Positions 1-64,000 of a DNA stretch of 64,000 bases are shown in pieces. The first letter of the stretch is position 1, and every line of letters starts with the position of its first letter. The stretch lies in NCBI RefSeq assembly GCF_011068285.1, contig NZ_CP049616.1, positions 910,501 through 974,500 of the forward strand, given 5' to 3'. The notes below the pieces were generated by a model. The model did no database searches, was not told where the DNA came from, and saw only the letters and a program-made list of their open reading frames with translations. Origin of the DNA: Flagellimonas oceani (GTDB lineage: Bacteria; Bacteroidota; Bacteroidia; Flavobacteriales; Flavobacteriaceae). Position numbers and translations under genes: made by a program.

Positions 1-776
1 AAGACGGCAATAAAGTCACGGGCATTTTCCATAACGGCCTTATGGAAATTTAAGTCACTGTCTTTTTGCTTTATTTCGGTAATATCCTGATAAATGCCAA
101 ATACCCTGTATATTTTGTTCCCTTTTAAGATAGGCTTTGCCGCGGCCCTGACATATCTGGGTGGGGAATCATTGGTTTCCAGTATTTCATCAAAGGCAGT
201 CCCATTTCTGATGACTCCTCCCAACAAGGACCTGTAACGACCACTGTCCTTAAACTTATGGATGACCTTTGGGGGAGTGAGTCCCTCCAAGTCCTTGACC
301 TTGAGAATTTCCATAGCACAAGGGGTGGCCATAATGGACCCGTCAAGCAAGGTCAATTCCCATCCACCGATGTTTCCGATTTCATAGGTGTTGTCTATGA
401 TCTTTTTGTGAAAGTTGGGCTCTGTAATTTCTTTGGCAATGGCACACAAATAGTTTTTTCCGTTATATGAGAATTTTTGGACGTATACTTCCACATCATA
501 AAATCTACCCTTCTTGGTTTTGTGGACCGTGGTAAAGTTCAGACTTCCTTTTTCCATGACCTCCTTCCAATGGGCTTTCCAACCTTCCGGCGTGAGGGTC
601 GTGTTGATATCCAGAACCGATAATGTGCCGCATTCCCTGCTATTGTAACCAATGGTATTACAAAATTTCTCGTTGGCATAAATAAACTTGGCATCCGGAC
701 CCACCCAGACCACTTCGTATGGCAATTGATCCATCAACTTTGCCTTGAGCTGAAACTCATCGAGCACATCCTTCAT
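1..776 (-). CDS. PAS-domain signalling protein, C-terminus cut by window edge
   Basis: Reading the minus strand from the ATG at 776 gives at least 258 codons without a stop to base 1. Two PAS domains are visible. The first spans about residues 10-115, with the typical NEKFCNTIGY and TKKGRFYDVEV segments. The second spans about 125-230 and ends in the PAC-like stretch VFGIYQDITEIK. A third PAS repeat seems to begin near 245 (FHKAVMENARDFIAV). There is no signal peptide, so it is a cytoplasmic sensor. The output domain (histidine kinase or sigma-54 AAA+ activator) lies outside the window, so its class is open. It is divergent from the hydrolase gene at 1013. Confidence 0.85.
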   Translation of the reverse strand, partial: MKDVLDEFQLKAKLMDQLPYEVVWVGPDAKFIYANEKFCNTIGYNSRECGTLSVLDINTTLTPEGWKAHWKEVMEKGSLNFTTVHKTKKGRFYDVEVYVQKFSYNGKNYLCAIAKEITEPNFHKKIIDNTYEIGNIGGWELTLLDGSIMATPCAMEILKVKDLEGLTPPKVIHKFKDSGRYRSLLGGVIRNGTAFDEILETNDSPPRYVRAAAKPILKGNKIYRVFGIYQDITEIKQKDSDLNFHKAVMENARDFIAV

Positions 777-908
777 TTTTCATAGCGTTTGATTTCGGTT
801 AAAGATACTTTAATTTCTAATATAATAGAATAATATGATATTAAGGAGAGTTTATGTTTTTTGAATTATATGTATGTATCTGATTATCAATTGTATATGT
901 AAATGGCA

Positions 909-916
909 CAAAAATA
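909..916 (-). promoter_or_regulatory. Candidate -7 box for the PAS gene
   Basis: The minus strand reads TATTTTTG here, a full match to the Bacteroidota -7 element TAnnTTTG, about 130 bp upstream of the PAS start. A CAAA on the plus strand at 942-945 gives a TTTG on the minus strand, but the 25-nt spacing is longer than usual. Weak candidate. Confidence 0.3.
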
Positions 917-1012
917 GCCCTAAGATGACAGTATGATTATCCAAATTGAAGCATTTAGGCGGACGAATGGATGGTCAACAAAAAATAACAGGAACTAAAA
1001 AATGTAACAATC

Positions 1013-1669
1013 ATGAACAGAACAACAAAAATCGGCCTTGAGGCACTTCTTAGACCTGAGGACAGCATACTCGTATTGATCGACCATCAACCCTATCAAA
1101 TGGCCAATTTGAACAGCCACGAACCAACGATGATTATCAACAACACCGTAGGCCTGGCCAAAGCGGCGAAAGCCTTCGATGTCCCTACCATTCTTACTAC
1201 CGTAGTTGAAGAGCGGGGTGGTTATATCTTTAAAAGTATCCTGGATGTATTTCCAGATCAAAAACCTATCAATAGGACTTTTATCAACACCTGGGAGGAT
1301 CCCAAGGTTACCGACATTGTCAAAGAAAGCGGTCGTAAGCAATTGGTGTTGGCGGGTCTATGGACAGAAGTATGTGTGGCCATGCCCGCTATCCAAGCCA
1401 TGGGCGAAGGATATGATGTATTCGTGGTTACGGATGCATGTGGTGCAGTCAGCTCGGAAGCACATGATATGGCGGTTCGCCGGATGGTTCAGGCAGGTGT
1501 AGTGCCCATCAATTGGTTGGCACTTGCGGCTGAATGGCAACGGGATTGGGCCCGTATGGAAACAGCTGCCAAAATCGCAGAGGTAATTCTGGAGCATGGT
1601 GGGGGCAGTGGCATTGCTTTGGCCTGGGAACTTCAACTTTTGGCCACACCGGTGCCCAATGAAAAGTAA
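1013..1669 (+). CDS. Isochorismatase-family hydrolase (YcaC-like), cytoplasmic
   Basis: This 218-residue protein has the cysteine-hydrolase (isochorismatase) fold of the YcaC subgroup. The Asp-Arg-Cys triad of YcaC can be placed as D24 (VLIDHQ), R88 (NRTFINTWED) and C121 (LWTEVCVA), with nearly the same spacing as E. coli YcaC. No signal peptide is present, so it acts in the cytoplasm. The substrate of such enzymes is usually unknown; they hydrolyse small amides or related compounds. It is the first gene of a plus-strand run that continues with NTF2-like, pirin and amidohydrolase genes. An exported paralogue lies at 20458. Confidence 0.88.
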   Translation: MNRTTKIGLEALLRPEDSILVLIDHQPYQMANLNSHEPTMIINNTVGLAKAAKAFDVPTILTTVVEERGGYIFKSILDVFPDQKPINRTFINTWEDPKVTDIVKESGRKQLVLAGLWTEVCVAMPAIQAMGEGYDVFVVTDACGAVSSEAHDMAVRRMVQAGVVPINWLALAAEWQRDWARMETAAKIAEVILEHGGGSGIALAWELQLLATPVPNEK

Positions 1670-1730
1670 AATGCATGACAACCGGTTTTGATATATCGGG
1701 ACCGGTTGTACATCTATAAAAATCATAATA

Positions 1731-2090
1731 ATGGCAAATACAGTACTGGCCTCCCTTATGGAGGAGAATTTAAATAAGGTTTGGAGCGAACGTAACAAGG
1801 CGATTCGGCTGAGTGCCATCCAAGCCCTGTATGGGACTGATAGTGGACTCTTCCATGTGGGACACCGGACCCATGGACATCAGGCTATAAATGATAGTGT
1901 GACCGAGGTATTGAAACATATGCCGGAAGAATTTGTCTTTCGTTTGCTCAAACCTGTAGTGATCAACAACAATATAGGAAGGTTGCTTTGGGGAATAGGC
2001 CCGAAAGGGGGAGCACCCGTGCAGACGGGGATGGATATCGCCATTTTCCAAAATGACAAAATCCAGGCACTTTATGTGTTTCTGGACTAA
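1731..2090 (+). CDS. NTF2-like (SnoaL-type) small protein
   Basis: This 119-residue protein has a cone-shaped alpha/beta fold pattern: an N-terminal helix rich in charged residues, then strands ending in GMDIAIFQNDKIQALYVFLD, typical of nuclear transport factor 2 / SnoaL-like proteins. Such proteins are isomerases, cyclases, hydrolases or ligand binders, and the sequence does not say which. It sits 61 bp after the isochorismatase gene and 12 bp before the pirin gene, so it is very likely co-transcribed. Three other NTF2-like genes occur in the window (6388, 12413, 12920). Confidence 0.75.
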   Translation: MANTVLASLMEENLNKVWSERNKAIRLSAIQALYGTDSGLFHVGHRTHGHQAINDSVTEVLKHMPEEFVFRLLKPVVINNNIGRLLWGIGPKGGAPVQTGMDIAIFQNDKIQALYVFLD

Positions 2091-2102
2091 ACAACTTAAG
2101 AA

Positions 2103-2975
2103 ATGAAAAAAGGAACTAGTTTTTCAACCCAGGGTCAAAGGGCCGATATAGGAGACTTGACCATCCATAGGATTTTGCCAAATAGATATGCGGATGCCGT
2201 TGGACCCTTTGTTTTTCTGGACCATATCGTCCCAAAGCTCCAACCTGCCGTCATGGATAGCGGAACAGGGGCGCATCCCCATAGGGGCATTGCCACCCTG
2301 AGTTATATTATTGATGGGGAGGATGAGCATTTTGACAGCGCTGGAAATTACGCCAAGGTACATTCGGGTGGGGTACAATGGATGAAGGCCGGAAACGGCA
2401 TCATGCACGATGAGACCTTGAACGTGGATTCGCATACGGATACCAATAGCACCCATGCCTTTCAATTTTGGATCAACCTTCCTTCAAAGGTCAAGGCTGA
2501 GCAACCAGCGTATCTGGCCATCCATGCCAATGAGGTACCTCAAAAGGGATTGCCGCACAATGGCGGTTGGATAAAGGTCATCGTAGGTGATTATGAAGAC
2601 TTACACGCTTCCATCCCCAACTATTCAAAACAGTTCCTATACCATGTCAGATTGGAGCCTGGCAAAGACTTTACCCTTTATGTGGAGAACAAGATGGAAG
2701 TGGCCGCTTTTTTGCCCACCAAGAATGTCGTACTCAATGATACCGAATTTAAGGGTGGGGAATTTGTGGAGTTTGATAGGGATGAAGGAGAAATCACCAT
2801 TGAAAATAAAATTCAAGGACCCATCGATGTGCTACTGTTCGGGGGAGAACCCTATACGGAGCCCATTGTGGCCGAGGGACCTTTTGTGATGAACAGTCGG
2901 TCTGAAATCGCTGAAGCGTACCGGGATTTTTATGCCGGGAAATACGGAAAAATAAATTATCAAAAACGAGCTTAA
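2103..2975 (+). CDS. Pirin family bicupin protein
   Basis: This 290-residue bicupin has the metal-site residues of human pirin at almost the same numbers: H58 and H60 in HPHRG, H102 and E104 in MHDE. Pirins of this type bind Fe(II) and some bacterial members have quercetin 2,3-dioxygenase activity; others act as redox sensors. No signal peptide is seen, so it is cytoplasmic. It lies 12 bp after the NTF2-like gene and 14 bp before a secreted amidohydrolase. The second pirin in the window (19690) belongs to the shorter YhhW type. Confidence 0.9.
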   Translation: MKKGTSFSTQGQRADIGDLTIHRILPNRYADAVGPFVFLDHIVPKLQPAVMDSGTGAHPHRGIATLSYIIDGEDEHFDSAGNYAKVHSGGVQWMKAGNGIMHDETLNVDSHTDTNSTHAFQFWINLPSKVKAEQPAYLAIHANEVPQKGLPHNGGWIKVIVGDYEDLHASIPNYSKQFLYHVRLEPGKDFTLYVENKMEVAAFLPTKNVVLNDTEFKGGEFVEFDRDEGEITIENKIQGPIDVLLFGGEPYTEPIVAEGPFVMNSRSEIAEAYRDFYAGKYGKINYQKRA

Positions 2976-2989
2976 AGCAAAAACAACAA

Positions 2990-4798
2990 ATGATGAGAAA
3001 ATTAATCGTTCTGGCAACTGCATTTATCCTTAGTGTAAGCATCAGTGCACAATCCACTGAACCCTTGGTGGGGGCAGATATGATCGTGTTCAATGCAAAA
3101 ATTACGACAGGAAGCCTCACCAAACCCGAAGCTTCGGCATTGGCAGTAAAAAGGGGCAGGATCTATGCCGTGGGCACTGATGCCGAGATACTTGGGTTAA
3201 AGGATAACAACACCAAACTTATCGATGCTGGAGAAAAGCGCTTGATACCCGGTATCAATGATGCCCATACCCATATACTGAATGAAAGGAGCTATAACTA
3301 CAATGTGCGATGGGAAGGTGTTCCTACCTTGGAGCTTGCCTTGGAAATGTTGGGCGAACAGGCCAAGCGGACCCCTGAAGGCCAATGGGTGAAAGTGATC
3401 GGGGGATGGTCGCCATACCAGTTCAAGGAAAATCGGTTGCCCACCATCGAGGAAATCAAAAAAGCGGTGCCAAATAGGCCTGCAATTGTACAGTATGCCT
3501 ACAACCGCGCTTATTTGAACGATTTGGCCATGGAGGCTTTTGGAGTGGGCACGGATAAATTTCCAGGTTCACCGGAGACCGTATTTGAAAAGGACAAAAA
3601 GGGCAATTATACCGGTGTGGTGCATTCCTATACATTTACCTTCGCCGCTCTGGAACTCATGGTGCCACAACCTTCGGAGAAGGAGCAACTCAGTTCCATC
3701 ACCAATGCCATAAACGATATGAACCGGTTCGGGGTCACCACGGCTGTGGATGCGGCCAGTATTTATGGGTATCCCCATGGGCATGCACCCATACAGCAAT
3801 TGGCCAAGGAGAATCGCCTGAACATCAGAATGCCATTCGTTGACCTTCAGTTCGGTGATACCGACAGCCCCACTTTGGTGGATGCTGAAATTAACGCTGT
3901 AACACGAAAATACCCAATAAGCGCAGGGGAAAACCTGCATCCCAACATGGCACACGGTCATGAATATGAAGGCACGGGTGAAATACTCCGATTGGAAATA
4001 CACGATCACGAGAATTTTGATAGACCTGCGGTGGTCATCGATGAAGCATTGATGCACAAGTATATCAAAGAGGACATTACAAAACTTATTGAAAAGGGAA
4101 TACCCTTTCGGTTACACATCAGTTACAACGAGAATATCACCACTTTCTTGGATGCCCTGGAAGCGATAAATGAAAAGACACCTTTGGATGGGCTGCGTTG
4201 GAGTATTGAACATGCAGAAACCATCACTCCCGAAAATATTGCCAGGGTAAAGCGACTGGGGGGCGGGATAGCCTTGGACATGAAAATGGCCATGCACGGT
4301 GATGGGTTTATAAAGACGTATACCGTTGAGAAAGCACTTCAAACCCCTAGATTACGAGCGTTGGTCGATAGTGGTATTCCACTTGCCATTACCACGGATG
4401 CCTTTAGGGCCTCCTCCTACAATCCATGGATCGGTATCAGTTGGATGATCACGGGCAAATCGGTTTCAGGTTCGGAGATCCTCGCAAAGGACAACCGTTT
4501 GACCAGGGAAGAGGCATTGAAACTTGTCACGGTCGGACCAACTTGGTTTGAAAGCCAAGAAGGCGAGATGGGCAAGATCATTCCAGGGCATTTTGCAGAT
4601 TTTGCCTTGCTCGATAAAGATTACTTCACCATACCAGAGGAAGCGATAAAAACCATCTCATCCGTATTGACCGTGGTTGATGGCAGGGTGGTCTTTGGCG
4701 CAGGTAAGTACAGCGATCTGGCTCCGAAACTGCCCAAAACACTTCCAGAATGGTCCGCTTTCAACCATTTCGGGGGCTATTACAACACGAAGAATTAA
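2990..4798 (+). CDS. Secreted YtcJ-type amidohydrolase
   Basis: This 602-residue amidohydrolase-superfamily enzyme (amidohydrolase_3, YtcJ group) has a cleavable signal peptide ending near SISAQS at residue 22, so it acts in the periplasm. The first metal motif is H93-T-H95 in NDAHTHI. Further candidate ligands are the His in RLHISY, the His in IEHAETI and the Asp in ITTDAF. The family hydrolyses amide bonds of N-acyl or N-formyl compounds; the substrate here is unknown. The start could also be the next codon, since two ATGs are adjacent. A lipoprotein paralogue at 21209 shares long identical segments such as RTPEGQWV. Confidence 0.9.
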   Translation: MMRKLIVLATAFILSVSISAQSTEPLVGADMIVFNAKITTGSLTKPEASALAVKRGRIYAVGTDAEILGLKDNNTKLIDAGEKRLIPGINDAHTHILNERSYNYNVRWEGVPTLELALEMLGEQAKRTPEGQWVKVIGGWSPYQFKENRLPTIEEIKKAVPNRPAIVQYAYNRAYLNDLAMEAFGVGTDKFPGSPETVFEKDKKGNYTGVVHSYTFTFAALELMVPQPSEKEQLSSITNAINDMNRFGVTTAVDAASIYGYPHGHAPIQQLAKENRLNIRMPFVDLQFGDTDSPTLVDAEINAVTRKYPISAGENLHPNMAHGHEYEGTGEILRLEIHDHENFDRPAVVIDEALMHKYIKEDITKLIEKGIPFRLHISYNENITTFLDALEAINEKTPLDGLRWSIEHAETITPENIARVKRLGGGIALDMKMAMHGDGFIKTYTVEKALQTPRLRALVDSGIPLAITTDAFRASSYNPWIGISWMITGKSVSGSEILAKDNRLTREEALKLVTVGPTWFESQEGEMGKIIPGHFADFALLDKDYFTIPEEAIKTISSVLTVVDGRVVFGAGKYSDLAPKLPKTLPEWSAFNHFGGYYNTKN

Positions 4799-4842
4799 AG
4801 GAATGCCATAAACTCAGAAACGCCAACACTGATCATAAACAT

Positions 4843-5832
4843 ATGAAAAACATGAAAATAAACATACTCCTATTATCGGTAATTCTAATGAATATTGGCT
4901 GTGGCACAAAAATAATTGCTCAGGGAAATACCCAAGGAAATCGCATAGGGTTTTTCGATGAAAACAATATGAATCTCTGTGTCCTAAACGTAAACGACGG
5001 GAGTGTGCAAACCTTAGTGCATATTGAGGAGTCATCAAGTGGTATGTACCGGAGAACGGTGTGGAGTCCAGATGGTAGCCAATTTGCTTTCACCGGAACA
5101 GTGGATGGTGTTAGGGGCACTTATATCGTCGATGCCGATGGCAGTAATAGGGAATTGGTGCTGAGACCAAAAGGAAGATCGGATGAAGGTGTTTTGGATT
5201 GGCACGAGGATTTAAAGCTCATTTTTGTATTGAAAAATATAGATGGCAATGCCGAGATATACGCCGTAAAAGATAGTTTGCACCTTACAAATCTTACCAA
5301 ATCACCTAGTTGGGAGTTTTTTCCAACGGTGTTTCCCGATGGACGTATCGCGTTTGTCTCCAATATCGATGAAAAGGAGGGTGTTAAAAATTCGACCTTC
5401 AAGAATGTATATGTGTCAGACCCCGATGGTGCAGGCTTTACATTCTTATTGTCCATGGAGGGAATGGATATGGAAAGCGTTTCGACCACAGGAATATTCC
5501 CGGATATTTCACCGGATGGAAAAGTCATGTGCTTTACGTTAAAAGGGGATATCCATATCATGGACACGGATGGCAAAAATAGGAGGAACATTACCAACAC
5601 GCCCCATTTAACAGAGTTGACACCATCATTTTCCTTGGACGGAAAATCAATTGTGTACAGTGGGGCAAGCAAGCCCGAAACCGACTTTCTCTCTGGTAAT
5701 CAACCTACCATGAATTTGTTTAAAGTCAATCTTGAAACACTGGAAAAGGAGCAACTCACTTTTGGTGCGCATAATTTTTTTACGCATCCCATATATCAAC
5801 CATATGAACAACGGTTTGCCGATAGGCAATAA
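4843..5832 (+). CDS. PD40/WD40-like beta-propeller lipoprotein
   Basis: I start the gene at the ATG at 4843, not at an in-frame codon inside the upstream gene, because only this start gives a lipoprotein signal peptide with lipid cysteine C20 (MNIGC). The 329-residue product has repeated TolB-type PD40 blades, with signatures such as VWSPDGSQFAFTG, IFPDISPDGKVMCF and PSFSLDGKSIVYSG and DADGSNRE-like turns. It is probably a membrane-tethered periplasmic binding or scaffold propeller. It begins 44 bp after the amidohydrolase stop and is likely in the same transcript. Its partner is unknown. Confidence 0.85.
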   Translation: MKNMKINILLLSVILMNIGCGTKIIAQGNTQGNRIGFFDENNMNLCVLNVNDGSVQTLVHIEESSSGMYRRTVWSPDGSQFAFTGTVDGVRGTYIVDADGSNRELVLRPKGRSDEGVLDWHEDLKLIFVLKNIDGNAEIYAVKDSLHLTNLTKSPSWEFFPTVFPDGRIAFVSNIDEKEGVKNSTFKNVYVSDPDGAGFTFLLSMEGMDMESVSTTGIFPDISPDGKVMCFTLKGDIHIMDTDGKNRRNITNTPHLTELTPSFSLDGKSIVYSGASKPETDFLSGNQPTMNLFKVNLETLEKEQLTFGAHNFFTHPIYQPYEQRFADRQ

Positions 5833-5960
5833 TATCCAGTCATCGATTTGGATAAAAGTTGAAATGAATACGAAACAGACAGGAAGATTTATCACACAGT
5901 GTACCGTGTATGAATCAGAGATAATGAACAAATGTATTAACAATTAAAATAGTTATAAAA

Positions 5961-6371
5961 ATGAAAAAACATGCAACAGCCGTATGGAACGGCACGATCA
6001 AGGAAGGCAAAGGCCATCTGACCTCACAAAGCGGAGCTTTGAAAGCAACTCCTTACACTTTTGTTTCCCGTTTTGAGAATGGAACGGATACGAATCCGGA
6101 AGAATTGATGGCCGCAGCACATGCCGGTTGCTTCACCATGAAATTGAGTGCGGACCTCACGGCGGCAGGCTATGACCCCGAGGAACTGAAAACAACATCA
6201 ACGATTACATTGGATAAAGGGGTCATCACAAAATCTGAATTGGTCCTGACCGCAAGAATTCCTGGAATCGCGGAAGAGGAATTTCAAAAAATCGCAAAAT
6301 CCGCAGAAGAAACCTGCCCGGTGAGCAATGCGCTCAAATTGGAAATTAGCTTGGATGCAACTTTATCATAA
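5961..6371 (+). CDS. OsmC-type peroxiredoxin-like protein
   Basis: This 136-residue protein has the two family cysteines C57 (HAGCFTMKLS) and C119 (EETCPVSNAL), at spacing matching E. coli OsmC (C59, C125). OsmC reduces organic hydroperoxides using these cysteines. The length is that of the true OsmC subgroup. It follows a 128-bp gap after the propeller gene and precedes an NTF2-like gene by 16 bp. A more distant OsmC-family paralogue lies at 31061. Confidence 0.92.
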   Translation: MKKHATAVWNGTIKEGKGHLTSQSGALKATPYTFVSRFENGTDTNPEELMAAAHAGCFTMKLSADLTAAGYDPEELKTTSTITLDKGVITKSELVLTARIPGIAEEEFQKIAKSAEETCPVSNALKLEISLDATLS

Positions 6372-6387
6372 TTAAAAACAAGTAGCA

Positions 6388-6756
6388 ATGACCAATAAAG
6401 AAATCGTGTGTAAGGCTATGGATGAACTGTTTCACCAAAAGGACAGCACGGCCATAGAACGCTATTGGCATGAATCCTATCAACAGCACAACCCCTCAAT
6501 GGGCAATGGCCATGAAGGACTGCGGGACTTGTTGCCGGTTCTGGAAGCCGGTTTTCATTGGAAACCAGGCATTATCGTGGAAGAAAATGATATTGTAATA
6601 ACGCATAGTTTGGTCTATGGTTGGGGACCAACCCCTGTTATTGTGGTGGATATTTTCCGGATGGAAGGAGGTAAAATCGCAGAACACTGGGATGTTGTCC
6701 AGGAAGCGGTTCCAGCGAACAAATCGGCAAATGGAAATGCGATGACTTCTTTTTGA
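6388..6756 (+). CDS. NTF2-like / SnoaL-like protein
   Basis: This 122-residue protein has a SnoaL-like polyketide-cyclase fold. It shows an N-terminal helical hairpin with the motif YHQHNP-like (ESYQQHNPSMGNG), then GLRDLLP, then strands ending in VVDIFRMEGGKIAEHWDVVQ. This pattern is common in bacterial proteins annotated as nuclear transport factor 2 family; the function is not established. It lies between OsmC and the metallopeptidase in a tight plus-strand run. Confidence 0.85.
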   Translation: MTNKEIVCKAMDELFHQKDSTAIERYWHESYQQHNPSMGNGHEGLRDLLPVLEAGFHWKPGIIVEENDIVITHSLVYGWGPTPVIVVDIFRMEGGKIAEHWDVVQEAVPANKSANGNAMTSF

Positions 6757-6796
6757 GAGGTGTTGGGCCATGGATGGAATTAATATTGTTTAAAAA

Positions 6797-8323
6797 ATGA
6801 AACCAGATGTAATTCAAACTATTATGGAGTCAAAAAAAATCAAGGGCATACTAAGTTTTCTGTTGATTTTCAGCAGCTTTTCCCATGCCCAGCCAAAGCC
6901 TTTTATGGATTATGTACTTAGCTGGGATGGAGATTCTTCGAATTTGGAGGTTGAACTGACGTATGCTGCCTCCCAAAAGGACAGTACCGTGTTTATATTC
7001 GGAGACCCGGATTTTGGCGGACAGCACAATATATTCAACGTGATCACAAATATTCGTGTTGCCCAACCTGAAACGCTCAGGATGGACAAAGCGAACAGGC
7101 GGATCACCATATACCATAACGGTGCCAAAAAACACAGCATCAGCTATGGCATAGATGGCTCCCTCCCGGTTGACAGACCCACTAGGACCACTCAAACGGA
7201 ACTGTTCAGACCTGTAATCACCAAAGGAATGTTGACCTTGGTAAATGTACAGTTTGCCTTGGATGTGACTGATGAAAGTAATCCTTTGGTATCTTTCAGA
7301 TGGCGCAACTATCCTGAAAGTTTCACTTATTTCAATTCCATCCGACCTGCTGAGAAAAATCCAAGGGACAAACTTTCGGCTCAATACGACGACCTATCAG
7401 ATTTGATTTACTTCGTTATAGGAGATAATATTGAGGTGAAGGAATACAATGTTATGGGCATCCCTTACTATTGTGTGACCACAATTGAGGATACATACGG
7501 AAATGATCTCCAAGGAAATTTCCAGCCTTTTTTTAAAAGCTATTTCCCGAGTATCCACAGATTCTGGAAGGATACCGATTTCCCGTTCTATTTTTTGGCT
7601 GTCACGGTACTGCAAAACAACCAAAAGGAAATTGGAGCTGGCGGTTTTGGAATCAAAAACGGCTTTGTTATGAAGCTGGGGAAAAAATTTGACCCAAGGG
7701 GAATATATGTTACGGCACATGAAACTTCCCACAGCTGGATTGGAACCAAGATGATGTTGGGTGCCGACAGTTTTGACAATCAATGGTTCGGGGAAGGATT
7801 TAACGATTATATCACCATTGTTAATTTGGCCAACAGCAAAATTTATGGGGAGGAGGATTTTCTGCATTATCTGAATGAAGAAACGCTGAAACCACATTAC
7901 GAAAGCAAGATCAAAGGTGCGCACAACGACTCCATTGCCGCGAAATACTGGACAGATTATGCCAATTATGGCAAGCTTCCCTACAGACGGGGATGCATCT
8001 ACGCATTTTACCTTGATAATCAGATTAGGCAGGCATCCAACGGAAAATTCACCCTTAGGAACATGCTGCTCGACCTTTATGGTTTGAAAATGGGAAAAAA
8101 GCGGGATGAGTTGCTGACGGTTGATGATTTTATCAACGCAGGGGCATCATACGTGGACAAAAAGGAGTTGGAAGGACAGATAGTTCGCTATATGATTGAG
8201 GGAGAGCCCATCGATTTCAACAACATAAAACTTTTTGATGGATTTGAGGTGGAAATCAATGATGGTGTACCGAGGGTAAACTTGACCGAGGGTGCCGATC
8301 TGACCAAGATATATCAATGGTAA
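6797..8323 (+). CDS. Secreted gluzincin-like zinc metallopeptidase (M1/M61-related)
   Basis: This 508-residue protein has a signal peptide (cleavage near SHAQP, residue 32). The second in-frame ATG at 6824 would give a tidier signal peptide and may be the real start. A zinc motif HETSH is at 308-312, and a candidate third ligand E333 lies in WFGEGFNDY, as in M1 and M61 peptidases. There are 20 residues between motif and Glu instead of the 18 of classic M1, and no GAMEN motif; instead there is GAGGFGIKNGF (280-290). An N-terminal beta domain (about 35-190) precedes the catalytic domain. The likely role is a periplasmic aminopeptidase or relative. Confidence 0.8.
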   Translation: MKPDVIQTIMESKKIKGILSFLLIFSSFSHAQPKPFMDYVLSWDGDSSNLEVELTYAASQKDSTVFIFGDPDFGGQHNIFNVITNIRVAQPETLRMDKANRRITIYHNGAKKHSISYGIDGSLPVDRPTRTTQTELFRPVITKGMLTLVNVQFALDVTDESNPLVSFRWRNYPESFTYFNSIRPAEKNPRDKLSAQYDDLSDLIYFVIGDNIEVKEYNVMGIPYYCVTTIEDTYGNDLQGNFQPFFKSYFPSIHRFWKDTDFPFYFLAVTVLQNNQKEIGAGGFGIKNGFVMKLGKKFDPRGIYVTAHETSHSWIGTKMMLGADSFDNQWFGEGFNDYITIVNLANSKIYGEEDFLHYLNEETLKPHYESKIKGAHNDSIAAKYWTDYANYGKLPYRRGCIYAFYLDNQIRQASNGKFTLRNMLLDLYGLKMGKKRDELLTVDDFINAGASYVDKKELEGQIVRYMIEGEPIDFNNIKLFDGFEVEINDGVPRVNLTEGADLTKIYQW

Positions 8324-8408
8324 CGGCAATATCTCGAAATAACCATTGGTCAAACGGCATTTTCACAGATGGATATCAACTTAATCCAATCTTAAAACAG
8401 TTACAAAC

Positions 8409-8744
8409 ATGAAAAACAACTTAACAGGTAACCGATATGTCATGGATGTTGGTGTATTGAAGACCGAGCTTTACTTTGAAACCGATACATCCATGGTTTT
8501 TACGATTCTAGAAGGAGGGGGGCTAACAAAAAATGGGTATACGGAAAAAGTGGAAACCACCATAGCTGAAATTCGACCACAGGTGTATATGGTGGCATGG
8601 AAAGAAAAGTCAGGGGCCACGGTAACCCATGTCGAAGACCATGAGAACGGAATCATTTATAGCAATGCGACCTTGGCCGATGGCAGTTTTTATACCATGA
8701 AGGGAACCATACATCTTTTACAGGATAGGAATTTAAAACCATAA
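8409..8744 (+). CDS. MoaF-like small beta-barrel protein
   Basis: This 111-residue protein has no signal peptide. It is predicted to be almost all beta strand, with the stretch VTHVEDHENGIIYSNATL typical of MoaF-related/calycin-like small proteins. Those proteins bind or transform small ligands, and the function here is unknown. The stop is 2 bp before the nitroreductase ATG, so the two are translationally close and probably work on the same compound or stress. Confidence 0.65.
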   Translation: MKNNLTGNRYVMDVGVLKTELYFETDTSMVFTILEGGGLTKNGYTEKVETTIAEIRPQVYMVAWKEKSGATVTHVEDHENGIIYSNATLADGSFYTMKGTIHLLQDRNLKP

Positions 8745-8746
8745 AA

Positions 8747-9373
8747 ATGGAATTGATAGAAGCAATGGAGTGGCGCTATGCCACCAAACAGTACAGTGAC
8801 AAAAAAGTATCGGACGATGTCTTGGAAAAAATCACGAAGGCCATCCATCTTTCCGCATCTTCATATGGAATACAGCCTTATAAAATTTTGGTGATTGAAA
8901 ATCCGGATGTAAGGAAAAAACTGAGTGCCCATTCATTTAATCCACAAATCAACCAAGCCTCTCACCTATTGGTGTTTGCAGCATTTGATTCGATCAAATC
9001 GGACACAATAGAAAAGTATGTGGAACTTATCGCAAAGGTGCGGGAAATACCCATTGAAGACTTATCGGTTTTTAAGGAGAAGGCATTGAACAGGCTATTG
9101 TTGAAAAGTGATGAAGACAATTTTATTTGGGCAACAAAGCAAGCTTATATCGCTTTAGGTACCGGAATGATTGCCGCAGCCGTGGAAAAGGTTGATGCAA
9201 CGCCCATGGAAGGGTTCATTGCAGAAAATTTTGATGAAATGCTCGGTCTAAAGGAAAAAGGTTTACGAAGTGTTGCATTACTGTCATTGGGCTATCGCGA
9301 TGTGGAAAATGATTCCAATGCGCGTCTTAAAAAAGTAAGGTGGCCAAGGGAAGAATTTATTACAACAATATAA
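8747..9373 (+). CDS. NAD(P)H-dependent nitroreductase-family oxidoreductase
   Basis: This 208-residue flavoenzyme of the NfsB/nitroreductase fold begins with the typical AMEWRYATKQY segment followed by an SASSYGIQPYKILVI stretch that lines the FMN site. Family members bind FMN, form homodimers and reduce nitro groups, quinones or other electrophiles with NAD(P)H. It is 2 bp downstream of the MoaF-like gene and 37 bp upstream of a luciferase-like monooxygenase. This arrangement suggests detoxification or catabolism of an aromatic or nitro compound, which is inference. Confidence 0.9.
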   Translation: MELIEAMEWRYATKQYSDKKVSDDVLEKITKAIHLSASSYGIQPYKILVIENPDVRKKLSAHSFNPQINQASHLLVFAAFDSIKSDTIEKYVELIAKVREIPIEDLSVFKEKALNRLLLKSDEDNFIWATKQAYIALGTGMIAAAVEKVDATPMEGFIAENFDEMLGLKEKGLRSVALLSLGYRDVENDSNARLKKVRWPREEFITTI

Positions 9374-9410
9374 AAATGGATCAGCGATTCATTGGATAAT
9401 TAATGATATT

Positions 9411-10424
9411 ATGGAAATAGGAATAGACAGTTTTGCGTCTGCCATGTACGATAGTAGTCTTAGCAGTGCGGATGCCATGGAACAGTTGTTGGACAGGATC
9501 GTTGGGGCGGATAGTGCCGGACTTCATTTTTTTGGGATTGGCGAGCATCATAAGAAAGAGTTTTTGGATTCTGCCCCCGATGTGATTCTTGCGGCTGCCG
9601 CTGCGAGGACCGAACAGATCCATTTAGGGAGTGCCGTTAAGGTATTGAGTACTTCTGATCCCGTGCGTGTCTATCAAAGTTTTGCCACCATTGACCTTAT
9701 CTCAAGGGGTCGTGCAGAGATCGTGGTCGGACGTGGTTCGGCTATCGAGTCATACCCTCTTTTTGGTTTTGATCTCAATGATTACGATGCCCTTTTCGCG
9801 GAAAAACTGGAGCTGTTGCTTCAAATTCGGGAATCAGAGTTCATTACATGGTCAGGAAAGTTTCGTCCTGCTATTGCCAACCAACCGGTTTACCCAAGGG
9901 CTTTTCAGGAAAAATTGCCGGTATGGCTGGGCGTGGGGGGTACCCCGGAATCGTTCGTGAGGGCAGGAACTTTGGGACTTCCGTTAATGGTGGCCGTCAT
10001 CGGTGGGCAAACGGAGCGTTTTCGTCCCTTGGTTGACCTTTATCGCGAAGCGGGAAGCAAAGCGGGTTTTTCCCCCGAGACATTGAAGGTGGGTCTGCAT
10101 TCGCCGGGTTTTGTGGCCGAGACCAATGAAAAGGCCCTTGCGGAATATTATCCGGGGTATGCGGAACAATGGACCAAGTTGGGAAAAGAACGGGGTTGGC
10201 CACCGGTGACACGCGCATCCTTCGATGCCATGGTCGGCCCTAGAGGTGCTCTGGTGGTGGGCGGTCCAGAACAGGTAGCAGAGAAATTGATGAAACATAG
10301 CAAAGCCCTCGGTGGTATTGATCGGTTTACCTTTCAAATGGACAATGCCGGTCTCACCCACCAGCAATTGTTGAAATCCATTGAGTTGATCGGCAGCAAG
10401 GTAATTCCACTTATTGAAAAATAG
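9411..10424 (+). CDS. LLM-class flavin-dependent oxidoreductase
   Basis: This 337-residue protein is a bacterial luciferase-like monooxygenase (TIM barrel). Recognisable segments are FGIGEHHKKEF near the N-terminus, IHLGSAVKVLSTSDPVRVY and GRAEIVVGRGS for the flavin site, and LPVWLGVGGTPES. Such enzymes use reduced flavin and oxygen, often supplied by a separate reductase; the nitroreductase gene immediately upstream could supply it. It is the last gene of this run, because a strong hairpin follows. Confidence 0.9.
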   Translation: MEIGIDSFASAMYDSSLSSADAMEQLLDRIVGADSAGLHFFGIGEHHKKEFLDSAPDVILAAAAARTEQIHLGSAVKVLSTSDPVRVYQSFATIDLISRGRAEIVVGRGSAIESYPLFGFDLNDYDALFAEKLELLLQIRESEFITWSGKFRPAIANQPVYPRAFQEKLPVWLGVGGTPESFVRAGTLGLPLMVAVIGGQTERFRPLVDLYREAGSKAGFSPETLKVGLHSPGFVAETNEKALAEYYPGYAEQWTKLGKERGWPPVTRASFDAMVGPRGALVVGGPEQVAEKLMKHSKALGGIDRFTFQMDNAGLTHQQLLKSIELIGSKVIPLIEK

Positions 10425-10436
10425 TAGTGATAAAAA

Positions 10437-10468
10437 GTAAAACCTCTAGTGTAGTTCAGAGGTTTTAC
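10437..10468 (+). terminator. Hairpin terminator after the LLM gene
   Basis: GTAAAACCTCT (10437-10447) and AGAGGTTTTAC (10458-10468) form a perfect 11-bp stem with a 10-nt loop. The lower stem is A/T rich, though no long T-tract follows. It sits 12 bp after the stop at 10424 and ends the first plus-strand run. Confidence 0.75.
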
Positions 10469-10495
10469 ATGCTTCCCTAAGATAAAAATTTAATA

Positions 10496-11851
10496 ATGCG
10501 TGTCTTTCTCCTCTTGGTTTTCTGGAATTGTTTTTCCCTAACGGCCCAGCAATTTCCAAAATTTCAACCCATGCGGTTTAACGAAGATTATTCTGCCCTT
10601 GAAAAAGATTCCTTGGGGAACTGGTACCATCGATTGAAATATAAAAGCATCGGTAAAAAAGCCTATGTCAGTTTTGGTGGTGATTTTAGGGTGCAATATC
10701 TTCTTATGGACAATGAGGGTTGGAATCCGGACCTCAGGGACGATGATGGGTTCATGCTTACCAGATGGCTGCTGCATGCCGATTTGCATCTTTCGGGGAA
10801 TGTTCGGGTTTATGCGGAACTCCAGAGTGCCTTGGCCAACAGCAGGGATATCCTTTTGCCAGTGGAGGAAAACCCGTTAAAATTGCATCAACTTTTTATA
10901 GATTACCAACCTTTTAGTGAGATCGCTATTACATTCCGTTTGGGAAGGCAGGAGGTAAGCTATGGTTCTACAAGGCTAATTTCTCTAAGGGATTCTCCCA
11001 ATACCAGACGTTCCTTTGATGGGATCAAAGCAATATATAATGGGGGTGACATCAAAACCGATATGTTCTATTTGCATGCCGTGGTGGATAAGGTGGGTAT
11101 TTTTGATGATACCTCCTCACCGGATTTGCGGCTTTGGGGTATATTTTCGGACATGGCAACCGCTAAAAAGGAATTGCATTTTAATTTCTATTACTTGGGC
11201 TTCTATAACAATAACGCGCTCTTCTATGACGGTGCGGGTATGGAAAAAAGACATACCCTCGCTGCGCGGATTTTTAAGGACCGCGGTAGCTGGTGGTATG
11301 ATTTGGAAGGCGGTTACCAATTCGGTTCGATAGACAGTAGGAGCATATCGGCCTGGAGCATCGCTTTGGCCACTTCCTATCATTTTAAATCCATAAAATA
11401 CACGCCGGAAATCGGAATAAAGGCAGATCTTATAAGTGGCGATAAGGACAATATGGACAATTCACAACAAACCTTGAATACCATGTTTGGCCCAGGCGCC
11501 TATTTTGGTATGGCTGCAGCCATAGCCCCAAGTAATCTCATGGACATCCACCCGAACGTAAAACTGTTCCTTTCTGAAAAAACAATGTTTGCCTGCGATT
11601 ATGCCTTTCTTTGGAGATACAGTACAGGTGAAGGGATTTACCGGCCCAATATGACACCGTTTTTTGAGCGTAATGATGCTTCTTCACGCTATATCGGGAG
11701 TCAGGTTTCAGGTGTTTTTTCCTACCGGGCCAACAAGCATGTCTCTCTATTAATGGGTATGAGCTGGTTCGACTCCGGAGCCTATCTCAAGGAGGTGTCC
11801 ACTGGTGAAAATATTGTGTTCGGATTTGTGGTCGCACAATTTAAATTCTAA
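10496..11851 (+). CDS. Alginate-export family outer-membrane porin
   Basis: This 451-residue protein has a short signal peptide (MRVFLLLVFWNCFSLTAQQ). It is built of alternating beta strands with features of the alginate_exp family: FGGDFRVQY, LTRWLLHADLHLSG, AITFRLGRQEVSYGSTRL and the near-C-terminal ERNDASSRYIGSQVSG. It ends in an aromatic strand (VVAQFKF), as outer-membrane barrels do. The expected role is passage of anionic or other small solutes through the outer membrane; the family name does not prove alginate transport. A paralogue is at 23623, and both neighbour amidohydrolase/isochorismatase modules. Confidence 0.85.
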   Translation: MRVFLLLVFWNCFSLTAQQFPKFQPMRFNEDYSALEKDSLGNWYHRLKYKSIGKKAYVSFGGDFRVQYLLMDNEGWNPDLRDDDGFMLTRWLLHADLHLSGNVRVYAELQSALANSRDILLPVEENPLKLHQLFIDYQPFSEIAITFRLGRQEVSYGSTRLISLRDSPNTRRSFDGIKAIYNGGDIKTDMFYLHAVVDKVGIFDDTSSPDLRLWGIFSDMATAKKELHFNFYYLGFYNNNALFYDGAGMEKRHTLAARIFKDRGSWWYDLEGGYQFGSIDSRSISAWSIALATSYHFKSIKYTPEIGIKADLISGDKDNMDNSQQTLNTMFGPGAYFGMAAAIAPSNLMDIHPNVKLFLSEKTMFACDYAFLWRYSTGEGIYRPNMTPFFERNDASSRYIGSQVSGVFSYRANKHVSLLMGMSWFDSGAYLKEVSTGENIVFGFVVAQFKF

Positions 11852-12412
11852 CCAGAAGGATAGCTGTAAAAGAGGTGACTTAGTTAAAATATTTGATTGA
11901 GGTCGCTATGGTCCAGTGGTTGATTATGGATTACGCTCGAGCAGCATCTTTTCAAACTTTCAGGATCTTGTCTTTAGGCTCTTGGCCTTGGTTTGGGGCA
12001 TCATTTTGACATGGGCTCCCTTAAAGACATCTCACATCATGGGAAAAATCTAAGAGGATTTTTTATTCAAATTCCTGAATTTCTATCATCCATACCCTAA
12101 GGGTGAAGCCCATAACGGACCTGTTTTTCAAAAATAATGGAAAAGTAAAAAATAAGAGAAGTATTTCTTAATAAAAATTAAAGTTAAAACGCTAAAAATC
12201 AAAAACTTAAATTGTTGGCATGTTGTTTGGCATTTGGATTAAGGATTGCGGAGTACGGTGCAGCATCAATAATAATCAATCCGTCCAATTCGCTTTCTTA
12301 AACAGTCGTCAATTTCGATGGATTGGATTTTGAAACCATTGAACGGATATGTACTAAATATCCGGAGCTGGTACTAGCATATGGATAGGTATTTAACAAC
12401 AAAAAATAAAAA
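11852..12412. other. 561-bp region without a supported gene
   Basis: No ORF with convincing coding character is seen. A 27-codon open segment at 12305-12388 reads plausibly as protein (FETIERICTKYPELVLAYG) but is preceded by an in-frame stop and has no start, so it may be a decayed gene end. The segment 12120-12200 is strongly A-rich and may carry the promoter of the NTF2-like pair, but no clear TAnnTTTG box was found. Confidence 0.4.
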
Positions 12413-12874
12413 ATGAAAACACCATTGGAAACTATCGAATTTTTTTTGGCCAACACTACAAATCCAGATGTGATAACATCGATTGTAGATTCCGAGGCCA
12501 CTTATATCTCATTGAACTTCAATAACCCCGAGTTGCAGAAAATTCTACCTTGGACAGGAACCCATCATGAAGGGGCAAAAGGTTTCATCGATACGTTTGC
12601 TGGTGTCAATGCATTTTGGTCAATTCAGGATTTTGAGGTGCGGGACATCTTTTCAGAAGGTGAAAAGGTAGCCGTCTTTGGTAGCTTCACCTACACTTCG
12701 AGAACCCTTGACAAAGAGGTCACCTCACCTTTTTCCATACTTGCCAAAGTCAAGAATGGAAAGATCTATCACTTTATGTTTATGGAGGATACGTTTGCAA
12801 CAGCTGGTACTTTTAGGGTTACACCGGCCGGAACGTTCCACAGTGACCCTAAGGGAAGTGAATTTGAGGTGTGA
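12413..12874 (+). CDS. NTF2-like protein, tandem copy A
   Basis: This 153-residue protein is of the SnoaL/NTF2-like type. It has an N-terminal helix (PLETIEFFLANTTNPDVI), a central loop with PWTGTHHEGAKGFIDTFAGVN, and C-terminal strands ending at FMFMEDTFATAGTF. It is a close duplicate of the next gene, with most residues identical over the full length and similar upstream AAAATAAAAAATGAAAACA sequences. Family members are ligand-binding or ketosteroid-isomerase-like; the exact role is unknown. It lies 45 bp before copy B. Confidence 0.85.
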   Translation: MKTPLETIEFFLANTTNPDVITSIVDSEATYISLNFNNPELQKILPWTGTHHEGAKGFIDTFAGVNAFWSIQDFEVRDIFSEGEKVAVFGSFTYTSRTLDKEVTSPFSILAKVKNGKIYHFMFMEDTFATAGTFRVTPAGTFHSDPKGSEFEV

Positions 12875-12919
12875 TCTCCATGATTGGGGCAGCCAATAAT
12901 CAACAAAATCAAATAAAAA

Positions 12920-13381
12920 ATGAAAACATCATTGGAAACTATCGAACTCTTTTTGGCCCATACCACAAATCCCGATGTGATAGCATCGATTGTAGATCCC
13001 AAGGCCACCTATATCTCGTTGAACTTCAATAATCCTGAGTTAAAGAAAATTCTGCCTTGGACAGGGACCCATCATCAAGGGGCAAAAGGCTTCATTGATA
13101 CTTTTGCCGGTGTCAATGAATTGTGGTCGATTCTAGGTTTTGAGGTACAGGACCTATTTTCAGAAGATGAAAAGGTAGCCGTTTTTGGAAGCTTTACCTA
13201 CGTCTTGAAAACACTTGATAAACAGGTCACTTCCCCGTTTTCGCTACTTGCCAAAGTGAAAGATGAAAAGGTGTATCACTTTATGTTCATGGAAGATACG
13301 TTTGCAACGTCTGGAACTTATATATTGACACCGGCCGGTACGTTTCACAATGACCCAAATGAAACTGAATTTAGCTTATAA
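12920..13381 (+). CDS. NTF2-like protein, tandem copy B
   Basis: This 153-residue paralogue of the preceding gene has the same length and an ungapped match by eye. Differences cluster in the middle (ELWSILGFEVQDLFSEDEK against AFWSIQDFEVRDIFSEGEK). The His-His pair in GTHHQGAKGF is kept. The pair could form a hetero-oligomer or be a recent tandem duplication without separate roles. It is followed by GAPDH 27 bp later, so the three genes may share a transcript. Confidence 0.85.
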   Translation: MKTSLETIELFLAHTTNPDVIASIVDPKATYISLNFNNPELKKILPWTGTHHQGAKGFIDTFAGVNELWSILGFEVQDLFSEDEKVAVFGSFTYVLKTLDKQVTSPFSLLAKVKDEKVYHFMFMEDTFATSGTYILTPAGTFHNDPNETEFSL

Positions 13382-13408
13382 TTTAAACGAGAATCAAAAA
13401 TAGTTAGG

Positions 13409-14395
13409 ATGAAAAAAATAGGAATCAATGGCTTTGGCCGTATCGGTAGGGCTTCCCTTAAAATACTATTGGACACCCCGGATTTGCAGGTCGTAGGTAT
13501 AAATGACCTTATGACCCTGGAAAATGCAGTCCATCTTTTAAAATATGACAGTGTTTATGGGAGATTTGACAAGGAAGTAAGCGTTGAGAACGATCATATC
13601 GTGATCAATGGCAGTGCCATCAGATACACCATGGTAAAGGACCCTGCCGCGTTGCAATGGGATGAGCTGGATGTCGATATTGTTATAGAGAGCACGGGAT
13701 TTTTCACCAATAAAAAGGATGCTGAAAAGCACATTGCAGCGGGAGCCAAATTTGTGGTGATTTCGGGACCGACCAAGGATACCCCTACCGTAATTCATGG
13801 TGTGAATACCGAAGAGGGAAAAACATCGGTCTTTTCCTGTGCCAGTTGTACGACCAATAACACGGGGCCCATAATTGAAATCATTGGCCGTAGGATAGGA
13901 ATCAAAAAGGCGATCCTGAACACCACCCATGCCTATACGTCATCACAGGCATTGGTTGATGCACCATCAAAAAAAGACCCACGAATGGGACGTGGTGCCG
14001 CCATTAACACCATACCGGCATCAACTGGGGCTGCAATTGCTGTAACAAAGGCACTTCCCCAGTATGAAGGCAGGTTTGATGGAATAGCCGTTCGTGTACC
14101 GGTACCCATAGGCTCTATTTCTGATATAACATTCATCACGGAACGCCCAACCTCTGCCGAGGAAATAAACGCGATTTTAACAAGCGAAGCTGAAACGCCT
14201 CGATATCAGAAAGTCATCGATGTCAGCAAAGAGCCCCTGGTTTCCTCGGACATGATCAAAAATACATTTGCAGCGACCGTGGATCTTGAAATGACCAGGG
14301 TCGTAGATGGAAATCTCGCAAAGGTAATGGCCTGGTACGACAACGAATGGGGGTTTACCAGTCAAATGATCAGGCAGATCCAAGAACTACAATAG
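13409..14395 (+). CDS. gap: Glyceraldehyde-3-phosphate dehydrogenase, type I
   Basis: This 328-residue GAPDH catalyses the NAD-linked oxidation and phosphorylation of glyceraldehyde 3-phosphate in glycolysis and gluconeogenesis. It shows the Rossmann motif INGFGRIGR (5-13), D33 after the second strand (favouring NAD), the catalytic C147 in SCASCTTN, and the base H174 in TTHAYTSSQ. The C147 motif has Cys in place of the common Asn (SNASC). It is unusual to find it among detoxification genes; it may be an accessory copy used under oxidative stress, which is inference. Cytoplasmic. Confidence 0.95.
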   Translation: MKKIGINGFGRIGRASLKILLDTPDLQVVGINDLMTLENAVHLLKYDSVYGRFDKEVSVENDHIVINGSAIRYTMVKDPAALQWDELDVDIVIESTGFFTNKKDAEKHIAAGAKFVVISGPTKDTPTVIHGVNTEEGKTSVFSCASCTTNNTGPIIEIIGRRIGIKKAILNTTHAYTSSQALVDAPSKKDPRMGRGAAINTIPASTGAAIAVTKALPQYEGRFDGIAVRVPVPIGSISDITFITERPTSAEEINAILTSEAETPRYQKVIDVSKEPLVSSDMIKNTFAATVDLEMTRVVDGNLAKVMAWYDNEWGFTSQMIRQIQELQ

Positions 14396-14427
14396 GGAGG
14401 GGCATGAAGCCAATTAGCGTTGGAAAT

Positions 14428-14450
14428 TCCTTTGCCAAATAGCAAAAGGA
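14428..14450 (+). terminator. Weak hairpin after GAPDH
   Basis: TCCTTTGC (14428-14435) can pair with GCAAAAGGA (14442-14450) with one bulged A and a 6-nt loop, followed by an AT-rich stretch. It is a possible but weak terminator 33 bp after the GAPDH stop. Confidence 0.35.
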
Positions 14451-14480
14451 GTCATTTTAAATTAGCCATGCATGGAAATA

Positions 14481-14488
14481 TACTTTTG
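14481..14488 (+). promoter_or_regulatory. Candidate -7 box for the amino-acid permease
   Basis: TACTTTTG matches the Bacteroidota TAnnTTTG element. It lies 47 bp before the permease ATG, after the weak hairpin that follows GAPDH. No clear TTG -33 box is seen at the usual distance, so this is a candidate only. Confidence 0.4.
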
Positions 14489-14535
14489 CCCATTTTTGGG
14501 GATTTGGCAATCAAACCAGGTTAATCTGCCATAAA

Positions 14536-15828
14536 ATGGAAAAAGTCAAATTAAAACGGGAGATAGGTGTTATTGGTTTCACGGCACATATGGTCAACAT
14601 GGTCGTGGGCTCTGGGATTTTTGTGTTGCCCGCAATCGTGGCTTCCGGCCTCGGGCCATCCAGTGTCTTTGCTTACCTATTTTGTATCGTTATAGTGGCT
14701 CTGGTGATGCTTTGCTTTGCGGAAGTGGGGAGTAGGGTTGCCGCATCTGGGGGTGCCTATGTATACATTAGGACTGCTTTTGGCCCATATATCGGCTTTT
14801 TGACATCGATACTTTTTGTATGGTCCACCCTTGCGGCTGATGCCGCCGTGGCCAACGCCATTGTTGATATTTTGGGCACCCAACTTCCCATGTTCAAATG
14901 GCCACCGGCACGAATGCTTGTCTTCTTTTTCCTTTTTTTGATTTTTGGCTTTGTCAACTTCAGGGGTGCCAAACACGGGGTCGCCGTGGTCAAATTGGCG
15001 ACAATTGCCAAACTTATCCCGCTCCTTATCCTGATTATGGCATCTTGGGGAGATGTGGCCATCGAAAACCTTGAGATTCAAGCCTTGCCCTCCTTCAGAA
15101 AAGTGGCCGAAATGACATTGATCTTATTTTTTGCGTTTCAGGGAGCAGAATCCGCACTGTCCATAAGTGGGGAGGTGAAAAACCCACAAAGGACGATTCC
15201 CAAAGGGATTTTGGTAAGCATCCTAATCATTTTTATGCTTTATGTGCTTGTACAGACCGTGGCCCAGGGCGTTCTCGGTCCAACTTTGCCCACATACAGG
15301 GAGAATCCCTTGGGAGCTGTAGCCGAACGGGTGTTCGGAGGATTTGGTTTTGCCGCAATGACACTGGCGGCCCTTATTTCCATGTTGGGTTATTTGGGCA
15401 GTTCCATTTTGAGCATGCCCAGAGTGCTGTTTCAAGCGGCAGTGGACGGGGTGCTCCCCATGGAAAAACTTGCCAAGATCCATCCGAGGTTCAGTACTCC
15501 CTTTATGGCCATTGGCTCCTATGCAGCCATTGGATTTCTCTGTGCATCTTTCGGAGGTTTTGAGCAGTTGGCCATTATTTCCAGCGCTACCATTCTATTG
15601 ATTTATCTAGGGGTTTCCTTGGCTGTGATCAAACTCAGAATGCACGATGAGGAACCACGGGGTGGTTTCAAAATTCCATATGGGTATGGTATTCCGGTCC
15701 TGTCAAGCTTTGTCATTTTATGTCTATTGTCCCATGTGGCCATTGACGAGCTTATCGTTATCGTGGTTGTAGTGACCCTATTGACGGTCTTTTATTTTGT
15801 AAGACCTTATTTCCGGAAAAATAATTGA
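14536..15828 (+). CDS. APC-family amino-acid permease
   Basis: This 430-residue integral membrane protein has about 12 hydrophobic segments. It has the APC-superfamily helix 1 motif GSGIFVLPAIV (residues 26-36), the conserved FAEVGSRVAASGGAYVYIR segment in helices 2-3, and FFAFQGAESALSISGEVKNPQRTIPKG in helix 6 and the loop after it. It should import amino acids or amines by proton symport or exchange; the substrate cannot be read. It has its own candidate promoter at 14481. It converges on the HxlR gene. Confidence 0.9.
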   Translation: MEKVKLKREIGVIGFTAHMVNMVVGSGIFVLPAIVASGLGPSSVFAYLFCIVIVALVMLCFAEVGSRVAASGGAYVYIRTAFGPYIGFLTSILFVWSTLAADAAVANAIVDILGTQLPMFKWPPARMLVFFFLFLIFGFVNFRGAKHGVAVVKLATIAKLIPLLILIMASWGDVAIENLEIQALPSFRKVAEMTLILFFAFQGAESALSISGEVKNPQRTIPKGILVSILIIFMLYVLVQTVAQGVLGPTLPTYRENPLGAVAERVFGGFGFAAMTLAALISMLGYLGSSILSMPRVLFQAAVDGVLPMEKLAKIHPRFSTPFMAIGSYAAIGFLCASFGGFEQLAIISSATILLIYLGVSLAVIKLRMHDEEPRGGFKIPYGYGIPVLSSFVILCLLSHVAIDELIVIVVVVTLLTVFYFVRPYFRKNN

Positions 15829-16047
15829 TCGGCATGTCTCATTTCTTACTTCACCATTTATTTTTTTTGATTCTTGGCCCAGCTATCCAGCTATCCCTAC
15901 TTTATAGATTTAATTATATCGGGGCAAGAAAAATGGAGCACAGCATATCATATTAAAAGACCAACGAAAGCGCTTTCAATCTTCTTCGACAAAAAGTTCA
16001 TTGAATTAAGGGACATGCATCTTGACGGCCATTCAATCAAATGACAC

Positions 16048-16404
16048 CTATTTTGCTATGATTACCTTACGGTGTTCAATTCCCCATTCTGTAAGCTGGT
16101 TGATAATGGTCCTTAGCGTTAAACCATGGTCGGTAAGCTTGTATTCAACCGTTACGGGTTGGGTATCCAATACCGTTCTTGAAACCAATTGATTGATTTC
16201 CAATTCCTTCAATTCCTTGCTCAACATACGATTGGAAATCCCATCGATATCGTTCAAAATATCGGAAAAACGCCTTTTGTTGTAATAGCAGATGGAAGAT
16301 ATGATCGGAATCTTCCATTTGCCGCTCAACACGTCCATGGAATCTTGAACCGCTCTCATTTCGCTATCGTATGCTTTGATAAAATCTTTGGACTGACACT
16401 TCAT
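16048..16404 (-). CDS. HxlR-family transcriptional regulator
   Basis: This 118-residue winged-helix protein shows the HxlR core: VLSGKWKIPIISSI, RRFSDILNDIDGISNRMLSKELKELE and VEYKLTDHG. It has an N-terminal C3 (MKCQ), where redox- or quinone-sensing HxlR proteins such as YodB carry their reactive cysteine, plus C39. It is divergent from an SDR gene over 104 bp that hold a palindrome and repeats, so it probably represses itself and the SDR in response to electrophiles; that is inference. Confidence 0.9.
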   Translation of the reverse strand: MKCQSKDFIKAYDSEMRAVQDSMDVLSGKWKIPIISSICYYNKRRFSDILNDIDGISNRMLSKELKELEINQLVSRTVLDTQPVTVEYKLTDHGLTLRTIINQLTEWGIEHRKVIIAK

Positions 16405-16407
16405 AAT

Positions 16408-16456
16408 GTTACTTTGTTACACCTATGTTACTGTTATTTGTAATTACAAAGTTACT
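16408..16456. promoter_or_regulatory. Operator-like repeats between hxlR-type gene and SDR
   Basis: The palindrome TTTGTAATTACAAA (16437-16450) is perfect over 14 bp. GTTAC occurs four times (16408, 16416, 16427, 16451). The minus strand reads TAACTTTG at 16454-16447, a TAnnTTTG -7 box for the regulator that overlaps the palindrome. On the plus strand TATCTTTA (16476-16483) is a near match for the SDR promoter. This is a plausible shared operator for the HxlR protein. Confidence 0.55.
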
Positions 16457-16508
16457 AAAAATAACCAATTGAGATTATCTTTACTGCGTTAAACAAAAAG
16501 AATTAAAA

Positions 16509-17252
16509 ATGAATTTTAAAAACAAGAATGTAATCATCACCGGCGGTAGCTCAGGTATAGGATTTGCAACTGCGAGGGCGTTTATCAACGCAGGGGCCGA
16601 GGTTTGGATAACGGGTAGAAATGCGGACAGGCTACAAAAGGCGGCAGAAGCCATAGGCAGTCCAAAATTGAACACGGTAGTATCGGACACATCCCATTTG
16701 GAAGGAATAACCATATTGGAAGAAATGATCGCAGAAAGTGGAACCAAAGTGGACGTACTTTTTCTCAATGCAGGAATCGCTACCTATGCGCCGATAGCAC
16801 ATATCACTGAGGCAGACTTTGATGCACAGTTCAATACCAATGTCAAAGGTCCGTTGTTTACTCTACAAAAATTGTTGCCCCACTTGGTCGACGGAGCCGC
16901 TGTGGTATTCACATCATCGACAGTAGCCTCGGCCTCGGGAATGAATTCAAGTGTGTACTCGGCAACAAAGGGAGCTTTGAACAAGATTGCACAGGTAGCC
17001 GCAAATGAACTGGCCGAAAGAAAAATCAGGGTAAATTTGGTAAGCCCTGGACCTACGGAGACCGAAGGGCTTGACGGTGTTGTGACACCGGAGGTAAAGG
17101 ATTATTTGGCTACGGTCACCGCCTTACAACGACTGGGAAGCCCAGATGAGATCGCTGATACGGTCTTGTTCTTGGCTTCGGACAATGCAAGTTTTATTAC
17201 TGGGAACGAATTTTTGGTAGATGGGGGAGCCATAAACCATATGCTAAAATAG
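16509..17252 (+). CDS. SDR-family oxidoreductase (HxlR-linked)
   Basis: This 247-residue classical short-chain dehydrogenase has the cofactor loop TGGSSGIG (11-18), the FLNAGIA motif in place of NAG, and the catalytic Ser...YSATK segment (VYSATKGALNK). It ends in the usual FLVDGGAINHML. It should reduce or oxidise a carbonyl/alcohol with NAD(P)H. It is divergently paired with the HxlR regulator and closed by the terminator at 17278. A similar SDR at 38955 is paired with a TetR regulator. Confidence 0.9.
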   Translation: MNFKNKNVIITGGSSGIGFATARAFINAGAEVWITGRNADRLQKAAEAIGSPKLNTVVSDTSHLEGITILEEMIAESGTKVDVLFLNAGIATYAPIAHITEADFDAQFNTNVKGPLFTLQKLLPHLVDGAAVVFTSSTVASASGMNSSVYSATKGALNKIAQVAANELAERKIRVNLVSPGPTETEGLDGVVTPEVKDYLATVTALQRLGSPDEIADTVLFLASDNASFITGNEFLVDGGAINHMLK

Positions 17253-17277
17253 TCATGGGATAAACATTGTATTGGAC

Positions 17278-17310
17278 AAAGGCCACGGATATTCGTATTT
17301 GTGGCTTTTT
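17278..17310 (+). terminator. Rho-independent terminator after the SDR
   Basis: AAAG-GCCAC (17278-17286, one bulged G) pairs with GTGGCTTT (17301-17308), and T residues continue to 17311. It lies 26 bp after the SDR stop. Confidence 0.7.
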
Positions 17311-17429
17311 TGCTTCCTAACGTAGCTTTCTTGTGTCGCCCTGGGGTAAGTTAGAAAGTTTGAAAGCATTGAGAAAAGGGTATTGATCTTATCGATTGAC
17401 CCCAAGGCTACTTGGTCCGAAAAGCACTT

Positions 17430-17473
17430 TTTACCATTTGGTAAACCCTTTCATCCCACAATGGATACCTTTG
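17430..17473 (+). promoter_or_regulatory. Palindromic operator and -7 box of the Crp/Fnr gene
   Basis: TTTACCA-TT-TGGTAAA (17430-17445) is a perfect 7+7 palindrome. It is followed directly by CCCTTTCAT (17446-17454) and, after 11 bp, by the -7 element TACCTTTG (17466-17473). The same block recurs before the SDR at 18114. It is likely the binding site through which the Crp/Fnr protein controls its own gene. The -7 box ends only 4 bp before the ATG at 17478, so the transcript would be leaderless or nearly so. Confidence 0.6.
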
Positions 17474-17477
17474 TATT

Positions 17478-18035
17478 ATGAATGAATTTATCGAATATAT
17501 TCTTCAGTTCGGCCATCTGAATGAGCAGCAAATCAAGTTGATCGAAGACAAGGCCAAGGAAATTGAAATTAAGAAGGACGATTATTTTGTAGAGGCAGGT
17601 AAGGTTTTGGAACAAGTCGGATTTATTTTTGACGGTATTCTTCGAATTTGCTATTATAACAACAAAGGCGAAGAAATCACAAAGATCTTTATTGAAGAAA
17701 ATCATTTGCTCTATAATTTGAAGAATGTGCCCTCAACGGAATACATTCAGGCGGCCACAGATGCAAAGCTGCTTGTGATTTCCAATGCGGATTGGAAGGA
17801 AATTTCAGATACGATCATCGGTTGGGAGCATATTATCCAGAAGATTACAAACAAATCACTGGCCAAAAAATTGGAACGGGTAAGCCCATTGATATCCCAG
17901 GATGCCACAACACGTTATTTGGAATTTATGGAGAAGTATCCCTTCTTGGTCAATCGCATCCCCCTGAAATATATCGCCTCTTATCTGGGAATCACCCAAC
18001 AATCCCTGAGCAGGATACGAAAGAATATTCGTTGA
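17478..18035 (+). CDS. Crp/Fnr-family transcriptional regulator
   Basis: This 185-residue protein has an N-terminal cyclic-nucleotide-binding-like barrel (about 20-115). Its C-terminal helix-turn-helix is YIASYLGITQQSLSRIRKNI (165-184). The barrel lacks the Arg-Ser pair of true cAMP binders, as in many Bacteroidota Crp/Fnr proteins whose ligand is unknown. It is followed by an SDR gene with the same operator-promoter block, so it most likely controls itself and that SDR. The protein is a little short for the family because the HTH domain has no extension. Confidence 0.88.
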   Translation: MNEFIEYILQFGHLNEQQIKLIEDKAKEIEIKKDDYFVEAGKVLEQVGFIFDGILRICYYNNKGEEITKIFIEENHLLYNLKNVPSTEYIQAATDAKLLVISNADWKEISDTIIGWEHIIQKITNKSLAKKLERVSPLISQDATTRYLEFMEKYPFLVNRIPLKYIASYLGITQQSLSRIRKNIR

Positions 18036-18043
18036 GGCGTTTT

Positions 18044-18088
18044 TTTACCATAGGATAAACCCTTTCATTTTTTAAGGCTACAATTTTG
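18044..18088 (+). promoter_or_regulatory. Second copy of the Crp/Fnr operator-promoter block
   Basis: TTTACCA-TA-GGATAAA (18044-18059) is an imperfect version of the palindrome at 17430. It is followed directly by the identical CCCTTTCAT (18060-18068) and, after 12 bp, by CAATTTTG (18081-18088), one base off the TAnnTTTG box. The predicted start of transcription near 18094 gives a leader of about 20 nt for the SDR at 18114. Confidence 0.6.
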
Positions 18089-18113
18089 TATCAGTAATGA
18101 TAAAACTTTAAAA

Positions 18114-18926
18114 ATGTACAAAACGATTTTCATCACAGGGGTTTCATCGGGCTTGGGAAAGGCAACTGCCAAGCTATTCGCTAAAAAAGGGTGGACCGTA
18201 ATTGGCACTATGCGCCAGCCGGAAAGGGAAAAAGAATTTACGGAATTCCCGAACGTCCATTTGCTCAAGTTGGACCTCACCGATAAAAAGGAAATTACCT
18301 TGGTTGCGGAAAAGGCGGAGAAGATAAGTCCCATTGATGTACTGGTCAATAATGCGGCTTATGGCCTCATGGGCCCCTTCGAGGGGACTACCGACGATCA
18401 GTTGGTAGGCCAGATCAACACCAATTTTTTGGGAACGCTGCTGGTCACCAAAGCATTTCTTCCCTTTTTTAGAAAGCGAAAAAAAGGGACGATCCTTACG
18501 ATAACCTCCTCAACGGCAAACATTCCCTACCCGTTTGTGGCTGCTTATGCGGCAACAAAATCGGCTTTGGAAACCTGGACGGAGGGAATGGCCTACGAAT
18601 TAAAAGGATTTGGACTACAAATAAAAACGGTAGTTCCCGCCTATATGCAGACCAACTTTGGCAAGAATGCACAGTTGGTCCACCATCCGGAATACCAAGA
18701 AATTTTTGATGGATACCTAACCAGCATGAAGGCGGATTCAAGTGCCAAACGGGATACCCCTGAAAGCATTGCCGATGTGGTCCATAAAGCAGTAACGGAC
18801 CATAGAATACAATTGCACTATACGGCAGGTGAACTCTCAACAACAGAATACGGATGGGTACAAAGGGATGGTATCGAAAAAGTCATGGATTCCATGAACC
18901 AACGTTTTTTTGGACATAATGAATAA
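18114..18926 (+). CDS. SDR-family oxidoreductase (Crp/Fnr-linked)
   Basis: This 270-residue short-chain dehydrogenase has the cofactor loop TGVSSGLGKATA (6-17), the NNAAYGLMGP segment (NAG-like motif altered to NAA) and the active-site YAATKSALETW. The length and C-terminal extension fit the classical SDR group that acts on larger carbonyl substrates. It lies 78 bp after the Crp/Fnr gene with its own operator-promoter copy, and is ended by a strong hairpin at 18967. Confidence 0.9.
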   Translation: MYKTIFITGVSSGLGKATAKLFAKKGWTVIGTMRQPEREKEFTEFPNVHLLKLDLTDKKEITLVAEKAEKISPIDVLVNNAAYGLMGPFEGTTDDQLVGQINTNFLGTLLVTKAFLPFFRKRKKGTILTITSSTANIPYPFVAAYAATKSALETWTEGMAYELKGFGLQIKTVVPAYMQTNFGKNAQLVHHPEYQEIFDGYLTSMKADSSAKRDTPESIADVVHKAVTDHRIQLHYTAGELSTTEYGWVQRDGIEKVMDSMNQRFFGHNE

Positions 18927-18966
18927 TCAAAAAAAGGCTCATAAACCAACATGGATCTTTTGATGT

Positions 18967-19003
18967 CAAAGGCGGTTCAGGTGGATATACTTGGACCGCT
19001 TTG
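18967..19003 (+). terminator. Strong hairpin terminator after the SDR
   Basis: CAAAGGCGGTTCAGG (18967-18981) pairs with CTTGGACCGCTTTG (18990-19003) with one bulged G and two G-U pairs, leaving an 8-nt loop, followed by TTGTTTAAG. It ends the Crp/Fnr-SDR unit. Confidence 0.75.
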
Positions 19004-19689
19004 TTGTTTAAGATTAAATGTAATGGGTCTATAAATACTCTGCACAAAGTACCTTTTAATAATAATAATGCACATTGGAACTTATCAGCAACTGGAAAAA
19101 GGTCTCCTTTCCAAAGTACAAAGACTTTACTGGGGGTGGACGGGAGGTTTAGATAGAAGTGCGTGCTTTTAAGCAAAAATCTTGGGGTTGGTATTGGCTT
19201 CCCTTACCTATGGACAAAGGCTCAAAAATTACCATAGTATTTTTTCCATTATTTGAGAAATGTTAAGGAATCTTTAAAAGAAAGGTGCGTTTTTGAGCTT
19301 TCTCGAGCACATGATGCCCGCAGAATATGCACCGCGTCAATATTGAAGTGTGATCTAAAAGTGATGTGCCTTGGCGGTCTCAACTTGTAACCTATAGCCA
19401 CACAGGTTGTAAAGGTTCTGTACACAAGATATTTCAATGATCTGTAACAACCCATTAATTGCTGACAACATCCTTTTTACTGTAAACCTAGTGCGTGACC
19501 ATACTTCAAATGATGCAAATGGGTGCCGGTTATTCTTGATAAATTCTAAAATATTAGAAAAGTATTAAAAGAGGGAAAGCTTTATTGTATTGATTTTTTT
19601 ATAAGTATCTGTAATACAGCTATTTAAAACATTGGCATGGATTTCGTCCTACTCATGGCATCATAGAAACTCATAGAAGGATCAATATT
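19004..19689. other. 686-bp region without a supported gene
   Basis: Neither strand shows an ORF with a recognisable product; the short minus-strand frames here look random. A small perfect palindrome, CTGTA-A-TACAG, is at 19609-19619, 71 bp before the pirin ATG, and could be an operator. The segment 19530-19600 is A/T rich and probably holds the pirin promoter, but I could not place a TAnnTTTG box. Confidence 0.4.
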
Positions 19690-20403
19690 ATGAAGACAAT
19701 TTTACATAAAGCGGAAACAAGGGGCAATGCCAACCATGGTTGGCTACATTCCAGACACTCCTTCAGTTTTGCCAATTACTATGATCCGGAACGCATGCAA
19801 TTTGGTGCCTTGCGGGTCCTGAACGATGACACGGTCGCCCCGGGAATGGGCTTTGGCACGCATCCCCACAAGAATATGGAAATCATTTCCATACCCTTGG
19901 AAGGGGATTTGGAGCATAAGGACAGTATGGGCAATGTGGCCGTGATCAAATCCGGGGATATCCAGGTATTGAGTGCTGGAACTGGAATATCTCATTCCGA
20001 GTTCAATAAGAATACCGATAAAGAGGTGAAATTCCTTCAGATATGGATTGTCCCAAATGAAGAAAGTGTTACACCGCGTTACGATCAGATTACCTTGGAT
20101 GACCATGATCGACACAATCAATTCCAACAGATATTATCACCAAACGCTGAGGATGAAGGAGTTTGGATCCATCAGGATGCTTGGTTCCATATGACCAAGC
20201 TTGATAAAGGAAAAGGATTGAAATATCCTTTGAACAATCCCAGGAAAAATGGGGTTTATGTTTTTGTGCTCGATGGAACAGTTTCCGTAAATGGGCAAGG
20301 CTTGGACAGTAGGGATGGTTTTGGAACCTGGGAGGTAGATCAATTGGATATTCAAGCCGATAAAGATGTGGAGCTCCTATTGATGGAGGTTCCCATGGCA
20401 TAG
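19690..20403 (+). CDS. Pirin-family bicupin, YhhW type
   Basis: This 237-residue bicupin has the metal-binding residues H58 and H60 (THPHKN), H102 and E104 (SHSEFN), corresponding to the E. coli YhhW site. YhhW has quercetinase activity in vitro, so the product is probably an Fe- or Mn-type dioxygenase for flavonoid-like or related compounds. The N-terminal NANHGWLHSRHSFSFANYYD is characteristic of the subgroup. No signal peptide, cytoplasmic. It opens the second pirin / isochorismatase / amidohydrolase module. Confidence 0.92.
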   Translation: MKTILHKAETRGNANHGWLHSRHSFSFANYYDPERMQFGALRVLNDDTVAPGMGFGTHPHKNMEIISIPLEGDLEHKDSMGNVAVIKSGDIQVLSAGTGISHSEFNKNTDKEVKFLQIWIVPNEESVTPRYDQITLDDHDRHNQFQQILSPNAEDEGVWIHQDAWFHMTKLDKGKGLKYPLNNPRKNGVYVFVLDGTVSVNGQGLDSRDGFGTWEVDQLDIQADKDVELLLMEVPMA

Positions 20404-20457
20404 ACACAACAATTAATATATATAAAAGTCAATATTGACACTCTAATCAAATCAAGT

Positions 20458-21147
20458 ATGAAACGAATTATTGTATTTCTAAGTGCGTTTTTTTTAACCG
20501 CCATTGGGGTGGCACAAAAGCCAAGCCCCGAATTATTGAACCCGACCAATCACGCTTTGCTGTTGATCGATCATGAAGGTCAAATGGCCTTTGCCACCCA
20601 CAGTATCTCAACAACCGAATTAAGGAACAATGTAGGTCTTGTGGCCGGCGCATCCAAAATTTTTAAGGTGCCAACAGTAGTCACCACGGTGGCCGAAAAA
20701 TCGTTCAGCGGTCCTGTGTTTCCCGAGATCCAAGAATTTTATCCAGAATCGACTTCAGGGTATGTCGACAGGACGACCATGAACACTTGGGAAGATGTCA
20801 ATGCCCATAAAGCCATTACGGGCAAAAACAAAAAGAAAATTGTGATGGCCGGTCTTTGGACCAGTGTCTGTATCGTAGGGCCTGTACTGTCCGCCTTGAC
20901 CGAGGGCTATGATGTTTATGTCATCACCGATGCCTCTGGGGATGTTACCCAAGAAGCACACGATCAAGCTATGACCCGTATGGTGCAGGCAGGTGCCAAA
21001 CCCATGACATCGTTGCAATATCTGTTGGAACTACAAAGGGATTGGGCGCGTCAAGAGACCTATACGGCCGTTAACGATCTCGTGGTCCGATATGCCGGTG
21101 CTTACGGTATCGGGGTGCAGTATGCCAGAGAAATGTTAAAGCATTAA
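20458..21147 (+). CDS. Exported isochorismatase-family hydrolase
   Basis: This 229-residue paralogue of the protein at 1013 has an added signal peptide (MKRIIVFLSAFFLTAIGVAQ), so it is periplasmic. The Asp-Arg-Cys triad is D38 (LLLIDHEG), R105 (YVDRTTMNTWED) and C138 (LWTSVCIVG). A secreted member of a usually cytoplasmic family is noteworthy. It is preceded by the YhhW-type pirin (54 bp) and followed by a perfect 12-bp hairpin before the amidohydrolase gene. Confidence 0.9.
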   Translation: MKRIIVFLSAFFLTAIGVAQKPSPELLNPTNHALLLIDHEGQMAFATHSISTTELRNNVGLVAGASKIFKVPTVVTTVAEKSFSGPVFPEIQEFYPESTSGYVDRTTMNTWEDVNAHKAITGKNKKKIVMAGLWTSVCIVGPVLSALTEGYDVYVITDASGDVTQEAHDQAMTRMVQAGAKPMTSLQYLLELQRDWARQETYTAVNDLVVRYAGAYGIGVQYAREMLKH

Positions 21148-21158
21148 TCCATCAAACC

Positions 21159-21192
21159 AGGATTTCTTCCTTGGAAAACAGGAAGAAATCCT
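21159..21192 (+). terminator. Perfect 12-bp hairpin between isochorismatase and amidohydrolase
   Basis: AGGATTTCTTCC (21159-21170) and GGAAGAAATCCT (21181-21192) form a perfect stem with a 10-nt loop, followed by TTAT. It is 11 bp after the isochorismatase stop and 16 bp before the amidohydrolase ATG. It acts either as a terminator or as an mRNA-end stabiliser inside the module. Confidence 0.75.
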
Positions 21193-21208
21193 TTATAGCC
21201 AAATAGTT

Positions 21209-23005
21209 ATGAGGTATTTCACCATTTTTTTGTGTACAGTTCTGTGCATCGCCTGTAAGCGTGATAAAGGCGAGGGTGCGGAAATTGCAGACTTGATCGT
21301 GGTCAATGCCAAGGTGGCCATTATGGACGAAGGGCGAACCTTTAAGGAGGCCATAGCCATCAAGGATGGTAAGATTATTGCGTCCGGTACCACCGAGGAA
21401 ATCATGGATTTGCAAAATAAAAAGACCATTGCCATAGATGCCAAGGGCAGGACGCTGATCCCAGGGTTGAACGATTCCCATCTGCATTTGACCAGGGGGG
21501 GGCGTTTCTATAATGCAGAACTGCGTTGGGATGGGGTGAAATCCTTAAAACGAGCCCTGGAAATGCTCAGGGAACAGGCCGAAAGAACCCCGGAGGGACA
21601 ATGGGTCCGCGTTATTGGGGGGTGGAGTCCCTTTCAATTTGAAGAAAAGCGCTTTCCCACACCGGAGGAAATCAATAAAGCTACGGGGAACGTCCCCACT
21701 TTAATACTGTTTCTTTATAGTAGGGCATGGCTGAACCAAGCTGGTCTGGATGCCCTGGGGATCGATGAAAATACCAAGGCTCCCGAAGGGAGTAGTTTTG
21801 TGAAGGGGCCGGACGGTAAACTTACTGGAGTGCTATTGGCCGAGCCCAACCCGACCATACTCTATGCACGGATCGCTTCATTGCCAGCTTTATCGGAGGA
21901 CGAAATGGTAAACTCCACAAAACAGTTCTACCGGGAATTGAACAGTTTCGGCATCACCAGTGGAATCGATGCCGGAGGAGGGGGGCACAAGTTCCCAATT
22001 GATTATAGAGTGACCAAACGTCTGGCAGAAGCAGGGGAAATGCCTATCCGTTTATCCTACTATTTGTTTCCTCAGGACAAGGGAAAGGAATATGCCGAAT
22101 TCAAGGCGTGGATGGCCAACAACAAAGTGGGCCATAATGGGGAAATCCATTTGGATCACGGTTATGAGCTCGAAGGAGGAGGGGAGTTCCTGGCGTGGAG
22201 CGCCGGTGACTTTGAAAATTTTTTGGCGCCCCAACCTTTGTTGGAGAATCGACCCACATGGAGAGAAGACCTCAAAAGTGTCATCCGACTCCATGTGGAC
22301 CAAGGCTGGCCGTTCAGGATTCATGCCACCTACGGGGAGACCATCGCCCATATGTTGGATGTGTTGGAGGAGGTCAATCAAGAAACCGAAGGAAAGCTTG
22401 CTTCCAAAAGATGGTTGTTCGACCATGCGGAAACAGTTCAGGAAAAGGAATTGCAACGGATCAAGGATTTGAACGGGGGTATCGCCATTCAGGCCCGTTT
22501 GGCCTATGCCGGTGAATTTTTTGTGGAGCGCTATGGTGGGGAAAAGGCAAAACAGGCCCCGCCCGTCCGAAAAATGATGGATATGGGGCTTCCCGTTGGG
22601 GCCGGCACGGATGGAACGCGGGTAGCCAGCTATAATCCATGGCCTGCGCTGTACTGGTTGATCACTGGAAAAACCGTAGGGGATTATTCATTGGCCGAAC
22701 CGGCCAACCGATTGACCAGGGAAGAGGCATTGCACCTCTATACCAAGGGAAGTGCCTGGATCTCCAATGAGGAAACAGTCAAAGGCACCTTGGAAAATGG
22801 GATGTACGCGGATTTTACCCTATTGTCCGATGATTTCTTCACCATACCGGAAAAAGAAATCAACACACTCAAATCGGTACTGACCGTAGTCGCGGGCAAG
22901 GTAGTGTATGCCGATGGCATGTACGGTGCCCTGGACCCAACCGTACCGGAAGTGATTCCAGATTGGTCACCGGTAAAATATTATGGCGGATATCAAAGTA
23001 AATAA
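21209..23005 (+). CDS. YtcJ-type amidohydrolase lipoprotein
   Basis: This 598-residue paralogue of the protein at 2990 has a lipoprotein signal, with lipid cysteine C16 in LCIAC. The first metal motif is H91-L-H93 in NDSHLHL. Later candidate ligands are in FRIHATYG, FDHAETV and GTDGTR. Long stretches such as RTPEGQWVRVIGGWSPFQF are shared with the paralogue, while the active-site Asp region differs (GAGTDGTR against AITTDAFR). It should hydrolyse an N-acyl or similar amide at the periplasmic face of a membrane; the substrate is unknown. YceI follows after 29 bp. Confidence 0.9.
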   Translation: MRYFTIFLCTVLCIACKRDKGEGAEIADLIVVNAKVAIMDEGRTFKEAIAIKDGKIIASGTTEEIMDLQNKKTIAIDAKGRTLIPGLNDSHLHLTRGGRFYNAELRWDGVKSLKRALEMLREQAERTPEGQWVRVIGGWSPFQFEEKRFPTPEEINKATGNVPTLILFLYSRAWLNQAGLDALGIDENTKAPEGSSFVKGPDGKLTGVLLAEPNPTILYARIASLPALSEDEMVNSTKQFYRELNSFGITSGIDAGGGGHKFPIDYRVTKRLAEAGEMPIRLSYYLFPQDKGKEYAEFKAWMANNKVGHNGEIHLDHGYELEGGGEFLAWSAGDFENFLAPQPLLENRPTWREDLKSVIRLHVDQGWPFRIHATYGETIAHMLDVLEEVNQETEGKLASKRWLFDHAETVQEKELQRIKDLNGGIAIQARLAYAGEFFVERYGGEKAKQAPPVRKMMDMGLPVGAGTDGTRVASYNPWPALYWLITGKTVGDYSLAEPANRLTREEALHLYTKGSAWISNEETVKGTLENGMYADFTLLSDDFFTIPEKEINTLKSVLTVVAGKVVYADGMYGALDPTVPEVIPDWSPVKYYGGYQSK

Positions 23006-23034
23006 TTGAACATAAAATGTAAACAACAAATCTT

Positions 23035-23559
23035 ATGAGTACAAAACAAAAGACCCACTGGAAAATTGATGTGGCACATGCGGAAATCAGCTTTAAAGTA
23101 AAGCATATGATGATTTCCACCGTAACTGGCCATTTTGAAGAATTCGATGCCTCCATAGTCTCCGACAATGAAGGGTTCATCGACGCTGATTTCGATTTCT
23201 CGGCCAAATCGGCTTCCATCAATACTAAAAACAAGGACAGGGACAACCATTTGAAGTCGAACGATTTCTTTAATGTCAAGGAATATCCGGAAATCACCTT
23301 TAAGTCCAAATCCTTTGACGGGAATAGGTTGACGGGTGATTTGACAATCAGGGAGGTCACCAAGGAAATTGTATTGGAAGTGGATTTCAACGGAATAGCG
23401 GTGGATCCCTATGGACAGACCAAGGCAGGGTTCGAAATGACCGGGGCAATCAATAGAAAGGATTTTAACCTCAATTGGAGTACAGTGACCGAAAGCGGTA
23501 GCATTGTGGTGAGCGATACGGTGAAATTGATTATCGACCTGCAATTTATCAAGGAATAG
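23035..23559 (+). CDS. YceI-family lipid-binding protein
   Basis: This 174-residue protein has the YceI lipocalin-like fold. It opens with KTHWKIDVAHAEISFKVKHMMISTVTGHF and carries the family motifs SINTKNKDRDNHLKSNDFFNVKEYPEITF and GDLTIREVTKEIVLEV. YceI proteins bind isoprenoid or other long-chain lipids. This copy has no signal peptide, so it is cytoplasmic, unlike E. coli YceI. It lies in the second module between the amidohydrolase and the porin. Confidence 0.93.
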   Translation: MSTKQKTHWKIDVAHAEISFKVKHMMISTVTGHFEEFDASIVSDNEGFIDADFDFSAKSASINTKNKDRDNHLKSNDFFNVKEYPEITFKSKSFDGNRLTGDLTIREVTKEIVLEVDFNGIAVDPYGQTKAGFEMTGAINRKDFNLNWSTVTESGSIVVSDTVKLIIDLQFIKE

Positions 23560-23622
23560 GGAATACCTGATTTTTACTAATGATGTAGTGGATATGCAGG
23601 TAGACCAAATGATGTAATTGTT

Positions 23623-24990
23623 ATGAACGTACTGAAAGCCATGATATCATTAGTAATCTTTTGGATTGTTATAGCCGATGTCGCTTTAGCGCAGGAGAAA
23701 GGTACTTATCGTTTTGCCCTATTGCGACAGAACGATAGTGTGCCCAGGTTGGATAACCGAAATGGGTTGTCGTGGTACCGTTCTTTGAAACATTTGTACG
23801 TGTCGGAAAACAACCAGTTGACCCTTGGGGGTAGTTGGAGAGGTCAAGCAGAGTCCTTTGTCAATGAAGAGTTCAGTACTGAGGGGCGTCAGGACAACAT
23901 ATGGTTTCTTAATAGGTTGTTGTTCCATGCTCATCTTAAACTTGGTGATCGGTTCGAGACCTTTGCTGAATTGGGAAGTAGTTTGATTGAAGGAAAAAAC
24001 AATCTCAGTCCGGTCGATAAGGATGTCCTTTATGTAAACCAACTGTTTGTCGCCTATGAAATTTCCTCCCTTTGGACTCTGGAAGTGGGTAGGCGCAATA
24101 TACGGTTGGGTTCCGGAAGATTGGTGGATATTCGGGAAGGTCCAAATGTGAGAAGGTCCTTTGATATGGCAGAACTGCGGTATCATACAAAGGTTTTTGA
24201 GGCCCTATCATTTTTCTCCGTTCCGGTGCGCCCGGAACCTGGAGCTTTCGATAATGGCCAGTGGACTTTTGATGAAACGTTTTCCGGCCTGTATACCACG
24301 ACCCACTTTGCGGATGACAACTATTTGGATGCCTATGTCCTTTATCAGAAAGAGGATGGGGCCATCTACCAAAGTGGGACGGACAACGAGCGAAGGGTAT
24401 CGATTGGGGCCAGGCATGTTGGCACTGTTAAAGGATTTACCTATAACAATGAGGTAGTGTATCAAATGGGCTCCTTTGGGAACCAGGATATTTCAGCATG
24501 GACCTTGTCCCTTCAAGTCGAAGCTGAGCTAAAAGTATTGGGCAAGGACTTCGATGTGGGCATCAAAACCGAGGCCATCAGTGGTGATAAAAATAGCACC
24601 GATGGCAAAATGAACACCTTTGATGCACTGTATCCAAGAGGCGCCTATTTTGGGAGGGTGGCACGTTTCGGACCCTCCAACTTGATCGATGTGCACCCCT
24701 ATGTCAACACAACGTTCAATAAACTGAGCCTGGAGGTGGACTATGCGGCTTTTTGGCGCTATTCCTTGGAGGACGGGGTATACGGGGCCGCCATGACCTT
24801 GGATTATCCAAGTTTGAACGATCAAAGGTTTATTGCCAATCAAATGGGTTTTATAGCGGGATATCGGTTCAACCATGCTATAGGAGTGGAACTGGAAGGC
24901 AATGTGATTTTTCCAGGTCCTTTTTTACGAGAAAATAATATGGACGACACATTATTCCATATGGTGTTGACCACAGAAGTCAAATTTTAA
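23623..24990 (+). CDS. Alginate-export family outer-membrane porin
   Basis: This 455-residue barrel protein has a signal peptide (cleavage near DVALAQE, residue 24). It shares order and motifs with the porin at 10496: LNRLLFHAHLKLGDRFETFAELGSS, WTLEVGRRNIRLGSGRLVDIREGPNVRRSFD, AISGDKN and NLIDVHPYV. It ends in an aromatic strand (TTEVKF). It probably lets the module's substrate through the outer membrane. The coupling of this porin type to a secreted amidohydrolase in the window is suggestive, not proof. Confidence 0.87.
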   Translation: MNVLKAMISLVIFWIVIADVALAQEKGTYRFALLRQNDSVPRLDNRNGLSWYRSLKHLYVSENNQLTLGGSWRGQAESFVNEEFSTEGRQDNIWFLNRLLFHAHLKLGDRFETFAELGSSLIEGKNNLSPVDKDVLYVNQLFVAYEISSLWTLEVGRRNIRLGSGRLVDIREGPNVRRSFDMAELRYHTKVFEALSFFSVPVRPEPGAFDNGQWTFDETFSGLYTTTHFADDNYLDAYVLYQKEDGAIYQSGTDNERRVSIGARHVGTVKGFTYNNEVVYQMGSFGNQDISAWTLSLQVEAELKVLGKDFDVGIKTEAISGDKNSTDGKMNTFDALYPRGAYFGRVARFGPSNLIDVHPYVNTTFNKLSLEVDYAAFWRYSLEDGVYGAAMTLDYPSLNDQRFIANQMGFIAGYRFNHAIGVELEGNVIFPGPFLRENNMDDTLFHMVLTTEVKF

Positions 24991-25001
24991 AAGCAAAGAA
25001 T

Positions 25002-25283
25002 ATGGAAATACAAGTAATCGAATATGAATCCAAAGGGATGGCAGTGGCCCAAGATACCGGAAAAGGGGTGGGGTCCATGACCTTTTCCATAGCAGGTCCT
25101 GAATTGATCATCATAGACCATACAGATGTTGACCCGAAATATAGCGGTAAAGGGATAGGCAAGCAGTTGCTCTATAAAATTGTTGGGATGGCAAGAGAAA
25201 AAAGCATCAAGATTATTCCGTTGTGCCCTTTTGCTTCGGCAATGTTCAGAAAAATAGATGAGATCAAGGATGTATTAAAATAA
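25002..25283 (+). CDS. Small GNAT-family N-acetyltransferase (YidJ/NATD1-like)
   Basis: This 93-residue minimal GNAT protein has the acetyl-CoA loop DPKYSGKGIGKQLL (46-59) and the CPFASAMFRK end typical of the short NATD1-like group. It lies 11 bp after the porin stop and 9 bp before the YjdI-like gene. In many bacteria genes of this group accompany YjdI, which fits here. The acetyl acceptor is unknown. A longer paralogue is at 30703. Confidence 0.88.
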   Translation: MEIQVIEYESKGMAVAQDTGKGVGSMTFSIAGPELIIIDHTDVDPKYSGKGIGKQLLYKIVGMAREKSIKIIPLCPFASAMFRKIDEIKDVLK

Positions 25284-25292
25284 TCGAACACC

Positions 25293-25505
25293 ATGGAAAT
25301 AAGCAAAGAATATCAAAGGGAGGACCTGACCGTCATCTGGAAGCCCAAAAAATGTATACACGCGGGCATCTGTGTCAAGACCTTACCCAAGGTGTACGAC
25401 CCAAAGGCAAAACCCTGGATAACACCGGAAAATGCCTCGGCGGAGGCTCTAAAAAATCAAATCAATAATTGTCCTTCCGGAGCACTTAGCTTCCGGGAGT
25501 CGTAA
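25293..25505 (+). CDS. YjdI-like mono-cluster Fe-S protein
   Basis: This 70-residue protein has three cysteines in the YjdI/Fer4_19 pattern: KKCIHAGICVK, the PWITPE segment and NNCPSGALSF. It probably binds one iron-sulfur cluster and passes electrons, but its partner is not known. It is tightly packed between the small GNAT gene and the antiporter gene (11 bp). Confidence 0.88.
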   Translation: MEISKEYQREDLTVIWKPKKCIHAGICVKTLPKVYDPKAKPWITPENASAEALKNQINNCPSGALSFRES

Positions 25506-25516
25506 AAACAACTATC

Positions 25517-26698
25517 ATGGAACACCACATTCTTTTGAACATCTGTGCCATTTTTGGCGTTGCCACGGCTGTGGTCATTATATGCAGGTTCCTTAAGATC
25601 CGATATATCATAGGATATTTGATCACCGGAATATTGCTCAGTCCCAATACATCTAGTTTTTTCACCGATATGGAAGAGGTCGATGTGTATGCTGAGATCG
25701 GGGTCATCCTATTATTGTTTACCATCGGACTTGAATTCTCGTTCGATAAACTCAAAAAAATCAAGCATTATGTGCTCGGCGGGGGAAGTGCGCAAGTATT
25801 CTTTACAATCCTGCTTACCGCAGTGCTCATATGGCTGACCATGAGGCCCAGTTGGGAGGAAAGTATCTTTTGGGGGTTTCTCTATGCACTGAGCAGTACT
25901 GCCATTGTCATAAAAACATTGCAGGATACCAATAAAATAGTAACGCCCCATGGGAAATTCATTTTGGCTGTCTTGTTGTTCCAGGACATCATGATCGTAC
26001 CATTGATGCTGATGATCCCAATAATCGCTGGCGTCGGAGGGAATCCGTTGTCCGCTTTTGGATGGCTATTGGGCAAAGTGGTATTGATGGGCGGAATTGC
26101 CTATCTACTGGCCCGTTTTGTGATTCCCTATTTCCTGAAAAACGTCATGAAGATCCAAAGCCAGGAAGTGTTCTTGATCGCATTGATCTTTCTTGTTACT
26201 GGGATTGCACTGCTCACGGAGCAATTGGGTCTTTCACTTGCATTGGGTGCCTTTATCGCAGGTTTGATCATAGCGGAAACCAATTATGACCACATGGCGA
26301 TCACCTGTTTTTTACCCTTTCGGTATGTGTTCATGAGCTTCTTTTTTATCTCGATGGGCATGTTGCTCAACTATGAAATATTCCTGACCGATTTGGGATG
26401 GATCGTATTTTGGACCTTGTTCGCCTTTGCGGTAAAGGCCGTAGCCGGAATCTTGGCGGTAAAGGTGCTGGGGCTGGAATGGAAAACGGCCCTTGCTGTC
26501 GGATTTTCGATTGCGCAGATCGGTGAGTTTTCCTTTGTCCTGGCACAGAGTGGATTGCAATACGAATTGATCAGTCCCAACAATTACCAGATATTTTTGG
26601 CGGTATCCATCATCCTGATGTCCGTGACCCCTTTTATAGTTACTAATGCAGAAAAGATACATCCCACCCTACAAAAAATGATGATTAAAAATGGATAA
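25517..26698 (+). CDS. CPA2-family cation/proton antiporter (KefB-like membrane domain)
   Basis: This 393-residue integral membrane protein has about 12-13 hydrophobic segments of the CPA2 Na+/H+ exchanger fold. Typical pieces are IIGYLITGILLSP, IGVILLLFTIGLEFS, STAIVIKTL, LFQDIMIVPLML and FSIAQIGEFSFVL. The RCK/TrkA-N domain present in full KefB/KefC is absent, so the protein ends with the membrane part. The stop overlaps the glutaredoxin-like start by 8 bases (ATGGATAA), which suggests coupled translation. K+/H+ exchange under electrophile stress, as with KefB, is an inference. Confidence 0.9.
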   Translation: MEHHILLNICAIFGVATAVVIICRFLKIRYIIGYLITGILLSPNTSSFFTDMEEVDVYAEIGVILLLFTIGLEFSFDKLKKIKHYVLGGGSAQVFFTILLTAVLIWLTMRPSWEESIFWGFLYALSSTAIVIKTLQDTNKIVTPHGKFILAVLLFQDIMIVPLMLMIPIIAGVGGNPLSAFGWLLGKVVLMGGIAYLLARFVIPYFLKNVMKIQSQEVFLIALIFLVTGIALLTEQLGLSLALGAFIAGLIIAETNYDHMAITCFLPFRYVFMSFFFISMGMLLNYEIFLTDLGWIVFWTLFAFAVKAVAGILAVKVLGLEWKTALAVGFSIAQIGEFSFVLAQSGLQYELISPNNYQIFLAVSIILMSVTPFIVTNAEKIHPTLQKMMIKNG

Positions 26699-26948
26699 GC
26701 CAGAACTACAATTATATGGGACCGATTGGTGTCCCAAATCAGCTGCCATTCGCAATTATTTGCAGGGCAAATGGATAGCATTTGAAGATTTTAACGTGGA
26801 GACGGATGCCGTGGCAGAACTAAAGATACGGTCGCTATATGATGGGGTCCTCAAGTTTCCCACAGTAATGGCAGGGAATGATTTTATCAAAAACCCGAGT
26901 GTACCGGAACTCAACGCTTTTTTGCGGAAGCACAACATCGATAGCTGA
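26691..26948 (+). CDS. Mini-glutaredoxin with CPKS active site
   Basis: This 85-residue glutaredoxin/thioredoxin-fold protein has the motif YGTDWCPKS (C14-P-K-S17), a cis-Pro loop KFPTVMAG, and the C-terminal motif KNPSVPELNAFL. A single active-site Cys suggests a monothiol mechanism. Its start overlaps the antiporter stop by 8 bases. Its closest relative in the window is the central domain of the flavoenzyme at 26988, which has the same layout but no Cys. Confidence 0.87.
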   Translation: MDKPELQLYGTDWCPKSAAIRNYLQGKWIAFEDFNVETDAVAELKIRSLYDGVLKFPTVMAGNDFIKNPSVPELNAFLRKHNIDS

Positions 26949-26987
26949 TGATAAGAATAAAACACATTAATACTAAAATACAATACT

Positions 26988-28631
26988 ATGATGACCGACC
27001 CTAGATTTCCCATATTGACACAAAAACAAATCACTACCCTTAAGGCGTATGGTGATATCATCAATTTTGAAAGCGAAACGGTACTTTTCCAGGTAGGCGA
27101 TCGGGACTATGATTTTTACATCGTACTCGAGGGTCAGGTAGCCATTAAGGATACCCATGATCGTGATAAAGTACTCGTGACCCATGAGGTCAATGAATTT
27201 ACGGGCGACAACAGTATGCTCTCCAGTAGAAGGATACCCTTTAGTGGTCATGCTTTAGAGGGAAGTTCTGTCCTACGGATCAAACCAGAGGTTTTAAAGG
27301 AAATCATATCCAAGCACAGTGGCATAGGGGAAATACTTCTAAGTGCATTTCTCCTAAGGCAGGAAGTCATGTTGAAGGAGTACGTCGGGGGTATCAAGAT
27401 CATTGGATCTGAAAAGTCCAAGGACACCTATGCCCTGCGTGATTTTATGGAAAAGAACCATATATGGCATTCCTTTCTCAATATCGATGCGTCCGAGGAA
27501 GCCAAAGAATTATTGAACAGTTTTAATCTTGATTTGGAAGAACTCCCCATACTTATCAATATGTCCGGGGAACTATATAAAAATCCCAGCCTTGCCGAAC
27601 TGGCACGATTGACGGGGGTACTTATGGATTTTGGGGACGACATCTATGATGTGTTGGTGGTCGGGGCAGGGCCGTCTGGTTTGGCGGCCAGTGTTTATGC
27701 CGCTTCAGAGGGCTTGTCCGTAGTGACCATTGATGGCAATGCCCCAGGGGGACAGGCAGGTAAAAGTTCAAAAATTGAAAACTATCTCGGTTTTCCTTCA
27801 GGGATTTCAGGGAACGATCTTGCCAATAAGGCCTATCTCCAAGCACAAAAATTTGGATGTAACATTTCCATACCCCACAAAGCGGAACAGGTGGAGTACA
27901 ATGGACAGTATTTCACGTTGAGTGCCTCCAACAACAAGAAGATCAAGGCAAGGTCGATTATTGCTGCCACTGGGGCCGAGTATAGAAGATTGCCCATCGA
28001 GAACATCGAAAGGTTTGAGGGCAGTGGCGTATTCTACTCCGCTACGGGAATGAACGCATCGGCCTGTAAAAATGAACTGGTCGGTGTAGTGGGCGGTGGG
28101 AACTCAGCAGGCCAGGCAGCCTTGTTCTTGGCGGACCATGCCGCTGAGGTACATGTGATTATCCGCGGGGATGACCTCGGGTCCAAAATGAGCGATTATT
28201 TGGTGCAGCGTATTTACTCCGCACCCAATATCATTGTCCATAAAAACAGCAATGTGGTCCAACTCAACGGAGAGCACCATTTACAATCCCTGGTACTGGA
28301 GTCAGAAGGGGAAACCCAGACCATTGGGATTTCCAACCTGTTCACCTTCATTGGCGCAAGACCCTGCAGCGATTGGCTGAACCAGATCGTGGCCATGGAT
28401 GATAAGGGGTTTGTCTATACCGGTCCCGATGTTTTGGAATCCGCCATGATCAAATGCTCCATATACGATCAACGCAAACCACAGTCATTGGAAGCAAGCA
28501 TACCAGGATTCTTTGCGGTCGGGGATGTGAGGAAAGGTTCCGTGAAAAGAGTCGCCTCCGCAGTGGGGGAAGGTTCCATGGCCATAAGCCAGATTCACCA
28601 GTATTTGGCCGATCTGAAAGTACATATCTAA
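26988..28631 (+). CDS. Flavoenzyme: cNMP-binding + Cys-less glutaredoxin-like + TrxR-like domains
   Basis: This 547-residue protein has three parts. Residues about 16-130 form a cyclic-nucleotide-binding-type barrel. Residues about 136-212 resemble the neighbouring mini-glutaredoxin, but the CPxS site is SKDT (144-147). Residues about 220-545 are a thioredoxin-reductase-like FAD/NAD(P)H domain, with VVGAGPSG (224-231), GGQAGKSSKIENYLGFP, VGVVGGGNSAGQAA and FAVGDVR. The redox CxxC of true thioredoxin reductase is missing; only C360 lies near its place. It may be a ligand-gated NAD(P)H oxidoreductase for the neighbouring glutaredoxin. Such fusions occur elsewhere with UBP zinc-finger neighbours. 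Confidence 0.88.
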   Translation: MMTDPRFPILTQKQITTLKAYGDIINFESETVLFQVGDRDYDFYIVLEGQVAIKDTHDRDKVLVTHEVNEFTGDNSMLSSRRIPFSGHALEGSSVLRIKPEVLKEIISKHSGIGEILLSAFLLRQEVMLKEYVGGIKIIGSEKSKDTYALRDFMEKNHIWHSFLNIDASEEAKELLNSFNLDLEELPILINMSGELYKNPSLAELARLTGVLMDFGDDIYDVLVVGAGPSGLAASVYAASEGLSVVTIDGNAPGGQAGKSSKIENYLGFPSGISGNDLANKAYLQAQKFGCNISIPHKAEQVEYNGQYFTLSASNNKKIKARSIIAATGAEYRRLPIENIERFEGSGVFYSATGMNASACKNELVGVVGGGNSAGQAALFLADHAAEVHVIIRGDDLGSKMSDYLVQRIYSAPNIIVHKNSNVVQLNGEHHLQSLVLESEGETQTIGISNLFTFIGARPCSDWLNQIVAMDDKGFVYTGPDVLESAMIKCSIYDQRKPQSLEASIPGFFAVGDVRKGSVKRVASAVGEGSMAISQIHQYLADLKVHI

Positions 28632-28643
28632 GATTAGGGTATT

Positions 28644-28934
28644 ATGAAGAATGTAGAAGAATATTGCGGGCATTTGGACCGGGAAGATTTTAAGACAACC
28701 CGTAAAAAGGTATGTGAGGCTTGTGTGGAGACCGGGGGCAAATGGAACCATTTGCGACTTTGTCAAACCTGCGGAGCCGTGCTGTGCTGCAATGCTTCCC
28801 CGAACCAGCATGCACAAAAACATTTTGAGGAAACCGGTCACCCCGTGGTCACCTCGATTTTGCCCAAACCTTGGTCCAGGTTTGCCTGGTGCTATGTGGA
28901 CCAGGTCAAACGGCCCTTAAGGCAAATAGATTAA
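28644..28934 (+). CDS. UBP-type zinc-finger protein
   Basis: This 96-residue protein is almost entirely a zf-UBP domain. Candidate zinc ligands include C8, H10, C24, C27, C40, C43, C48, H56, H60 and H66, in the order of the ubiquitin-protease zinc finger. In eukaryotes this domain binds the C-terminal Gly-Gly of ubiquitin; in bacteria its role is unknown, but it often accompanies a cNMP/TrxR-like flavoenzyme, as here (12 bp downstream). The tail KRPLRQID is basic. Confidence 0.9.
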   Translation: MKNVEEYCGHLDREDFKTTRKKVCEACVETGGKWNHLRLCQTCGAVLCCNASPNQHAQKHFEETGHPVVTSILPKPWSRFAWCYVDQVKRPLRQID

Positions 28935-28964
28935 TACGATGTTAAATCAAAAAACAGAAACACT

Positions 28965-30011
28965 ATGAAACAGCTCAAATTAGCAGGAACAGCATTTTTT
29001 TTCTTATTAACCATTTTAAATAACAGCATGATGTCACAAACAGTTCCAGGGGAAAAGGACCCCAATATTTCAAAGGATACCCGCGCATTTTTGGCGGTAT
29101 TGAACAGTGGAGATGGACCACCATTGGAGGAACTTTCCCCTTTAGATGCCCGTCAAGTGTTGGTGGGTGCCCAGAAATCGGTATCCTACGACTATAGCGA
29201 TATCGAAGAATCGGAAAGAGAGATTACCCAAGACGGCCAGACCATCACCATCCATATCATGAAGCCCAAAGGGGCAAAGGGCATCTTGCCCGTTTTCATG
29301 TTCTTCCATGGTGGGGGATGGGTGCTAGGCGATTACCCGACGCACAAACGACTGGTAAGGGATCTGGTCGTGGGAAGCGGGGCAGCGGCTGTATTTCCCG
29401 ATTATACACCAACGCCGGATGCACAGTTTCCCGTGGCCATCAACCAGGGCTATGCGGCCACCAAATGGGTTGCGGAACATGGTAATGAAATCGGTGTCGA
29501 CGGCTCCAGATTGGCCGTTGCTGGGAACAGTGTGGGTGGAAACATGTCCACCGTTGTTTCCTTGATGGCCAAGGAGAAAAATGGCCCTAAAATTGCTTTT
29601 CAGCTTTTGCTGTGGCCGTTGGTGGATTCCGATACGAGCCGTCCATCCTATAAAAAATATGGCCAAGGCAGGTTTTTAACCACCCCGATCATGGAGTGGA
29701 TGTGGGATATGTACATTCCCGATCCAGAAGATCGCAAGCAAAAATATGTCTCCCCGGTCAATGCCACTCTGGAGGAGCTGAAAGGATTACCGCCCGCGTT
29801 GATCCAGGTTGCTGAAAACGATATCCTTTACGATGAGGGTGTCGCCTATGGCAGAAAGCTTGATGAAGCGGGAGTACCCACCACCACAACGGTGTATCAG
29901 GGCATGATCCACGATTATGGCATGTTGAATCCTCTATCCCATATTCCCGGGGTACAGGAAGCGCTGATACAGGCTTCGGCCATGTTACGCGAAGCCTTGT
30001 TTGAAGAATAA
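28965..30011 (+). CDS. Secreted HSL-type alpha/beta-hydrolase (esterase)
   Basis: This 348-residue protein has an N-terminal hydrophobic signal (residues 1-25). It belongs to the hormone-sensitive-lipase group: the oxyanion motif HGGGW is at 115-119, the nucleophile S189 is in VAGNSVGGN, and an Asp and His follow in AENDILYDEG and GMIHDYGML. It should hydrolyse short-chain carboxyl esters in the periplasm. It lies 30 bp after the UBP gene and is followed by a strong hairpin terminator. Confidence 0.9.
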   Translation: MKQLKLAGTAFFFLLTILNNSMMSQTVPGEKDPNISKDTRAFLAVLNSGDGPPLEELSPLDARQVLVGAQKSVSYDYSDIEESEREITQDGQTITIHIMKPKGAKGILPVFMFFHGGGWVLGDYPTHKRLVRDLVVGSGAAAVFPDYTPTPDAQFPVAINQGYAATKWVAEHGNEIGVDGSRLAVAGNSVGGNMSTVVSLMAKEKNGPKIAFQLLLWPLVDSDTSRPSYKKYGQGRFLTTPIMEWMWDMYIPDPEDRKQKYVSPVNATLEELKGLPPALIQVAENDILYDEGVAYGRKLDEAGVPTTTTVYQGMIHDYGMLNPLSHIPGVQEALIQASAMLREALFEE

Positions 30012-30030
30012 CACAATACATTGAAAAATC

Positions 30031-30061
30031 ATGGCAGTGCCAGCTATAATGGCACTGTCAT
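30031..30061 (+). terminator. Strong hairpin terminator after the esterase gene
   Basis: ATGGCAGTGCCA (30031-30042) pairs with TGGCACTGTCAT (30050-30061), a 12-bp stem with one G-U pair and a 7-nt loop. It ends the unit that began near 25002 or earlier. Confidence 0.75.
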
Positions 30062-30213
30062 TTACTGAAAAAATCAAATATCCACCTTATGATTTCATTT
30101 GGTATTGCCCACTGGAAATTAGTGGTAATGATATAGGGGTTTTTCGAAACCCTGGCGTCTCCTAAAAAGTAATTCGTGGACGAGGGAAATTATAAGGGTA
30201 TAAAAAAACAAAA

Positions 30214-30687
30214 ATGAAGGAAATAAACAAGATTGGACTAAATACCGAAAAAAGCAATGAATTGGCCAATTTACTGAATGATCTCTTGGCCGAGTATTCC
30301 GTATTCTATCAGAATGTCAGAGGCTATCATTGGAACATTCAGGGGGACAAGTTTTTTGAGCTCCATTCAAAGTTTGAGGAGTTGTACAATGACCTTTTCC
30401 ATAAAATTGATGAAGTGGCCGAACGCATATTGACCCTTGGTTTTGCCCCGAATTATACGTTCACCTCCTATTTGAAAACGGCAAAAATCAAAGAAAGCGA
30501 CCAAAGCACTGACGGACCTAGTTCCGTGCAGGAAATCATAGCATCGCTTCAAATCCTTTTATCCAAACAACGCATCTTATTGGATAAATCCGGAGCATTG
30601 AACGATGCAGGTACCAATGCTTTGATGAACGATTATATCAGTGAGCAGGAAAAGCTGATTTGGATGTATTCCGCTTATCTAAAATAA
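30214..30687 (+). CDS. dps: Dps-family ferritin-like DNA-protection protein
   Basis: This 157-residue four-helix protein has the Dps inter-subunit ferroxidase residues at the spacing of Listeria Dps: H39 and H51 (YHWN... ELHSKFEEL), D66 and E70 (HKIDEVAERI). Dps dodecamers oxidise Fe(II) with peroxide, store iron and protect DNA. It opens a group of stress genes (GNAT, OsmC, SRPBCC). The 150 bp upstream of it, after the terminator, should contain its promoter, but no clear TAnnTTTG box is seen. Confidence 0.94.
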   Translation: MKEINKIGLNTEKSNELANLLNDLLAEYSVFYQNVRGYHWNIQGDKFFELHSKFEELYNDLFHKIDEVAERILTLGFAPNYTFTSYLKTAKIKESDQSTDGPSSVQEIIASLQILLSKQRILLDKSGALNDAGTNALMNDYISEQEKLIWMYSAYLK

Positions 30688-30702
30688 TAGAGAATAAACA
30701 GG

Positions 30703-31029
30703 TTGATGAAAACTGAATATGAATATAAGGATATACCGCTGGTCAAAAACGAAGAAAAAAGACGTTTTGAAATAGCAATTGAGGGCCGATATGCATTCAC
30801 CAATTATGGGGAATTTGGCAACCAAATTGCCTTGGTACATACGGAGACCGACCCGGAGATATCTGGGCAGGGTGCGGCCAGTGCACTTATCGAGAAGACC
30901 TTGCGGTATTTGGAAGAGAAGCAAATTGAATTACTGCCCTTCTGTCCGTTTGTATTTGCCTATATACGAAGGCACCCGGAGTGGAAGCGCATCGTAAGTA
31001 AAAAATTCAAGGGCTATGACAAACTTTAG
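30703..31029 (+). CDS. Small GNAT-family N-acetyltransferase
   Basis: This 108-residue GNAT protein of the NATD1/YidJ-like kind has the cofactor loop DPEISGQGAASALIEKTLRYLE and the CPFVFAYIRRHPEWK end. It is 15 bp after the Dps stop, so it is co-transcribed with it. The acetylated target is unknown. It resembles the shorter protein at 25002 in its whole layout. Confidence 0.88.
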   Translation: MMKTEYEYKDIPLVKNEEKRRFEIAIEGRYAFTNYGEFGNQIALVHTETDPEISGQGAASALIEKTLRYLEEKQIELLPFCPFVFAYIRRHPEWKRIVSKKFKGYDKL

Positions 31030-31060
31030 CCAAAATCAATAACCATATATCTGAAAGCAT

Positions 31061-31453
31061 ATGAAAACAAGTGTTGCCACCATCGGGAAACAAAAATATA
31101 AGACGGAGATCCAAGCGGGAAACCACATTGTCATCGCCGATGAACCGGAGGATGTGGGTGGAGGAAATTTGGGGTTTACTCCCACAGAACTTCTTGAATC
31201 CTCATTGGCGTCCTGTACGGCGATGACCCTACGAATGTATGCGGACAGGAAAGGATGGGATTTGGAAAAGGTAGAGATCAAGGTCGGTTTTAAAAGGAAC
31301 ATGGCCACAGGTGAGGTGACCTTTATGAAAGAAATCCAACTGTTCGGAAACCTACAACCCGAAGAACGTGAACGATTGTTGGAGATGGGGTCAAAATGTC
31401 CCATTGAAAAAATGATTACGGGAACTATCTCGGTAACCTCTTATTTGAAATAA
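31061..31453 (+). CDS. OsmC/Ohr-family protein
   Basis: This 130-residue protein has the two redox cysteines C52 (SSLASCTAMTLRMYA) and C113 (SKCPIEKMI). Its length and the GFTPTELLESSLASC segment fit the short OsmC-like (YhfA-type) subgroup that reduces organic hydroperoxides. It differs clearly from the OsmC at 5961. It lies 31 bp after the GNAT gene in the Dps group. Confidence 0.92.
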   Translation: MKTSVATIGKQKYKTEIQAGNHIVIADEPEDVGGGNLGFTPTELLESSLASCTAMTLRMYADRKGWDLEKVEIKVGFKRNMATGEVTFMKEIQLFGNLQPEERERLLEMGSKCPIEKMITGTISVTSYLK

Positions 31454-31468
31454 AAATCAAGAATTGAT

Positions 31469-31918
31469 TTGACCGTTATGGAAATCAAGACACAAATCAT
31501 TGTAAATGCCCCACCGAATAAAGTTTGGGCGGTCTTGATGGACTTCGAAAACTACCCCGATTGGAATTCTTTTATAAAAAGGATTACGGGTAAACCAAAA
31601 GTTGGTGGCCAAATCTTGGTAAGCATTGTATCGCCCGAAGGGAGGCATATGACATTTAAACCAACAGTACTGGTTTTTGAACATAACAAAGAATTTCGTT
31701 GGTTGGGAAAGTTATGGTTTAAAGGTGTATTTGATGGAGAACATACGTTCGAACTTGTGGATAATGGAAACGGCACTACCATTTTCAACCATAGCGAAAC
31801 CTTTAGGGGGCTATTGGTAAGCCTGTTCAAAAAACAACTTGAAATCAGTACTAGGTCAGGTTTTGAGCGCATGAATAGCGACTTGAAGCAACGAGTGGAA
31901 AGCCAGGTGCATGTATAA
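31469..31918 (+). CDS. SRPBCC-family protein
   Basis: This 149-residue protein has a START/Bet v1-like fold. It opens with EIKTQIIVNAPPNKVWAVLMDFENYPDWNSFIK, followed by EFRWLGKLWFKGVFDGEHTFEL and a long C-terminal helix, as in the SRPBCC ligand-binding group. It binds a hydrophobic ligand in a deep pocket or acts as a cyclase/aromatase; the ligand is unknown. It is close to both neighbours (15 bp after OsmC). Confidence 0.88.
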   Translation: MTVMEIKTQIIVNAPPNKVWAVLMDFENYPDWNSFIKRITGKPKVGGQILVSIVSPEGRHMTFKPTVLVFEHNKEFRWLGKLWFKGVFDGEHTFELVDNGNGTTIFNHSETFRGLLVSLFKKQLEISTRSGFERMNSDLKQRVESQVHV

Positions 31919-31937
31919 CCGGAAAAGCGAACCAATC

Positions 31938-32906
31938 ATGAAAAATGTAAAACCGTATTTGCTGTTACTATTGATGTTCACATTGGGATGTCAAGAGAAT
32001 TCAACTGTAGAGAAGCAAACAATGATAAATGAAAGCAAAATGGAACAGATTAAATATAGAACACTGGAAGTTCAAGGATTGAACATTGCCTATCGAGAGG
32101 CTGGAAACCCGGAAAACCCCACAATTGTGCTGCTGCATGGATACCCATCCTCTTCACATCAATATCGAAAGGTGTTGGCCCAACTTTCGGATGCATACCA
32201 TTTAGTGGCTCCGGATTATCCTGGATTCGGGAACAGTGATTTTCCGTCACCGGACGATTATGAATACACTTTTGACAACATTGCAGCAACTATGGATACT
32301 TTTTTACAGTTAAAAGGTCTGGATTCTTTTGCGATAATGATGCAGGATTATGGTGCTCCGGTCGGTTTTAGGATCGCTACGGCGCATCCTGAAAAGATCA
32401 CGGCCATTATTACACAGAATGGAAACGCCTATGAGGAAGGTATTGGGGAAATATGGAAAGGAATCAAAGACCTTTGGGCCAATAGGAACGACAGTACCGA
32501 AAAGGCATTGTTACCTGCTTTTACATTGGAAGGTTTACGATGGGACTACACCCACGGAACCCGCAATCCTGAAAATGTGAACCCCGATAGCTGGCATTTG
32601 GATTATTTGAGAATGAACCGTCCCCATGCCCATAAAGTCAATTTGGATTTATGGTACGACTATCAAAACAACTTGAAACTATATCCAAAATGGCAAAAGT
32701 ACCTTAGGGACAATCAACCGCCGCTATTGGTTGTTTGGGGAAAAAATGACGAATATTTTCCCGAAAGTGGCGCCGAAGCCTTTAAAAAAGATGTGAAGAA
32801 TATTGACTACAATATTTATGATACCGGCCATTTTGCCCTGGAAGAGGACGGAAATAAAATCATACCTAAAATCCGGACCTTTATGGAAGGCGTGGTAAAT
32901 AAATAG
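31938..32906 (+). CDS. Alpha/beta-hydrolase lipoprotein with Asp nucleophile (dehalogenase/epoxide hydrolase-like)
   Basis: I start at the ATG at 31938, which gives a lipoprotein signal with lipid cysteine C18 (FTLGC); an in-frame ATG at 31911 overlaps the upstream gene. The 322-residue product has LLHGYPSSSHQYRK (oxyanion region), DYPGFGNSD, and MMQDYGAPVGFR at the nucleophile elbow, where Asp replaces the usual Ser. That Asp, with the His in DTGHFALEE, is the pattern of haloalkane dehalogenases and epoxide hydrolases. The substrate is unknown. It is anchored in a membrane facing the periplasm. Confidence 0.87.
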   Translation: MKNVKPYLLLLLMFTLGCQENSTVEKQTMINESKMEQIKYRTLEVQGLNIAYREAGNPENPTIVLLHGYPSSSHQYRKVLAQLSDAYHLVAPDYPGFGNSDFPSPDDYEYTFDNIAATMDTFLQLKGLDSFAIMMQDYGAPVGFRIATAHPEKITAIITQNGNAYEEGIGEIWKGIKDLWANRNDSTEKALLPAFTLEGLRWDYTHGTRNPENVNPDSWHLDYLRMNRPHAHKVNLDLWYDYQNNLKLYPKWQKYLRDNQPPLLVVWGKNDEYFPESGAEAFKKDVKNIDYNIYDTGHFALEEDGNKIIPKIRTFMEGVVNK

Positions 32907-32943
32907 TATAACTTGTGTTGATATTACCTTAAATCAATGTAAT

Positions 32944-34329
32944 ATGAAAAAACGTATAGTATTATTGATCATATGGCTATCAACAGCATCATTGGTAGCC
33001 CAAGATGTAACGGGTGCATGGGGCGGAACCTTGGATGTCCAAGGAACGCGTCTTCGGGTCGTCTTTAATGTGACCGAGGGCCCAGAGGGGTATATTACCA
33101 CTCTGGACAGTCCCGACCAAGGCGTTAAGGGCATGCCGGTTACAACGACGGAAGTCGATGGACCGAAGATCACTTTTGGATTGCCGTCAGCCCGGATTAC
33201 CTATCAGGGCGTGCTAAAGGACAGTTCGATTGTTGGAACCTTTACACAGCACAGTCAAGATTTTCCGTTGACATTGACGAAGCGAACTATGGAGGAAATG
33301 GCTGTTGTTCGGCCTCAAGAACCATCCGAGCCCTATCCTTACATCGCTGAAAATGTCACCTTTCCAAACAAGAACGCCAATATCACACTTGCTGGAACCT
33401 TGACTCTCCCGCGGGAAAAAGGTCCTTTTCCGGCCGTTGTCCTGATATCGGGAAGCGGTCCTCAGAATAGGGATGAGGAATTGATGGGGCACAAACCCTT
33501 TTTGGTACTATCCGATCATTTGACCAGAAACGGTATTGCGGTTTTACGGTATGATGATAGGGGCTTTGGAGCTTCCACCGGTGACTTTGCTTCCGCTACC
33601 AGTGCCGATTTTGCCACTGATGTGGTAAGTGCCATTACCTACCTGAAGTCCAGATCGGAAATAGATGGCAAGGCCATCGGGCTCGTTGGCCATAGTGAAG
33701 GCGGGCTTATTGCACCCATGGTCGCGGCAGGTTCCAAGGACGTTGCCTTTATGGTCTTGATGGCAGGATCGGGTATTCGAGGGGATAAGTTATTGTTACT
33801 GCAGGAGGAATTGATCGAAAGGGTTTTGGGTACGCCCGAACCGGAAATCAAGCAGATGCTCGAGACCAATGGAAAGCTGTTTGATGCCATTGTGAATTCC
33901 AAAGATGATACGCGATTAAAATCGGAACTCAGGGATATCTTGGAGGAAGAAGGTGCAGTAACCGTTCCGGAAGGCATGACCAAGGTGGAACTCATTAGCG
34001 CACAGATCGGCCAATTCACCTCTCCATGGGTAAAGTATTTTCTACGCTACGACCCATCGAGTAACCTGGGTAAAGTGACATGTCCTGTTTTGGCCATCAA
34101 TGGTGAGAAGGATCTTCAGGTTCCGCCCCAAGAGAACCTTTCAGCCATTAAAAAGGCCATCAATAAGGGAGGAAATTCGAATGTTACCACTAGGGAATTC
34201 AAGGGTTTGAACCATCTTTTTCAGGAAGCGGAAACGGGGTCCCCACTGGAATATGCGAAAATTGAGCAGACCATCGCCCCCGTGGTCCTTAACGCTATTA
34301 CAGCATGGATCAAAACCCAGACCAATTAA
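32944..34329 (+). CDS. Secreted alpha/beta-hydrolase with N-terminal beta domain
   Basis: This 461-residue protein has a signal peptide (MKKRIVLLIIWLSTASLVAQ). An N-terminal beta-rich domain (about 22-115, VTGAWGGTLDVQG...) is followed by an alpha/beta-hydrolase domain with VLISGSGPQNRDEE (oxyanion region), the nucleophile in VGHSEGG, and a C-terminal His in FKGLNHLFQE. This architecture is common in Bacteroidota and is annotated as a serine hydrolase or S9-type esterase/peptidase; the activity is unproven. It lies 37 bp after the previous hydrolase. Confidence 0.87.
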   Translation: MKKRIVLLIIWLSTASLVAQDVTGAWGGTLDVQGTRLRVVFNVTEGPEGYITTLDSPDQGVKGMPVTTTEVDGPKITFGLPSARITYQGVLKDSSIVGTFTQHSQDFPLTLTKRTMEEMAVVRPQEPSEPYPYIAENVTFPNKNANITLAGTLTLPREKGPFPAVVLISGSGPQNRDEELMGHKPFLVLSDHLTRNGIAVLRYDDRGFGASTGDFASATSADFATDVVSAITYLKSRSEIDGKAIGLVGHSEGGLIAPMVAAGSKDVAFMVLMAGSGIRGDKLLLLQEELIERVLGTPEPEIKQMLETNGKLFDAIVNSKDDTRLKSELRDILEEEGAVTVPEGMTKVELISAQIGQFTSPWVKYFLRYDPSSNLGKVTCPVLAINGEKDLQVPPQENLSAIKKAINKGGNSNVTTREFKGLNHLFQEAETGSPLEYAKIEQTIAPVVLNAITAWIKTQTN

Positions 34330-34354
34330 TATAGTGACCCATAAAAATAATATA

Positions 34355-34657
34355 ATGAATAGAGATTTTGATACGTTGAGCCAAGCAATGAACGTACTTA
34401 GGGATGAAGGTTATGTAGAGGATTTTAACCTAAAACAAAATTGCCTTGAATGCCGCAATGGTGAATACAAGGTGTTCCATGATGAATTTAAGGTGGATGA
34501 ATATTACCGCTTCGAGGGAATGAGCGATCCCGGGGACTCCAGCGTCCTGTACGCCATTTCTTCGGATAAATACAAGTTAAAAGGGCAACTGGTCAATGGC
34601 TATGGCATTTATTCGGAAAGCATTACGGATGAAATGTTGAACAAGCTCAAGGTCTGA
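34355..34657 (+). CDS. Small conserved protein, annotated in relatives as phosphoribosylpyrophosphate synthetase-like
   Basis: I start at the ATG at 34355 (MNRDFDTLSQAMNVL), because the upstream in-frame extension lies inside the hydrolase gene. The 100-residue product has a helix, then a Cys pair CLEC, then FYRFEGMSDPGDSSVLYAI-type text that recurs in a small Bacteroidota family. Databases often label this family phosphoribosylpyrophosphate synthetase, but it is far too short for that enzyme and lacks its motifs. The function is unknown. It lies 25 bp after the hydrolase stop. Confidence 0.8.
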   Translation: MNRDFDTLSQAMNVLRDEGYVEDFNLKQNCLECRNGEYKVFHDEFKVDEYYRFEGMSDPGDSSVLYAISSDKYKLKGQLVNGYGIYSESITDEMLNKLKV

Positions 34658-34728
34658 TGCCTTGCTCAAGGATGTACCAGGCTTGGATTTTGATAATTGA
34701 ACAAAATCCTTAGTTTATCTATGGCTAC

Positions 34729-35805
34729 TTGGAGTTGTTCCCGACGAAGATAAGGCCGGTTGAATCGGTGGATTATAAATTAGTGAAACCAAAAATTAGG
34801 ATAAAATTGGATTTAAACGGAAGCAGTACGCTAGTGTCAGGAGTTCAAAGGGAGACCTTTGTACGCTTTAAGGAGGATGTGCTGAAGGGGTTGTCTTCTT
34901 CTCCCAAAAATTTGCACCCGAAATATTTTTATGATGAAAAAGGTTCTGCCTTGTTCAGGGAGATCATGGTGCTTCCCGAATACTATTTGACGGGCTGTGA
35001 GCTGGACATTTTTAAGAATAAAACCGATGAGCTCGGCAAGATGGTCGCTATGGACGGAACACCCTTCGATTTGATCGAACTGGGTGCAGGTGACGGGTTC
35101 AAGTCAACTCATTTACTACGGCACCTTTACCAAGAAAACACAAATTTCAACTATATGCCCATAGATATTTCGGGTACTATTCTTGATATTCTGGGCGGTT
35201 CCTTGCAATCGGAATTCCCAGATTTGGAAGTACAACGCTTTGAGGGGGAATATATGGAAATGTTGGCAGAGGCCTGTTCCCGTTCCAACAATCGAAAAGT
35301 GGTTCTTTTTTTGGGTGCCAATATCGGGAATATGGAACCGGATGAATGCAAGGGCTTTTGTGCTCAATTGCAAAGCTTGCTCTCTCCGGGCGATATGGTG
35401 CTGATCGGGTTCGACCTCAAAAAAGATCCAAAACAGGTATTGAATGCCTACAATGATGCATCAGGGGTGACCTCGAAATTCAATTTGAACCTTTTGGAAC
35501 GCATCAATCGGGAACTGATGGCCGATTTTGATTTGGACCAATTCGAACATTATCCATCCTATGATCCCATCAGTGGGGCATGTAAGAGCTTTTTGGTCAG
35601 TTTACGGAAACAAGAAGTGCGCATCGATGGACATACCATCGGATTTGATAAAAATGAAGTTATCTGTACGGAGATATCCCAAAAGTACGACCTAACGGAA
35701 ATCCAAAACCTTGCCGAGCAGACCGGATTCCATCTCTACGGAATGATCCATGATTCCAAGAAGTGGTTTGTGGATGCGGTCTGGCAAATCAAAAAAGAAA
35801 TGTAA
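34729..35805 (+). CDS. egtD: L-histidine N-alpha-methyltransferase (EgtD)
   Basis: This SAM-dependent enzyme trimethylates histidine to hercynine, the first step of ergothioneine synthesis. Segments match EgtD: SSPKNLHPKYFYDEKGSALF, LPEYYLTGCELDI, LIELGAGDGFKSTHLLRHL and VVLFLGANIGNM. The domain itself begins around residue 35. No ATG exists in frame before it; the frame is closed at 34711, so translation must start at TTG 34729, GTG 34783 or another rare codon. The length (358 from TTG) is about 35 residues above mycobacterial EgtD. EgtB follows 11 bp downstream. Confidence 0.9.
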   Translation: MELFPTKIRPVESVDYKLVKPKIRIKLDLNGSSTLVSGVQRETFVRFKEDVLKGLSSSPKNLHPKYFYDEKGSALFREIMVLPEYYLTGCELDIFKNKTDELGKMVAMDGTPFDLIELGAGDGFKSTHLLRHLYQENTNFNYMPIDISGTILDILGGSLQSEFPDLEVQRFEGEYMEMLAEACSRSNNRKVVLFLGANIGNMEPDECKGFCAQLQSLLSPGDMVLIGFDLKKDPKQVLNAYNDASGVTSKFNLNLLERINRELMADFDLDQFEHYPSYDPISGACKSFLVSLRKQEVRIDGHTIGFDKNEVICTEISQKYDLTEIQNLAEQTGFHLYGMIHDSKKWFVDAVWQIKKEM

Positions 35806-35816
35806 AGGAATACGCT

Positions 35817-37001
35817 ATGAACACATTGCCAAGAGAAAAAGTTCGGGAAGAACGAATGGTGGAACGCTATGTACGAGTTAGAAAACAAACAGAGGCCATA
35901 TGTGCCCCATTGGAAACGGAGGATTATGTGGTGCAGCCCATTGGGGACGTGAGTCCCCCGAAATGGCATTTGGGACATACGACCTGGTTTTTTGAAACCT
36001 TTGTCCTGCTTCCCAACTTGGTCGGGTACAAGGAATTTGACCCCAACTTTAATTATGTGTTCAACAGCTATTACGAAACCTTGGGGGCACGTGTGATCCG
36101 AACGGATAGGGGAAATATGAGCCGACCTACGGTATCCGAAGTGTTTCGTTACCGACACTACGTGGACGAGCATATCGATCTACTGCTCGGGAAATCGGAC
36201 ATTTCCAAGGAACTGTGCGATATTCTGGAATTGGGCCTACAGCATGAACAGCAACACCAGGAACTTTTGTATATGGACATCAAATATATCTTGGGGCACA
36301 ACCCCCTGTTTCCTGCCTATTCCCATGAGTCAATTTTTGATGAACCACAGATTGAACGGGAAACGCCCATTGCTTTTTCGGAAGGCGCCTGTTGGATAGG
36401 GCATAAGGGTAAAGGCTTTTGTTTCGACAATGAAAAGGGAAGACATTTGGTGTATCTGGATGCTTTTGAGATTGCTCCGCAACCAGTCAGCAATGGCGCG
36501 TATATGGAGTTTATGGAAGATGGTGGATATTCCGATTTCAGGTTTTGGCACGCATCGGGTTGGGATTGGGTGAACAAGAACCAGATCAAGGCGCCCTTGT
36601 ATTGGCATTGGATAGATGGACAATGGATGAAATATGGTTTCAAGGGCCTTGAGGATATTGATGCCAATGAAGCAGTTTGCCATATCAGCTATTATGAAGC
36701 AGCCGCATTTGCTGCATGGAAAGGAAAAAGATTGCCCACCGAAATGGAGTGGGAGTTGGCTTCCAATCAAATAAAATGGGGACATCGATGGGAATGGACG
36801 GAAAGTGCCTATCTGCCCTATCCCAAGTTCAAAAAGGCAAAGGGGGCCATAGGGGAATATAATGGGAAGTTCATGGTCGATCAAATGGTCTTGCGAGGGG
36901 CGTCGGTGGCAACACCCAAAGGACATAGTCGCAGGACGTACAGGAATTTTTTCCAGACCGATCGAAGATGGCAATTTTCAGGTGTGCGATTGGCACAATA
37001 A
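35817..37001 (+). CDS. egtB: Ergothioneine sulfoxide synthase EgtB
   Basis: I start at the ATG at 35817, 11 bp after the egtD stop; the in-frame extension upstream overlaps egtD. The 394-residue protein has an N-terminal DinB-like domain with iron ligands H51 (PKWHLGHTTWFFE), H143 and H147 (HEQQHQE), matching EgtB numbering. Its C-terminal formylglycine-generating-enzyme-type domain contains CHISYYEAAAFAAWKGKRLPTEMEWE and NFFQTDRRWQFSGVRLA. It joins a thiol donor (gamma-glutamylcysteine or cysteine) to hercynine with oxygen. Genes for EgtA, EgtC or EgtE are not next to it. Confidence 0.93.
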   Translation: MNTLPREKVREERMVERYVRVRKQTEAICAPLETEDYVVQPIGDVSPPKWHLGHTTWFFETFVLLPNLVGYKEFDPNFNYVFNSYYETLGARVIRTDRGNMSRPTVSEVFRYRHYVDEHIDLLLGKSDISKELCDILELGLQHEQQHQELLYMDIKYILGHNPLFPAYSHESIFDEPQIERETPIAFSEGACWIGHKGKGFCFDNEKGRHLVYLDAFEIAPQPVSNGAYMEFMEDGGYSDFRFWHASGWDWVNKNQIKAPLYWHWIDGQWMKYGFKGLEDIDANEAVCHISYYEAAAFAAWKGKRLPTEMEWELASNQIKWGHRWEWTESAYLPYPKFKKAKGAIGEYNGKFMVDQMVLRGASVATPKGHSRRTYRNFFQTDRRWQFSGVRLAQ

Positions 37002-37064
37002 AGATTTAGGGAGCTACTATTTTCACTTTTAATGGAATTGTAGCATTTAATAAGATTGAAGTTT

Positions 37065-37080
37065 GGGGCGGCCCCTTTTT
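37065..37080 (+). terminator. Short GC-rich terminator after egtB
   Basis: GGGG-CGG-CCCC followed by TTTTT; a 4-bp GC stem with a 3-nt loop, flanked by GTTT and AAAC that could extend it. It lies 64 bp after the egtB stop. Confidence 0.5.
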
Positions 37081-37231
37081 AAACCAGGGAACCTTTGGTG
37101 GGAAGGGCATGCTCCAATAAAAGAGACCCAAAAATACCATTTGAAAAATGGGTCCGGAAGGGTAGTTCCCAAACTATGGATGGGGAATATTGGTACGATG
37201 AGCAGGTGAAACAAATATTTAAATTATTCAA

Positions 37232-38182
37232 ATGAGTGCATTTACTGAAATTGCGACCAAAGGTCGACTGACCTTGGGACTTGTATTTCCCTTGGAAGCC
37301 TATAGTGGTTCCATTGCAACCATGAAAAATCAAGAACAACTGGCCAAACGAGCTGAAGAACTCGGTTTTAAAGCTTTATGGTTTAGGGATGTGCCGTTCA
37401 ATGATCCAAATTTTGGTGATGCGGGACAATTATATGATCCTTGGGTCTATATGACCCACATAATGAATCACACCACCAAAATTGCTTTGGGCAGTGCCAG
37501 TATCATTTTGCCATTACGTCATCCGGTACACACGGTCAAGGCAATGAACAGTATTCAACTACTTTCAAATCAACGTTTGGTGTTGGGTGTTGCCTCTGGG
37601 GACCGACCTATTGAATATCCAGCATTCAATCGGCAACTGGAACATAAATCAGAACTCTTTAGGGACAGTTTTCAGTATATCAAGGCCTTACAGGAAGATT
37701 TTCCAAAGTACAATTCAGAATTTTATGGCAGGACCAATGGCGGGATTGACCTACTTCCAAAATATCGTCAAAAGACACCAATTTTTGTTACCGGACATTC
37801 TGGACAATCCTTGGATTGGATAGCAAAACATTCGGATGGTTGGTTATACTATCCAAGGGATTTTAAAAAACTGCAACTCATGATGCAGCTCTGGAAGGAG
37901 GCACTAAAAAACAGTCAAGTCGATTGGAAACCGTTCATGCAATCTTTGTACATTGACCTCAAAACGGACCCAAATACCAAACCAACGCCTCTCCATCTCG
38001 GATTTAGATCAGGTTTGGAATATTTAAATTCCCATTTAAAATTATTGGAAATGTATGGTGTGAACCATGTCATGCTAAACTTAAAATATGCCTCACGACC
38101 AGCAGGGGAATTGATAGAAGAAATTGGTGAAAAAATAATTCCAAATTTTTCTTCACTTGATCAAATGGCCTTGAAGAAATAG
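37232..38182 (+). CDS. LLM-class oxidoreductase (TIGR03571-like)
   Basis: This 316-residue luciferase-like protein has RLTLGLVFPLEAYSG at the N-terminus, FKALWFRDVPFNDPNFGDAGQLYDPWVY, TTKIALGSASIILPLRHPVHTVK and LVLGVASGDRPIEYPAF. This is the pattern of the family known as TIGR03571. It is presumably flavin-dependent, with unknown substrate. It is clearly different from the LLM protein at 9411. It has a 230-bp upstream gap and a good hairpin after it. Confidence 0.9.
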   Translation: MSAFTEIATKGRLTLGLVFPLEAYSGSIATMKNQEQLAKRAEELGFKALWFRDVPFNDPNFGDAGQLYDPWVYMTHIMNHTTKIALGSASIILPLRHPVHTVKAMNSIQLLSNQRLVLGVASGDRPIEYPAFNRQLEHKSELFRDSFQYIKALQEDFPKYNSEFYGRTNGGIDLLPKYRQKTPIFVTGHSGQSLDWIAKHSDGWLYYPRDFKKLQLMMQLWKEALKNSQVDWKPFMQSLYIDLKTDPNTKPTPLHLGFRSGLEYLNSHLKLLEMYGVNHVMLNLKYASRPAGELIEEIGEKIIPNFSSLDQMALKK

Positions 38183-38212
38183 TCGGGGATTGCTGTTTGC
38201 TTTACATGCTGA

Positions 38213-38246
38213 ACGGGAATACGTCTTCGTAAGGTGGTATTCCTGT
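38213..38246. terminator. Bidirectional hairpin between LLM and TetR genes
   Basis: ACGGGAATAC (38213-38222) and GTATTCCTGT (38237-38246) pair over 10 bp with one G-U and a 14-nt loop, between two convergent genes. Confidence 0.6.
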
Positions 38247-38286
38247 TATGTGCCCGTGGAAGCTTTATATAGGGAGGGCAATAAAA

Positions 38287-38871
38287 TCAAGCCCTTAAAG
38301 CCGATAGTGACACATTGACAATATCCTCGAACATTTTCTTGTCCGCATCAAATTTAACCGTCACACGCAGACCGTTAAGTGCATTGAATATAAATCTGGC
38401 CAAGGAACGGGCCGGATATTCATCTGTAAATACACCCCTGCGCTGTCCCTCCAGAATAACCTTGTACAGTGCCTCTTCCGTATCACGCATGATGGCATTG
38501 GCAATCGTCGCGATATCGGAATCCACCGGGGCCAATTCGACCACTGAATTCACCACAAAGCAACCTTTGGAGCTATGGTCGGATAGGGCCTCTTCCTTAA
38601 CGGACCCGAAAAGGAATCGGATGTAGGCTTCCACATCCACGATGGCTTCGGTTCCCTGCAGTGCGGGATCGATTTTTTCCTTTCGGTATTGGAGCAGTGC
38701 CTTGACAAAAAGGGAATGCTTGTCACCAAAGGTGTCGTAAAGGCTTGAGCGACTGATACCAAGATTGTCGACCAGATCCTGTGCGGAAGTGGCATTGTAG
38801 CCTTTTCGCCAAAACAGGTCCATGGCCTTGTCGAGGACCTCTTGTTCGTCAAATACCCTGGGTCTTGCCAT
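38287..38871 (-). CDS. TetR-family transcriptional regulator
   Basis: This 194-residue regulator starts at the ATG at 38871 (MARPRVFDEQ), the usual opening for this group; an upstream in-frame ATG at 38910 is less likely because it lies inside the promoter. The DNA-binding domain (5-50) reads VLDKAMDLFWRKGYNATSAQDLVDNLGISRSSLYDTFGDK. The ligand domain has a C-terminal segment typical of AcrR/YxaF-like members. It lies downstream of the SDR gene with its own promoter and operator, and likely represses both. Ligand unknown. Confidence 0.92.
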   Translation of the reverse strand: MARPRVFDEQEVLDKAMDLFWRKGYNATSAQDLVDNLGISRSSLYDTFGDKHSLFVKALLQYRKEKIDPALQGTEAIVDVEAYIRFLFGSVKEEALSDHSSKGCFVVNSVVELAPVDSDIATIANAIMRDTEEALYKVILEGQRRGVFTDEYPARSLARFIFNALNGLRVTVKFDADKKMFEDIVNVSLSALRA

Positions 38872-38907
38872 TGTAAAATCTTTGTATGGAAGGTTAACCC
38901 CACCATA

Positions 38908-38937
38908 CAAAGATAAAAATTCGGGAACGAATGTTCC
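38908..38937 (-). promoter_or_regulatory. Promoter and operator of the TetR gene
   Basis: The minus strand reads TATCTTTG at 38915-38908, a full TAnnTTTG box, placing transcription start about 30 bp before the ATG. Eight bp further upstream is GGAAC-GAAT-GTTCC (38924-38937), the first of three copies of the proposed TetR operator. It lies between the -7 and -33 regions, as expected for repression. Confidence 0.65.
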
Positions 38938-38954
38938 GTTTTTTGATAAAAAAA

Positions 38955-39710
38955 TTATAGGCGTACCGCATTCACGGAAGCGCCACTGTCAATAGTGAAT
39001 TCAGCGCCCGAAATAAATGAAGCGTCATCAGCGGAAAGATAGGTGATCAACTTGGCCACTTCCTCAGGTTGGGCAAATCTATTGAAGGGCATGAATTTCT
39101 CCTTTAGGAAATTGTGTACTTCCTCGGTTCCCAAGTCTCCCCTGTAGATCATGTCCGTTTCTGTCATGGCAGGCGCCACGGTATTGACCCTGATCTTTCT
39201 ATGCGCCAGTTCAACGGCTGCGGATTTGCTGTAGGCCGTCAATGCAGCCTTGCTCGCGGAATAGATACTGGTTCCCGTGGCATAGGTATAGGCACTGACT
39301 GAAGTTAGGTGAACGATGGCAGCACCATCATTGAGTATCGGAACAAATTTTTCGGTCGTGAACACGGCACCTTTAAAGTTGATGTCCGAAATAGTATCGA
39401 AAACCTCCTCGGTAAGCTGTCCAACGGGTTCTTGAAACGAAACACCTGCATTGACCAGCAATATGTCAACTTTTCCAAATTTTGACTGTACCTGGGCCAC
39501 TAAATTTTCAGTATCCGCAAGCTTTGCCGCATCGGCACGAATACCGGTGGCTTGTCCACCGAGTTTTCCCACGGCCTCGTCAAGGTTTTTTTGATTACGG
39601 CCCGTGATGACCACTTGGGCACCTTCTTCAATAAATGTTTTTGCAGTTGCAAATCCAATGCCCGCGCTACCTCCTGTAACTACGGCGATCTTGTCTTTTA
39701 ATCGACTCAT
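38955..39710 (-). CDS. SDR-family oxidoreductase (TetR-linked)
   Basis: This 251-residue classical SDR has the cofactor loop TGGSAGIGFATA (13-24), LLVNAGVS, the catalytic YSASKAALTAYSK and the C-terminal FTIDSGASVNAVRL. It resembles the HxlR-linked SDR at 16509 over its whole length. It should catalyse NAD(P)H-dependent carbonyl reduction. Its promoter carries two copies of the operator also found before the TetR gene, so it is the likely main target of that repressor. Confidence 0.92.
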   Translation of the reverse strand: MSRLKDKIAVVTGGSAGIGFATAKTFIEEGAQVVITGRNQKNLDEAVGKLGGQATGIRADAAKLADTENLVAQVQSKFGKVDILLVNAGVSFQEPVGQLTEEVFDTISDINFKGAVFTTEKFVPILNDGAAIVHLTSVSAYTYATGTSIYSASKAALTAYSKSAAVELAHRKIRVNTVAPAMTETDMIYRGDLGTEEVHNFLKEKFMPFNRFAQPEEVAKLITYLSADDASFISGAEFTIDSGASVNAVRL

Positions 39711-39733
39711 TTTTTGTTATTTTAATTAATTAT

Positions 39734-39779
39734 GGAATAATCGTTCCGCAAATATAATCAATTACGGAACATTCATTCC
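39734..39779 (-). promoter_or_regulatory. SDR promoter with two TetR operator copies
   Basis: The minus strand reads TATATTTG at 39756-39749 (full TAnnTTTG). GGAAT-AATC-GTTCC (39734-39747) lies just downstream, over the expected transcription start. GGAAC-ATTC-ATTCC (39766-39779) lies 9 bp upstream of the box, the same offset as the copy before the TetR gene. Centres of the two copies are 32 bp apart, about three helical turns. Confidence 0.68.
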
Positions 39780-40072
39780 GTATTTTTTGTCGGAATATTT
39801 TAATGGATAAGAACTGTGTATCTATGCCACTATCCAAAACGTATTCAAAGCATGGAAAAAAGTCCTTTACGGTTTGGTAACGATCCAAAAAAAAAAAATT
39901 ACAAAGTTCGATGCCAGACTGCTTTTTGTACACATTGTTAAACTCCTTCGAGGTGTATGGAAAGTATTTATAATTAACATTTTTTTAACACTTTGGTTCT
40001 GGGTTGTTCCAATGTCGCGGACGTCCATGTATATAAAGGGCACAAAAACATACGTACCCTATCCCAGAAGAA
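39780..40072. other. Upstream region of the M16 gene
   Basis: This stretch of about 290 bp separates the SDR promoter from the peptidase ATG. It contains an A10-type run near 39888-39897 and a T-rich stretch near 39980, but I see no gene and no convincing TAnnTTTG box for the plus strand. Confidence 0.35.
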
Positions 40073-42895
40073 ATGTTTATAGAGAAACCTTTATTCGCAG
40101 TTATGCTATTCGTGTTGACCAACGCTGGCTTACATGGACAGGATTTGGATAGTGCAATGCCTGCCCAAAAAGATGTCCGCACGGATACGCTGGCCAATGG
40201 CATGACCTATTATCTATTTCATACCGATGTTGTGGCCAATGTGGCCAGTTACTACTTGGTTCAAAATGTAGGGTCTGTTTTGGAGAATGAAGAACAATTG
40301 GGGTTGGCCCATTTCTTGGAACATATGGCCTTCAAAGGAACGCACTTTAAGGGTCAAGGTCTTTTGAACACCTTGGAAAGGGCAGGGGCGGTCTTTGGAA
40401 GGGATATCAATGCCCATACGTCATACGATGAAACGGTATTCCATATCAATCATATTCCGATAGCGGATACCCTAATCAATACCTGCTTGGAAGTGCTGTA
40501 TGGTTGGTCCAATAATTTATTGTTGTCGGAGCAAGACATCGATGAAGAAAGGCGGGTAATCGTTGAAGAGAACAGAGTACGACAAAATGGAAGATTGCGC
40601 ATTTATGAAAAGCATGCCTCCTCGCGCTTCCACAATTCAATTTATGCCCAAAGAATGCCTATGGGAAGTATGGATGTCGTCCAAAATTTTGAATATAAAA
40701 CCTTACGAGAGTTCTACCACAATTGGTACCGCACAGATTTGCAGGCCATAGTAATAATTGGAGATTTTAAACTAGATGATATGGAAGAGAGAATCAGAAA
40801 TAAATTTTCAGGGATACCCAGGGTAAAAAACCCAAAAAAGCGCGATGATTTCAATGTGGACGAAAACCACGAACTGATATATAACTTGGCCACGGACAAA
40901 GAGGTCGCTACTACCGGTATCAATTTTTTCATCAAGCATTGTGATGGGACAGGAGCCGATACGGTCGGCGACTTTAAATCCTCCTTGATTAGGTCGATGG
41001 CCCTATCCATGCTCAACAGCAGGCTGAAGGAATGTCAACAACAAACGGATGTCCCTTTCCTGCATACATCGGTCAAATATTCCAAATTGACCCGAGGTAC
41101 AAAACAGTTCTCGATTGAAATCTACCCCAAGACCCCGGATGTACAGCAAGAAGCTTTTGCATTGGTCATTAAAGAATTGAATAGAGCGGTCAAGTATGGT
41201 TTTACGGATACGGAGATTAAAAGGGCCAAAAAGAAGTTCTTAAAAATCTTTGAGGACCAAAGGGCCAATGAGGACAATCTCTCACACAAGGATATGGCCG
41301 ATTTGGTCAAAAGAAACTTCCTCGAACATAAAACGATTCCCGATTTTACGGCCAAAAACAGCATTGTAAAGCAATTGCTCGAGCAGATTACCGCCATGGA
41401 AGTCCATAATGAATTTCGAAAGCTCTATACAAAAAAGAATCAAGTATTGTTGGTCACCGGGGTTGAAGGAAAAGATAATCTATCCAGGCAACAAGCGATT
41501 TCCATTATGGATGACGCTGAACAGGATCCGTCCATAACCCCCTATGTAGACAGGTCTGAAGATCAAGACTTAATTGCCGGCGTTCACATCGAGGCCGGAA
41601 AAATTGTTAGAGAGAGCGAACTGGACGATATAGGGGCTACTGTTATCGAATTGAGCAATGGTGCCACGGTTTTCTTTAAATATTCCGATAAGACAAAGAA
41701 CAACATATGTCTGGAGGCCTTTAGCTATGGAGGTAAATCATTGCTTGATGACAAGGAAATCCCATCGGCGGCACTCTTGATGCATTTCGTGGAGAAGTCT
41801 GGCCTGGGACAGTATTCCGCCCAAGAACTCGAAAAGGTTTTGGCAGGAAAAACAGCGGGTACAGCTATAATGCTATCCGATCAGAGCGAGTCCATTCTCG
41901 GACATGCGGTAAGGGAAAATGCTGAGACTTTGTTGCAACTGGTGCACCTCAGATTTGTAAGCCCTCGATGGGACCCTGAGGTTTTTCAGAGATTGAAAAA
42001 GGATCTTGCCTATACCCTGAAAATAAAGAAGGAGGATATTGGATATAAAATCAATGACGGTCTAATTACCGCCCTCTATGGAAATAAAAGCCGCAGGCAC
42101 AGGATATGGGACCGATCATTTGTAGATGACCTGGATTTCAATGTAATGCAGAAAATCTATTCCGAACGTTTCAATCCCGCTTCCGATTTTAAATTTTTTA
42201 TTGTCGGAGATATCGAAATAGCATGTTTAAGGCCCCTATTGGAAACCTATATCGCAAGTATCCCGATCAAAAACAAAACTTCTGAAAATTGGAAGAACAG
42301 TGAGGAGAAATGGCTTGGCCGAACCATTAAAAAACAAGTTTTTCTAGCTATGGAGGAGCCAAAGGCGTCCGTGTACATCGGGTACAGGAATAGCATGCGG
42401 TATTCATTGAAGAATACGGTATTGTCGCAGACCGTAGCGGCGATGTTGCAGCAACGTTTTATGAAAACCTTAAGGGAGGCCGAAGGGGGTACCTATGGTA
42501 CTTCGGTGCGAACATCGGTGGTCAGGATTCCCAAGGAGCAGGCGAAAATGACCATTGCTTTTGACTGTAATCCCGAAATGACCGAAAAGTTGATCGGAAT
42601 CGTTTATCGGGAAATCGAAAAAATGAGCCATGGACATATTGATACATCCGATCTGAGCAAGACACTGAGAAGCCACGAGAACTCAAGAAAAACCCAAAAG
42701 AATTATATGGATCATGATATGAAGCGGTTAATAACTTATGTGTTGGAAGGATATGATATGGACCATCCCAAAAACCATGAGGATGTCCTGGACTCCATAA
42801 CACCTAAGGCAATCCAGCAATTTGCGCAACAAATGTTTGATGGTGCCGACACTTTTGAGGTTATATTCAGACCAAAGGAAAAGAATGAATCTTAA
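40073..42895 (+). CDS. M16-family zinc peptidase (insulinase-like), secreted
   Basis: This 940-residue protein has a signal peptide (cleavage near GLHGQ, residue 23) and two tandem M16 halves. The catalytic inverted zinc motif HFLEH is at 80-84 (LAHFLEHMAFKGT), and the third ligand Glu lies in DEERRVIVEE (about 157-166). The C-terminal inactive half includes the R/Y region SMRYSLKNTV and GGTYGTSVR. It degrades oligopeptides in the periplasm or at the outer membrane. It is convergent with an ECF sigma gene and lies just before the FecR/SusC/SusD locus, suggesting peptide breakdown tied to peptide import, which is inference. Confidence 0.93.
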   Translation: MFIEKPLFAVMLFVLTNAGLHGQDLDSAMPAQKDVRTDTLANGMTYYLFHTDVVANVASYYLVQNVGSVLENEEQLGLAHFLEHMAFKGTHFKGQGLLNTLERAGAVFGRDINAHTSYDETVFHINHIPIADTLINTCLEVLYGWSNNLLLSEQDIDEERRVIVEENRVRQNGRLRIYEKHASSRFHNSIYAQRMPMGSMDVVQNFEYKTLREFYHNWYRTDLQAIVIIGDFKLDDMEERIRNKFSGIPRVKNPKKRDDFNVDENHELIYNLATDKEVATTGINFFIKHCDGTGADTVGDFKSSLIRSMALSMLNSRLKECQQQTDVPFLHTSVKYSKLTRGTKQFSIEIYPKTPDVQQEAFALVIKELNRAVKYGFTDTEIKRAKKKFLKIFEDQRANEDNLSHKDMADLVKRNFLEHKTIPDFTAKNSIVKQLLEQITAMEVHNEFRKLYTKKNQVLLVTGVEGKDNLSRQQAISIMDDAEQDPSITPYVDRSEDQDLIAGVHIEAGKIVRESELDDIGATVIELSNGATVFFKYSDKTKNNICLEAFSYGGKSLLDDKEIPSAALLMHFVEKSGLGQYSAQELEKVLAGKTAGTAIMLSDQSESILGHAVRENAETLLQLVHLRFVSPRWDPEVFQRLKKDLAYTLKIKKEDIGYKINDGLITALYGNKSRRHRIWDRSFVDDLDFNVMQKIYSERFNPASDFKFFIVGDIEIACLRPLLETYIASIPIKNKTSENWKNSEEKWLGRTIKKQVFLAMEEPKASVYIGYRNSMRYSLKNTVLSQTVAAMLQQRFMKTLREAEGGTYGTSVRTSVVRIPKEQAKMTIAFDCNPEMTEKLIGIVYREIEKMSHGHIDTSDLSKTLRSHENSRKTQKNYMDHDMKRLITYVLEGYDMDHPKNHEDVLDSITPKAIQQFAQQMFDGADTFEVIFRPKEKNES

Positions 42896-42902
42896 TGTTG
42901 TA

Positions 42903-42929
42903 CCATTATTTGTAAGCCAAATGTAATGG
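42903..42929. terminator. Bidirectional hairpin between M16 and ECF sigma genes
   Basis: CCATTA-TTTG (42903-42912) pairs with CAAA-TAATGG (42918-42929, TG bulge) around a 5-nt loop, in the 60-bp space between convergent genes. Confidence 0.6.
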
Positions 42930-42955
42930 CAAAATCCCATGTTCGCAGGGAAGTA

Positions 42956-43528
42956 CTATGCCTTGAACATTAATTTTCTAATCATGAACAAAATAAACCC
43001 GCTGTTTTTGAATCCTTCCCGAATCTTTTTAAATGCGGTGTTCATATGGCTTTCTACCGTTTTCTTGGAGATATTGAGTCGATCGGCGATTTCATGGTAC
43101 CTTAGCCCATTTTTTTTGTTGAGCTCAAACACGGCTTTACAGGTAGGGGGCAAAGATGCAATGAGTTCATTAAGCCGATGGGCACGTTTGTTCATCAATT
43201 CATGGTCTTCGGGAATGGCGGCCCGGATGGACTCTTCCCTGAATTTCTCCAAGAGATCGCGCCTTCGCTTGTCCTTTCTGTATTGATCAATGAAACTGGT
43301 ATAGGCTTTCCAATAGAGGTAACCCTTGACCGATTTACTGATGCTAAGTTCTTTCCGTTTGACCCAGAGTTCCATAAAGACATTTTGAACAATATCTTCG
43401 GCGACATCCAAATCATTGGAAAATGACCTGATGTAAATGACCATGGGTTTGTAATGTTTCTTGAAAAACCGATCATACGCTTGAAGATCGTTCTCCTTAA
43501 TCCTTTTTATCAACTCGTGGTCTTCCAT
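42956..43528 (-). CDS. ECF sigma-70-family factor
   Basis: This 190-residue ECF sigma factor of the Bacteroidota type has region 2 (YDRFFKKHYKPMVIYIRSFSNDLDVAEDIVQNVFMELWVK) and region 4 (LPPTCKAVFELNKKNGLRYHEIADRLNISKKTVESHMNTAFKKIRE). It recruits RNA polymerase to the promoter of its cognate locus after release by a FecR-type anti-sigma. The FecR gene is divergent (43689), unlike the head-to-tail order usual in these loci and seen at 55716. Confidence 0.92.
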   Translation of the reverse strand: MEDHELIKRIKENDLQAYDRFFKKHYKPMVIYIRSFSNDLDVAEDIVQNVFMELWVKRKELSISKSVKGYLYWKAYTSFIDQYRKDKRRRDLLEKFREESIRAAIPEDHELMNKRAHRLNELIASLPPTCKAVFELNKKNGLRYHEIADRLNISKKTVESHMNTAFKKIREGFKNSGFILFMIRKLMFKA

Positions 43529-43602
43529 ACAGCGGTTGGCGATAATACGAAATATACAGAAATAATCAGCCTATCCTGACTTTTGGGATATTTATATTGA
43601 TT

Positions 43603-43631
43603 TTTGGTTAAATATTCAATGTTTATCTTTA
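43603..43631 (+). promoter_or_regulatory. Candidate promoter of the first FecR gene
   Basis: TTTG (43603-43606), 17 bp, then TATCTTTA (43624-43631), one base off TAnnTTTG. It ends 57 bp before the FecR ATG, in the 160 bp between the divergent sigma and FecR genes. Confidence 0.4.
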
Positions 43632-43688
43632 TTTTTTATCTGGAAACTAGAGGTTTTTAATTTCTCATGTCGTTACCTTAATATATGC

Positions 43689-44840
43689 ATGACATTCCCA
43701 AAAATGGAAAAAAAGATCATTAAGTATTTAACAGATGAGATTGATCAGGCCGAATCTGAAGAAATTTTGAAATGGCTGGAGAAGCCTGGCAATGCCAAGA
43801 AATTCCAAGCTTTGGTCAAGGAGGACTTCGAATTCAATTATAGCCTAACTGCAATTGATGAGGAGGCTGCCTTGGAACAGGTAAAGCGCAAGCTTAGGGA
43901 AAACAAAAAGACCACCTTCCAAATGTACTGGCCCTATGCGGCAGTGGCAGCTTCAATATTGGTGCTGATTGCCATCAGTTTTGTGTTTTTTGATTCCAAA
44001 ACCGATGGTATGGAGCCAACCGTGGTCAAGAACAACATACGGATAGGAACGGATAAGGCAACCCTGACTCTTGGCAATGGTATGCAAGTGGCGCTCGGAA
44101 ATGGGGCGACCTATATTTCCGATAATGTAGCAAGTGATGGGGCAAGGATTGTTTATCGGCCACAAGTAGGAACGGGTTCCGAAATGGGATTTAATTATCT
44201 GACCATTCCCAGAGGGGGAAAATATCATTTGGTGCTGTCGGACCAAAGCGAAGTCTGGCTCAATTCTGAGACCAAGATCAAATATCCGGTGAACTTTATA
44301 CCGGGCACGGAACGTAAAGTGGAACTGGTCTATGGTGAAGCTTATTTCAAAGTATCCAAGAGTGCAGGGAACCAAAGCAGTGCCTTTAAAGTATTGAACG
44401 CAGGGCAGGAAGTCGAGGTACTTGGAACAATATTCAATATTGAGGCTTACCGGAATGAAAATGAAATCAACACGACCCTTGTTGAAGGTACGATTGCTTT
44501 AGCGGTCCAGGAATCCAGGGAACTCCTTTCTCCCAAAGAACAGTTGCGTTATTTTAGGGATTCCGGGTCCTATGCCGTGCAGGAAGTCAATGTGGACAAA
44601 GAAATTGCCTGGATCAATGGAGAGTTTAGCTTTGATGACGATTCCTTGGAGGAAGTCATGAGGGTATTGTCCAGATGGTATGATGTGGAAATCAAAATTG
44701 CCTCGGATTCAAAGACCAAGCAACAACGGTTTAAGGGTAGGCTCAGCAGGAATCAAGCCATCGAAAAAATACTGACAAGCCTTAAAAAAACAAATAATGT
44801 TGATTATCAGATCAACGATCACCAAATATTTATTAATTGA
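43689..44840 (+). CDS. FecR-family anti-sigma sensor
   Basis: This 383-residue protein has an N-terminal anti-sigma segment, a transmembrane helix at about 80-101 (YWPYAAVAASILVLIAISFVFF) and a periplasmic FecR domain (YLTIPRGGKYHLVLSDQSEVWLNSETKIKYP) with a C-terminal DUF4974-like end (RFKGRLSRNQAIEKILTSL). It passes the signal from the STN domain of the SusC receptor to the ECF sigma. The SusC gene follows after 137 bp. Confidence 0.93.
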   Translation: MTFPKMEKKIIKYLTDEIDQAESEEILKWLEKPGNAKKFQALVKEDFEFNYSLTAIDEEAALEQVKRKLRENKKTTFQMYWPYAAVAASILVLIAISFVFFDSKTDGMEPTVVKNNIRIGTDKATLTLGNGMQVALGNGATYISDNVASDGARIVYRPQVGTGSEMGFNYLTIPRGGKYHLVLSDQSEVWLNSETKIKYPVNFIPGTERKVELVYGEAYFKVSKSAGNQSSAFKVLNAGQEVEVLGTIFNIEAYRNENEINTTLVEGTIALAVQESRELLSPKEQLRYFRDSGSYAVQEVNVDKEIAWINGEFSFDDDSLEEVMRVLSRWYDVEIKIASDSKTKQQRFKGRLSRNQAIEKILTSLKKTNNVDYQINDHQIFIN

Positions 44841-44849
44841 ATAGGGATG

Positions 44850-44892
44850 TGCAAATCTTTGCAAAAAAAGCGCTAAACCCCTTTCATTTAGC
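44850..44892. other. Inverted repeats between FecR and SusC (first locus)
   Basis: TGCAAA-TC-TTTGCA (44850-44863) is a perfect palindrome. GCTAAA (44872-44877) and TTTAGC (44887-44892) flank CCCCTTTCA. Together they occupy the gap between FecR and SusC and could slow read-through into the receptor gene or bind a regulator. No T-tract follows. Confidence 0.4.
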
Positions 44893-44977
44893 CATATGTA
44901 TCGTTATTTTCTCTAATTTACAATAATTAGATTAGCTGTCCATAAGATTTTTTGAAGAGCGTATTTAACGATAAATT

Positions 44978-47900
44978 ATGAGGCTGTCCTTTTTTTTATG
45001 GTGCATCTTTATGTTGGCTCTTGCACCGGGCAAAGTGTTCGCACAAGACCCGGTCATAAGTATCGAGTCCAACCGTTCCATGTCGGTGGATCAAGTATTC
45101 GACTTGATACAAGATCAGACAGGGTACGAATTTATCTATAATGTGAACATGTTTGAAAATTACCCTAAAATCGAGGTGCCCAGAGGTAGTATAAAAATTT
45201 CAGATTTATTGGATATGAGCTTGGCCAGGGGTGGATTTCTTTATGAATTTGACGGAAATTTGATTCTCTTGTATTCAAGGGACAATGGTTCTCCAAAGGG
45301 CGGGCAACGGACAATATCGGGTAAAGTAACCGATGAGGAAGGGCTCCCGTTGATAGGGGCTTCTGTGGTGGTCAAAGGAACTTCCAAAGGAACGGCCACG
45401 GATATTGATGGTACGTTTTCCCTTGATAGGGTGGATGGGGGGGATACCCTTGTCTTTACGTCCATTGGGTCTGTCGGTGATGAAGTTGAGGTAGATGGAA
45501 GGGACACCATAAATGTTGTGCTCCTAAAGGAAGTGGTCGAATTGGACGGGGTGGAACTGGTCAGTACGGGGTATCAAAAGATTGAACCGGAACAGAGCAC
45601 CGGAAGTGTGGCCACCATTTCCACAAAGGCATACGAGAGCCAGATAACCACCAATTTTGCGGATGGTCTTGAAAACAGATTGCCAGGGCTTTTGATCAAC
45701 AATGATGTCCAATTCACCAGTAATCTGGATGGCACGGAGACATCCAGAAACTTATTCAATATCCGTGGGGTTTCCACGATCTTGGGAAACTCGGATCCCC
45801 TTATCGTAATAGATGGTTACCCGACCACATTTACACTCGATATGCTCGACCCGAATGATATCAAATCGGTAACGGTGCTCAAGGATGCCGCAGCCGCTTC
45901 CATTTATGGGGTACGTGCATCCAATGGGGTCATTGTTGTTGAACGGAAAAAGGCGAGTGTGGGTGAGCCGAGGTTTACCTTTCGGACTACCTTGGGTTTT
46001 ACCCCCAAAACCAATTACGATCGGTACCGCTGGGCAGATGATGCCTCGGCCATAAGCACGGCGTACCTGCGAAATAGGTATACGCCCAGTGGTACGGCAA
46101 GCGTCTATGAGGGGCTTGGGACAATTTCGCTCCGGTTTTCTTATCCGACGCCATTGTATATTTTGGCAGAACTAGGTGCCAATGTGATAACCCCTGCCCA
46201 AGCTGAAGAACGTTTTGATGCACTTTCCAACTACAATAACCTGCACGATTATGAAAGACTATTTCTAAGGACGGCGGTAACACAGTCCTATATGCTCGGT
46301 GTATCGGGAGGAAGCACCAAGGTGCGCTATAATTTTTCGGCCAATTATACCCAAAATCGGTTGGAGCAGATCAATAATGGGAATAATCGGATATTACTTT
46401 CGGGGCGCAGTACCTTCCAGTTAACCGATCGTTTAACATTGGACCTGAACTTGGATTTTCAGGTAAGGAACGTTGACACTGCCCCAATTCCATCGGTTGA
46501 TGCAATATATCCACATGAACCTTTTCAGGATAGCAATGGAAACCCAACAGCGGTAACCAATGGGTCGGGGGTCAATCCTTACTACAACGAGGTACTTCAG
46601 AACAATGGCCTATTGGACCATCGGTACTATCCCCTGGTGGACGCCCATCATATTAAAAATGAGGCCAACACAGTCAACAATAGGATAATGGCCCATTTGA
46701 ATTACAATATGGGGAATGCATTCAGTCTTTCCGTGGGAGGCATCTATGAGACCTCCCGCACCAATGAGAGGTATTATGCGGACGGAGAATCATCGCAGGC
46801 CCGTCAATTGACCAATCGTTTTGCTTCCCTGGATGAGAATGGTGAATTGATCTTTAACATTCCAATAGGAGGATACTTGAAAGAAACCAATACAACGACT
46901 TCCAACTATACCTTGAGGGCGCAACTCAATTATGATGGGCATGTCGGGGAGGACCATTCCATAAATGCCATCTTGGGCGGGGAAATCAGGAACGAACTCG
47001 AAAGGGGGGGTACCGCCTCTTATTTTGGATATGACGATGAAACCCTTTTGCAACAACCGGGAAATTATCAGCTTATAAGCACGGGATCTCTTTTTTTTAG
47101 CCCTTTTTTTTATGGGGTGAACGCTTTCCCTTATGACTCATATTTCGGACAAAGGTTTGTGGATGACCGTTATGTGTCCCTATATTCAAATGTCGTTTAC
47201 ACCTTTAAGGACAGGTATTCGCTTAGCGGGAGTGCTCGCATTGATCGATCTAACCTCTTCGGCACGGACATCGCGTATTTGAATAATCCCTTATGGTCCG
47301 TCGGTGCCGCTTGGGTGGCCAGCAAGGAACCCTTTTTGGACGATATGGAATGGTTGGATCTATTAAAATTGAGGGTTGCCTACGGACTGAATGGCAATCT
47401 TGCGAAAAACTCAATTCCCCGGGTCACCGCTGAACGCTATTTGAACAATTTGACGAATCCGGCTTCAGTGGCACTGACCAGGGCATCCTATGTCAACAGT
47501 TCCCTACGATGGGAGGAGACCAAGAATATAAATATAGGATTGGACTATGGGATACTGGAGAACATCCGTGGTACCGTGGATTGGTACACCAAAAAAAGTA
47601 CCGATCTATTGGCCAATGCCCAAATTGACCCAACCTTGGGAGAAAGTCCCGCCCTGCTCAATCAAGCGATCGTGACCAACAAGGGATTGGAAATTGGTTT
47701 ACACGCCAATTGGATCGGCAGCCCTAAGTTCAATTGGAACACGGACGTTATCTTCTCCAAAAACACCAGTAAGGTGGATGAGGTGTTCGCCGAGTTGGAT
47801 TATAGCCCTTTGTTTTACAATAATGCCGGTTTTATAGAGGGGTATCCCATTGGTGCCATGTTCGCATACAACTGGGCCGGTTTGGACGATCAGGGGTATC

Positions 47901-48487
47901 CTCAAGTGACCAATGGGGATCAAGTGTACTCTACTGCATTGCCTCCCGAGGAATTGTTTGATATTATGCAGGGGGATACTAACTCAGGGGTATCCAAGTA
48001 TGTGGGATCGTCAATTCCTACCCGAAGTATAGGACTCCATAATAGGGTGGATATTGGCAATTTGTATTTCTTTGCCATGATTAATTATTATGGCGGCTTT
48101 AAGGTGTTTGTGCCAGGAGCAAGACCTTCTTCCTATCGACCCTTAAAAGGCGCGGGGAATTACTGGAGAGAACCGGGAGATGAGGAGGATACCAATGTGC
48201 CCAACCTTGACTCCTATTCCAATACTTATGCTATGCTGGCCTATAACTATTCCGATAGCCATGTGGTGGACGGAGACTATATTACAATTGGCAACCTCAC
48301 GGCATCGTATGCATTTCGCAATGGGTTTTTTAAAAAACTGGGGTTCGATCTTTTTGAAGTCAAGGCGCAAGTTTCCAATGTATGGACCGTTGGATTGAAC
48401 AGGTATAACTATAGCAGTGCAACGGGGAGCTACGCAAAACCCTATGTTACCCCTACATATTCCTTTGGCCTATTCACGAATTTCTAA
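44978..48487 (+). CDS. SusC/RagA-family TonB-linked outer-membrane protein with STN domain
   Basis: This 1169-residue receptor has a signal peptide (cleavage near KVFAQDP), a secretin/TonB N-terminal (STN) domain at about 30-95, a carboxypeptidase-D-like domain at about 110-190 (ISGKVTDEEGLPLIGASVVVKG), a plug (NIRGVSTILGNSDPLIVIDGYP) and a 22-strand barrel ending in FGLFTNF. It imports an oligomer captured by the SusD partner, powered by TonB. The STN domain signals to FecR. The SusD gene begins 10 bp after the stop. The imported substrate is not revealed; no glycosidase lies nearby, whereas an M16 peptidase does. Confidence 0.95.
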   Translation: MRLSFFLWCIFMLALAPGKVFAQDPVISIESNRSMSVDQVFDLIQDQTGYEFIYNVNMFENYPKIEVPRGSIKISDLLDMSLARGGFLYEFDGNLILLYSRDNGSPKGGQRTISGKVTDEEGLPLIGASVVVKGTSKGTATDIDGTFSLDRVDGGDTLVFTSIGSVGDEVEVDGRDTINVVLLKEVVELDGVELVSTGYQKIEPEQSTGSVATISTKAYESQITTNFADGLENRLPGLLINNDVQFTSNLDGTETSRNLFNIRGVSTILGNSDPLIVIDGYPTTFTLDMLDPNDIKSVTVLKDAAAASIYGVRASNGVIVVERKKASVGEPRFTFRTTLGFTPKTNYDRYRWADDASAISTAYLRNRYTPSGTASVYEGLGTISLRFSYPTPLYILAELGANVITPAQAEERFDALSNYNNLHDYERLFLRTAVTQSYMLGVSGGSTKVRYNFSANYTQNRLEQINNGNNRILLSGRSTFQLTDRLTLDLNLDFQVRNVDTAPIPSVDAIYPHEPFQDSNGNPTAVTNGSGVNPYYNEVLQNNGLLDHRYYPLVDAHHIKNEANTVNNRIMAHLNYNMGNAFSLSVGGIYETSRTNERYYADGESSQARQLTNRFASLDENGELIFNIPIGGYLKETNTTTSNYTLRAQLNYDGHVGEDHSINAILGGEIRNELERGGTASYFGYDDETLLQQPGNYQLISTGSLFFSPFFYGVNAFPYDSYFGQRFVDDRYVSLYSNVVYTFKDRYSLSGSARIDRSNLFGTDIAYLNNPLWSVGAAWVASKEPFLDDMEWLDLLKLRVAYGLNGNLAKNSIPRVTAERYLNNLTNPASVALTRASYVNSSLRWEETKNINIGLDYGILENIRGTVDWYTKKSTDLLANAQIDPTLGESPALLNQAIVTNKGLEIGLHANWIGSPKFNWNTDVIFSKNTSKVDEVFAELDYSPLFYNNAGFIEGYPIGAMFAYNWAGLDDQGYPQVTNGDQVYSTALPPEELFDIMQGDTNSGVSKYVGSSIPTRSIGLHNRVDIGNLYFFAMINYYGGFKVFVPGARPSSYRPLKGAGNYWREPGDEEDTNVPNLDSYSNTYAMLAYNYSDSHVVDGDYITIGNLTASYAFRNGFFKKLGFDLFEVKAQVSNVWTVGLNRYNYSSATGSYAKPYVTPTYSFGLFTNF

Positions 48488-48497
48488 ACAACTTTCA

Positions 48498-49862
48498 ATG
48501 GAACCCAGATATTTCACCGCCCGTATATGTTTCGTATTGCTCATGGCATTCTGCTCATGTGGGGATTACCTTGATGTGGAACCAAAAGGGTATGTATTAT
48601 TGAACACAACAAGGGATTACCATAACTGGTTAAATGATGTCGCATTGATGGAAGGCCCCTCTGAATTGAACCAATTAAACGATTTTATCGATAACCCGTC
48701 CATAGCGATGCCCCCTACCCAGATATACGACCTGGTATATATCTGGGCGAATCAATATGCTATTGATATACCGGCAAAAGCAGTTATTTGGGAAGACCAT
48801 TATAACCGCATAAACGGCTTCAATACCGTCATTAATGGAGTCGATGGGGCGACCGGCAGCCCAGCAGAAAAGAACATGTTGAAAGCTGAGGCGCTTTTGG
48901 GAAGGGCTTTGGAGTATTTTTACCTAATGAACGAGTATGCCCCGATGTATGATGCCGAAAGCGCCAGAAACGATTTAGCCGTCCCATTTGTGGAATCCAA
49001 TGATATTTCTGACCCCGTTCCCCAGCGGTCATCCGTTCAAGAGATTTTTGATCATATTATCGCTGATATTGAGGCCGCATTGCCCGACTTGCCTTCGGAT
49101 AACAGTACAAATAGGTATCGTGGTTCTGTGGCTTCCGCCCATAGTGTCTTGGCCAGATTGTATTTCTATGCTGGTTTTTATACCGAGGCCCAAGAAAACG
49201 CTCGGCTTGCCATTGACGAGGGAAATGCCGCCATGATCGATTATAATGGTCCATTTCCTGATTTGCCCTTGTTCATTATGAGACCTGATGCCATTTATGC
49301 CAGATTCACGGAAAGTGCCGGTTTTATATGCTCATTGGACTATGTAAACAAGTTCGATCCGAATGACTTGAGATTCAGTCTACTTTTCGTGAACCAAGAC
49401 AATGGAACTTATACGGAACGTGGGGCAACCCAATATTACCCAGCTATCATGGTTCCAACCTTGGCCCTCATCAATCTGGGCACATCCGTTCAGGAGATGA
49501 AATTGATCATTGCCGAAGCAGCCGCTCGAAACAATGATCTGGACGAAGCATTAAAACAGCTCAATGAAATACGTATCAATCGCTTTGCTCCCGAAAACTA
49601 TGAGCCTTTGCAATCGACCGATCAAGATACGGTCCTTGAATGGGCCCTGAGGGAAAGGGAATTGGAACTCCCCTTTCAGGGAATGCGATGGTTTGATATG
49701 CGAAGGTTGGATAAGGAAAACCGTATGGAGACCGTTTATCGTTACGATGCCGAGGGCAATGTGATTGCTACCTTGCCCAAAAACAGCCCAAAATACACCC
49801 TGCAAATCCCGATACAAGTAATGCAATACCATCCGGACTGGACACAGAACCCTTGGGAATGA
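48498..49862 (+). CDS. SusD/RagB-family lipoprotein
   Basis: I start at the ATG at 48498, 10 bp after the SusC stop, because it gives a lipoprotein signal (lipid cysteine C21 in FCSC) and avoids overlap with SusC. The 454-residue protein has the SusD TPR-rich body (ALLGRALEYFYLMNEYA, SVLARLYFYAGFYTEAQENARLAI) and the C-terminal RELELPFQGMRWFDMRRLDKE typical of the family. It captures substrate on the cell surface and delivers it to SusC. Confidence 0.94.
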   Translation: MEPRYFTARICFVLLMAFCSCGDYLDVEPKGYVLLNTTRDYHNWLNDVALMEGPSELNQLNDFIDNPSIAMPPTQIYDLVYIWANQYAIDIPAKAVIWEDHYNRINGFNTVINGVDGATGSPAEKNMLKAEALLGRALEYFYLMNEYAPMYDAESARNDLAVPFVESNDISDPVPQRSSVQEIFDHIIADIEAALPDLPSDNSTNRYRGSVASAHSVLARLYFYAGFYTEAQENARLAIDEGNAAMIDYNGPFPDLPLFIMRPDAIYARFTESAGFICSLDYVNKFDPNDLRFSLLFVNQDNGTYTERGATQYYPAIMVPTLALINLGTSVQEMKLIIAEAAARNNDLDEALKQLNEIRINRFAPENYEPLQSTDQDTVLEWALRERELELPFQGMRWFDMRRLDKENRMETVYRYDAEGNVIATLPKNSPKYTLQIPIQVMQYHPDWTQNPWE

Positions 49863-50191
49863 TTTCTCCCGGTCAGTGAGGTGCACCTTGTTGAGGGTTC
49901 CTACATTTTTCTTAGGTTTTTTTAGAAATCATTGCTACCATACTTTTTTATAACATCCCTATTTTTTTAAAATTTCTTATGTGCTTTATGGTCAGTAATA
50001 TATGACCAAAAACCGTTTAATGGTGACTTTTTGTGGAAATGCCCGCCGAGGAAATCAACCCAATTTCAAAACAACCAATTTGGATTTTTCCCATCCAATG
50101 GGCGCAAATGTTCGCGATTTATCAACCCTGGACGAAAAGTTTGGTCCTATACACTGGGTTGGGCAGTAGTCGCCTATAGCGCAAAAGAGTT
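49863..50191. other. 329-bp gap after SusD
   Basis: No gene is seen. A 10-bp palindrome AGGTGCACCT (49879-49888) and an inverted repeat TGGTCA (49989-49994) / TGACCA (50003-50008) with an 8-nt spacer are present. Either could be part of a terminator or an operator for the barrel gene at 50192. Confidence 0.4.
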
Positions 50192-51214
50192 TTGATTATG
50201 TGCAGATATTTTTTTTTGACAATGATTTGTTTGACGGTCAATCCAAGGTGGGTCTTTGGCCAAGAGAAATCAAAGGAACGTTATGGCCCTGATTCTTTAT
50301 TGGCGAAGACCGAAAAGCGTATCAAAGAAAAGTTTCCCGGTACACGACTATTGAATTTTGAATATGGACAAAGCTTGGACAGGCAATTTGAATCCGAATT
50401 GTTTGGGGAGCATTTTCAGGAGGGTGAGGTCAGGTTCCAACAAAATTTTCAGGCCACGGCCAATCTTCCTTTCTATGCCTCACAACGTTGGTATCTCATG
50501 GGATCATTCAACTATCGGTACACGGCATTCGAATTGGATAACATGGTCGTTGAGGGGGTGGAGGATGCCGATCAAAATGGCGGTATCAAATTTCATTATT
50601 TTTCAACTACGCTCAGGTCGATGTTTTATGGTTGTCTTTTTAATAGGCCGGTCATCTATAATGCAAATCTGCTCATCGATGGGAATGAAAATGGATTGGA
50701 ACGGATGAAAGGTATGCTGGGACTATCGTTTGTACTCAAACAAACCAAGCGCGTCACCATGACTTTAGGGGCAGTTGTATTTGTTGATCCCACCTCCCAA
50801 ATTCCTTTTTTTCCCGCCTTTTCCTATAATTATCACTTTAGGAATCCAGCATGGGAGCTTGATTTTATTTTGCCCCAACGTTTATTGTTGCGAAGGTATA
50901 TTGGTGAAAATGACCGTTTATCCGTGGGGAGTACTTTTGGCTCGACTGGATTTTATGTCAACATGGATCACCCTGATTATGCCAATGTTTATGAATATGG
51001 CCAATTGGAAATAAGGTCGGGCATAACCTATGAACACCGTTTCAATGATTACCTGATCAGTACCTTTAAGGCGGGTGTTCTGCATTTTATCGGCAATCGT
51101 TTGACCGAAAAGGGAGAGCCTACAGGGGATTTTATATATAAGAATGAGCAAAGGCCCACTGGATTTTTTCAAATAGGAATCTCCATTGATCCATTTTTGG
51201 CAAACAAGGATTAG
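50192..51214 (+). CDS. Predicted outer-membrane beta-barrel protein (DUF6268-like)
   Basis: This 340-residue protein has a signal peptide (MIMCRYFFLTMICLTVNPRWVFGQ) and a series of amphipathic strands rich in Tyr and Phe, such as LMGSFNYRYTAFEL, VTMTLGAVVFV and FFPAFSYNYHF. The layout resembles Bacteroidota barrels grouped as DUF6268; that assignment is by pattern, not search. No function is known. A second start one codon later is possible. A weak hairpin overlaps the stop (51206-51225). Confidence 0.75.
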   Translation: MIMCRYFFLTMICLTVNPRWVFGQEKSKERYGPDSLLAKTEKRIKEKFPGTRLLNFEYGQSLDRQFESELFGEHFQEGEVRFQQNFQATANLPFYASQRWYLMGSFNYRYTAFELDNMVVEGVEDADQNGGIKFHYFSTTLRSMFYGCLFNRPVIYNANLLIDGNENGLERMKGMLGLSFVLKQTKRVTMTLGAVVFVDPTSQIPFFPAFSYNYHFRNPAWELDFILPQRLLLRRYIGENDRLSVGSTFGSTGFYVNMDHPDYANVYEYGQLEIRSGITYEHRFNDYLISTFKAGVLHFIGNRLTEKGEPTGDFIYKNEQRPTGFFQIGISIDPFLANKD

Positions 51215-51331
51215 GGATAAACCTTTTTACTTGAATAAAACTGACTATATTAGGGAAAGGGAAGTTGTGTGTTCATATGGCTTTAAACAAGCAAAACCTT
51301 CCTTGTGATCCATAGGTAAAATACATGTAAA

Positions 51332-52285
51332 ATGATAGTAAAAAAGATTTTGAAATGGGTATTGATCGTCATTCTGGCTTTGGTATTGACTGTGGTTGCC
51401 ATTACCTTGCTTACACCGGTTCCCAAAAATCCGGACCTGGACCTTGCACTTTTACGACAGGAAGTGGAACAGCCCTATCACTTGCTTGAAACCAGTGACG
51501 GCGAAACGCTATTTGTCCGAAGGTGGGACCCAGTGGACAGTTTGACCAAAAAAGGTGTTGCCGTACTCATTTTACATGGGATTACAGCGCATAGCAAGGC
51601 CTATGATTTTATGGCCAAACCTATATCCAATGCAGGTTACACCACATTTGGATTGGATTATCGAGGACATGGTCTCTCCGGAGGCCCCCGGGGGGATAGC
51701 CCCGGTAAGGAGCGGTCCAAGGCCGACTACCTTGAAACCGTGCAGTTTATTAAAGAACTGGGGTATTCTAAAATCATTGTGATTGGGCATAGTTTTGGGG
51801 TTGCTTCTGCCATCTTCTTGGCCAAACTTGCACCTGATCAATTGGATGGACTGGTACTGCTTTCGGGAGCATATGAGGGTAAGTTGCCACCAAGGGAGTT
51901 CAATTGGTTCGAAAAACTTACCATAATTACGAATTCTGTTATTCGACCCAGTACGGCCGTCATCGCTTATGAGCGTGATGGAATGGAAAAACGGGAAGAT
52001 CCTCTTTTTAACTATGTGTATACATTACGCTTTGCCACCATGTTGGATGATCAGAGCGAACTGGTTTTTCAGGATGAGCCTCCGATGCCGGTATTGGTAG
52101 GTGTTGGAGATCGGGATGAATTGTTCACTGTGGATGCCGTTCGGGAACTGTACAATGGTATACCCGGTGATAACAAGGAATTTTGGGTCATCGAGAATGC
52201 CCTACATGCCACTTTTCCACCTTCCTGCTGGAATGAGCTCGTGGATTGGTTGGATCGTCAGCATTTTGATAGTGCCCCCATGTAG
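51332..52285 (+). CDS. Membrane-anchored alpha/beta-hydrolase (monoacylglycerol lipase-like)
   Basis: This 317-residue protein has an uncleaved N-terminal membrane helix (KILKWVLIVILALVLTVVAI) and a serine-aminopeptidase S33-type hydrolase domain. It has ILHGITAHSKAYDFMA (oxyanion), LDYRGHGLSGGPRG, the nucleophile in VIGHSFG, an Asp in GVGDRDELF and a His in IENALHATFPP. It resembles monoacylglycerol lipases, so a lipid ester substrate at the inner membrane is likely. It is convergent with the MFS gene. Confidence 0.9.
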   Translation: MIVKKILKWVLIVILALVLTVVAITLLTPVPKNPDLDLALLRQEVEQPYHLLETSDGETLFVRRWDPVDSLTKKGVAVLILHGITAHSKAYDFMAKPISNAGYTTFGLDYRGHGLSGGPRGDSPGKERSKADYLETVQFIKELGYSKIIVIGHSFGVASAIFLAKLAPDQLDGLVLLSGAYEGKLPPREFNWFEKLTIITNSVIRPSTAVIAYERDGMEKREDPLFNYVYTLRFATMLDDQSELVFQDEPPMPVLVGVGDRDELFTVDAVRELYNGIPGDNKEFWVIENALHATFPPSCWNELVDWLDRQHFDSAPM

Positions 52286-52312
52286 TTGGAACTGGATATG
52301 TATTATATGGTC

Positions 52313-53569
52313 TTAATTTTTTAGGGCGCGTGAAGCCTTAAGATAGAAAAAGGCAGCCAAAAGATGGGCAATAAGACAAGTGCTCAAGGCCCAACGCAAG
52401 GATTCATCTCCCATGGAAGGGTGCCATAAATCGCTGAGCACCCCCGTTATCAGAGGGCCACATCCAAGTCCAATGATGTTGATGATAAAAAAAAGGACGG
52501 CAGAGGCAAAGGCCCGCATCCGTACGCCAACAATGCTATGGGTCATGGCAATACATGGAGCCAGATACATGGAAATGGAGAACACGGGAAGGGCAAAAGA
52601 AACTAGTGCAAGCCATGACTGATTACTGAACAAGGTAAGCGCTGTAAAAGGTATAGCGGACAAAATGCCGATGGCGGGAAGAATCATATACCACTTTTCA
52701 TTGTTTCTCCCCAGTCTATCGGACAGATACCCTCCAAAAAAATAACCAAGACCACCGCCAATTCCAAAAAGCAGGGACAGCCAGGTGCCTATCTCACCAC
52801 TTCCCATATGATGAATCCTGTTCAAGAAAGGGGGAAGCCAAGAATTGAGCGTGTACAAGGTATACGTGGATAAGCTGGCCCCTAGGGCAAGGTATCTAAA
52901 GGCAGTACTGTTCCAAAGCATTTTGACGACCGTCCCAATGTCAGGACTATCCTCCTTGATTTCCTTGTTATCAGAAAGTCCCCTTGGTGGTTCTTTGACA
53001 GTAAATCGTAGCAACAGCGCAAGCAAAATTCCAGGTAACCCTATGGCCAAAAATGCAGTTCGCCAACCAAAATATTCATTGATCCAGCCACCGCCCAGAA
53101 AGCCAACAAGAATCCCTATGGATATTCCCATTGAATAAATGGCCATGGCCGTACCTCTTTTTTCACGTGGATATAAGTCTGAAATAATGGAATGTGCTGG
53201 GGGGCTGCACCCCGCTTCACCAATACCCACACCGAAGCGGGCCAGAAGCAGGTGCACAAAGTTGCTTGCCCGACCGGATAGCGCGGTCATGGCACTCCAT
53301 ATCAAAAGGGACAGCGCAATGATGTTCCTACGGTTTCCCTTGTCCGCAAGTCGTGCTATGGGCAAACCGAAGGATACATAGAACAAAGCGAAGGAGAATC
53401 CGGACATCAATCCCAATTGGGTGTCGGAAAGTGATAGTTCTTCTTTTATGGATTCTTGAAGGATAACCAAGATTTGACGGTCGATGAAACTGAATACATA
53501 CACAGCAGTTAGTACAAACAGGGTATAAGCCCGGTATTTTGGGGTGAAAATCGAATCGTCTGTTTTCAA
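52313..53569 (-). CDS. MFS transporter (Spinster-like)
   Basis: This 418-residue protein has about 12 transmembrane helices and the MFS motif ARLADKGNRRNI after helix 2. The segment GVGIGEAGCSPPAHSIISDLYPREKRGTAMAIYS is typical of the Spinster-like branch. It exports or imports a small molecule with proton coupling; the substrate is unknown. It is divergent from the FabG-like SDR at 53749, a common arrangement when transporter and enzyme handle the same compound. Confidence 0.92.
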   Translation of the reverse strand: MKTDDSIFTPKYRAYTLFVLTAVYVFSFIDRQILVILQESIKEELSLSDTQLGLMSGFSFALFYVSFGLPIARLADKGNRRNIIALSLLIWSAMTALSGRASNFVHLLLARFGVGIGEAGCSPPAHSIISDLYPREKRGTAMAIYSMGISIGILVGFLGGGWINEYFGWRTAFLAIGLPGILLALLLRFTVKEPPRGLSDNKEIKEDSPDIGTVVKMLWNSTAFRYLALGASLSTYTLYTLNSWLPPFLNRIHHMGSGEIGTWLSLLFGIGGGLGYFFGGYLSDRLGRNNEKWYMILPAIGILSAIPFTALTLFSNQSWLALVSFALPVFSISMYLAPCIAMTHSIVGVRMRAFASAVLFFIINIIGLGCGPLITGVLSDLWHPSMGDESLRWALSTCLIAHLLAAFFYLKASRALKN

Positions 53570-53697
53570 AACCGTATGGGTATGTCGAGTTGCTTTATTG
53601 ATTGCATTTAGGAAGCGTGTCCGTAAGGTTTTCTCTGCGAACGTAATCCTTCTCCCTAGGACCGTTACTAAAGATAGTCATTTGCCTTAAAAATCAA

Positions 53698-53739
53698 GGT
53701 TATTTTTAAACTAGATGAATTGAAAGGGTTATTTTTAAA
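53698..53739 (+). repeat. Direct repeat before the FabG-like gene
   Basis: GGTTATTTTTAAA occurs at 53698-53710 and again at 53727-53739, 29 bp apart, ending 9 bp before the ATG. It may be an operator pair or a local duplication. Confidence 0.5.
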
Positions 53740-53748
53740 AAAATAAAA

Positions 53749-54495
53749 ATGATGGAAAAAAGGTTAAAAGATAAAGTGGCTTTGGTGACCGGTGGTGCAC
53801 GAGGTATAGGAAAAGCCATTTCCGAACTCTTTGCTGCCCATGGTGCCATAGTGGTTATTTTGGATGTTCTGGAAGAGGGTAAAGTGATTGCTGAGGATAT
53901 CCGGTCCCATGGGGGTAGAGCCGAATATTACTTGCTTTCCGTTACGGACAAAAATGCAGTGAACCAATTATGTGAAAGGGTCTTTGCCGCATATGGACGT
54001 ATTGACATCCTTATTAATAACGCAGGGATCACACGGGACCGAACTTTGGAAAAGATGACCCAAGAAGAATGGGAAATGGTCATGGACGTCAATCTAAAAG
54101 GGGTCTTTAATTGTACGCAAGCCGTAGTCCCCTATATGAAAGAAAATAAATGGGGCAGGATCGTGAGTGCGGCATCCAATGTTGGGCTACGAGGCAATTT
54201 TGGACAGACCAATTATGCGGCCACCAAAGCCGGTATCATCGCCATGTCGAAGACCTGGACCTTGGAATTGGGCAAGTATGGAATCACGGCAAATGCCGTG
54301 GCGCCGGGCCTGACAATGACCGAAATGGTAGAGAAGATTCCAGAAAAGCAGCTGGATGCCATTATCGAAAGCATTCCGTTAAAGACCGTTGCCCAACCCA
54401 TGGATATTGCCTACGGATACCTATACTTGGCTTCCGATGAAGCACGGTATGTTTCTGGAATTTGCCTAACGATTGATGGCGGGATTTCCAGATAG
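53749..54495 (+). CDS. FabG-like SDR (3-oxoacyl-reductase type)
   Basis: This 248-residue SDR has all FabG-type motifs: TGGARGIGKAIS cofactor loop, NNAGITRDRTLEKM, catalytic Ser in VSAASNVGLRGNFG, then NYAATKAGI and the end SGICLTIDGGISR. It could be a 3-oxoacyl-[ACP/CoA] reductase or a related dehydrogenase. No other fatty-acid-synthesis gene is near, so a role in catabolism with the divergent transporter is more likely than housekeeping FabG. Start at 53749; a second ATG follows directly. Confidence 0.92.
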   Translation: MMEKRLKDKVALVTGGARGIGKAISELFAAHGAIVVILDVLEEGKVIAEDIRSHGGRAEYYLLSVTDKNAVNQLCERVFAAYGRIDILINNAGITRDRTLEKMTQEEWEMVMDVNLKGVFNCTQAVVPYMKENKWGRIVSAASNVGLRGNFGQTNYAATKAGIIAMSKTWTLELGKYGITANAVAPGLTMTEMVEKIPEKQLDAIIESIPLKTVAQPMDIAYGYLYLASDEARYVSGICLTIDGGISR

Positions 54496-54843
54496 GGAGG
54501 TCAATGCATCACATGTGGCGGATGAAAGTGAGTAGTTGTCAATCAAATGCACAAGTTCAATTTGTTCCACTGCTGAAGTTAACTTTTATTTTTAAGTTTT
54601 TTCGATGGCATCATGCCTCGGTTCTATGGAGAGTTTGGATACTATGATGCTTGACCAGTGATATACTATGCCTCTTTTTTAAACTTTTTTCAATTATTTA
54701 TCATCCATAACAATGGTACGATGAGATTCAATCCAAAAAAGTTGGAATGAGTACCCTGTTAAATATTTGATAAAGCACCCAACCCATAATTTTTTCTGAA
54801 TCTATAGAGGAAAGGGCTATTTTTCAATTTATATGGTCATTGG
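54496..54843. other. 348-bp gap with a candidate promoter
   Basis: No gene is seen. TTTG (54766-54769), 17 bp, then TAATTTTT (54787-54794) is one base off the Bacteroidota promoter consensus and could drive the lipoprotein gene at 54904. No clear terminator follows the FabG-like gene. Confidence 0.35.
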
Positions 54844-54903
54844 TTGATTATGGCCATAAGCATTGATTTAAATGCCCCCCACTTTAAGAAAAAATACATT
54901 GCT

Positions 54904-55518
54904 ATGAGATTAAATATGAGTGAAACAGTTCCATTGAAGTTGCTATTTCTGATGCTCTTTGTGAGTTGCAACCCCTCCAATACACCAGAAAAAAAGTTTA
55001 ACGGTGCGGATACGCTCGCAGAATTGGATGACCTACTGCTTCAATTAAACCAAATAGACACTTCTAACAGTAAAAAATTGGATGAAATTGTTACGCTCAA
55101 TGAAAAAATGCGAGGACTTATTGAAAATATACGCTCTCCCAAACAGTTCGACGAGCTCTTAAAGGCATACAATGAGGACTTACAAATAACTTTCACCTTT
55201 TCCAAAGACAAAAACATAGGGGTTTTCTCCTGGCGGACCAAAATGGGCTTTTTGGGAAACAATATCAAAAATATAGCGCTATATAAATTCAACAACAAAG
55301 TAATTGCCTCTTCCTTGTACGGCGAATCTTTGATTTACCATGAAATTGAATCCCGGATAAAAAACAACAAAACTGTTTACCTACTTAGGGGAACCTTATA
55401 TCAAGAAAAAAAACCGAGACCTTTAACGATAAATGGGTACGCAATTACAAATGGCATTTTGGAAGAGTCCCGGATTCCATTACCGGAAAATGCTTATGTT
55501 AACAATACAGTACAATAG
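54904..55518 (+). CDS. Lipoprotein of unknown function
   Basis: I start at 54904 (MRLNMSETVPLKLLFLMLFVSC...), which gives a lipoprotein signal with lipid cysteine C22; an ATG at 54916 is the alternative, and an in-frame extension to 54844 would disrupt the signal. The 204-residue product has an acidic, helical region (about 33-75, LAELDDLLLQLNQIDTSNSKKLDEIVTLNEKM) and then a beta-rich half. I do not recognise a family. Base composition is more A/T rich than its neighbours, which may indicate transfer. Confidence 0.7.
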   Translation: MRLNMSETVPLKLLFLMLFVSCNPSNTPEKKFNGADTLAELDDLLLQLNQIDTSNSKKLDEIVTLNEKMRGLIENIRSPKQFDELLKAYNEDLQITFTFSKDKNIGVFSWRTKMGFLGNNIKNIALYKFNNKVIASSLYGESLIYHEIESRIKNNKTVYLLRGTLYQEKKPRPLTINGYAITNGILEESRIPLPENAYVNNTVQ

Positions 55519-55690
55519 GTGTTCGACATTTTTTAATGATCATCCCACCCCGAATTAGCTTAATTAAGTAACATCAAAACACTGTTGATCTTATGGTTTT
55601 CCGCTTTTGGTGGTATCAACTATCGGGCGTTTCCAATATGATCCATTACTATAAAGTTTTGCTTCTAAGGGTTGTCAATACAAATTACCG

Positions 55691-55718
55691 TTGATTTGAA
55701 ATTGTTTTATTAGGTTTG
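55691..55718 (+). promoter_or_regulatory. Full Bacteroidota promoter match at the start of the second ECF sigma gene
   Basis: TTG (55691-55693), 17 bp, then TAGGTTTG (55711-55718) fits TTG-N17-TAnnTTTG exactly. Transcription would start near 55724, downstream of the first possible TTG start codon at 55716, so either translation starts later (TTG 55740) or this match is accidental. Confidence 0.5.
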
Positions 55719-56294
55719 TTTTCCATATACCATACGTATTTGGATAAGGGCACACCCATTACTGATATCAGGGACAAAGCTACCTATAAAAAAGTCTTTA
55801 ATCTATTTTATAGGGAGTTGGTGGTTTATGCGCACAATTTTCTCTATAATCTCCAAGCCAGTGAGGACCTGGTCCAAGACGTCTTTATCCAACTCTGGGA
55901 AAATTCCCATGAATTGAATATACATACTTCCATAAAGTCGTATTTATATGCTTCTGTACGAAATAAATGCTATAATCGATTAAGGGACATAAAGATCGAG
56001 GATGACCTTAATTTGATCGATTTGAACGCCAACCTGACCTCCGATTATGAAATGGAAGGTCACGAACCCCAAGAAAAGCAAAAAGTCTACCAGCAGGTGA
56101 TGGATGTGGTGGAAGAATTTCCCGATAATATGAAGCGAATATTCCAGTTGAAATTCTTTGAAGATTACAAGTATGCTGATATAGCCGAGGAAATGGGGAT
56201 TTCCATCAACTCGGTCAAAACACAGCTCAAAAGGGCAAAGGCCAAGATAAACGAAGCAATTGCGTTTATTGTTTTTTTGCTGACCTATTTTTAG
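55716..56294 (+). CDS. ECF sigma-70-family factor (second locus)
   Basis: This protein of up to 192 residues has region 2 (VFNLFYRELVVYAHNFLYNLQASEDLVQDVFIQLWENSHEL) and region 4 (FPDNMKRIFQLKFFEDYKYADIAEEMGISINSVKTQLKRAKAKI), ending in a hydrophobic tail. The frame has no ATG near its start; TTG at 55716 or 55740 must be used. It is followed by FecR, SusC and SusD in the same direction, the standard order, so it should activate that locus. Confidence 0.9.
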   Translation: MFSIYHTYLDKGTPITDIRDKATYKKVFNLFYRELVVYAHNFLYNLQASEDLVQDVFIQLWENSHELNIHTSIKSYLYASVRNKCYNRLRDIKIEDDLNLIDLNANLTSDYEMEGHEPQEKQKVYQQVMDVVEEFPDNMKRIFQLKFFEDYKYADIAEEMGISINSVKTQLKRAKAKINEAIAFIVFLLTYF

Positions 56295-56451
56295 GAAAAC
56301 CCGCACTTCACAGCAGAAAAAATCATTTTTTAATAAAAGCTTCAAATTATTTCCAAATTTTTGTCACCCATTTAAGATAAAATGTGCCATATCAACAAAG
56401 GGTTAAGTTTACGTTAACCTGAAGTCAACCATTTAGTAGCAAGATTTAGAA

Positions 56452-57585
56452 ATGGAATTCAAACTCATCATAAAAAAGTTGAACGGTACATTGACCCCTG
56501 AGGAGGCAACGGTCTTTGATCAATGGTTCAATGAGTCACCAAAACATGCGGCCTATTTTGAAAAGGTGAAGGTCATGCACGACAAGGATGTAGGAACGAT
56601 CAAACAGGACAAGGCTTGGCGTACTATTGAAAGAAAACTGGAAAGAAAGACTAAGTACCGCATATGGAGGTATGCCGCTGCTGCCGTTTTTGCAGGGATT
56701 GTGGTTTCAACGTTTTTGTTCAGGAAAGACGTGCAAGCTCCCTTGCATCCCGAATCGCAAACTGAAGTGGTACGGTCTGAACTGAAAATAGGAACGGACA
56801 AAGCCATTTTGACACTGACCGATGGTACCGAAATAGCCTTGGAGAAGGGAAGTTCCCAGACGTTGGGGAATGCTACTTCCAATGGTCAGGAAATCGTATA
56901 CCAACCAACGTATTCAGAGGAAACGGTCCCTCCCGAATTCAATTATTTGACCGTTCCCCGGGGAGGGCAGTTTTCAGTGGCCCTATCCGATGGTACCCAG
57001 GTTTGGTTGAACTCGGAATCACAGTTGAAATATCCCGTTGCCTTTGCCAAAGGGGGGACACGGGTAGTGGAGCTGCTCTATGGGGAAGCCTATTTTGAGG
57101 TATCTCCCAGTACGGAAAACGACGGTGCACCATTCAAGGTTGCCACAGAAACCCAAGAGGTTACGGTGTTGGGCACCCAGTTCAACATTAAGGCCTATGG
57201 CGATGAGGAAACCATACAGACAACCTTGGTGGAAGGCAAGGTGCAGGTCAATGTTGGCAAGGAAAGTAGCATGTTGAGGCCCAAGCAGCAATCCATTGTG
57301 CTTCCTGGCTCCAATAAAATCGAGGTCAAGGAAGTGGATGTCTATTCCGCTACCTCATGGAAAAAGGGGATTTTCAGTTTTAACGATATGCCCCTTGGGG
57401 AAATCATGAAAGTTCTGGCAAGATGGTACGATATCGATGTGGTCTTTGGCGACCCTGCCCTAAAAAACAGCTCTTTTACCGGGGTGTTGCGAAAAAACCA
57501 ACATATCGAAGTGATACTGGAATCCATTAAAACAACCACCAATATGAAGTATGAAATAAATAAGAAAACCGTGATTTTTAAATAA
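56452..57585 (+). CDS. FecR-family anti-sigma sensor (second locus)
   Basis: This 377-residue FecR protein has a cytoplasmic N-terminus (LNGTLTPEEATVFDQWFNESPKHAAYFEKV), a transmembrane helix at about 72-90 (IWRYAAAAVFAGIVVSTFLF) and a periplasmic domain with YLTVPRGGQFSVALSDGTQVWLNSESQLKYP and a DUF4974-like end (FTGVLRKNQHIEVILESI). It relays the SusC signal to the sigma factor at 55716. SusC begins 93 bp later. Confidence 0.93.
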   Translation: MEFKLIIKKLNGTLTPEEATVFDQWFNESPKHAAYFEKVKVMHDKDVGTIKQDKAWRTIERKLERKTKYRIWRYAAAAVFAGIVVSTFLFRKDVQAPLHPESQTEVVRSELKIGTDKAILTLTDGTEIALEKGSSQTLGNATSNGQEIVYQPTYSEETVPPEFNYLTVPRGGQFSVALSDGTQVWLNSESQLKYPVAFAKGGTRVVELLYGEAYFEVSPSTENDGAPFKVATETQEVTVLGTQFNIKAYGDEETIQTTLVEGKVQVNVGKESSMLRPKQQSIVLPGSNKIEVKEVDVYSATSWKKGIFSFNDMPLGEIMKVLARWYDIDVVFGDPALKNSSFTGVLRKNQHIEVILESIKTTTNMKYEINKKTVIFK

Positions 57586-57595
57586 CCAAGAAAAA

Positions 57596-57641
57596 GGGAA
57601 CCGAGGGTCGAATATCTCACCAAACAGCCCTCATTGTTCCC
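57596..57641 (+). other. Hairpin between FecR and SusC (second locus)
   Basis: GGGAAC-C-GAGGG (57596-57607) can pair with CCCTC-ATT-GTTCCC (57628-57641) around a 20-nt loop, giving 11 base pairs with a small internal bulge. It begins 11 bp after the FecR stop. It is a likely partial terminator or attenuator that separates regulator and receptor expression. Confidence 0.6.
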
Positions 57642-57678
57642 CTACATTAATTAAATGAATAACTAACACTACAAATTT

Positions 57679-60600
57679 ATGGAAATTAATTTGAGCAGGG
57701 TCGCTTTCCCAACATGGAAGCGCATGCTAGACGCAATTATGAAGACCTTTTTATTTTTATTTTGTTCTTCAGTTTTCAGCCTTACTTCGGGAACCATTTT
57801 TTCACAGAACGCAACGATAAAGATTACTTCGGATGCGACAATGACCATTGATGAGGTATTTGAGGTCATCAAACAACAGACCGATTACAACTTTATCTAT
57901 AAATCCGATTTATTCGAAGGATATCCAAAAGTCAGTGTCAAAAAGGGATTGATAAAGGCTGAAAAACTCTTGAAACACAGTCTTTCTTCGGGAAATTTCA
58001 TCATTAAGATGTCAGATGACAACACCATTGTTATTAGTGAGAACTGGGTTTCAAGTCCACAGGAAGACGTTCTCGTAACAGGACAGGTCAAGGATGTCAA
58101 TGGCATCCCCCTGCCCGGTATGACCGTTTATATATCTAGTTAAAAACCGATTGGGGAAAGACTTGACAGGCAAAGTTTGGTAGAGGCGACCGCAACGGAT
58201 ATGGACGGGAAATTTTCCTTGAAAGCTAAGCCCGGCCACTATCTGGTGGCGACTGGGATAGGCTACATCATGTACTCCGAACAAATCACTGGTAATAAGA
58301 ATGTGTACGCCATTGAATTAAAAGAAAATGTCAGTACCCTTGAAGAAGTTGTTGTTGTGGGATACGGTTCCACCAAGCGTAAAGACCTGACGGGATCAGT
58401 GGCCACCATGAAAGCCAAGGAGATCGTACAGATAAATTCCCAGACCATCGATCAGGCTCTTATTGGAAAAATGTCCGGGGTTCACGTCTCCGCACAGTCC
58501 GGGGCACCGGGCAGTGGTGCCATAGTCCATGTAAGGGGACTTAGCCAGTTGGTCGGGGACAACCAACCTTTATATGTTGTGGACGGGGTGCCCATTATCA
58601 TAAATCCCCGAGTTGCGGGCAGTACGGCCCTCAGCGACAACCGTCAAAACCCATTGTTGTCCATTAATCCTGCGGATATCGAGCGGGTGGATGTGCTAAA
58701 GGATGCCTCCTCTGCGGCCATTTATGGTTCCAGGGCGGCCAATGGGGTGGTACTCATCACCACTAAAAGAGGCAATAGAAACCAGGCCCCAAGATTTAAT
58801 TTCTCTTACAGCGCCACCATGCAGAACCCTACCCGAACCTATGACGTATTGAATGCACGGGAATTCAGGGAGTATCTTATTGAGCAAGGAAGGGAAGACG
58901 AAATCGTTTTTGGCAATGGTGATACAGATTGGCAGGAAGAAGTGACCAATAACAATGCGCTCTGGCGCCAATATAGTGTCGGAATTTCTGGCGGTAGTGA
59001 TAAAATCAACTACTTGATGTCCGGGCATGTGAGCGATCAAGAGGGCATCATGTTGGGCAACAAGTTGAATCGATATACCTTTTCATCAAGTCTGGACGCT
59101 GACCTAACGGATAGGTTACGTGTAGGCGGCCATATTAGTTACAATTATACCGATAATAAACAATCTGCATTGAGCAACTTGGGACAAGGTGCATTTTATC
59201 GCCCGGACCTACCGGTGTTCAATGCCGATGGGGGCTACTCTTTCCAAGACTTTTCAGGCTTACAGCGTTTGAATCCACTTGGGGATGAGGCCAAAGTAAG
59301 AAGCAAGGCCGTGGCCAAAAACGTATTGGGGACGGTCTACGGGGAATATCAGCTCTTTACCGGTCTTCGGTTCAGGTCCCAATTGAGCATCAACCTGAAC
59401 AATGACCGGAGTGATGTATTTCATCCTTCCTATACCAGACGGGGCTTGGAAAATGGAGCTTTGTTGTTTGTCCAGCACTCGGAAGGGTTGAGCACCTCAT
59501 GGTCGAACACCTTAAACTTCAACACGACAATTGCGAATGACCATACCATTGATGCGCTTGCCGGGGTCTCTTGGGACCATTCCCGATTAAATTTGGATGC
59601 CCAGAGCTATTTGGGATTTCCGGATGATGAGATCCTAACGGACATCAATTCGGCACAAACGGTCTTGGATGTGTCCAGCCAAGCCACCCAAACGGCCTTG
59701 AACTCGCTATTCGGGAGGGTCAACTACAATTTTAAGGATAGGTACCTGGCCACTTTTACAGGGAGGTATGATGGGTCGATCAAGTTTGGGCCCAACAGCA
59801 GGCACGGCTTTTTTCCATCGGCCGCACTGGCTTGGAACGTACACAATGAAAACTTCCTGAGCAACAGTGAACTGTTGAGCCAGTTGAAGCTTAGGGCAAG
59901 TTTGGGCCGAACAGGCTCGGATAATTTGCCCGCTTTTTCATATTTGGTGAATTATTTGTCCTTGAACGGTACGGATTCCTATTACGATGGCGTCAATGGG
60001 ATCGCTGTGGACGGTGTACCCAATCTGGACATCAGATGGGAGGAGACCGATCAATTGGATCTTGGTTTGGAACTTGGCATGTTCAATGGGCGCATGAATG
60101 CCCAAGTGGTGTATTTTGAAAAGAAGACCAGTGGTATTATCCTTTTTGTGCCCGTGCCATCCCAAACGGGCTATTCCAGTTGGAATGCCAATATTGCCGA
60201 TGTGTCCAATAAAGGTTGGGAAATCGAACTGGGGGGGGACATCATCCGGGCAAAGGACTTTAGGTGGAATTCATCCTTCAACATTTCCTTTATCGAGAAC
60301 AATGTGGATGCCCTGAACAATGGGGCCACCACCAACTTTGGCAGCACCGGTATTTTAGAAGGTGAACCCATTGGAGTCATCACGGGTTATGATGTGGTGT
60401 CCATTGCACAGACACAGGAAGAAATAGACGCCTTGAACAGCGAGGCTCCCAGCGGTACTTACTACAGTGGATTGGTGCAGCCTGGGGATTATATCTTCAG
60501 GGATGTCAATGGTGACAATGAGATCACCCCGGAGGACATTACCCCATTAGGGGATATCAATCCAAAGTACTACGGGGGCTGGAACAATTCCTTGAGCTAC

Positions 60601-61071
60601 AAGAACTTTGATTTTTCCTTCAATTTCAATTTTGTACAGGGCAACAAGAGAAATTGGTACAGGGGTGCCACGGAGTTTTCGTCCATAAGCACCACATCCA
60701 ATGTCACAACACAGATTTACAACACTTGGACGCCCGATAATACAGATGCGGAATATGCCCGCCTGGAATCGGCCACTCATGGCAATACGACCACGACAAG
60801 TAAAAATGTCAAGGCCGGCGACTATATAAGGTTGAGATCAGCTTCATTGTCCTATAACTTTCCAAAAGAGTGGTTGGCTAACACGGGCATCGATAACCTG
60901 CGATTGAGCCTGTCCGGGAACAACCTGTTCACCATCAGCGACTATCCGGGCATTGACCCAGAAAGTGTTGAAACGCAACAAGGAGGAGCCACAGTGCAAT
61001 TGGCCCGTGATACCGGGGCCTCCTATCCACAGGCAAGGACCATTACCATAGGATTCAACCTAAGTTTATAA
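57679..61071 (+). pseudogene. SusC/RagA-family receptor with one in-frame stop
   Basis: The first 154 codons encode a signal peptide, an STN domain and the start of the carboxypeptidase-D-like domain (VTGQVKDVNGIPLPGMTVYISS). A TAA at 58141-58143 stops it. The very same frame then runs on without another stop from 58144 to 61071 (KPIGERLDRQSLVEATATDMDGKFSLKAK..., plug, barrel, end NLSL), about 975 codons. No indel is needed to restore the gene; one base change (for instance TTA or AAA to TAA) explains it. A fresh start at TTG 58177 would lack a signal peptide. Either a recent pseudogene, read-through, or a sequence error. Confidence 0.88.
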
Positions 61072-61090
61072 TCCATTAAAAACCCGAAAG

Positions 61091-62563
61091 ATGAAAACAT
61101 TCAAATATATATTTATTCTTATAGTGGGACTTCTGTCCTCCTGTCAATTGGCCGAAGATCTGGATGATTATGAGCCGCTCAATGCCCTGGACGCGAACAA
61201 GGCCATTGTGGATGAGTCCACGGCAGAGTTGGCCCTGGCTGGGGTCTATGCAGGATTCCACCAACAAAGTGGGGGAGGCGGCATTCCGGAAATCTATACC
61301 ATTCCCTCGCTGATGAGCGGGACATTGGTCAACTCCTTCCTGATCAATACCGATGAGGTACAGGGATATGTCAACAATAATCCACTGGCGGTCAATACCA
61401 GTCAAGGGTTGGGGGCCTATACCCGGATGTACGATGTGATCAATCGTGCCAATTGGTTGATCGAGAAAGCGAGCGAACTCACCGATGACAAGTTTCCCAC
61501 TCCTGGCAGGAGACAGGAAATCCTTGCGGAGACACGGATGTTGCGAGCGACCGCAAATTTCTACTTGTTGCGTCTTTGGGGACAGTTCTATGATATGGAC
61601 TCCAAATATGGCATCAGTATCAGGACCGAACCTTCCCGATCTGGGGAGGCGCTCCCTAGAAGTACGGTGCGTGAAACATATGAGGTGATTATGGAGGATC
61701 TGGATTATGCCATAGCCAATGCCCCCGACATTAGAACAAAGAGTTATACCAATCGCGCGTATGCCATGGGGCTTAAGGCAAAGGTGTTATTGTATCAGGG
61801 AAATTATGACGAGGCTGCCACTTTGGCCAGGGACGTCATGGATGCCTCGCCAGGAGAATTTGCATTGGCCGATACCTATGGTGAAATTTTCTTGAACCAT
61901 GCCACCCCGGAGCTTTTTGATAGCAGCGAGATTGTATTCGGTACCAAAGGAGATCCTGTAGCAGGTGTGGGCATTGGTAACGTTATCGGAACCATTTATA
62001 TCGTATCGCCTCAATATATAGCTTCAGAGGTCGGAACGACGGAAGTAGGAGGTCAGACCATCGTTCATGATGGGGGGCGGATATCCGGAACGATCATGGA
62101 AGGCTTTTTTGGGTTTGATAGTTTAAAGTCCAACTTCAATTTTGAACCGGCCAATAACAGGTATGAAATGATCTATCATCTGCGCATGGCCGAAGTATAT
62201 CTTATTTATGCGGAAGCGGAAGCTCGTGCCCAAAATGCAGTAACACCGGATGCACTCAACGCCCTTAACGAAATTAGGGCAAGGGCGGGAGCCACTACTA
62301 CAGGAGGAGATGGCTTTGAAACCTATCCGGCAACCATCAGCTTGCCCCAGTTTTTGGAAGCAGTTCGCATTGAAAAACGAATGGAACTAGGGGTTGAAAT
62401 AGGTGAAGACTGGTTTGATATGGTACGGTACCACTTCGTGGACGGCTTTGATGTGTCCACGGTAAAGCCATCGGCCACCGACCCGGACAAATATATCCTG
62501 CCCATAGATTATATCACCATTGAAGCAGGCAAGAATGTGGTGGAACAAAATCCTAATTATTAA
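61091..62563 (+). CDS. SusD/RagB-family lipoprotein (second locus)
   Basis: This 490-residue protein has a lipoprotein signal (lipid cysteine C18 in LLSSC) and the SusD body: ETRMLRATANFYLLRLWGQFYDMDSKYG, EVIMEDLDYAIANAPDIRTKSYTNRAYAMGLKAKVLLYQGNYDEAATLA and the C-terminal EAVRIEKRMELGVEIGEDWFDMVRY. It should work with the SusC just upstream (20 bp). It is intact although its SusC partner carries a stop. Confidence 0.94.
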   Translation: MKTFKYIFILIVGLLSSCQLAEDLDDYEPLNALDANKAIVDESTAELALAGVYAGFHQQSGGGGIPEIYTIPSLMSGTLVNSFLINTDEVQGYVNNNPLAVNTSQGLGAYTRMYDVINRANWLIEKASELTDDKFPTPGRRQEILAETRMLRATANFYLLRLWGQFYDMDSKYGISIRTEPSRSGEALPRSTVRETYEVIMEDLDYAIANAPDIRTKSYTNRAYAMGLKAKVLLYQGNYDEAATLARDVMDASPGEFALADTYGEIFLNHATPELFDSSEIVFGTKGDPVAGVGIGNVIGTIYIVSPQYIASEVGTTEVGGQTIVHDGGRISGTIMEGFFGFDSLKSNFNFEPANNRYEMIYHLRMAEVYLIYAEAEARAQNAVTPDALNALNEIRARAGATTTGGDGFETYPATISLPQFLEAVRIEKRMELGVEIGEDWFDMVRYHFVDGFDVSTVKPSATDPDKYILPIDYITIEAGKNVVEQNPNY

Positions 62564-62570
62564 ATATAAT

Positions 62571-63230
62571 ATGATGAACAAGATAGTAATGCTATTGTGC
62601 TTTATGACCTTGACCGTTATGAACGGGCAAGAGTGTAAAGTACTGATGAAATCCATTAGCGGTTCCTACGAGGGGGATTGTAAAAGAGGTAAGGCCGACG
62701 GCGAAGGAATCGCAAAAGGAGAGGATACCTATAGCGGTGAATTTAGAAAAGGATTGCCCCATGGTAAGGGTACCTATACCTGGAAGGATGGAAAGGTCTA
62801 TGAAGGACAGTTTGACAAAGGGGAAAAAGAAGGGGAAGGGACCTTGACCATTGCCCCGGATAGTGTAGTGACCGGATTCTGGAAAAAGGATGCCTATATT
62901 GGCCGGTTTGAAAAACCCTATCGGAAAATCGATAAGTCCGCTAATGTTTCCGGCTATACCATAAACAAAGTGCAGGATGACATCAACAATTTAAGGTTTT
63001 ATGTAAGGGTGAACCAGGAACAGCAGGATTACCCTGGCTTCAGTTTTGTAGTCCATTCCGGGAGATATCAGACCCAGATCAACAACAATGACTTTGTGGA
63101 GCTTACCAATGTCACCTTTCCGATAAAGTTGAAAGCGAACTATGGTAGGGATTTTATCGAGATTGAAATTTTTCAACCCGGTCTTTGGGAGATAAGGACC
63201 GACATCACCCATATCAAGGGATTAAACTAA
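62571..63230 (+). CDS. MORN-repeat periplasmic protein
   Basis: I start at 62571 (MMNKIVMLLCFMTLTVMNGQE), which gives a signal peptide; the in-frame ATG at 62520 lies inside SusD. The 219-residue product has about four MORN repeats (GSYEGDCKRGKADGEG, DTYSGEFRKGLPHGKG, KVYEGQFDKGEKEGEG, then a weaker fourth) and a C-terminal beta domain. MORN repeats bind lipid headgroups or act as spacers. It follows SusD by 7 bp, so it belongs to the locus. Confidence 0.82.
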   Translation: MMNKIVMLLCFMTLTVMNGQECKVLMKSISGSYEGDCKRGKADGEGIAKGEDTYSGEFRKGLPHGKGTYTWKDGKVYEGQFDKGEKEGEGTLTIAPDSVVTGFWKKDAYIGRFEKPYRKIDKSANVSGYTINKVQDDINNLRFYVRVNQEQQDYPGFSFVVHSGRYQTQINNNDFVELTNVTFPIKLKANYGRDFIEIEIFQPGLWEIRTDITHIKGLN

Positions 63231-63236
63231 AAACAT

Positions 63237-64000
63237 ATGAAGACAATACTATATATTGCTGTAATATTGCTGGCCCTATCGGGTACTGCACAGGAAGATA
63301 ATTTTAAGATCAAAGGGAACTTTTCCAATATCAAAGAGGCCGATTCCATTTTTATATGCAACGTGGTCCGTAAGGATCTGGTCCCTTTTGCCCGAGCTGC
63401 CGTGACGGATGGGAAGTTCACCATTACCGGACGTGTTCCCCATGAGCATCGCTATTATACCATGGTCACCACCCCGGAGAAGGATACCCTTTATGGGCAG
63501 CTGTTCGTTGAAAAAAGATCCGTGGAATATTCCGGGCAATTTACCAGATACCCCATATTCGACGTAAAGGGAAGTAAATATGCACATAAAATATATGCCT
63601 CCCATAAGGATACGGCCTATCTGAACCTGCGTGAAAAGGTCATGGACATGGAAGCAAGGGAGACCAGCGATGAAGAAAAATTGGTCCTACAGGAATTGCA
63701 GCGGAAGTTGGGCGGTTATATGTACAACATAGATAAAGACTGGTTCGATGAATCACACTCCACCTATCAGCTCTATACCTTATATGAGTTGGATCCCAAG
63801 ACCGACTTTGATGCCTTTGAGACAAAAGTCAAATACTTTCAGGAGCGTTTTCCCGATCATCCAGAGACCATGGGAATTGGGTTTGCCTATGACTATTATA
63901 AAGAGGAGAAGGAAAAAAAGGAAGCAGGTACGTCCCGGAAGTCCCGTGTGGGTACAGCCTTTGTTGATGTCGCCTCCGTTGATGTCGAGGGGAACACCCA
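63237..64000 (+). CDS. Secreted DUF4369-type protein, C-terminus cut by window edge (probable TlpA-like)
   Basis: The frame opens with a signal peptide (MKTILYIAVILLALSGTAQE) and runs 254 codons to the edge. The first part (about 20-110, KIKGNFSNIKEADSIFI... GKFTITGRVPHEHRYY) fits the DUF4369 domain found at the N-terminus of Bacteroidota thioredoxin-like proteins. The last residues (VGTAFVDVASVDVEGNT) look like the start of a TlpA/AhpC-type domain. It starts 6 bp after the MORN gene. A disulfide or peptide-related role in the periplasm is likely, but the catalytic part is outside the window. Confidence 0.75.
   Translation, partial: MKTILYIAVILLALSGTAQEDNFKIKGNFSNIKEADSIFICNVVRKDLVPFARAAVTDGKFTITGRVPHEHRYYTMVTTPEKDTLYGQLFVEKRSVEYSGQFTRYPIFDVKGSKYAHKIYASHKDTAYLNLREKVMDMEARETSDEEKLVLQELQRKLGGYMYNIDKDWFDESHSTYQLYTLYELDPKTDFDAFETKVKYFQERFPDHPETMGIGFAYDYYKEEKEKKEAGTSRKSRVGTAFVDVASVDVEGNT

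Follow-up and report, generated by a model that had tools for sequence, protein, structure and literature searches.

KhtTU of Bacillus subtilis pairs a CPA2 antiporter lacking RCK with a distinct regulatory subunit, an arrangement that may also apply to the Flagellimonas oceani locus analysed here; the KhtTU regulator, however, is a TrkA_C-type protein and not a flavoprotein. An oxidoreductase as partner is known from the Kef efflux systems KefC-KefF and KefB-KefG of E. coli. According to the passages of PMC10224563 considered, Kef is fully active only with the oxidoreductase KefF, which is encoded by a gene that typically shares a few bases with that of the antiporter. Our locus shares with these systems the KefC membrane domain with its K+-site residues, an oxidoreductase gene in the antiporter operon and a gene overlap of a few bases (passages of PMC10224563 and PMC11150392), but differs in that its antiporter lacks an RCK/KTN domain, its flavoprotein is TrxR-like and carries cNMP and pseudo-glutaredoxin domains, a glutaredoxin and a UBP finger are added, and its genome has no match to the glutamate-cysteine ligase families PF04262 and PF04107, the two searched as a route to glutathione. 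A further parallel is the stress island tLST, where a Kef antiporter also lies beside a thioredoxin gene and where deletion of kefB lowers chlorine resistance (parts of PMC8407380 and PMC8290217), although a flavoprotein and a UBP finger are not named in the portions of text examined.

The window, i.e. the whole 64,000-nucleotide stretch of DNA that was analysed, contains six genes head to tail on the + strand, which encode a small GNAT (93 aa, 25002..25283; PF14542, 9.3e-20), a YjdI-like divergent 4Fe-4S mono-cluster protein (70 aa, 25293..25505; PF06902, 1.4e-24), a CPA2 antiporter (393 aa, 25517..26698; PF00999, 1e-57), a mini-glutaredoxin (85 aa, 26691..26948; PF00462, 1e-8), a flavoenzyme (547 aa, 26988..28631) and a UBP-type zinc finger protein (96 aa, 28644..28934; PF02148, 1.9e-11). 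Each has a Pfam match over the gathering cut-off (Acetyltransf_CG, Fer4_19, Na_H_Exchanger, Glutaredoxin, Pyr_redox_2 together with cNMP_binding, and zf-UBP, respectively), and the intergenic gaps are 9, 11, -8, 39 and 12 bases, the glutaredoxin gene starting 8 bases inside the antiporter gene. All ORFs thus lie where the original prediction had placed them, and its compact block stands as a row of six, but not as a closed unit, as the flanking genes are only 11 (before) and 30 (after) bases away and the same-strand run extends in both directions. Neither the promoter scan (30 sites vs 34.1 in shuffles) nor the terminator scan (29 vs 19.9, sd 5.0, with no + strand terminator between the six genes) was used as evidence.

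The same six genes occur in the same order in Algoriphagus, Flagellimonas amoyensis, Croceitalea and Sinomicrobium (L039, L040, L041, L050), so that the arrangement is more than chance, although these are only 4 of 80 cNMP-type loci and all close relatives; in L041 the YjdI ORF is present in one gene map and was dropped from two later ones. In three further loci (L042, L044, L045) the GNAT gene adjoins YjdI and the flavoprotein without an antiporter, and in L274 its neighbours are an ORF with matches to OsmC and YjdI and a pair of cNMP-domain histidine kinase and receiver-domain (REC) flavoprotein. An explanation that we consider unlikely is that the row is a stretch of a mobile stress-tolerance island without physical coupling, in which every one of the co-expressed genes (YceI, porin, GNAT, YjdI, antiporter, glutaredoxin, flavoprotein, UBP, hydrolases, Dps, OsmC, EgtD/EgtB) acts alone. 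It would account for the long same-strand run of stress-type genes on both sides of the six, and the sharing of the row across families (Algoriphagus belongs to another one) with antiporters that are 83-91% identical, together with the sporadic occurrence of the full-length flavoprotein (within the window's family, 3/120 genomes), is what one would expect of an island that is transferred as a whole.

In the antiporter, Pfam calls only PF00999, and the alignment to KefC (8bxg, E 1.6e-45) covers residues 1-377 and ends there, confirming that it is a Kef-like membrane part without RCK/KTN and, thus, without an AMP/GSH site. The KefC alignment places the K+-site residues at S126, T128, Q156, D157 and K307; Gln156-Asp157 (25982..25987, + strand) form the KefC-type 'QD' motif, which is retained in 5/5, 20/20 and 19/19 antiporters of three groups. 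The protein therefore shares with Kef efflux systems both the CPA2 membrane domain and the QD ion site, and antiporters of its type are rare, being found at E 1e-90 in 2 of 395 genomes (its own and one where it carries RCK). A separate RCK protein of its own elsewhere in the genome, on whose absence the original prediction had depended, may exist: PF02254 matches seven ORFs (five of them above the cut-off, at six places in all), one of them another CPA2-RCK antiporter of 608 aa that is 30% identical to ours, and none of these lies inside the window. The quinone-reductase-like ancillary family of the KefF/KefG type is absent among the genes scanned around the antiporter. The genome encodes BshC (bacillithiol), which, together with the absence of the two ligase families searched, PF04262 and PF04107, makes Kef-style glutathione gating appear unlikely in F. 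oceani on genomic grounds.

The stand-alone glutaredoxin has the motif Y-G-T-D-W-C-P-K-S with Cys14 (26730..26732, + strand) as its sole Cys, i.e. W-C-P-K-S takes the place of the CxxC of dithiol glutaredoxins and mycoredoxins; its TIGR02200 score (40.9 bits) is under the cut-off of 89.5. In CPA2-RCK-Grx proteins, a domain of this type follows RCK (hhalign 99.6%).

The flavoenzyme begins with a cNMP-binding domain (residues 26-110, 27063..27317, + strand; PF00027, 9.8e-12; 45.1 bits vs a cut-off of 27.5), followed by a glutaredoxin-like domain (residues 131-215, 27378..27632, + strand), which Pfam does not call and which was found by profile-profile comparison (hhalign 97.6% to the stand-alone glutaredoxin set). 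Ser144 occupies the position of the active Cys of the stand-alone protein, and among 140 aligned flavoproteins this position is Ser in 126 and Cys in 4; a Cys somewhere in the domain is present in 83/139, rarely at the active position. Residues 219-543 (27642..28616, + strand) form a TrxR-like FAD/NADPH module, whose fold, FAD and NAD(P) domains included, is supported by Pfam, by a structure model from a deeper alignment (pLDDT 88.5) and by fold matches, FNR chains among them; the fold matches span residues 215-545, and for the N-terminal domains the evidence comes from Pfam and hhalign. A first model, built on a shallow alignment of close kin, reached pLDDT 64 and was replaced by this one. 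At the TrxR C-x-x-C position the protein reads S-A-T-G (residues 351-354, 28038..28049, + strand), and the motif is found in none of the 140 aligned rows. The predicted cNMP, glutaredoxin-like and TrxR-fold parts are thus all present, but, lacking the motif, the enzyme is unlikely to be a thioredoxin reductase; judged by its residues, 'TrxR' denotes the fold of this enzyme and not an activity. Its best NCBIfam match, TIGR01292, is under the cut-off (224.9 vs 343.45 bits), and members of the family frequently carry the name 'cyclic nucleotide-binding domain-containing thioredoxin-disulfide reductase' though the rows examined lack CxxC. The low-Mr flavoproteins TrxR-like FNR and YpdA also have a TrxR fold without CxxC, but not the N-terminal cNMP domain (REC elsewhere in our family) and the pseudo-glutaredoxin.

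The single conserved Cys of the enzyme, Cys360 (28065..28067, + strand), is present in 88/89 cNMP-type rows (85/86 in a separate alignment of this type) and in 24/47 REC-type rows, being missing in 23/47; invariance throughout the family is thus ruled out and holds for the cNMP type only. Where antiporter or UBP finger accompanies it in other genomes, the flavoprotein is mostly of the REC type, and a cNMP-domain histidine kinase is encoded within 6.5 kb, the neighbourhood distance used for all counts, of 43 of 46 such proteins. The cNMP input thus recurs, on the kinase, in most REC-type loci, whereas the window's flavoprotein has a cNMP domain of its own. A full kinase of this kind in the window's genome is ruled out: the 18 matches are confined to its kinase part or to short stretches, and the cNMP part is not covered by any of them.

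The UBP finger has the zf-UBP domain with its Cys/His set, 2ida being the closest solved structure (E 9.8e-21). The Arg of the C-G-R motif holds the ubiquitin C-terminus in ZnF-UBP domains; it is not found in the window's finger, and in all 13 aligned bacterial fingers C-C-[DN] replaces the C-G-R of HDAC6 and USP49. The assumption that this finger has no bacterial partner did not survive, as Kef-type antiporters are fused to it (PF00999 and PF02148 in 112 of the 120 listed among 659 matches) and the flavoprotein is its neighbour. In the open-licence PMC literature we found no paper, among the matches listed, that connects a UBP finger of bacteria to an antiporter or to this flavoprotein.

The linkage of the parts was followed in other genomes, whose phylum and family labels were inferred from named kin of the window and from L118 (= G555). 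Of the 52 Bacteroidota loci mapped, 22 have a CPA2 gene within 6.5 kb of the flavoprotein gene (same strand in 21; five families besides the window's, one of which holds 17 of the 22), compared with 0/20 control loci around UBP genes without a linked flavoprotein gene. Outside the window Bacteroidota gave 53 flavoprotein matches, of which G347 (L232) was left out because the map had not kept its ORF; the flavoprotein of L304 was likewise missed in one count and identified in a later one. For the predicted adjacency the outcome is mixed, since among loci of the window's own cNMP type it is seen in 6 of 80. UBP fingers and flavoprotein also go together by genome: the flavoprotein is found in 33/36 Bacteroidota UBP genomes vs 53/395 overall (p 8.6e-31) and in 37/54 Acidobacteriota UBP genomes vs 45/247 overall (p 3.6e-23). 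That they always do so is ruled out, since 17/54 Acidobacteriota UBP genomes lack the flavoprotein at E 1e-70, at least one of them (L316 in G768) because its flavoprotein is short, and no UBP was found in 20/53 Bacteroidota genomes with flavoprotein. UBP and flavoprotein genes are unlinked in 10 of the 33 Bacteroidota genomes having both, which, like the fusions in which UBP or glutaredoxin is part of the antiporter chain, argues against mere membership in one island; their pairing in clusters with ClpB/TrxA, and in a Paraburkholderia island with Clp ATPase, Hsp20, HdeD and PsiE, speaks for it.

The fusions also bear on a second alternative, quite improbable in our estimate, in which flavoprotein and UBP finger form a signalling pair of general redox/proteostasis function that can use many alternative effectors, antiporter plus glutaredoxin being one such effector or client rather than a gated partner, the glutaredoxin keeping antiporter thiols reduced. 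UBP-flavoprotein pairs with no antiporter in the stretch shown (Rhodococcus, Streptomyces, Rhizobium, Paraburkholderia), the 74 of 80 cNMP-type loci with no CPA2 within 6.5 kb and the missing CxxC, owing to which a TrxR-type relay from flavoprotein to glutaredoxin is not expected, are consistent with it. However, the flavoprotein repeatedly lies beside different CPA2 lineages, two or three distant ones having acquired the same partners, and four genomes with an antiporter-UBP fusion (G204, G707, G715, G731) have no flavoprotein match at E 1e-70, which ties UBP primarily to the antiporter. The flavoprotein is adjacent to or one gene from the antiporter-UBP fusion in five of ten mapped loci, and from CPA2-RCK-Grx (10 proteins, query included) in both mapped loci, L194 and L271, in the latter on the opposite strand. 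One of the ten antiporter-UBP fusion loci, L317, is interrupted by a stop. The CPA2-RCK-UBP and CPA2-RCK-Grx fusions with REC-flavoprotein and cNMP-domain histidine kinase have the antiporter, glutaredoxin, UBP, flavoprotein and cNMP parts of the window, where, in contrast, all parts are split, RCK and kinase are missing and the cNMP domain sits on the flavoprotein. No paper on these fusion systems was found among the matches listed from the open-licence PMC literature, nor, as predicted, a description of the coupled system.

As the same pieces are fused or paired in other bacteria, it is probable that antiporter, glutaredoxin, flavoprotein and UBP finger act jointly in ion exchange triggered by stress, and the idea of their coupling appears, from comparative genomics, to hold up better than expected; the wider interpretation is partly supported, in that the four parts belong together, gating via the flavoenzyme, ligand binding, electron transfer and a link to electrophiles being putative. 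In tLST, deletion of the thioredoxin gene beside kefB left lipid oxidation unchanged (part of PMC8407380), which by analogy may count against coupling. Also against it stand the rarity of the window's own gene order (4 of 80 cNMP-type loci) and of its antiporter type, the antiporter-UBP fusions in the four genomes that gave no flavoprotein match, the flavoprotein genomes in which no UBP was found, the REC-type rows that lack Cys360, the Cys residues present in many internal glutaredoxin domains, and the UBP-flavoprotein pairs with no antiporter in the stretch shown. With nearly, but not quite, even confidence we regard the locus as a stress-tolerance unit around a KefC-like K+/H+ antiporter whose control has moved off the antiporter onto separate partners. 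We speculate that the flavoprotein, with NADPH as reductant and its cNMP domain as a biasing input (elsewhere the cNMP-domain histidine kinase would act on its receiver domain instead), may be an ancillary subunit of the antiporter, like the flavoprotein KefF for KefC. Its pseudo-glutaredoxin may mark a docking partner, and the real glutaredoxin, via Cys14, and the UBP finger may bridge it to the antiporter. An oxidant or electrophile load would alter the glutaredoxin-flavoprotein contact and switch on K+ efflux and H+ entry, which would acidify the cytoplasm and protect thiols, glutaredoxin and flavoprotein replacing glutathione as sensor in an apparently glutathione-less, bacillithiol-type organism.

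More tentatively, and with some doubt, we propose a new class of accessory-gated K+/H+ antiporters, in which a CxxC-less TrxR-fold flavoprotein, whose glutaredoxin-like domain lacks the active Cys, would be the gate, under control of cNMP or of a cNMP-kinase-to-REC phosphorelay, and would act via an active glutaredoxin and a UBP finger. If true, this would be a first job for bacterial UBP fingers, which gain a concrete partner, and would reveal a redox sensor standing in for glutathione in bacillithiol bacteria. With the natural fusions at hand as ready-made constructs, a widespread flavoprotein family would be linked to ion homeostasis, and there would be a testable answer to how glutathione-less bacteria could switch a Kef-like antiporter.

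The six genes at 25002-28934 on the plus strand, encoding a GNAT protein, a YjdI-like protein, a CPA2 antiporter, a glutaredoxin, a flavoprotein (cNMP domain, pseudo-glutaredoxin and a TrxR-like module without CxxC) and a UBP finger, lie where the original prediction had placed them, and each Pfam family was confirmed above its gathering cut-off. The ORFs are separated by 9, 11, -8, 39, and 12 bases. An alginate-export-like porin gene is located 11 bases upstream and an alpha/beta hydrolase gene 30 bases downstream, both within a same-strand run with further genes for YceI, an amidohydrolase, EgtD and EgtB (34729-36998, both above NCBIfam cut-offs) and, after the block at 30214-31453, for a Dps-like ferritin, an OsmC protein and another small GNAT of the family found in the block. 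Thus, the six genes form the central part of a longer stress-type cluster. The complete block also occurs in Flagellimonas amoyensis, Sinomicrobium oceani, and Algoriphagus. At 17478-18035 the window encodes a Crp-like cNMP-domain protein that stands alone (25.3 bits, just below the Pfam cut-off of 27.5). EgtD/EgtB-type genes are also found near the flavoprotein in loci L040, L050, L110, and L118 (phmmer only) and, above cut-offs, directly adjoin UBP, flavoprotein, and kinase genes in L193; this proximity makes a link of flavoprotein loci to ergothioneine-type thiols possible. At locus L274 a GNAT gene and an ORF matching both OsmC and YjdI adjoin a cNMP-domain histidine kinase paired with the receiver-domain (REC) version of the flavoprotein.

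UBP finger and flavoprotein co-occur well beyond the window. In a single evenly drawn set of 395 Bacteroidota genomes, 36 carry UBP (counted over cut-off), 53 the flavoprotein (E 1e-70), and 33 both, spread over ten families (Fisher p 8.6e-31, kinship ignored), the two genes being unlinked in 10 of these 33; for 247 Acidobacteriota the numbers are 54, 45, and 37 (p 3.6e-23, kinship ignored). Outside the window there are 53 Bacteroidota flavoprotein matches. In the 52 whose neighbourhoods were mapped, CPA2 is found within 6.5 kb in 22 and UBP in 23, CPA2 being on the flavoprotein's strand in 21 of the 22. By family, 17 of these 22 loci belong to f24, two to f30, and one each to f42, f45, and f54; f24 loci comprise CPA2-RCK, in most cases a DsbA-like thioredoxin, UBP, the cNMP-kinase and the REC-flavoprotein. 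As a control, the 7.5-13 kb regions around 20 UBP genes unlinked to the flavoprotein contained no CPA2. On whether antiporter and flavoenzyme are rarely adjacent in other genomes, which would count against their coupling, the result is mixed: 22 of the 52 mapped Bacteroidota loci have the pair, but for the window's own cNMP type CPA2 lies within 6.5 kb in 6 of 80 loci. UBP is nearby in 33 of these 80, and 14 of 46 cNMP-type genomes without adjacent UBP carry it elsewhere.

Antiporter and UBP finger are also found joined in single chains. In a Dadabacteria MAG, CPA2-RCK-UBP forms one protein, adjoining a flavoprotein gene on the opposite strand. A search with its UBP part yielded 659 long proteins, and among the 120 of these matches that were listed, 112, by count, contain both PF00999 and PF02148. 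The flavoprotein is adjacent or one gene off in five of ten mapped fusion loci (L106, L188, L189, L190, and L304, the last from Acidobacteriota), the others being L191, L300, L301, L303, and L317 (interrupted by a stop); the fusion genomes G204, G707, G715, and G731 gave no flavoprotein match at E 1e-70.

At nine plasmid flavoprotein loci, for which the gene table is incomplete, no antiporter was seen in the stretch covered; UBP was shown in four, next to TrxA-ClpB (Rhodococcus, Streptomyces), alone (Rhizobium) or with Clp ATPase, Hsp20, HdeD, and PsiE (Paraburkholderia), and not in those of Microvirga, Sphingomonas, Caballeronia, Gloeothece, and Cupriavidus. The Rhodococcus and Streptomyces plasmids (L119, L120) show the row DnaJ-CbpM-ClpB-TrxA-UBP-flavoprotein, suggesting that the flavoprotein is tied to protein disaggregation. 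One Deinococcus antiporter locus has no flavoprotein nearby.

The window antiporter has a KefC-type membrane domain, KefC being its best solved relative (E 1.6e-45, residues 1-377), far ahead of the Na+/H+ antiporter 4bwz (E 3.3e-12), but it stops where the RCK domain of KefC would start. The K+ site of KefC, as described in ref. PMC11150392, comprises S125, T127, Q155, and D156 with K307 nearby; the counterparts here are S126, T128, Q156, D157, and K307, and they are conserved in 5/5 window-type, 20/20 fusion-type, and 19/19 f24-type antiporters. At E 1e-90 the window type occurs in only two of 395 Bacteroidota genomes, the window's own and G185, where it carries RCK. Window type, UBP/Grx fusion type, and f24 type (24-29% identical to the window's) fall apart in the CPA2 tree, indicating that two or three antiporter lineages acquired the same partners.

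Cys14, within Y-G-T-D-W-C-P-K-S, is the sole Cys of the window glutaredoxin. Such a domain follows CPA2-RCK in ten database proteins, query included; stand-alone and fused glutaredoxins share signatures around the Cys, 'G-x-L-K-F-P' and 'K-N-P', and hhalign scores the match between the two sets at 99.6%. Judged by these fusions, the 8-base overlap of antiporter and glutaredoxin genes looks like a split form of CPA2-RCK-Grx from which RCK has gone. In f24 (L185, L186, L187, and kin) a 174-aa DsbA/Thioredoxin_4 protein, i.e. another thioredoxin-fold partner, lies between CPA2-RCK and UBP, in a place resembling that of the window glutaredoxin.

The closest solved structure to the UBP finger is 2ida, listed as hypothetical protein, which we take to be bacterial. 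In thirteen aligned bacterial UBP fingers the Cys/His set is conserved, as are Trp34 and the Cys83-Tyr84 pair; at the place where HDAC6 and USP49 read C-G-R, however, these fingers read C-C-[DN]. As the Arg of this motif holds the ubiquitin tail, the bacterial sequences make ubiquitin-type binding unlikely.

According to refs. PMC11150392 and PMC10224563, KefC is kept closed by its own RCK domains together with AMP and GSH, and full Kef activity requires KefF. The window antiporter, unlike E. coli Kef, has no RCK; its genome encodes BshC, but the two families of glutamate-cysteine ligase that were tested gave no match. The most parsimonious interpretation gives the antiporter a regulatory head made up of the flavoprotein (with its cNMP input), the glutaredoxin, and the UBP finger, which would fill the role that RCK, glutathione, and KefF play in E. 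coli. Direct observations are the make-up of the block, the fusions, and the co-occurrence statistics; that the parts form a complex, how electrons would pass, which ligand binds, and in which direction the gate would work are inferred. In the tLST stress island, kefB deletion reduces chlorine resistance, which by analogy suggests oxidant stress as trigger, and deleting the thioredoxin gene of the island left lipid oxidation unchanged (both from ref. PMC8407380). Of the coupling originally proposed, in which the flavoenzyme gates the antiporter via the glutaredoxin, the functional association is supported beyond this single window, whereas the gate is not proven. Among the open-licence papers listed in literature searches, none describes such an antiporter/flavoprotein/UBP system, and we rate it as a new form of Kef-like antiporter control.
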